This document shows, piece after piece, positions 1-22,222 of a DNA stretch of 22,222 nucleotides. Made by a program: the position numbers and the translations under genes. The notes beneath the pieces were generated by a model. It did not search any database, was not told where the DNA came from, and saw only the letters and a list, made by a program, of their open reading frames with translations. How positions within the stretch are numbered: position 1 is the first letter of the stretch; each line of letters opens with the position of its first letter. Source of the stretch: a virus; the IMG/VR virus record IMGVR_UViG_3300049893_001187, positions 1 through 22,222 of that record; one strand, written 5' to 3'.

Positions 1-1665
1 AGTGCCGGGTATGTCGGAATATCCTGGTTGCACACGGTTGCCCTCCACGTTAGCGCTGTACGTTTCCGCTGCATCGGTTGTAAGTTGGACAATTTTGTCC
101 GAAAACGTAACGGCAGCGTCGAGCGCCTTGTTGCTGATCTGCTTATTTGCCCGGACGTCCAAATCTTCGAGCGCCGCCCCGTCTCCCATCGTCGTACTTC
201 CTCCCAGCGTTGCCCCCTGGCCGATCTTATTACGTGAAATCGAACAATTCGCCCCGGCGGTAATGCCGGTTAACTGAGCGCCGTTTTCTAGGATGTTGTT
301 TTTAATTACAGTAAATGTTTGTGCAGAAATTGCACTAACTGCCGAAAAAATAGAAAACGTGTTCGATGTTATTTCGGCCCTGTCTGATATTGTGCAGTCT
401 GAAACTGAAACATCTTGGTATAATTCATTTCCTATAAAACTACCTCTGAAAAAAGTATTTCCTGTAAATTCAAAATACCCAAAGCATTTATTGTAATTTA
501 TGCCGGATATAGTCAATGTGTTGCCAGAAAATTCGCCGTTTCCCCAAAACCTGTTTTCTAATATCGCCGAAAAATATATGTTGTTACTAAGAAGTATAAA
601 CCCTTCGCTGAACGTATTATTTGAAAGTCGAGACCATATGGCATTTTTTTCGCTTACAATTGCTCCGTTAATAGAGTTTCCATATACGTTGCTATTCCCA
701 AACTGAAAATCAGAAATCACGCTGTATTCTAATTCCTGTCCGTTTGCGTCCTGCAAAAACGTGTATTTATAAGCGTTCCCGTTCCTGTCTTCACGATATT
801 GCAACCATTGGTTTGGAAAATCAAACTCGCTATTATCCCATGCCGTAATATACCCCTGTCCGGAATCCGTTTTCTGTAGTTGCGTGTAAGCCGCCACGTT
901 GGTAGCCGGATCTGTTCCGTCAATTGCGCCGCTGTCGGTTAACTGCCAGTGTAGCAAATTCCAAATCACAATATCCCCTTGCGATATCGTTGCAGCATCT
1001 TGAAAAAACAAAATAGATTGAACACCTGCTCCATTATCTATTATTTCGTACGAAGAAAATGCCCCGCTTGTTAGTGTTGCTGTTATTGTGTCCGTTCCGT
1101 TATCGCTTACTATTGTTGCCGTTGCGCCAGTGTCTAACCCTGTAATCGTATCCCCAACAACAAAAGCGCCTCCGGTCAAGTCTCCATAAAATAGCGTAAT
1201 TAAACCGCTTTCCATTCCCGCCCTCCAGACACCCAATTGCGTACCCGCCGCCTGCCCGGTAATGGCTTCAACCCCTGAGTAATCCCCGACGGCCTGAAAG
1301 TCAGCGTTAAGGTATCCGCCGACACCGGCAACGTTTATCGTGTTTTCATTGACAGCATTAGTCAAGAAACCAAGGTCCGTGCCTGCCGCATCGGTGATAA
1401 GGTACCAACCGCCCGGCGTCAAGGTGCCGCCCGCCAAGGCGGTGGCCATGTCGGCGTAAGTTATCTCTGTGTAGGACGCGCCGCCGCCGCCTCCGGGCAG
1501 ATCGGCAAAGAGTATTTCTTCATGTGCGCCGGCCCCCGCACTTGACCGACCCAACACAACCCCCGTCTGTGTTACCTGTATTTTTCCGTCTATTGTTTCC
1601 GTTGACGGGTTGATCTGTTGAAGGGGTACGGAATCCCCGATGCGGATTGGCTTGTACGCTGCCAT
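1..1665 (-). CDS. Large tail fibre / receptor-binding protein, 3' end cut off by the window edge
   Basis: The frame starts at ATG 1665 and is open for 555 codons to base 1, so the C-terminus lies outside the window. Residues 1-60 resemble an attachment segment ending in a Gly5 linker (59-63). Residues 75-130 contain a 'GGWYLITDAAG' segment, and 160-212 a 'GDTITGLDTGATATI' module often seen in phage fibre proteins. From about 320 to 490 there are repeated short strands with recurrent Asn turns (for example NNTFSEGF, NRFWGNGEF, GNTLTISG, TGNTFFRG, TSNTFS), the appearance of a parallel beta-helix. Codons in this repeat part are clearly more AT-rich than the flanks. It is the most promoter-distal gene seen in the late operon, where receptor-binding proteins usually sit. 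The fold is inferred; no enzymatic motif was recognised. Host attachment is the likely role. Confidence 0.8.
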   Translation of the reverse strand, partial: MAAYKPIRIGDSVPLQQINPSTETIDGKIQVTQTGVVLGRSSAGAGAHEEILFADLPGGGGGASYTEITYADMATALAGGTLTPGGWYLITDAAGTDLGFLTNAVNENTINVAGVGGYLNADFQAVGDYSGVEAITGQAAGTQLGVWRAGMESGLITLFYGDLTGGAFVVGDTITGLDTGATATIVSDNGTDTITATLTSGAFSSYEIIDNGAGVQSILFFQDAATISQGDIVIWNLLHWQLTDSGAIDGTDPATNVAAYTQLQKTDSGQGYITAWDNSEFDFPNQWLQYREDRNGNAYKYTFLQDANGQELEYSVISDFQFGNSNVYGNSINGAIVSEKNAIWSRLSNNTFSEGFILLSNNIYFSAILENRFWGNGEFSGNTLTISGINYNKCFGYFEFTGNTFFRGSFIGNELYQDVSVSDCTISDRAEITSNTFSIFSAVSAISAQTFTVIKNNILENGAQLTGITAGANCSISRNKIGQGATLGGSTTMGDGAALEDLDVRANKQISNKALDAAVTFSDKIVQLTTDAAETYSANVEGNRVQPGYSDIPGT

Positions 1666-1699
1666 GTTAATATAGGTTTGGTTTCAAAATCGGGGGGAT

Positions 1700-2254
1700 T
1701 TATACTATCAAAATGGATTCGTTTGGGCTAAAATAAAAATCTGTTGCAGAAACGGCATGGCCCACCTGCTGCACTATCTCGCCGGCTGCCGATGGTATCG
1801 ACGTAACAAACGTTCCCGGCGTTGTAGCCGAAAGGAAGTACCTAACCCCCATTGTAAGGCCTACAAAACCAGAAACTACGGCGCCCGTCGGGTTTGCCGT
1901 GCCGGTGTCTCCTATTAGTATAATATCCGGACAGATTAATACCGCCTCTTTTGTTGCGTCCGTCGCGTCGGCCTTGTACGCCAATCCATCAACGGCGACA
2001 TAGATAATATCGCCGGCGGCTATTTCTTCGCCGGCGGTTATCGTAACGCTTGCCGTGCCTGCGCCAGGCGGCCCCTGCGGACCAGGTGGACCGGAGATAT
2101 CTACCTGCACATTTGCCGCCGTAATCGAGGCAAGTACAGAAGTAGTCGCCACGCTGGCCGCCACGCTGGCCGCCGCAACATTAGCCGCTACCGTTGCCTG
2201 TGCAACAGACACGGCCACATTGGCGGTTGTAATATTGACGGCTACATCTGACAT
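1700..2254 (-). CDS. Small fibre protein with nonapeptide-repeat and collagen-like stalk
   Basis: The protein has 184 aa; its ATG directly follows the stop of the upstream gene. Residues 4-50 are five tandem nine-residue units of the pattern V-A-x-x-[VI]-[AT]-x-[AT]-[NST], with a sixth partial unit. They are almost entirely Val, Ala, Ser, Thr and Asn. A short collagen-like run follows at 55-65 (four Gly-X-Y triplets, GPPGPQGPPGA). The C-terminal 110 residues look beta-rich ('AAGDIIYVAVDG', 'GVRYFLSATTPG', 'VQQVGHAVSAT') and resemble small trimeric phage decoration or fibre-tip domains. Collagen triplets in phage fibres normally signal a trimer. The inferred build is a trimeric stalk of two repeat types carrying a globular head, attached at the tail tip. 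The DNA of the repeat holds two tandem copies of a 12-base unit at 2148-2171. Confidence 0.75.
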   Translation of the reverse strand: MSDVAVNITTANVAVSVAQATVAANVAAASVAASVATTSVLASITAANVQVDISGPPGPQGPPGAGTASVTITAGEEIAAGDIIYVAVDGLAYKADATDATKEAVLICPDIILIGDTGTANPTGAVVSGFVGLTMGVRYFLSATTPGTFVTSIPSAAGEIVQQVGHAVSATDFYFSPNESILIV

Positions 2255-2620
2255 TTACGAAATCGGTTTTAAGACGGTGAACGGCCCGGCGTGTAGCGTC
2301 CTGATCGCTCCGGCCGCGTTTGTCCACTTGAGCGAATACCAATACCCGCCCGGATCAATTGCAGACGTTTGCGCGTCTGTTATCTCTACGGCTATATTGC
2401 CCGCATCATCGAGCGTTATTTGAGGGGAAACGTCATCGGAAGATAGCGCCAGGATATTGGTTTGCGAAACCGTATGCTCAACGGTTACGGTAACAATGTC
2501 GCCGCCCGTAAGGTCTTGCGCTACATCGTTAACCGTTAGCGTTGTTGTCCATGCCAGCGTGTCGCCCTGCGTGACGTTTACCGGCACCTGTGCCGGTATA
2601 ATGTCGATTGATGTTGCCAT
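2255..2620 (-). CDS. Baseplate/fibre protein with BppU-N-like domain
   Basis: The protein has 121 aa. ATG 2620 is preceded by AGGTGAT, one of the better ribosome-binding sites in the window, which overlaps the stop of the upstream gene. The pattern is that of a small beta-sandwich module found at the N-terminus of phage upper-baseplate proteins: an opening 'VTQGDTLAWTTTL', then 'QDLTGGDIVTV', then 'QITLDDAGNIAVEI' and a closing 'GGYWYSLKWTNAAGAIRTL..GPFTV'. Here the module stands alone. It lies between two other small tail-tip proteins, so a structural adaptor for a fibre is the reasonable reading. The family assignment rests on pattern memory only; an unrelated Ig-like adhesion domain is the main alternative. 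Confidence 0.7.
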   Translation of the reverse strand: MATSIDIIPAQVPVNVTQGDTLAWTTTLTVNDVAQDLTGGDIVTVTVEHTVSQTNILALSSDDVSPQITLDDAGNIAVEITDAQTSAIDPGGYWYSLKWTNAAGAIRTLHAGPFTVLKPIS

Positions 2621-2621
2621 A

Positions 2622-3200
2622 TCACCTGAATTGTATGCCCGTAGGCGTTTTGATTACCGCCGCCCGGTTGGGCAGGCTGAAAAACCGTTTGCCGTTCAGT
2701 GACAAAAAGAACTCTGTATCCGTCGGCGCTGCCGGGTAGTTGTTCAACCGGATAACCGAGCCGAATAGTGTCGCGTTTTTGTTGCCCGTGCCGTTTACGT
2801 TGTACTTTAATTGCCCCTGGGCGTTAACGGAAAACACAATAGGCAGGTCTCCGGTACCGTCATTGATTATCCAGCCGGCAGCAATTAGGACCGCCTCGAA
2901 TGCGTCCTGTATTTGTTTGAGCGGTGAAAACCCGGTAATGCTCTTTATCTCGGTGTCATCGCCTATCCAATCCAGCGTAGATTGTTTTGCCCGGCTCACA
3001 TTGTCAGCGTCGCGGGCAAGCGTTGCGGCTTTGTTTTGAATGTCGCCGGATACCGTTTGCAATAACACGGACGCCGGCCCTATCAAACGCTTTGATACCG
3101 TTTGCTCTTCGTTTGTGTAGTTCGTCGTTGTTACTTCGAAATAGGTAACGCCGTCCGAACCTAAAACAAATTGTCTATCTATGTTTGATATTTCCGCCAT
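2622..3200 (-). CDS. Tail-tip/fibre-associated protein of unknown function
   Basis: The protein has 192 aa and its ATG overlaps the stop of the 1209-aa tail protein by one base (TAATG). No family was recognised. The N-terminal half is mixed and probably helical in 55-75 (ALARDADNVSRAKQ-type sequence). Around residues 86-112 there is 'ITGFSPLKQIQDAFEAVLIAAGW', followed by beta-rich segments ending in 'EFFLSLNGKRFFSLPNRAAVI'. There is no signal peptide or membrane segment. Position between the tail-tip protein and the small fibre genes makes a virion or fibre-assembly role likely. It could instead be a fibre chaperone; the sequence does not decide. Confidence 0.65.
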   Translation of the reverse strand: MAEISNIDRQFVLGSDGVTYFEVTTTNYTNEEQTVSKRLIGPASVLLQTVSGDIQNKAATLARDADNVSRAKQSTLDWIGDDTEIKSITGFSPLKQIQDAFEAVLIAAGWIINDGTGDLPIVFSVNAQGQLKYNVNGTGNKNATLFGSVIRLNNYPAAPTDTEFFLSLNGKRFFSLPNRAAVIKTPTGIQFR

Positions 3201-6200
3201 TATTGTTTTACGATTACGTTAAACAAATAGGTTGTCGAGGCCGTCGGGGCGGCGTTCGCGTATATCTGATACGATGAATTCCCCGCGTTGTAGATATAGA
3301 GTTTCGTAATCTCTGCGCAGGCGTTACCGTTGCGGGCGCAAAAAACCGGGTATGTGAACAACCCGGGGTCTAACGCCTGGTTGAACGTTACGGTACAAAG
3401 TACGCCGGTGGTCGGGCTAGTGCCCACGTCTACCTGCACTTCGTGACAAAGATCATTACCGCTATTAATTGAAACCGTCGGGCCTGTGCCGGCAGCCGCG
3501 CCGGCTGCTATGGTCGGGGTTGTAGTGCAGGTTAGGCGGTTCCACGCCGCCGCGTTCCTGATCTCAAGACCGCCGACCGTGCTATTAATGCGAATGCTAC
3601 TATTAACCGACGGGCGCTGCGCCGTTGTCCCTGTCGGTAGCGCTATGCTATCTGTCGCCGTTGCCGCGTCGATTGTAACGGCCGGCGAAGCGGTCAGAAC
3701 CCCGATGCGCTTGTCATCGCGGACAACCAGGATAATGGCCGGCGTCCCGGCCCCGTCGTACACCTTTAAGCCGTAGGTTCCCGACGTGGTACCGTTCCCG
3801 ACTATATGCACCTTGCCGCCCGGTGTGCCGGTGCCGGTTCCGATGCCCAAATTTCCTATCAGGTGGTTTCTTACGCTTGTGCCGGACGGCTGCCAAAGGA
3901 ATGTCTGTGTAGAGGGCACATAATGAATTCCACGAAAATCTGTAACGACCGCCGTAAGTGTCGGAACAATGCGCAGGCCGTCTACGTCCTGATCTGCTGC
4001 GCCGGTTTGGTTTATCGTTGAGCCAAGTCGGAAAATAGAAAAGTCTCCGCCCGATGTTGTCGGGGCATAGGTGCCGAATACATTAACCAGGCCGGTATTG
4101 CCCAGGTTTGACGTAATATTTGCCCCCGGCGCCACCTGCACCTGCGATTGTTGCCCGCCGCCGCCGCCTGGGATTAGGTTTATAAGCGACCCGGACGCGC
4201 TTATTAATGCCAGGTTGTTGCCTCCGACGCTTTCTATTTTCGCGGTCCCGTCGTGGTAAATGTGCACCTCGTCGTCATTGTCTGTCCTTACTACCGCCAG
4301 GCCTTTGGTAGATGCGTTTTGTTTCACATATACCATGTGCCCCGTATCCGGGTCGCCTCCGATACCTATATAGGTCCCGTCGTTTGTTATCGCCCCGTTT
4401 GCCTCTAACAGGTTCGACGAATTATACCTGAGCGTTTGCGTACTTGACCCTGACGGCAGTATAGCGCCGGAATCTGCCCAGTACGGATTTGCAGCCGCTC
4501 CGCCTGTCATCAGGACAAATCCGGCTGTATCAGGCGGCAGCGCCTCCCATACCTCTGGACCCTTATATAATATGCTGCCCTGTTCGCCGCCCGGCAGGGT
4601 AGTTATACCAACTGCCGGCGTTTTGATTATGTACGAATTTGCCGGATACGAATGTGAAAGTGTTCCGGTTACCGATATAAATGTATCTCCGTTTGTTGCG
4701 TCGGCGTCAACGTCCAGCACTTCAAACGTTCCTGTAATCGGGTTTACGATTCGGATTGTCTCGCCGTTTTGGTATTCGAAGTCGCCTAGCGTTTCTGCTA
4801 TGTTGATAGTTGTAACCGCCCCGGCGGGTATATAATCGACGCCGTTGTGATTTGCCAACGGGGCAATTACAAATCCGTCTACATTACCAACGCCTTGTTG
4901 TAAGATGCCAGGGCCGTTGCTTGAAACGGGCGTAGTCGGTAGCGACGTTGTAGGGAAAATATTAACCCGCCTGCGCGTAGGCGTCACGGAAACTGCGCCT
5001 GATCCGTAAGAAATCAGGAACCATTCGCCGTTGAAAGCGTCTTGCCCGGTTGAATAGGTGCCACCCAGCATTAGCCAATAACTGCCGTCCAAATCCTGAT
5101 ACCATCGCCGCCACACCAAAAAGTCACCGCGCAGTTCACCCAACATTCGCCGGATCGGGGTTAACTGTCCATTCAACACCGTGCGGGCTATCAAGTCCCC
5201 GATATTCTTATTTCTTGTCGCTACACCGTCGCCCCAACTTCCGGTATCTACTAGCGAAGCAACATCCGCCCCGTATTGAAGGCGGCCAATGCTGTTTGGG
5301 TTATCAGCGTCGCCAATTATCGTTTCGTACTCAAGTACGGCGGTATTTCCGGCGGTCGGGTTGCTGGCCTTATATAGTATGCTGTCGTCGCTCGTTTGCG
5401 GCTGCCCGTAGGAGAACACCTCCATGTACGGGTTGGTTACGTCTATGTCCCAGGTAAAATTTGATGTATCTACCAGCGTTCCGCCCTGGTCGTATGCACC
5501 GTCAAAAAGTACAACTATATCCCAATCCCCGCTTGATGTAAGCGGTGGGGTAAGAATTTCAAACGGAATTTGATACTGTATCGTCTGCCCTATAACCGGC
5601 GCAATAACCGGCCACCAAAAAACGATTTGTATGGTTCCGTTATCAAATTGCCATGAAGCGTCATTATATTGTATTCCACCTGAATAAATATTGCCCGTTC
5701 GCAAAACAGCGTCCGTTCCTACCCTTAGGTCTATTGAAAACATTAAAGCCAAATAATTGGATAGGTCGGTGGAATATGTATCGTTTGTAAGTGTTAGCGA
5801 TATGCCGAACGAAAGCGATATGGTTGCGCTCCCGCTGTTGTCTTTAATCTTGACGTTTGATTGCGGCGGTGTGTTGCTGCCGTCCCATCCGGCCAGGTAG
5901 TTGCGCCGGTTCCGGCTTTGGTACTCTACCTCCACCGTTTTGAGCGCCGGATAAAATTGATATTGCAGGCCTGTAATCTTGGATACGCTGGCCTGATCTA
6001 TTGTATTGTCGCCGGTGGCATTGTCTACGCTTAACTGAGTGCCCGCCTTCGAGTAGTTTCGGGCATAGAATGAAGAGGCCGAACGGATGCCGATTTGCTC
6101 ACACCAAAACACACCATCGACCAAATAAATGCGAGCGCCCCAGGCCGTCATTATGGCGCTGAGCACGTCATAACAGGACATTACCCGCGCTTCTCCCTTG

Positions 6201-6829
6201 TCGAAGGTGTAGAACACTTCGTTTTGCGCCCAGTAGATATTCCAAGGGTCATCTGTGCTTCCTGGTGTTACCGGCCCGTTGGTGTCCCACCAATCAATCG
6301 ACGTTCGCAGGAATTCGTCCGACCCGCCCCAAATACTGGCCACCTGGGGCAGTTTGTTTAGGATTGCCAGCACATGGGTTAATATCTTCGCCGCTCCAGT
6401 GTACCGGGTGCCGGCGTTGTCGTACTGCGTATCCTTTAAGGCAGCCAGGCCGTCGGCCGCTGTTATTTGGAACGGGAACGGGTACTCAAGGTCTTGGTAG
6501 GAAATCGCATCGGTTAGGATAACACCGGACCATTGCAGCGCCCCGGCCTTGTAGACGGCTACCCAAAACCGGCTTTCAGCAGCGCCGGCCAGGTCGGTGA
6601 TCAGGGCGGCGTGTGTCGCGTTTTCAACAATGAACGTAAATGAACATTCGGAAGAGCAAATAGGGCTATGCCGTTCCTTGCCCTCCGGCGTGTAGCGTAT
6701 TTCTGCGCCGTTGATTGTTTCCGTTTCAAACGTCGTTATGGCCCCGCTGTGCGAATTATCCCATATATCAATTTGCCAGGCCGTGCCAGCAACTGAATAA
6801 TAAGAAGATCGAAAACGAACGGCTGCCAT
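3200..6829 (-). CDS. Large tail-tip protein with C-terminal fibre-like region
   Basis: The protein has 1209 aa and starts three bases after the tape measure stop. The first ~150 residues ('GAEIRYTPEGKERHSPICSSECSFTF', 'WSGVILTDAISYQDLEYPFPFQITAADGLAALKD') read like the hub or distal-tail region of siphovirus tip proteins. The middle, to about residue 620, looks beta-rich, with no obvious motif. After about residue 640 comes a low-complexity Ser/Thr/Pro linker and then a fibre-like part: a Gly-rich hinge near 885-895, a 'GNLGIGTGTGTPGGKVHI' module near 990-1010, and 'LPTGTTAQRPSVNSSIRINS' near 1063. These last modules are frequent in Bacteroidota phage fibres. No S74 peptidase/chaperone domain is visible at the end. 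Role: tail tip that connects the tube to the host-binding apparatus, with a built-in fibre. Confidence 0.8.
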   Translation of the reverse strand: MAAVRFRSSYYSVAGTAWQIDIWDNSHSGAITTFETETINGAEIRYTPEGKERHSPICSSECSFTFIVENATHAALITDLAGAAESRFWVAVYKAGALQWSGVILTDAISYQDLEYPFPFQITAADGLAALKDTQYDNAGTRYTGAAKILTHVLAILNKLPQVASIWGGSDEFLRTSIDWWDTNGPVTPGSTDDPWNIYWAQNEVFYTFDKGEARVMSCYDVLSAIMTAWGARIYLVDGVFWCEQIGIRSASSFYARNYSKAGTQLSVDNATGDNTIDQASVSKITGLQYQFYPALKTVEVEYQSRNRRNYLAGWDGSNTPPQSNVKIKDNSGSATISLSFGISLTLTNDTYSTDLSNYLALMFSIDLRVGTDAVLRTGNIYSGGIQYNDASWQFDNGTIQIVFWWPVIAPVIGQTIQYQIPFEILTPPLTSSGDWDIVVLFDGAYDQGGTLVDTSNFTWDIDVTNPYMEVFSYGQPQTSDDSILYKASNPTAGNTAVLEYETIIGDADNPNSIGRLQYGADVASLVDTGSWGDGVATRNKNIGDLIARTVLNGQLTPIRRMLGELRGDFLVWRRWYQDLDGSYWLMLGGTYSTGQDAFNGEWFLISYGSGAVSVTPTRRRVNIFPTTSLPTTPVSSNGPGILQQGVGNVDGFVIAPLANHNGVDYIPAGAVTTINIAETLGDFEYQNGETIRIVNPITGTFEVLDVDADATNGDTFISVTGTLSHSYPANSYIIKTPAVGITTLPGGEQGSILYKGPEVWEALPPDTAGFVLMTGGAAANPYWADSGAILPSGSSTQTLRYNSSNLLEANGAITNDGTYIGIGGDPDTGHMVYVKQNASTKGLAVVRTDNDDEVHIYHDGTAKIESVGGNNLALISASGSLINLIPGGGGGQQSQVQVAPGANITSNLGNTGLVNVFGTYAPTTSGGDFSIFRLGSTINQTGAADQDVDGLRIVPTLTAVVTDFRGIHYVPSTQTFLWQPSGTSVRNHLIGNLGIGTGTGTPGGKVHIVGNGTTSGTYGLKVYDGAGTPAIILVVRDDKRIGVLTASPAVTIDAATATDSIALPTGTTAQRPSVNSSIRINSTVGGLEIRNAAAWNRLTCTTTPTIAAGAAAGTGPTVSINSGNDLCHEVQVDVGTSPTTGVLCTVTFNQALDPGLFTYPVFCARNGNACAEITKLYIYNAGNSSYQIYANAAPTASTTYLFNVIVKQ

Positions 6830-6832
6830 ACT

Positions 6833-9508
6833 TTATCTAATTCTCTGGTTTCTGTTTTGCGCTCTTTCAAGGATTAATTGCAGGTCATTACCTGCTATGT
6901 TTGTACTGAGTATGTAACCCTGCCCGCCGTTTTCCTGCCGGAATATGTTTCTGAGTTTGGATTCAGGCGCTACGATCTCCGGGTTTGATGCCGCTCCGCT
7001 GTATTCGCCGATCATGGCCAAAGTTGGTTTACGAACTACGCCGCCTTCCGAAAGTTTTGGCGCGCTAATTTGCTTTGCAAGTCGCTGGAATAGCGCAGAC
7101 GCAAGGCCGCCAACAAGGCCGCCAATGGCCAGGGCGACAAACGGATTTGCCGCGAAAAACGCGCTCTTAAGTAACAACTGAGCAACATACAGGCGCAATA
7201 TGCCGCCTATAGCTTTTGCGGTCGATTGCAAAACGCTTGACGCGAACGTAGAAAACGCAACTGCGCCGGATGCGATTGATTCACCAATTGCAGAAAAAGC
7301 ATCTGCGCCAACTGACGCTAAGGCCTGCATTGCGGGCGTCAGGTTTTCATATACAATCTGGTACATCCTGCCGAATGCATCAAGTACCGGCACCGTTTTA
7401 GCGGCCACGCCGTCTAGTGTCGCCTTTAATTGCTCGCCAACCGTTAGCAGGTTTTCAAGCGGCCCCGATGCGTTTTGCGCTGCGGCCGCTATTGCTGAAA
7501 CGCCTGCTCCTGGCTCAACAGATTGAACGGAAACGGGCGTCGGAAGTGTAGGCAGCGCCGCAAACGGTGCAACAGGGCCGGACTTTAGCCCGCGCAGCAA
7601 TTCCTGAAGGTGTTGTATCTCTTTGCCGTACGGCTTAAACCCGCCTTCGATCAATCGCTCGATCTGGCTTTCTATTTCCTTCGCCTGCTCCCCGATAACG
7701 TCTGCCCCTAGTACGTCGCCTTTCTGCGATACGGCGGCAATACTGGCAAGGGCGTCTTTATATAGTTTCGCTTTTTCGGTTGCCCGCTTTTGTGCTGCAC
7801 CTATTTCGTCCGCTGTCGGCCCTAATTTCTTGCCAGCATCGTTTAGGCCGCCTGTGGCTATCTGCGCTTCCTCTGTCTTTGTTATTAAGGCCTCAAGGGA
7901 TTTTAATTGCGCTTCATTTGCAAGTATTTGCGCCCTTAGGCCTTTGTTTCTTGCCTCTACTACCGCGCTTTCCCCCCTAACAAACGGGCCGGCATAAAAC
8001 CTATCGGCAATAGAAGAACGCTCTTTCATTGCCGCCCTTAAATCTTCGTTGTCTAATATCAACTGTGCGGACTTCTCACGCGCCTTTTCAACAACCGCTA
8101 CGCGAATAAGGCTTTTGACATAGGCGTCAGTAGCCTCTGTCAACCCTACTACCTGCCCTTTGGCAATGGTAAGGCTGCCGTAATATTCCGGGCTTATCTG
8201 CTTTAGTTTGTTTAGCGCCCGTTCTTTCTGTGCAAGGGTAGAGTTTTGGTCTTCAATGACCTTTGTTAGGCGCGTGACCTCAACGCGCTGCACTGCCGTT
8301 TCACGGGCTGCCAGATCGTTAACCTCGGCTACTGCCCGCTGTGCCTGCTCTGTCGCGCTGAGCGTCCGGGTAAACTCGTTGAACGCTATAACCGCTGCCG
8401 CAATTATGGCAATGACGCTGCCTATTAGTAGCGTCCTTTGTGCTACATTAAGCGCCTTAAATGCGGCCGCTGCTCTTTGTATTCCTGTCGTTAATCCTGA
8501 AAATGCGCCTGTGGATGCGGCCGCCGTTCCTGCCGTTTTTACAAGGTTGGCATTAAAAACGGCTATTGCCTTCGATGCTGTTAAAAATCCAGTCCTAGCC
8601 GCACCAAACACAAATACCAATCTTGAAAGTACAAATATTGCAGGGCCGGCAGCAGCAGCCAAAGCCGCCATAATCACGATAACCCGTTTTGAACTATCGC
8701 TCAAACCGGCAAAGGCCTGTACGATCGAATTCAGCGCCTTTACAAAAGCGTTCGACACGCCTTCTATCTTGAAAGCCTTGTTAATCTCTTCCCCCAACTG
8801 CGCGAGCGCCTGCCGGGCTGCCGCGCCGGCGTTTACGATTGCGTTTTTTATCCCGCCCTGCACACGAGGCAGAACAGCCGCCGCCGCCGTAATTTTATCC
8901 ACAAACTCCTTGCCGCTAACACCCATTTTCTGTAATGCATCGGCGTTCTGTGTACCAAATGCCTGCTGCATCAAACGGGACACAATGGGCATGTTTTCTT
9001 GTATGATGCGCAAGTCCTGAGCAAGTACTTTGCCCTTTGCTATCATTTGGGAAAACTGTACCGTGACACTATCCAGGTTTTGCGCCGTTCCCCCGGTGAG
9101 GGCTATGGCGTTGGCCATTTGTTCGATGCTGGTACGCGCCTGCTCTGCCGAATACCCGACGCCTTGCAAGCGGATAGAAGCCGCTATCGCTTGTTCAAAG
9201 TCAAGACCTGGCGCAAGGGCAGATTTGCGCAGGGCATCCACCTCCGCCGTTGCTTCGGCTGCCGAACGGCCAGCCGTTTCAAAGGTGGATACCATAGCCA
9301 ACTTGAGCGACTCGATATTACCCGCCTGTTGGATAGCGGAAATGCCCAGGGCGGCAAGGGGAGCGGAAACGGCTAACGTAAGCTCTGAGCCTAAAGAGGA
9401 TAGGCGCTGGCCGGACGTGCGTAACTGGCGTTCAACATTGCGAAGGTTCCTGTCGAACTCCTTTGTCAGTAGTCCAAGCCGTACATTTAGTTCGCTAATT
9501 GTCGCCAC
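6833..9508 (-). CDS. Tail tape measure protein
   Basis: The protein has 891 aa and starts at GTG 9508, overlapping the end of the T reading frame by 14 bases, the classic T / tape-measure junction. The N-terminus is coiled-coil-like ('LTKEFDRNLRNVERQLRTSGQRL'), followed by an Ala-rich hydrophobic run. Residues ~75-235 match the TP901-type tape measure core ('LAPGLDFEQAIAASIRLQGVGYSAEQAR', 'MANAIALTGGTAQNLDSVTVQFSQM', 'LAQDLRIIQENMPIVSRLMQ'). There are hydrophobic helices near 275-300 and 365-385, more coiled coil at 400-560 and a further hydrophobic stretch near 770-810. Tape measure length sets tail length: at about 0.15 nm per residue, a tail of roughly 130 nm would be expected. No peptidase or lysozyme motif was recognised. 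It is the longest-helix protein of the window and fixes the phage as a siphovirus. Confidence 0.93.
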   Translation of the reverse strand: MATISELNVRLGLLTKEFDRNLRNVERQLRTSGQRLSSLGSELTLAVSAPLAALGISAIQQAGNIESLKLAMVSTFETAGRSAAEATAEVDALRKSALAPGLDFEQAIAASIRLQGVGYSAEQARTSIEQMANAIALTGGTAQNLDSVTVQFSQMIAKGKVLAQDLRIIQENMPIVSRLMQQAFGTQNADALQKMGVSGKEFVDKITAAAAVLPRVQGGIKNAIVNAGAAARQALAQLGEEINKAFKIEGVSNAFVKALNSIVQAFAGLSDSSKRVIVIMAALAAAAGPAIFVLSRLVFVFGAARTGFLTASKAIAVFNANLVKTAGTAAASTGAFSGLTTGIQRAAAAFKALNVAQRTLLIGSVIAIIAAAVIAFNEFTRTLSATEQAQRAVAEVNDLAARETAVQRVEVTRLTKVIEDQNSTLAQKERALNKLKQISPEYYGSLTIAKGQVVGLTEATDAYVKSLIRVAVVEKAREKSAQLILDNEDLRAAMKERSSIADRFYAGPFVRGESAVVEARNKGLRAQILANEAQLKSLEALITKTEEAQIATGGLNDAGKKLGPTADEIGAAQKRATEKAKLYKDALASIAAVSQKGDVLGADVIGEQAKEIESQIERLIEGGFKPYGKEIQHLQELLRGLKSGPVAPFAALPTLPTPVSVQSVEPGAGVSAIAAAAQNASGPLENLLTVGEQLKATLDGVAAKTVPVLDAFGRMYQIVYENLTPAMQALASVGADAFSAIGESIASGAVAFSTFASSVLQSTAKAIGGILRLYVAQLLLKSAFFAANPFVALAIGGLVGGLASALFQRLAKQISAPKLSEGGVVRKPTLAMIGEYSGAASNPEIVAPESKLRNIFRQENGGQGYILSTNIAGNDLQLILERAQNRNQRIR

Positions 9509-9881
9509 CGATTGTAATATTTAGCCGTTGTTCAATGATTCGTTTTGCGTCCGCCGCGAATTGTTCCATCTCTGCCCGGTTGATCGGCTCGAAAACGGGT
9601 TTTGTACTCTCCCATTCAAACCGACCCAAATCGGTAGGCTTCAGGCGGCGCTTCTTATTATCGACGTGCGGCAAAACGGTAAGGTATCCAATGTACCTCG
9701 CCCGTTCCCATGCCCGCTTTTCCGCTTCAAAAAACGCTTTCTGCCGTGCCTCAAAGTAGCGGGGTGTTGAATTCCAGAACTCATCCTCACCCATGCCGCA
9801 AGCGGCCGCCGCTTCAATTAACGCTTGCCAATCCGTTGCTGCGGGACCGCCGCCGCTTTTTTCGCCGGCCCCGCTTTCGCG
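9495..9881 (-). CDS. Tail assembly chaperone T part, read by -1 frameshift from G
   Basis: This is the -1 frame of the G gene, open from the slippery heptamer at 9881-9887 to its stop at 9495. It has an internal ATG at 9794 that by itself would give 99 aa. Read through the frameshift, residues 1-104 of G are followed by 128 residues here, a 232-aa G-T fusion. The joined sequence contains 'TDWQALIEAAAACGMGEDEFWNSTPRYFEARQ', which fits the T-domain pattern of a tryptophan, a helix and then an 'FW..TP' motif. Much of that match lies upstream of the ATG at 9794, which argues for frameshift expression rather than a separate gene. The rest is charged and helical. The role, by analogy with lambda gpG/gpGT, is to load the tape measure and recruit tail tube protein; it is not part of the virion. 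Confidence 0.82.
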   Translation of the reverse strand, partial: RESGAGEKSGGGPAATDWQALIEAAAACGMGEDEFWNSTPRYFEARQKAFFEAEKRAWERARYIGYLTVLPHVDNKKRRLKPTDLGRFEWESTKPVFEPINRAEMEQFAADAKRIIEQRLNITIGGDN

Positions 9882-10192
9882 TTTCCCCCCTGAGGGAATG
9901 ATTCTACAAAGGCGGTCATAATGCGTTCAACAGCGCCTATGTCGTCGGTTATCCAATCGGCCACGTCGTATTCGTCGAACTCGATTGATACGCGCTCTGT
10001 CCGGTGCCCTGCCAAAAGGCCGCAAAGAACCAGGTCAACCATCATAGTGACGCTGGCGCTTTGCAAGCCTTCAGAAAGGGTTTGGAAATCTAAAACAGCA
10101 TTGCGGCCGGTGCGCTTTTCGTACTCAAGAAGGCCGGCGAACCCAAAACGCACGGGTCGCTGTTTGCCGCCAATTTCAATGTAGGATGTCAT
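9818..10192 (-). CDS. Tail assembly chaperone G
   Basis: The protein has 124 aa and sits between the tail tube gene and the tape measure, the fixed position of gpG-type chaperones. The N-terminal part is compact ('YIEIGGKQRPVRFGFAGLLEYEKRTGRN'), the middle is helical, and 'FDEYDVADWITDD' precedes the C-terminal helix 'AVERIMTAFVESF'. The last 20 or so residues are Gly/Ala/Lys-rich and lie across the frameshift site, so they are probably an unstructured tail specific to the short product. Most ribosomes should make this short form and a minority the G-T fusion. The ATG at 10192 follows the tail tube stop by 20 bases. Confidence 0.85.
   Translation of the reverse strand: MTSYIEIGGKQRPVRFGFAGLLEYEKRTGRNAVLDFQTLSEGLQSASVTMMVDLVLCGLLAGHRTERVSIEFDEYDVADWITDDIGAVERIMTAFVESFPQGGNAKAGPAKKAAAVPQQRIGKR
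9881..9887 (-). other. Programmed -1 ribosomal frameshift site (GGGAAAC)
   Basis: Read on the minus strand in the G frame, the codons are GGG GGA AAC GCG. The heptamer G GGA AAC has the exact X XXY YYZ form, so tRNAs on GGA-AAC can re-pair as GGG-AAA one base back. The -1 frame then runs on to 9495 with no stop, while the zero frame stops at 9818. Just downstream is a possible short hairpin (CGC-GAAA-GCG) and a GC-rich stretch that could pair further. Site, frame direction and gene position all match the lambda G/G-T arrangement. Confidence 0.88.
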
Positions 10193-10212
10193 TGCTTTGC
10201 TTTTTAAATTGA

Positions 10213-10626
10213 TTAAGACGCGAAGGTGATAGCGCCGGCCCCGTCCAACTGGAAGGAAAAGGTTACGGCCTCGTCGTTGCCGTTCGACGTTACTTCCAGG
10301 CTCGAAAGGTATCCGGACCCGGATAGTTTCAAGTCGCCGGAAACGCCGGTTTGGAAAACTACTGCCAATTCCGTTTGGCCGTCCCAGGCCTGGAAAAGTT
10401 CGTCGAGGCCATAGGTTGCATCGAATGCGAGATTAGCCTCTCCGCTTGCCGTCCAAGATTTGGTGCCTGGTCGCGGCTCCGCCCATGCGCCGGAATCCTT
10501 GCACGTCGTTTCGAACATATTCGTGCTCATTGAAACGGATGCATTGGTTTGGCAGGTTAATACGGTCGGGCTGCCCGAGAAATAAATGGCCATGTTTTTG
10601 GCCAATACTGTGCCGGTGGTTGCCAT
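10213..10626 (-). CDS. Major tail tube protein (TP901-1-like)
   Basis: The protein has 137 aa. It opens 'TTGTVLAKNMAIYFSGSPTVL' and continues with 'ANASVSMSTNMFETTCKDSGAWAEPRPGTKSWTASGEANL'-like strands, the pattern of the TP901-1 / phage_tail_2 tail tube family, in which a target-binding 'T..DS..W' segment is followed by 'sW..s..g.l'. Near the end, 'VTFSFQLDGAGAITF' is the usual closing strand of these tube proteins. It lies just before the chaperone pair, as expected. Many copies stack as hexameric rings to form the tail tube. The family's usual length is about 130-170 aa, so this one is complete. Confidence 0.88.
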   Translation of the reverse strand: MATTGTVLAKNMAIYFSGSPTVLTCQTNASVSMSTNMFETTCKDSGAWAEPRPGTKSWTASGEANLAFDATYGLDELFQAWDGQTELAVVFQTGVSGDLKLSGSGYLSSLEVTSNGNDEAVTFSFQLDGAGAITFAS

Positions 10627-10650
10627 AGTGTTTGTGTTTTGTCGTCGTTA

Positions 10651-10926
10651 TCAAATAACCTTTGCCAAACCGGAAAGGCTTTTTTTCTTTTCAGGTAATA
10701 CAGTAGCGCCCTTCGGTGCAGAATCCAGCGCTTCCGGCGTGGGTACACATTCAGCAGATATAGGAGCGGCAGGCGGATATTTCAGCGCCCGCGTATCATT
10801 CGGCACCTGTATGGCCACGCCTTCAGCAATGAAGGCGGCGCCCATGTCGTCAGATACGCCAACTACCCATCCAGGGTGGAATGTTCGATGCGGGGTTACT
10901 TTGATTTTTGTAAACCTGATTTTCAT
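10651..10926 (-). CDS. Small protein of the head-tail gene cluster, unknown function
   Basis: The start at ATG 10926 overlaps the upstream stop as ATGA and is preferred over the in-frame ATG at 10953, which would lie 27 bases inside the upstream gene. The product has 91 aa. Its N-terminal half ('KIRFTKIKVTPHRTFHPGWVVGVSDDMGAAFIAEGVAIQVP') resembles short proteins often found among phage connector genes, with a 'G......A..LI..G.A' pattern. The C-terminal half is Pro/Ala-rich and Lys-rich, probably disordered. No function was recognised; an accessory head-tail or tail-completion role is suggested by location only. Confidence 0.6.
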   Translation of the reverse strand: MKIRFTKIKVTPHRTFHPGWVVGVSDDMGAAFIAEGVAIQVPNDTRALKYPPAAPISAECVPTPEALDSAPKGATVLPEKKKSLSGLAKVI

Positions 10927-11300
10927 CTTGAAATACTTATTATATATTCGCAAATGCGGCGGTAAATCTCTGCCTTGCCGCTATATCCGTCCATCTCTGA
11001 TTTGTATTCAACGTGTAAAATAGGGTCGCTCACTGCGTAGTCGATCGCGCCCCGTATTGCCTCTGCCGTATCCGATACGCTGGCCAGTGTCGTGCTATAA
11101 ACGTCGATCTGCAACAGAACAAAATCCAGGTCAGACGCGGCGGTTTTTGTGTTCGTTGGGGTGTTGGTAATGATATTCATTACGGCGGCCGGGTAGGCTG
11201 TACTTTGCGGCAACATACCGGCATAAATCCGGCCCGCAAGTAATGCGTTAGCCGTACCGTCGCCGGTTATGTAGTTGCGTATTGTCGCCGTTATATTCAT
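10923..11300 (-). CDS. Tail completion protein (DUF3168 / gp17-like)
   Basis: ATG 11300 is chosen: it lies seven bases past the stop of the upstream gene, with AAGGGC as a likely ribosome-binding site. An in-frame ATG at 11339 exists but would lie inside the upstream gene. The product has 125 aa. It shows the DUF3168 pattern: an N-terminal helix 'IRNYITGDGTANALLAGRIYAGMLPQ', then 'YPAAVMNIIT', a central strand 'DFVLLQIDVYSTTLASVSDTAEAIRGAID' and a final 'YRRICEYIISI'. Proteins of this family cap the tail tube at the head end. Position after the gp10-like gene and before the tube protein is the normal one. Confidence 0.82.
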   Translation of the reverse strand: MNITATIRNYITGDGTANALLAGRIYAGMLPQSTAYPAAVMNIITNTPTNTKTAASDLDFVLLQIDVYSTTLASVSDTAEAIRGAIDYAVSDPILHVEYKSEMDGYSGKAEIYRRICEYIISISR

Positions 11301-11307
11301 CTTGCCC

Positions 11308-11793
11308 TTACTTTTCGTACCGCCTCGCGTAGTTGTCAATCGTATTTTTTAACTCCCGTACTGCTATTCTCAAGGTTGCCGGGCCTGCCGCCGCTGCGCC
11401 TGGCCGGATAAACGGTTGCGGAAGTTTGCCGCCCAGTCCGTATTCAAACTCCAAAAGGTGCGCGTAGTATCCATCTGTTTTTGAACTCCTGAATTCGCCT
11501 TTAGAATCCTGAGACATTTTCGGACCTACAAAAACGGCTGCCGATCTGCGGAATATCAGCGTTTTAATAGATCGCTTTAGGTTGCCCGGATAATAGGTTG
11601 CTACTACCTGCCCGGATAGGTATCTTTTGTGCGGCTCATCGGAAACCGGCGCGCGGCGCTGGATTTCTTCGATCAATGGCTTTGCGGCAATTTTGAACGC
11701 TTTTTGGCTGTCCTTTTTTGCGCTGTCCGATATGGCGCGGATTTTCCGCACCAAATCGTTAATTTCATCCTGTATACTGTTTGCAACTGCCAT
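11308..11793 (-). CDS. HK97 gp10-like tail completion / connector protein
   Basis: The protein has 161 aa; its ATG overlaps the upstream stop by one base (TAATG). The HK97 gp10 pattern is clear: N-terminal helices, 'LIEEIQRRAPV', then 'YPGNLKRSIKTLIFRRSAAVFVGPK' and 'YYAHLLEFEYGLGGKLPQPFIRPGA', where the tyrosine, the 'EF-G' step and 'PFIRPA' are the family's landmarks. A final amphipathic helix ends the protein. It acts at the head-tail joint during assembly. The order head closure, gp10-like, DUF3168-like, tail tube is the standard siphovirus layout. Confidence 0.88.
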   Translation of the reverse strand: MAVANSIQDEINDLVRKIRAISDSAKKDSQKAFKIAAKPLIEEIQRRAPVSDEPHKRYLSGQVVATYYPGNLKRSIKTLIFRRSAAVFVGPKMSQDSKGEFRSSKTDGYYAHLLEFEYGLGGKLPQPFIRPGAAAAGPATLRIAVRELKNTIDNYARRYEK

Positions 11794-12131
11794 TATGCCC
11801 GGTATTCAGCCGTTATTTTTAGATACCCTCCGCGTCCTAGTTCGGATATACGTTCTACGTCAAAAGTTTTTTCGCTGTACACGATTCTCGACGTGTACAA
11901 AACATCGGCGCGCTCCCTTATTGTGAACTCGACCCGGCTTTCCACCAGGTGTATTTTCTGTTCTTGCGTTTCCATGCTCCCCGTTGCCGGGTATTCAACC
12001 TTAGCCCACACGGTCGCCAGATCGGTAAACGCTTCCACGCTTTCCCCGTAAGCATTAACCGACGTGCTGCGCGTTTGCAGCGTTATTCGCCGGTCCAATT
12101 GCCCTATGGTTTCTTTTTGCGTGGTTAGCAT
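11793..12131 (-). CDS. Head closure protein (SPP1 gp16 / phage_H_T_join family)
   Basis: The protein has 112 aa. The family's sequence of landmarks is present: 'IGQLDRRITLQTRSTSVNAYGESVEAFTDLATVWAKVEY', a loop 'GSMETQEQKI', then 'VEFTIRERADVLYTSRIVYSEKTFDVERISELGRGGYLKIT'. Length is typical (100-115 aa). It plugs the portal channel below the connector after packaging. The ATG shares one base with the stop of the connector gene, which suggests translational coupling. Confidence 0.88.
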   Translation of the reverse strand: MLTTQKETIGQLDRRITLQTRSTSVNAYGESVEAFTDLATVWAKVEYPATGSMETQEQKIHLVESRVEFTIRERADVLYTSRIVYSEKTFDVERISELGRGGYLKITAEYRA

Positions 12132-12694
12132 CAGATCAAATGTTGTCGGCTGTTGAACTGTAACCAGTTTGCCGTTCTTATCCCCTCGCTCATTGGCATA
12201 TCTTCGCGGCGTTCGTATAGAAATCCGATCTCTACCAAAATAGCGTGTTTCAACTCCGGCGGCACGTTGCTAACACTTGTCTCCCCGGCGACGTACTCCA
12301 CCTGGATAGCGTTTGCATAGTCGCCAATGTCGGGCAAGTCAACATCCGGTTTAGCCATGATGCGCGGACACATCCCGACAAAATCGGTTTGGTAATTGTC
12401 CGACGGCCACAAGGTTAGTGCCCCGTTCGGATCAATATAGTTAAATGACGTAACGGATTGCGCCGGGTAAAGTGGCAGTTCAAATACGCCGTGTACCGGC
12501 CACGAATCCCAACGAACACTAACCGTTTGAGTTAATAGCAACCGGCCGGTCTCTTGTTCAACCTTCCGGCGGCATACGCTTATCAGGTGCGCAATAAGGT
12601 CGTTTTCCTCGTTGTGCTCGACCCTTAACTGCGTTTTCGCCTCTGAAAGGGTGACAGGCTCGGTGGCCGGTCCGGTTGCTATTTGGTACTTCAT
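12131..12694 (-). CDS. Head-tail connector protein (gp6-like / phiE125 gp8 family)
   Basis: The protein has 187 aa. It opens with 'PATEPVTLSEAKTQLRVEHNEENDLIAHLISVCRRKVEQETGRLLLTQTVSVRWDSWP', a near-ideal match to the phage connector family: 'P.tLaeaK..LRvd...eD.li..li..A...iE..tgr.l..qt.....d.wP'. The C-terminal part 'VPPELKHAILVEIGFLYERREDM' is the matching helical hairpin. It forms the ring beneath the portal. The ATG immediately follows the stop of the major capsid gene. Confidence 0.9.
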   Translation of the reverse strand: MKYQIATGPATEPVTLSEAKTQLRVEHNEENDLIAHLISVCRRKVEQETGRLLLTQTVSVRWDSWPVHGVFELPLYPAQSVTSFNYIDPNGALTLWPSDNYQTDFVGMCPRIMAKPDVDLPDIGDYANAIQVEYVAGETSVSNVPPELKHAILVEIGFLYERREDMPMSEGIRTANWLQFNSRQHLI

Positions 12695-13999
12695 TTAGGA
12701 CGGGTGAACGTTCGAAGAGTAGGAGAATGCCTGCCCGTGTTCGACGGCTACGTCGTGCCAGGTGTTGAGCACTACCTCGACCGTCGCGTCTTTGAGGCGC
12801 GTGTACGGGTTGACAACAATCTCCATGCCGCCCCATTGGCCAACCAGGAGTTTTTGCCAGTTGCCGAAAAACATATAGTGGCCGCCGCCGGTTGTCGGTA
12901 CAGTAGTTGAAACATAGGCTGCGTAACCGTTAACCGTGCCGCTGCCATTGTTCGGACCCTCCCAAATGAAGCCGTTGCCGGCCGTATCCCGGATTTTTGT
13001 TTTCAGTGTACCGGCTACGCCTGGCGTAGTCAGGTAGGCAAGACGGCCGAAATCGGCGTCATCTGCCGCTATCTGCGTCTCGAAGTCTACAATCTTGGCC
13101 CATGTCGGCGAAGCCGCTACGGTTATAGTGTTAACGCCGGTAGCGCCAATAATACCGGTAGGGGTAGCGCCTCCGCCGCCCGTCAGGGCTGCCAGGTCAA
13201 GGGCATTATCACGGGCCTGCATCAAGCGGTTACGGATAAACGCCTCTATATTGATCGTGCTTTGGCGCATGGATTGCATGGAAGCCTCTGTATAGGCCGT
13301 CAGGCGGTTGGGCGTCATCTGGATGCGGGCGAACGTCGGAGAAGTTTCCGTACTGGTTGCCTGTTCTGTTGCCCATACGGCCGTTGCGCTTGCGTCGTTA
13401 ACCGGGAAATCAATGTTGCCTTGCAGGCCGGTGAGCATCGTGGCGCCCATACGGGCGATTATCGGGCGCGGATCAAGGAACGGAATAAGGCGGGCAACGT
13501 CCGTTTGCACGGTGAAGCCGCCTTCCGTTGTCGTTCCGGCGGTGATATCCCGCATGGCGTAAGGGACCAACACGCCGGACCCGAAATTAGAAATACCGGC
13601 AGCGCGCATTTCATTGATACCCTCTTCGTGCATTTCCTTTTCCAGGCCTTCCAGGCGCATATCGTTGGCGGCCATACGGATAGCGCGGGTAAGGCGGTAC
13701 TGCTGAGCGGCAGCGCTCATTCGGTCGCCCGTGCGGCCCTCCGGCAGGATGTTAACCGTCATTCCCGGCGCGGTGGTATTTTGGCTCCATCCGGCGCTGC
13801 GGGCCTCGATGTTTACAAGGTCCTGAATGCGTTGCACCTCTTTGTCTGCGGCCTCCAGTTCGGATTTGGCAGCCACAAGGGCTGGCGCGTCTTCGTCTTC
13901 CTTCCAGGTGCGGTTTTCGATTTTTGTTTGCAGCGCTTTGATTTTGGCCAGCGCCGCAACGCGGGTTTCCTGCGCTTGCTTTAGCAGATTTGCTAACAT
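12695..13999 (-). CDS. HK97-type major capsid protein with N-terminal scaffold (delta) domain
   Basis: The protein has 434 aa. Residues 1-~68 are a charged coiled coil ('ETRVAALAKIKALQTKIENRT', 'ELEAADKEVQRIQDLVNIEAR'), the usual built-in scaffold of HK97-type capsid proteins, expected to be removed by the protease encoded just upstream. The shell part has the family's landmarks: 'TTTEGGFTVQTDVARLIPFLDPRPIIARMGATML', 'VWATEQATSTETSPTFARIQMTPNRLTAYTEAS', 'NIEAFIRNRLMQARDNALDLAALTG' and 'GNWQKLLVGQWGGMEIVVNPYT'. The exact cleavage point cannot be read from sequence alone. The start at ATG 13999 is eleven bases past the protease stop. Confidence 0.93.
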   Translation of the reverse strand: MLANLLKQAQETRVAALAKIKALQTKIENRTWKEDEDAPALVAAKSELEAADKEVQRIQDLVNIEARSAGWSQNTTAPGMTVNILPEGRTGDRMSAAAQQYRLTRAIRMAANDMRLEGLEKEMHEEGINEMRAAGISNFGSGVLVPYAMRDITAGTTTEGGFTVQTDVARLIPFLDPRPIIARMGATMLTGLQGNIDFPVNDASATAVWATEQATSTETSPTFARIQMTPNRLTAYTEASMQSMRQSTINIEAFIRNRLMQARDNALDLAALTGGGGATPTGIIGATGVNTITVAASPTWAKIVDFETQIAADDADFGRLAYLTTPGVAGTLKTKIRDTAGNGFIWEGPNNGSGTVNGYAAYVSTTVPTTGGGHYMFFGNWQKLLVGQWGGMEIVVNPYTRLKDATVEVVLNTWHDVAVEHGQAFSYSSNVHPS

Positions 14000-14010
14000 G
14001 GTAATAGTTT

Positions 14011-14646
14011 TTATGTGTTCGGATATTGCGCAATAAGTGCGCGAAGTTCCGCGCTGCGCTGGTTCAAAATTTCTTGTTGCTTTTGGCTTGTTTCCGATTC
14101 AATGCGGCGCATAAGGCTACGTTTTGCAACCTCCGTGCCTGGGTTAGCCGGAAAAGTTACGGGGCTAACATCGTACACGCGATTCACGGCCGTAATGGTG
14201 CGGTGATCTTTGCCGTTTTCACGCGCCCAAACGTCGCCTTGCGTGTTGTCATCATAGCGCAAGGTAAACCCCCATGAGCTTTGGGAAATGTCACCGCGCT
14301 CGATGCTCACGGCAAGGTCGCGGGCTGCCTGCGTATCGGGCAGGTCTATTTCATAGGCAAGGCCTGTGCTATCTGGCGCAAGGCGAAGGGTGCCGGATGT
14401 TGTACGACCAAGCACTACGTTAGGGTCATGATTCAGCAGCGCCCGAACGTCGGTAAGGTCGGCGTTATCAAGGGCCGCGCGGCTTATTTCCTCTGTAAAC
14501 CAGCCCATATCGTAGCGCTGGTTCCATTTGAGCGCATAGCCGCGCAACATCTTTTTACCGTCGTCTTTTGCCCGCACTTCAACAACCTGCCCGAAGGCGC
14601 GTGTTTCAACGTCAGGCAGTGCGCCGCGTGTTTCAATCGTTTGCAT
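14011..14646 (-). CDS. Prohead maturation protease (peptidase U35 / HK97 gp4 family)
   Basis: With start ATG 14646 the product has 211 aa; in-frame ATGs at 14694 and 14751 would add 16 or 35 residues. The extra stretch is strongly basic and lies opposite the acidic, repetitive tail of the portal gene in another frame, so it is probably not coding. Landmarks: 'RGYALKWN', 'SRAALDNADLTDVRALLNHDPNVVLGRT' with the catalytic His at 73, 'SIERGDISQSSWGF' with the catalytic Ser at about 124, and 'VNRVYDVSPVTFPANPGTEVAKRS'. The enzyme cleaves the capsid scaffold domain during head maturation. The sequence starts with two 'ETR' motifs, which may be self-cleavage sites (inference). Confidence 0.88.
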   Translation of the reverse strand: MQTIETRGALPDVETRAFGQVVEVRAKDDGKKMLRGYALKWNQRYDMGWFTEEISRAALDNADLTDVRALLNHDPNVVLGRTTSGTLRLAPDSTGLAYEIDLPDTQAARDLAVSIERGDISQSSWGFTLRYDDNTQGDVWARENGKDHRTITAVNRVYDVSPVTFPANPGTEVAKRSLMRRIESETSQKQQEILNQRSAELRALIAQYPNT

Positions 14647-16009
14647 CTTCTGTATCGTTTGTTCCGGTTGTTGCGTCCGGTGTTGTTGTTTCATCTTCCG
14701 ACACGTCGCCGCTTTGCGCTTCCGTGCCAGCCTGCGTTTGCGTGCTTTCATATTTTGCCTCTAATATGTCTTCCAGCAAATCCATAGGAGCCATGTTCTG
14801 CTGAATAAAGAGTTTGTCGCCGCCTTCTATCCGGTTTAGGTGTTTTTTGGCCCGTACTTCATTCGGGGTCATCCATCCGTTTTGAATAGCGGATGCGAAA
14901 AACGCCGCCTGCGCCTGCATATCGCCCATCGTCAGGGCTGACAGGTCGAACGAAAAGAACCGGGAGCGCCGGCGTATCTCTGTTGTGCTGAAAAGTTTTG
15001 TGTTGAACTCTTCCTCGATCTTTCGCGCCCAGGGGCCAAGGCAATGCACTACAAAGTCCTGGTTTTGCTGCTCCATGTTGGAGAATGTGGAGCGGTCCAA
15101 TTGGCTGAGCAGATGCAGCGGTACTTTGAATATCTGGCTTACCTGCACCGTAGAAAGGTTGGCGAAGTCAATGGCGGCGGAATCCTTTGGCGTTGCCTGC
15201 ATGGCTTTGAAGTCCGCGCCGGCGTCTAACACCATAATACTACCCGCGTTGCGGCTGCCGCTGTGTACGGATTCAAGTTTTCCCTTTAGTGTTTCGCGCT
15301 GTTCGCGGGATAGCGGGGCCGGGAAAGTGATAAGTCCACCAACGGCCGCGCCTTTGTCGAACCAGGTGTGAGCGTACTCCTGCGCACCCTGCGCGGTGCC
15401 GAATACCGACTTATGGGTTAACCTGATCTGCCGGCCCGTTATGCCGTTAATTGAAACGCCTTTAATGTGGATCATTTCCGTCTCAGGCAGTAAGACGTTT
15501 ATAGGCACGTCGTTAATTGATCCGCTCACCTGGTAGAACATTTGCCCGCTTTGGCTGTACCGAACGCTGACCATGTGCGACGGTATCAACTCAAGGGCAT
15601 ACGGCCGCGCCGTTTGGCTGTCGAAGTGGATACGGGCAAAGCCATTGCCTAAACAGGCGTTTGAAATCAAAGCCTGCAAAAAGTCGAATGCAGTATAGTT
15701 AGGGTGAGGTCTGCCCTCTAAAAGGTATGCTACCGGGTGCGCGTGGTCGGGGAAAATGTCTCCATCAGTTTGGCGGCGAAATACACCGCGCTCAAGCGAC
15801 GCTATACCCTCTGAAATGTAGCGGATTGCTGACCATGCCGGCGGAATACCAAGTATGGATTCGTTCGATACGTCCATACTGGATAGGCCGGTATCGTATC
15901 CGAAAAGGGCAGATAGCGCGGGGTCGCGCAGCGAAACGGAACGTTGTTCAACGTCCTTCGCCGCCTTCCTGGCATAAAATAGCCCAATTTCGTACCCGAA
16001 TAACTCCAT
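14633..16009 (-). CDS. Portal protein (HK97 family)
   Basis: The ATG at 16009 gives 458 aa. An in-frame TTG at 16039 would add ten residues; neither has a clear ribosome-binding site, and ATG is preferred. Family landmarks: 'GIPPAWSAIRYISEGIASL', 'HPVAYLLEGRPHPNYTAFDFLQALISNACLGNGFARI', 'LIPSHMVSVRY', 'EMIHIKG', 'IMVLDAGADFKAMQATPKDSAAID' and 'IFKVPLHLLSQLDRSTFSNMEQQNQDFV', followed by 'GGDKLFIQQNMAPMDLL' near the end. The last ~40 residues are acidic and Thr-rich, likely a disordered tail. Twelve copies form the packaging channel. It is unusual in lying seven genes away from the large terminase instead of directly after it. Confidence 0.93.
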   Translation of the reverse strand: MELFGYEIGLFYARKAAKDVEQRSVSLRDPALSALFGYDTGLSSMDVSNESILGIPPAWSAIRYISEGIASLERGVFRRQTDGDIFPDHAHPVAYLLEGRPHPNYTAFDFLQALISNACLGNGFARIHFDSQTARPYALELIPSHMVSVRYSQSGQMFYQVSGSINDVPINVLLPETEMIHIKGVSINGITGRQIRLTHKSVFGTAQGAQEYAHTWFDKGAAVGGLITFPAPLSREQRETLKGKLESVHSGSRNAGSIMVLDAGADFKAMQATPKDSAAIDFANLSTVQVSQIFKVPLHLLSQLDRSTFSNMEQQNQDFVVHCLGPWARKIEEEFNTKLFSTTEIRRRSRFFSFDLSALTMGDMQAQAAFFASAIQNGWMTPNEVRAKKHLNRIEGGDKLFIQQNMAPMDLLEDILEAKYESTQTQAGTEAQSGDVSEDETTTPDATTGTNDTEDAND

Positions 16010-16039
16010 CGGTACAAAATTGGGCCAATAGCGGGCCAA

Positions 16040-16081
16040 TACGGATTTTTAGCGGGAAAACCGTATCGGTTTAAACCGAAT
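16040..16081. repeat. Palindrome and short repeats between the cargo block and the portal gene
   Basis: This short gap holds a perfect 14-base palindrome, TCGGTTTAAACCGA, at 16066-16079. A further AAACCG at 16058-16063 can pair with the left half, so two alternative hairpins exist. Next to it, TAGCGGG occurs at 16029-16035 and 16050-16056, and GGGCCAATA at 16022-16030 and 16033-16041, partly inside the portal start region. There is no T-run directly after the palindrome in the direction of transcription, so a standard intrinsic terminator is not supported. It may be an operator, a processing site or a recombination scar left by cargo insertion. Confidence 0.45.
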
Positions 16082-16699
16082 TTATTTGAACGCCGGATGC
16101 TTTGAAAGGTCCGGGTATTTCATTATTAAATCTGGATTTTCTTTTGGCAGTCCGTCGATCATTTGCAGCGCCAACGTTGCCAGCATGGCAGGCATATAAA
16201 AATTATACCCTTCTGGGAGGGTAAACGTATCGTCGTGGTACGACATCTCGCCGCGCCCGCTGAACCGCGCCCGCCTGAGCCATTCGGCGGCATCCTGGTT
16301 ATCGGTCAGGATTGCCCCGCCCTTCTGGCATCGCAGGTGCTTGAAAGGCCCGGTAAAGGATAGCACCTGAAAAGCGCCAGGCCGGAACATTCCGTATGTC
16401 AAACGCAGGGCGCTATCAATCACCGGTGTACCAAGTATTTGATATTCTCCGACTAGATACTCGTCACTGTTGCGAAAAAATACCTTAAGGCCTGCCGCCT
16501 TAATCGCATACGGAACGCCTACATATGTATGATTTGGTATATACACATGATCGCCAGCGTGTATATAGTCCGCATTAATCAGGTACCGAAGCGCCAAAAA
16601 AATGCCGTTGCAATTGTTGTCAACAACGACGCAAAACGGCGCTCCGGTGTAGGCGCATAGGCGCGCCTCAAGTTCGCGGCAATTGTCGTAAATACTCAT
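16082..16699 (-). CDS. Short DegT/DnrJ/EryC1/StrS-type sugar aminotransferase
   Basis: ATG 16699 overlaps the upstream stop as ATGA and follows GGATTGGAGA, a good ribosome-binding site; the earlier ATG at 16729 is less likely. The product has 205 aa against a usual 360-400. The order of family motifs is kept: 'PFCVVVDNNCNGIFLALRYL' (cofactor phosphate region), 'IPNHTYVGVPYAIKAAGLKVFF', 'PVIDSALRL', then 'LSFTGPFKHLRCQKGGAILTD' with the expected PLP lysine at 120, and 'GYNFYMPAMLATLALQMID', after which the protein ends. The C-terminal small domain is missing and there is no room for it before the portal gene. Two positions are atypical: the acidic pair before the lysine reads 'DS', and the usual Arg after 'GYN' is Tyr. 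Likely role: transamination of a nucleotide-linked keto-sugar; activity is uncertain. Confidence 0.8.
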   Translation of the reverse strand: MSIYDNCRELEARLCAYTGAPFCVVVDNNCNGIFLALRYLINADYIHAGDHVYIPNHTYVGVPYAIKAAGLKVFFRNSDEYLVGEYQILGTPVIDSALRLTYGMFRPGAFQVLSFTGPFKHLRCQKGGAILTDNQDAAEWLRRARFSGRGEMSYHDDTFTLPEGYNFYMPAMLATLALQMIDGLPKENPDLIMKYPDLSKHPAFK

Positions 16700-17253
16700 T
16701 CTCCAATCCTTTCCAATTGTTGCCTGCAAATATAAGTACCCGGATCTGTTATGTCCTTGACAATAACCGCCCCGGCTCCGATTATCACGTCATCGCAAAT
16801 AGTAACACCTTCACGGATAACCGTTCCTGTTCCGATGTTGCATAACTTTCCGATTGTCACATTGCCAGATACATGGACGCCGGGCGAAAGTGTCACAAAG
16901 TCGCCAATCTGCGCCCCATGCCCGATAGTGCAGTTAAGGTTAACGATACAATGCCGGCCAATCCGGACGCCGGTAGTTATTATCGTACCTGGGCAAATTA
17001 TCGTACCCTCCGCTGCGCTGTATCCTGATCGGCCGGTAAAGTCAATGCACACATAGCGCATTTTGTACTTAGCCGCAATTTCCGCCCGCGTGTGTTGGTC
17101 GCCTATGGCGATAACGGTATGACAATTTGCATTTGCCTCCGCCATTTTCGCAAACTCGAAAAAGCGGGGCAGGTAATGCAAAACAGAGTTTGAAAGGTGG
17201 CATACGACCTCCTTTGCAAAACCTCCTTTTCCGAAAACCTGTAGAGTATTCAT
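16696..17253 (-). CDS. NeuD/PglD-like sugar O- or N-acyltransferase
   Basis: The protein has 185 aa; its ATG overlaps the stop of the PLOD-type gene (ATGA). Residues 1-70 look like the small Rossmann-like lid of this family ('LQVFGKGGFAKEVVCHL', 'HTVIAIGDQHTRAEIAAKY'). Residues 80-165 are hexapeptide repeats of a left-handed beta-helix: 'GTIICPGTIITTGVRIGRHCIVNLNCTIGHGAQIGDFVTLSPGVHVSGNVTIG'. His112 in 'IGHG' matches the general base of PglD and NeuD. The protein stops early after 'GAGAVIVKDITDPGTYICRQQ', without the usual 'G.PAK' end. It is expected to act as a trimer with acetyl-CoA on an amino sugar. The next gene, a DegT aminotransferase, is the enzyme that normally supplies such a substrate. 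Confidence 0.85.
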   Translation of the reverse strand: MNTLQVFGKGGFAKEVVCHLSNSVLHYLPRFFEFAKMAEANANCHTVIAIGDQHTRAEIAAKYKMRYVCIDFTGRSGYSAAEGTIICPGTIITTGVRIGRHCIVNLNCTIGHGAQIGDFVTLSPGVHVSGNVTIGKLCNIGTGTVIREGVTICDDVIIGAGAVIVKDITDPGTYICRQQLERIGE

Positions 17254-17915
17254 TTTTTAACGTTATAAACCCATCCCATAGGCGTCCGGCCGTTGCCGTG
17301 AAAAACAGCCGGCATCGTGTTGGTTATTGTATTCCTGATACCGACATTCAACACCTCGAAATCCGTTGGCTCCATAAATCCGATCGTTTGAAAGGTGTTA
17401 CATTCGTAATCCAGGCAAATTGGAAAACCCTGCTCTTTTGCCTTGAAAAACGCCCGCGCCTGCGCGCCCTGCGCCTGCCCGTCCGGAATATCGCCTAACG
17501 TGGTCAATCCGCCGATCTCGAAAAACTCTGCCAGCAGTCCAGCCGGCCCGGCATACCCGCCGCCGTTCAAATACCGCCAGGGCGTCAAGTCTGGATACTT
17601 CGCCCATGCTTCGCGCAATTCCTCTGTGGGCGGCCAAACGTTCTTTTCTGTGCTGTACAGAATATAGTTTGATGGTATGTGTGGCTCATAAAAAATAAAA
17701 CTGTCCGCCCCGTCGGCGTATAAAATCGGAGTGTCGGACGGCAGGCTACCGTAGAACTCGCCTAACAATCGCAACACTTCGCCGTTGCCGACGTGCTCTG
17801 TTTTAGGGGCTACGTTATGCAATTCAAGGCCTAGCGCATCGACGCTACGGCGAAACTCAAACGTACTGCTGTCAGGGTTTGCAAAGTCTTTGTAAATGTA
17901 TGTTGTGACAATCAT
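17250..17915 (-). CDS. PLOD-type glycosyltransferase (procollagen glycosyltransferase-like)
   Basis: The protein has 221 aa, one GT-A domain. The pattern follows the glycosyltransferase domain of procollagen lysyl hydroxylases: 'ILYADGADSFI' with a metal-binding DxxD at 68-71, 'YSTEKNVWPP' for the family's 'fsAE..CWP', 'RYLNGGGYAGPAGLLAEFF' for 'yLNSGg.iG', 'GFPICLDYECNTFQTI' for 'i.LDy...iFq', and a closing 'PAVFHGNG'. All key landmarks are present, so an active enzyme is plausible; the usual 'DDQ' is replaced by 'GAQ'. Donor and acceptor are unknown. It overlaps both neighbours by four bases, which points to translation coupled with the acyltransferase gene. Confidence 0.8.
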   Translation of the reverse strand: MIVTTYIYKDFANPDSSTFEFRRSVDALGLELHNVAPKTEHVGNGEVLRLLGEFYGSLPSDTPILYADGADSFIFYEPHIPSNYILYSTEKNVWPPTEELREAWAKYPDLTPWRYLNGGGYAGPAGLLAEFFEIGGLTTLGDIPDGQAQGAQARAFFKAKEQGFPICLDYECNTFQTIGFMEPTDFEVLNVGIRNTITNTMPAVFHGNGRTPMGWVYNVKK

Positions 17916-18133
17916 ATTTTAATCTCTTCCATTATGTGAAGTACGACCCGTTTGATACGGTGACCCGACCTGTACAGCGAATGAGCATCCATGAACGAGG
18001 CATAAGTCAGGTATCGCCGCATTTCGTACAACCGAAAAAAATCCCGTTCCGTTGCATGCCATGCCTCGAATCCGGTTAGGCCGTCCGAAAGGTGCCGGCC
18101 ATATCTTTCAAAGTACTCATTCGGTTTTAACAT
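17912..18133 (-). CDS. Small basic protein of unknown function
   Basis: The protein has 73 aa, predicted mostly helical, with many Arg, His and aromatic residues ('YFERYGRHLSDGLTGFEAWHATERDFFRLYEMRRYLTYASFMDAHSLYRSGHRIKRVVLHIM'). The ATG directly follows the stop of the methyltransferase, and its own stop overlaps the next ATG by four bases. There is no signal peptide or transmembrane helix, and no family was recognised. The base composition is like the sugar genes and not like the AT-rich methyltransferase, which supports grouping it with the PLOD-type gene. Good gene spacing is the main reason to accept it. Confidence 0.6.
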   Translation of the reverse strand: MLKPNEYFERYGRHLSDGLTGFEAWHATERDFFRLYEMRRYLTYASFMDAHSLYRSGHRIKRVVLHIMEEIKI

Positions 18134-18829
18134 TCATAAAATACTTAATTGTGTTGGTTCTAAATTATCAAAAAGCGGCATCGCAATTGATTCTTTAAAA
18201 CGCTTTTCTGCATCTTTAAAATAATCTTCGTCAATTTCAAACCCCCAAAAATCAAACCCTAATTTATATGCTACTATGCGAGAACTTCCGCTCCCAAGGT
18301 GCGTATCAAGTATTTTATCCCCTTGTTTTGCGTAGTTATTTAGTAGCCATTCGTAAAGTTGTATTGGTTTTTGGGTGGGATGAATTCTAATTTGTTTCTG
18401 TTTCATGTTTCCTTGAAGCATTCCGTGCCACCTAAAAACATATTTTCTAACAGCTGACCTAAAAGAAGTCCAGGCCAATTCACAATCCGCAAAATCAGAC
18501 GTTGAATTATCTTTATCCCAAACTATCCAACAAGAACTATTTACCGGAATTTTGGAAATGAAATGATTGGCTCCCCAAATTATTTGATTTTTTGAAACCC
18601 TGAAAAGTTCATAAAAATATTTCCTGTCGGGCGGTTTTTTGTCCCATTCTTTTGGCTTAAACATTGTCGGAGGAATGCCTTTCGTACCTCGACTATGATT
18701 AGATTTTCCATCTTCTCCAATCCCGTACGGCGGATCAACGATTGCCAAATCAAAAAACTTATCAGGATAGGATTTTAGGCCCTCCATGCAATCCATTAAT
18801 TTAACGTCTGATATTGGTCTATTTATCAT
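18134..18829 (-). CDS. Solitary DNA methyltransferase (N6-adenine or N4-cytosine, beta class)
   Basis: The protein has 231 aa. The catalytic motif IV DPPY is at 32-35, then 'IHPTQKP' near 149-155, and motif I in the form 'LDTHLGSGSS' at 174-183 followed by 'GFEIDEDYFKDAEKRF'. The order IV-then-I marks the beta class of DNA amino-methyltransferases (N6_N4_Mtase). DPPY suggests adenine, but cytosine-N4 cannot be excluded. The recognition region (about 50-145) has no readable specificity. No restriction endonuclease lies nearby, so self-protection against host restriction is the likely role. The gene is visibly more AT-rich than its neighbours, with many AAA, AAT and TTT codons, which suggests separate acquisition. 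It overlaps the upstream gene by 11 bases. Confidence 0.9.
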   Translation of the reverse strand: MINRPISDVKLMDCMEGLKSYPDKFFDLAIVDPPYGIGEDGKSNHSRGTKGIPPTMFKPKEWDKKPPDRKYFYELFRVSKNQIIWGANHFISKIPVNSSCWIVWDKDNSTSDFADCELAWTSFRSAVRKYVFRWHGMLQGNMKQKQIRIHPTQKPIQLYEWLLNNYAKQGDKILDTHLGSGSSRIVAYKLGFDFWGFEIDEDYFKDAEKRFKESIAMPLFDNLEPTQLSIL

Positions 18830-19805
18830 TCGTAACAGGCAGCAAATGCGGTACCAAACTGAAAATACTTTGCGCCCGCGCCTGGGCGGTTTTATACAGG
18901 TTGTAATTTTCTACGATGTTGTTCTTTGCCGCCTCCCAAAACATGCACGCCTCCGAATAGGGGACCGGCTCCGATACCGCATATTCCCATCCTGGCTTTC
19001 CGGCGTAATTAGTCAGGCAAACACCGCCAGACATGGTAGCCTCCAAAACGGCAATGTTGCTTTTATGGTCGTTGAAGCCATTTTTCACCATTGGCTTCCA
19101 TAGGTAGTTTATGCCCATCTGCCGCATAAAGCCGAAATACTTTTCCGGGTCATCAAGATATGGGGCATCCCGCCATTTTTCATTCCCTTCAATGGGTGGC
19201 CGATACCCGATAAAAACGCCCGTCTTTGCCATGTCGCGGTACATAGGCCAATTCTTTAACCCTTGCCCAAGTATGTCATGCATTTGGATTTTTGCCCCCC
19301 TCCATGCAAATATTCCGTTATCCTTTGCCGGCTCATTGGGTAGCCATTCCGGTGGTATGGCATTCGGCATAACCTGGGCGTCTGCCCGGTAGGTATCCAG
19401 GAACGCAGGCGTCGAAATCCATACGGCGTCTGCTAGTTCGATACACTCACGGGTTGATTTAACCCGTGCCTTTTCGTTGTAGATATTGTATAGATCATGA
19501 TCCGGCGGCATCCCGAGTATGTTGTCGTCAATATCAACGATCACGCGCCGTCCGCCTGGAACTATATTTTGCGCCATTTTCATCAACTGATTGCGGGCCT
19601 CCTGTTCGCCCGGCTTGCCGCTGCCTGGCCGGGCCTGAATTATTACGTCCGCGTTCCAGGCGTCGAAATAATTCAACTCCTTGCTACGAAAACGAAAATC
19701 AAAAACGCCAGGATACATTATTTTCATCACCGAAAACGGGGCATATAGCCTCCACCATCCGGTGTTAGAAACGTACTCCGGTTCTAAAACTAAGATGTTT
19801 ATCAT
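18819..19805 (-). CDS. GT4-like (GT-B) glycosyltransferase
   Basis: ATG 19805 overlaps the stop of the small upstream gene as ATGA and gives 328 aa; an in-frame ATG at 19829 would add eight residues. The sequence opens 'INILVLEPEYVSNTGWWRLYAP', a typical GT-B N-terminal strand. It continues with 'VIVDIDDNI' (88-96), 'LADAVWISTPAFLDTYR...VMPNAIPPEW' (125-154) marking the link between the two domains, and 'WKPMV...FNDHKSNIAVLEATMSGGVCLT' (236-265) in the nucleotide-sugar site, where the Glu of 'VLEA' fits the family's conserved acid. No membrane segment is seen. Donor and acceptor are unknown. Its distance from the sugar-modifying genes (two genes) still keeps it in the same cargo block. Confidence 0.8.
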   Translation of the reverse strand: MINILVLEPEYVSNTGWWRLYAPFSVMKIMYPGVFDFRFRSKELNYFDAWNADVIIQARPGSGKPGEQEARNQLMKMAQNIVPGGRRVIVDIDDNILGMPPDHDLYNIYNEKARVKSTRECIELADAVWISTPAFLDTYRADAQVMPNAIPPEWLPNEPAKDNGIFAWRGAKIQMHDILGQGLKNWPMYRDMAKTGVFIGYRPPIEGNEKWRDAPYLDDPEKYFGFMRQMGINYLWKPMVKNGFNDHKSNIAVLEATMSGGVCLTNYAGKPGWEYAVSEPVPYSEACMFWEAAKNNIVENYNLYKTAQARAQSIFSLVPHLLPVTNDK

Positions 19806-20014
19806 TTTATCGAAATGTCGTATTTGCAAGTAAGGTCATCTTTGCAAGTAAGGTCCATTTCACGATAATGCCCCATTTTTTGAAGCAATATCAAATTTTT
19901 ATGAATCTTAACCGCAATGATTAAGGCATGGAAAAATTTTAATTTATAGTTGCATTCCTCCGAATCTCCCATTATATCCAATGCTGTCAAAAAGACCTCT
20001 TTTGAGTATTTCAT
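19802..20014 (-). CDS. Small AT-rich protein of unknown function
   Basis: The protein has 70 aa and lies between the large terminase stop and the glycosyltransferase start (ATGA overlap at the end). It is helical in the middle ('YKLKFFHALIIAVKIHKNLILLQKM'), and could hold one amphipathic or membrane-associated helix. The C-terminus repeats 'DLTCK' because of a tandem 18-base duplication. No family was recognised. Acceptance rests on neat spacing; composition is AT-rich like the methyltransferase. It could be a decaying gene. Confidence 0.5.
   Translation of the reverse strand: MKYSKEVFLTALDIMGDSEECNYKLKFFHALIIAVKIHKNLILLQKMGHYREMDLTCKDDLTCKYDISIK
19823..19855. repeat. Tandem duplication, 18-base period
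   Basis: TTTGCAAGTAAGGTC occurs at 19823-19837 and again at 19841-19855, a period of 18 bases. It lies in frame in the small gene at 19802-20014 and doubles the peptide DLTCK without breaking the frame. It is close to the end of that gene and the start of the glycosyltransferase, so it may also mark an insertion junction. Confidence 0.7.
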
Positions 20015-20024
20015 GGATTTGTTT

Positions 20025-21728
20025 TTAAATAATTATCATGTCTTCCTCCAACAAATACGACGTCGCCTGCACTTCGCCGCGCTCTTTGAGCCATTGCCCG
20101 ATTGCGTTCAAACTTGCGCTTATGCCGTCGATCTTATCGGCGCTCTTGCCCTTGCTGGGCAAATAGTTATCGTTTCGGTCGCTGCGCTGCATCGAAACGT
20201 TTGCCATGTTCCACCTCAAAATCGGATGCCCGGCATGGGTGAATAGCCGCTTTATAACCATGTGCTCGATATGCTTAGCGGCCGGCGTCACCCATTGCCA
20301 GCTCTGCACAAAAACCTCCATCCGAAACCCATCCTGGATAAGGGCAGGGGTCAGGTAGGACGAAAGTTGACGGTCGAACCCGATTGCCTGCACCATGTAC
20401 GGCTCGCAAATCTCGATAATGTCCTGCCTTAGTATCTCGTAATCCGTGCCCTCGCCGGGCGTCGTGCGCAAAATGCCCTCGTGTATCCATTTATCGATGA
20501 AAGGCCGCTTTACTTTGTGTTTCTCGACCGATGCCTCCGGAATCCAGTAAAACGGCAACAAAACTGCCTTTTCGTCGCCATTTGCCGGGAAAAACAGCAC
20601 AAAAGCGTTAAAATCGTTCGTGTTGGCTAAGTCCAATCCTCCCCAACATTCCCGACCTTTCAGGGCTTCAAAATCAATTTCATCGGCGCACAACATCCAA
20701 TCCTCGTCGGCTATCCATCCGGATTCGCCGGCGTGTTCCATATTCAGGTTTTTGACTTTGAAGTCAATCTCTTTCCTGATGCCCTGCGATTTGATCTTGT
20801 TGAACTCGGTTTGCAGGCCGGTCATGGTAAGGCTAATACCCAAACCTGGGTTTGCCTTTATCCAAAGATTTTCGTCTTTCCAATCGTCGCCTTCGTCAAG
20901 TTCGTATATAAAGGCCAACAGTTCTTCGTTTTCGGTAATGCCCTGCAATACGTTTTTGCAGGCCCGCAAAAATTCGCTATTCGGCCCCAAAGGGTTATGC
21001 CCGGCAGTGGTGATAATCCAGGTCATGGGGTCAAGATTGCTTTTCACAAGTCCGCTTTCGAGCACATTTAAGCGGTCGTCATTGTCCCAGGCGTGGTACT
21101 CATCGACCAATACATAGTACGGGCTTGCCCCGTCTTCCGTATCGCTTTCCCGACCTAAATACGATACCCACGAAAGCTGGTCGGTCCTGCTTATTTTTGT
21201 AGAATTATGCCCCTTCGGGATGTTGATAAGGCTTTGTAATTCCGGCTCATCTTCAACCAGCATTTTTAACATGACCCGCTGCCTGTCCCATCCTATTTTT
21301 GCCTGCTCTTTTACTGTGGCCACCCAATAAACCTCCGCTCCATTTACGCCCTCGAAAAGAAAACCAATGGTACCAATGGTTACCAGGTTGGCCGTTTTGG
21401 CGTTACCCCTTGCGACCTTAACGTACACCTTTCTAAACCGCTTGCCGCCGCCGTCACGCCTCCAACCGTAGGCCAGATATACAACAGCGGCCCACCAGGG
21501 CATAACGTCAAACGGCTTTCCCGTCTCCGCTCCCTTGGAAAAGCGAAAAAGGCTGTACAGGCTTAAAACCCGTTCGGCTTCTTCTTCATCGAAATAGAAA
21601 GGGAAATCATGGGATCCAACACGGCCCAGGTCTTTTATATGTCTCTCCAGTGCCAGGCGCAACCATTTGCCGGAAATGATTTTTCCGGAAAGTACATCTG
21701 ATATGTATGTTTGCGCCCGTTCAATCAT
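20025..21728 (-). CDS. terL: Terminase large subunit (HK97-type, Terminase_1)
   Basis: The protein has 567 aa. The ATPase part has a Walker A variant 'VARGNAKT' at 105-112 (family norm 'PR.NgKs'), Walker B 'YVLVDE' at 205-210 and a coupling motif 'TTAGHN' at 240-245. The nuclease part has 'GGLDLANTNDFNAF' with Asp366, 'GFDRQLSS' with Asp452, and 'DKIDGISA' with Asp531 and Asp534, fitting the acidic cluster of the RNase H-like fold. It pumps DNA into the prohead and cuts the concatemer. The start overlaps the small subunit stop by four bases. Family length is 480-580, so it is full length. Confidence 0.95.
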   Translation of the reverse strand: MIERAQTYISDVLSGKIISGKWLRLALERHIKDLGRVGSHDFPFYFDEEEAERVLSLYSLFRFSKGAETGKPFDVMPWWAAVVYLAYGWRRDGGGKRFRKVYVKVARGNAKTANLVTIGTIGFLFEGVNGAEVYWVATVKEQAKIGWDRQRVMLKMLVEDEPELQSLINIPKGHNSTKISRTDQLSWVSYLGRESDTEDGASPYYVLVDEYHAWDNDDRLNVLESGLVKSNLDPMTWIITTAGHNPLGPNSEFLRACKNVLQGITENEELLAFIYELDEGDDWKDENLWIKANPGLGISLTMTGLQTEFNKIKSQGIRKEIDFKVKNLNMEHAGESGWIADEDWMLCADEIDFEALKGRECWGGLDLANTNDFNAFVLFFPANGDEKAVLLPFYWIPEASVEKHKVKRPFIDKWIHEGILRTTPGEGTDYEILRQDIIEICEPYMVQAIGFDRQLSSYLTPALIQDGFRMEVFVQSWQWVTPAAKHIEHMVIKRLFTHAGHPILRWNMANVSMQRSDRNDNYLPSKGKSADKIDGISASLNAIGQWLKERGEVQATSYLLEEDMIII

Positions 21729-22201
21729 GCGGTTTTGGATTTCCCGCCGTTGATGAGTTCAAGGATGCGGGATGTCTTGGGCTTTTCGGGTGCCTTAATG
21801 GTCATACCAGATCTGAGCGTGAAACCAAATTGCTCAAACAGCCGGATCAATTGGTCGTCGATCTGCTTCCGCAAACTGAAGGCCGGGTTTTGCTTTATCA
21901 TGCCCGCCTCGGTCGTAAATGTAAACCCCTCCTTTTGTAGTTGCTTATCCAGGGCAACCCGGTCAACCATCAAGAGCGACATAAGGCGCACGGCGTTCAA
22001 ATGTTGCTCTGCTAAAAATGACGCCTTTTGAATATCGCCGCAAAAATGGTTCCACCATTTAACGGCGTCTTTACTAAAGTCGGCCGGAGCCGGCGGTATG
22101 CCTTCGATCGGAGTTAGCGTAACCCGGTCGCCTTGCTTGCACTTTTCAAAGGTGCCTTTCGCCTTTAGTTCCTGTTCGCTTTTAGGTATCCTGCCTTTCA
22201 T
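21725..22201 (-). CDS. terS: Terminase small subunit (P27-like)
   Basis: The protein has 158 aa. The pattern follows the P27 family: a charged N-terminus, 'PPAPADFSKDAVKWWNHFCGDIQKASFLAEQHLNAVRLMSLLMVDRVALDKQL', then 'GFTFTTEAGMIKQNPAFSLRKQIDDQLIRLFEQFGFTLRSGM', where the G..v.NP step and the final 'lg..p..R'-like segment are the landmarks. It binds the packaging start site and presents it to the large subunit, which follows with a four-base overlap. The ATG at 22201 sits two bases after an inverted repeat. Confidence 0.88.
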   Translation of the reverse strand: MKGRIPKSEQELKAKGTFEKCKQGDRVTLTPIEGIPPAPADFSKDAVKWWNHFCGDIQKASFLAEQHLNAVRLMSLLMVDRVALDKQLQKEGFTFTTEAGMIKQNPAFSLRKQIDDQLIRLFEQFGFTLRSGMTIKAPEKPKTSRILELINGGKSKTA

Positions 22202-22203
22202 AA

Positions 22204-22219
22204 TTTAGACTGGTCTAAA
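22204..22219. promoter_or_regulatory. Perfect inverted repeat upstream of the small terminase gene
   Basis: TTTAGAC-TG-GTCTAAA is a perfect repeat with 7-base arms and a 2-base centre, ending two bases before the small terminase ATG. It occupies the position of the ribosome-binding site, and no clear Shine-Dalgarno sequence is visible there. It could bind a dimeric repressor or the small terminase itself, or fold as a hairpin that limits translation. The window ends three bases further on, so any promoter lies outside. Confidence 0.5.
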
Positions 22220-22222
22220 AAG

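Follow-up and report, generated by a model that had tools for sequence, protein, structure and literature searches.

The strongest result of this analysis is a virus-enriched family of half-size DegT proteins, the mini-DegT family, whose members abound in viral contigs but hardly occur in the sampled cellular genomes. One member of the family is encoded in the window (the whole stretch of DNA analyzed here, an IMG/VR virus record of 22,222 bp), where its gene lies between terL and portal and is coupled to genes for a NeuD-like acyltransferase and a PLOD-type glycosyltransferase (PLOD-GT).

Size, fold, and distribution of the mini-DegT family

The mini-DegT of the window comprises 205 residues, about 160 fewer than the normal DegT enzymes, which are 360–400 aa long. 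Its alignment to the solved DegT enzymes reveals that about 40 residues, corresponding to a β-α segment, are absent before the aspartate strand, together with the whole C-terminal domain. The protein scores 62.3 bits against PF01041, for which the cutoff is 19.8, and no specific Pfam, PHROG, or NCBIfam model matched the short form. The designation "DegT-type aminotransferase", given in an earlier, sequence-only reading of this DNA, hid the half-size subfamily.

The family set consists of 106 proteins, one of which duplicates a slice of the window. Their uniform length (195–234 aa in about 101 of the 106) shows that a broken gene copy does not explain the short form. Lys120 and Asp95 are invariant in all 106 members, as are Thr58-Tyr59 and other residues of the active-site region, in total about a dozen positions beyond the lysine and the aspartate. 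In the profile alignment, Lys120 falls on the catalytic Lys186 of GDP-perosamine synthase, and the entry for the K186A mutant of that enzyme has an alanine in this place. The AlphaFold model (AF2) of the mini-DegT has a pLDDT of 94.2 and a pTM of 0.91. The best PDB folds among the Foldseek matches listed are those of ArnB, DesV, GDP-perosamine synthase, WlaRG, and QdtB, with TMq values of 0.61–0.71, which become 0.32–0.41 when the TM score is normalized to the full-length DegT targets. From the sequences and the predicted model, we read the mini-DegT as a distinct, functional, virus-enriched subfamily, the reaction of which we infer.

When the DegT, PLOD-GT, and GT4-like proteins of the window were each searched singly against viral contigs, no match was obtained, and alignments were needed. 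With an alignment that included the phage homologues, more than 591 relatives of the mini-DegT were found in viral contigs, and the same-alignment search of 84,980 cellular species, each represented by a single genome, gave 20 matches, a viral-to-cellular ratio that is biased by search patterns drawn from phage members. Whole genomes of three phyla were therefore searched with profiles, and a member was present in 1 of about 1,080 cellular genomes, besides the genomes used as centers. The portal protein of the window was not found in the three mini-DegT contigs tried, which therefore represent unrelated phages or fragments.

The genes that surround mini-DegT point to NDP-sugar chemistry with N-acylation, as judged from their sequence assignments. 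Among 87 clusters formed at 95% identity, 61 have a NeuD homologue in the locus, which is adjacent to mini-DegT in 40; WbqC adjoins mini-DegT in 14, and 71 have NeuD or WbqC (20 of 32 when clustered at 80%). A homologue of NAD-dependent epimerases/dehydratases is located near mini-DegT in 24 of the 87 clusters, and in the more distant cellular members mini-DegT is often followed immediately by a gene of the epimerase type. In Flavobacterium phage immuto, as well as in the 595-kb huge phage LR756511, mini-DegT is followed directly by a NeuD-like gene, and in other phages, such as that of L014, the DegT-NeuD pair can lie away from structural genes. In four loci the mini-DegT forms the end of a protein of 870–930 aa; the one that was scanned has glycosyltransferase and FkbM methyltransferase domains before it. 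The correlation between the DegT and NeuD distances is weak (Mantel r 0.26, p 0.002), and the partners have therefore often been exchanged. Counts of full-length DegT obtained with a home-made HMM were discarded, as that model also matched mini-DegT, and nothing usable was found in the literature on phage DegT genes or on the function of WbqC. The amino-sugar finishing step proposed for DegT and NeuD in the sequence-only reading is supported by this recurrence of the pair in many unrelated phages, as well as by the conservation of the active-site residues.

The active-site region of full-length DegT enzymes is built in part by the C-terminal domain, which the mini-DegT lacks, and an altered reaction is thus possible. 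The protein might be a PLP enzyme that catalyzes, for example, sugar 3-dehydration or transfer onto a non-sugar carbonyl, or its active site might be completed by a partner protein. We judge this to be rather unlikely. It would agree with the extent of the missing part, with the presence of ColD-type dehydrases among the sequence relatives of the mini-DegT, and with the full-length DegT found nearby in some loci (L002, L032, and L059). However, there is no full-length DegT in the slot of the window, and the recurrent N-acyltransferase neighbors, NeuD and WbqC, fit an amine-forming enzyme.

Gene order and cargo between terL and portal

An HK97-type module of packaging and head genes lies on the minus strand of the window and comprises terS, terL, portal, protease, capsid, connectors, tail tube, and tape measure. 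Seven tightly coupled genes lie between terL and portal (Table 1). The sequence-only reading placed four sugar genes there, and all four are real; a DNA methyltransferase and two small ORFs were missed, so that four of the seven genes had been listed. ATGA junctions connect s70 with GT4, s73 with PLOD-GT, PLOD-GT with NeuD, and NeuD with DegT, the last two confirming the coupling described earlier for the final three genes, and the methyltransferase gene shares 11 nt with the end of the GT4 gene. Chance does not account for the gene assignments, because the profile E-values are 1e-10 or better and homologous arrangements are present in other phages.

Table 1. Genes of the terL-portal interval in the window, in minus-strand order
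Feature	Coordinates	Strand	Assignment and remarks
terL, upstream border of slot	20025..21728	-	PF03354 (TerL_ATPase) and PF20441 (TerL_nuclease); PHROG 9, 4.9e-129
s70, small ORF, 70 aa, GC 0.32	19802..20014	-	ATGA-coupled to GT4
GT4-like (GT-B) glycosyltransferase	18819..19805	-	PHROG 7162 "glycosyltransferase", 1.8e-12
N6/N4 DNA methyltransferase	18134..18829	-	PF01555, 1.2e-16; GC 0.36
s73, conserved small ORF, 73 aa	17912..18133	-	same slot in relatives
PLOD-type glycosyltransferase, 221 aa	17250..17915	-	PF25342, 1.4e-10, above cutoff
NeuD/PglD/VioB-like left-handed β-helix acyltransferase	16696..17253	-	TIGR03570, 3e-39 (below cutoff); PDB VioB, 9e-25
mini-DegT, 205 aa, ATG at 16699	16082..16699	-	PF01041, 6e-17
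portal, downstream border of slot	14633..16039	-	PF04860 (Phage_portal), 6e-85

No significant family match was found for s70 among Pfam and PHROG profiles. The palindrome CGGTTTAAACCG, located between DegT and portal, occurs once in exact form, and it was rejected as a signal since, with two mismatches allowed, its matches are no more numerous than expected by chance. Promoter and terminator scans returned many weak sites and were set aside.

Relatives of the window phage were retrieved via terL, portal, and GT4. In every contig with a GT4 homologue, that gene adjoins terL, portal, or both, depending on how far the contig extends, and its position is kept down to about 30% terL identity. PLOD-GT, NeuD, and DegT are absent from the slot in all relatives found. 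The GT4-like gene is therefore core to the lineage and belongs to an evolutionary layer separate from that of the other three, and the earlier idea of four genes gained as one system does not hold. The enzyme itself has no Pfam match, and its predicted model is of low confidence (pLDDT 64) and reliable in the N-terminal half alone; the top fold matches of this model are GT-B enzymes (GlgM and sucrose phosphate synthase), with poor superposition.

The closest relative, L117 (terL 68%, portal 71%), has the order terL-methyltransferase-GT4-s73-portal, and the trio of PLOD-GT, NeuD-like, and DegT genes in the window is therefore an insertion between s73 and portal. The s73 protein is 39–44% identical to ORFs in L107, L117, and L120. 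The ATGA-coupled trio occurs in the window phage only, among the relatives found, and it looks like one insertion, seen once in a single phage. Accordingly, joint gain and loss, as expected in the sequence-only reading, fails for GT4 and may apply to the trio. A homologue of the N6/N4 DNA methyltransferase of the slot is present in L117. With its low GC content, the methyltransferase of the window is likely a recent import; unlike it, the trio shows no sign in its GC content of recent arrival.

The cargo differs among the other relatives. Several Methyltransf_24 proteins occur in the pairs L118/L126 and L120/L125, together with a nucleotidyltransferase-like and a HAD/kinase-like protein. L119 carries a methyltransferase and an ATP-grasp protein, and L122/L123 carry a GDPD-like protein and one that resembles methyltransferases. 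The labels GDPD and nucleotidyltransferase come from reading the sequences, with no profile match. An HNH-like protein is also found among the slot cargo of the relatives. In the more distant L109 and L110 (terL 36%), portal follows straight after terL. The best explanation of this pattern, as suggested by gene content and order, is that the terL-portal interval serves as a glycan-cargo slot, in which a GT-B-like enzyme is constant and other genes for modifying sugars or small molecules are swapped beside it.

Partner enzymes and the proposed pathway

The best solved relative of the NeuD-like protein is VioB, and its hexapeptide β-helix is recognized by PF00132 (1.4e-14, above cutoff). Against TIGR03570 it scores 134.7 bits, below the curated cutoff of 160.8, and it is hence called NeuD-like and not filed as a member. 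Of the 58 paired homologues, 51 have the catalytic histidine, as does the copy of the window. The match to the nucleotide-binding domain PglD_N (PF17836) is below cutoff in the window copy (0.0076), while it reaches 4.5e-07 in the relative L035. The PLOD-GT scores 41.3 bits against PF25342 (cutoff 27), and its closest solved structures are 9dyt "R699" and the human LH3 glycosyltransferase domain. A scan of the coding strand of the window for collagen-like Gly-X-Y runs of at least six units gave no match. The absence of a dehydratase, pointed out in the sequence-only reading, was confirmed for the slot, in which no 4,6-dehydratase was seen.

We hold with even confidence that the slot combines a constant glycosyltransferase with swapped cargo, that mini-DegT and the NeuD-like enzyme finish a keto sugar of the host, and that a glycosyltransferase attaches the resulting sugar, with a virion protein as its most plausible target. 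The host would supply a nucleotide-linked 4-keto sugar, which the mini-DegT, acting as an aminotransferase even with no C-terminal domain, would aminate. The NeuD-like enzyme would then N-acylate the resulting amine, and PLOD-GT and/or GT4 would, during late expression, transfer the N-acyl amino sugar to an acceptor that is probably a virion protein. A virion protein appears to be the most plausible acceptor because the slot genes are co-linear with the packaging and capsid genes. That position is no proof of virion glycosylation, since the slot also holds non-glycan genes such as the DNA methyltransferase. The earlier argument that late-operon placement favors action on the virion is likewise weak in view of the mixed cargo, which includes, besides the DNA methyltransferase of the window, the SAM methyltransferases, HNH-like, ATP-grasp, and GDPD-like proteins of the relatives. 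Taken as a whole, the sequence-only observation was confirmed in part, and its interpretation was supported for the finishing step but not for the four-gene unit.

The chief alternatives to this scheme are the altered PLP reaction considered above and a target on the host cell, where the cassette would modify the surface (O-antigen or capsule) instead of virions, for example by blocking superinfection or by preventing released phage from re-adsorbing to debris; we regard such a target as fairly improbable. The enzymes belong to families known from O-antigen and capsule biosynthesis, mini-DegT has WbqC and NeuD as neighbors, and an EcbF/BcbF-like capsule-phosphatase match is present in the relative L118, all of which would suit a surface glycan. 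On the other hand, neither a membrane acyltransferase gene nor one of the flippase type was noted among the slot genes, and GT4 is locked in the packaging/capsid module across the lineage, so that virion-linked timing fits better.

The slot could also be a generic cargo site of the late operon, with genes that share no common pathway, as the presence of DNA methyltransferase and HNH-like genes would allow. We find this unlikely, since most of the annotated cargo of the lineage is related to sugar or methyl transfer, and the DegT-NeuD linkage recurs beyond the lineage of the window. Finally, the view of the DegT gene as a decayed, inactive fragment of a normal aminotransferase, which its half length and the departure of the window copy from the consensus at some otherwise conserved sites (e.g., Pro-Glu replaced by Ala-Met at 181–182 of the 215-aa ORF) might invite, is very improbable and was rejected as largely refuted by family-wide conservation, with length and catalytic residues kept across 106 homologues from diverse viruses and with an intact, ATGA-coupled open frame.

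Returning to the finishing of a host sugar by mini-DegT and its partner, we can speculate, with more doubt than confidence, that the mini-DegT is a virus-specialized minimal fold-type I PLP sugar aminotransferase, able to function with no C-terminal domain. Phages would combine it with N-acyltransferases that can be exchanged (NeuD or WbqC) and with glycosyltransferases, and the rare N-acyl amino sugars so made would both decorate their virions and diversify them. If so, the mini-DegT would rank with the smallest sugar-aminotransferase-like PLP enzymes, and it would be a marker for amino-sugar chemistry in phages. The conserved glycosyltransferase with its swappable cargo provides a concrete comparative system for asking whether phages diversify their virion glycans in the way that bacteria diversify O-antigens.

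Comparison with known systems

Mini-DegT shares with the DegT/DnrJ/EryC1/StrS enzymes (ArnB, GDP-perosamine synthase, DesV) the fold of the large domain, the PLP lysine, the ring aspartate, and the linkage to NDP-sugar enzymes. It differs from them in its length of about 205 aa, in the lack of the C-terminal domain and of the internal β-α segment, and in being virus-enriched. The NeuD-like protein has the hexapeptide β-helix, the catalytic histidine, and the N-terminal glycine motif of NeuD, PglD, and VioB, whereas its N-terminal domain is shortened, its TIGR03570 score is below cutoff, and its partner is a mini-DegT. Compared to pathways of the bacillosamine/viosamine type, the slot has no 4,6-dehydratase. 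The PLOD-GT matches the sequence of other PLOD-type enzymes (LH3 GT domain, 9dyt R699) over much of the GT domain, although the phage protein is a stand-alone enzyme of 221 aa.

A role in modifying capsid proteins has been proposed for mycobacteriophage glycosyltransferases (Freeman et al. 2023, cited in PMC11256854); the consulted text on virion glycosylation in these phages describes no amino-sugar biosynthesis pair. In Mimivirus, which offers a viral precedent for the proposed scheme, L136 (a PLP transferase), L142 (an acetyltransferase with a glycosyltransferase), and R141 provide N-acetyl-viosamine for the virion fibrils (PMC10117803). Mimivirus is a eukaryotic giant virus with a larger PLP enzyme (352 aa) and a 4,6-dehydratase of its own; nevertheless, it shares with the window phage the combination of a virus-encoded PLP enzyme, an N-acetyltransferase, and a glycosyltransferase, for which a role in virion glycans is known in Mimivirus (PMC10117803).

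Apparent independent exchange of terL and the cargo/portal block

The genes carried between terL and portal in two relatives of the window phage, L125 and L126, share 54–87% identity, yet their terL identity to the window is 30% and 71%, respectively. Because the cargo is alike while terL is divergent, terL and the cargo/portal block seem, judging from these sequences, to have been exchanged independently.

Other genes of the slot

The DNA methyltransferase of the window has a GC content of 0.36 and a GC3 of 0.29, compared with ~0.5–0.6 in its surroundings, and is probably a recent import; a homologue is present in the relative L117. The position of the small conserved protein relative to the cargo varies across the lineage. 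In the terL–portal slot of L131, L133, and L134, a 165-aa ORF whose sequence reads as HNH-like precedes the GT4-like glycosyltransferase gene.

Features of the terL–portal region
Feature	Contig	Position	Location
Perfect palindrome CGGTTTAAACCG	window	16067-16078	between mini-DegT and portal
N6/N4 DNA methyltransferase	window	18134-18829	inside slot gene run
Small conserved protein	window; L107; L117; L120	17912-18133; 9171-9461; 3797-4033; 6041-6328	terL–portal slot

Partners, fusions, and fold of mini-DegT

WbqC-like genes, whose function did not turn up in the papers searched, immediately follow the gene of mini-DegT (the short DegT-superfamily enzyme) in L008, L012, L013, L031, and other loci, apparently alternating with the NeuD-like acyltransferase as its partner. 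In L022, L024, L027, and L043, mini-DegT forms the C-terminal part of ~870–930-aa proteins; in L027, the one of these four that was scanned, it is preceded by GT group 1 and FkbM methyltransferase domains. The predicted fold of an unnamed 316-aa viral protein (BFVD A0A5Q2W5Y7) is close to that of mini-DegT (TMq 0.77, rmsd 1.6, 28% identity).
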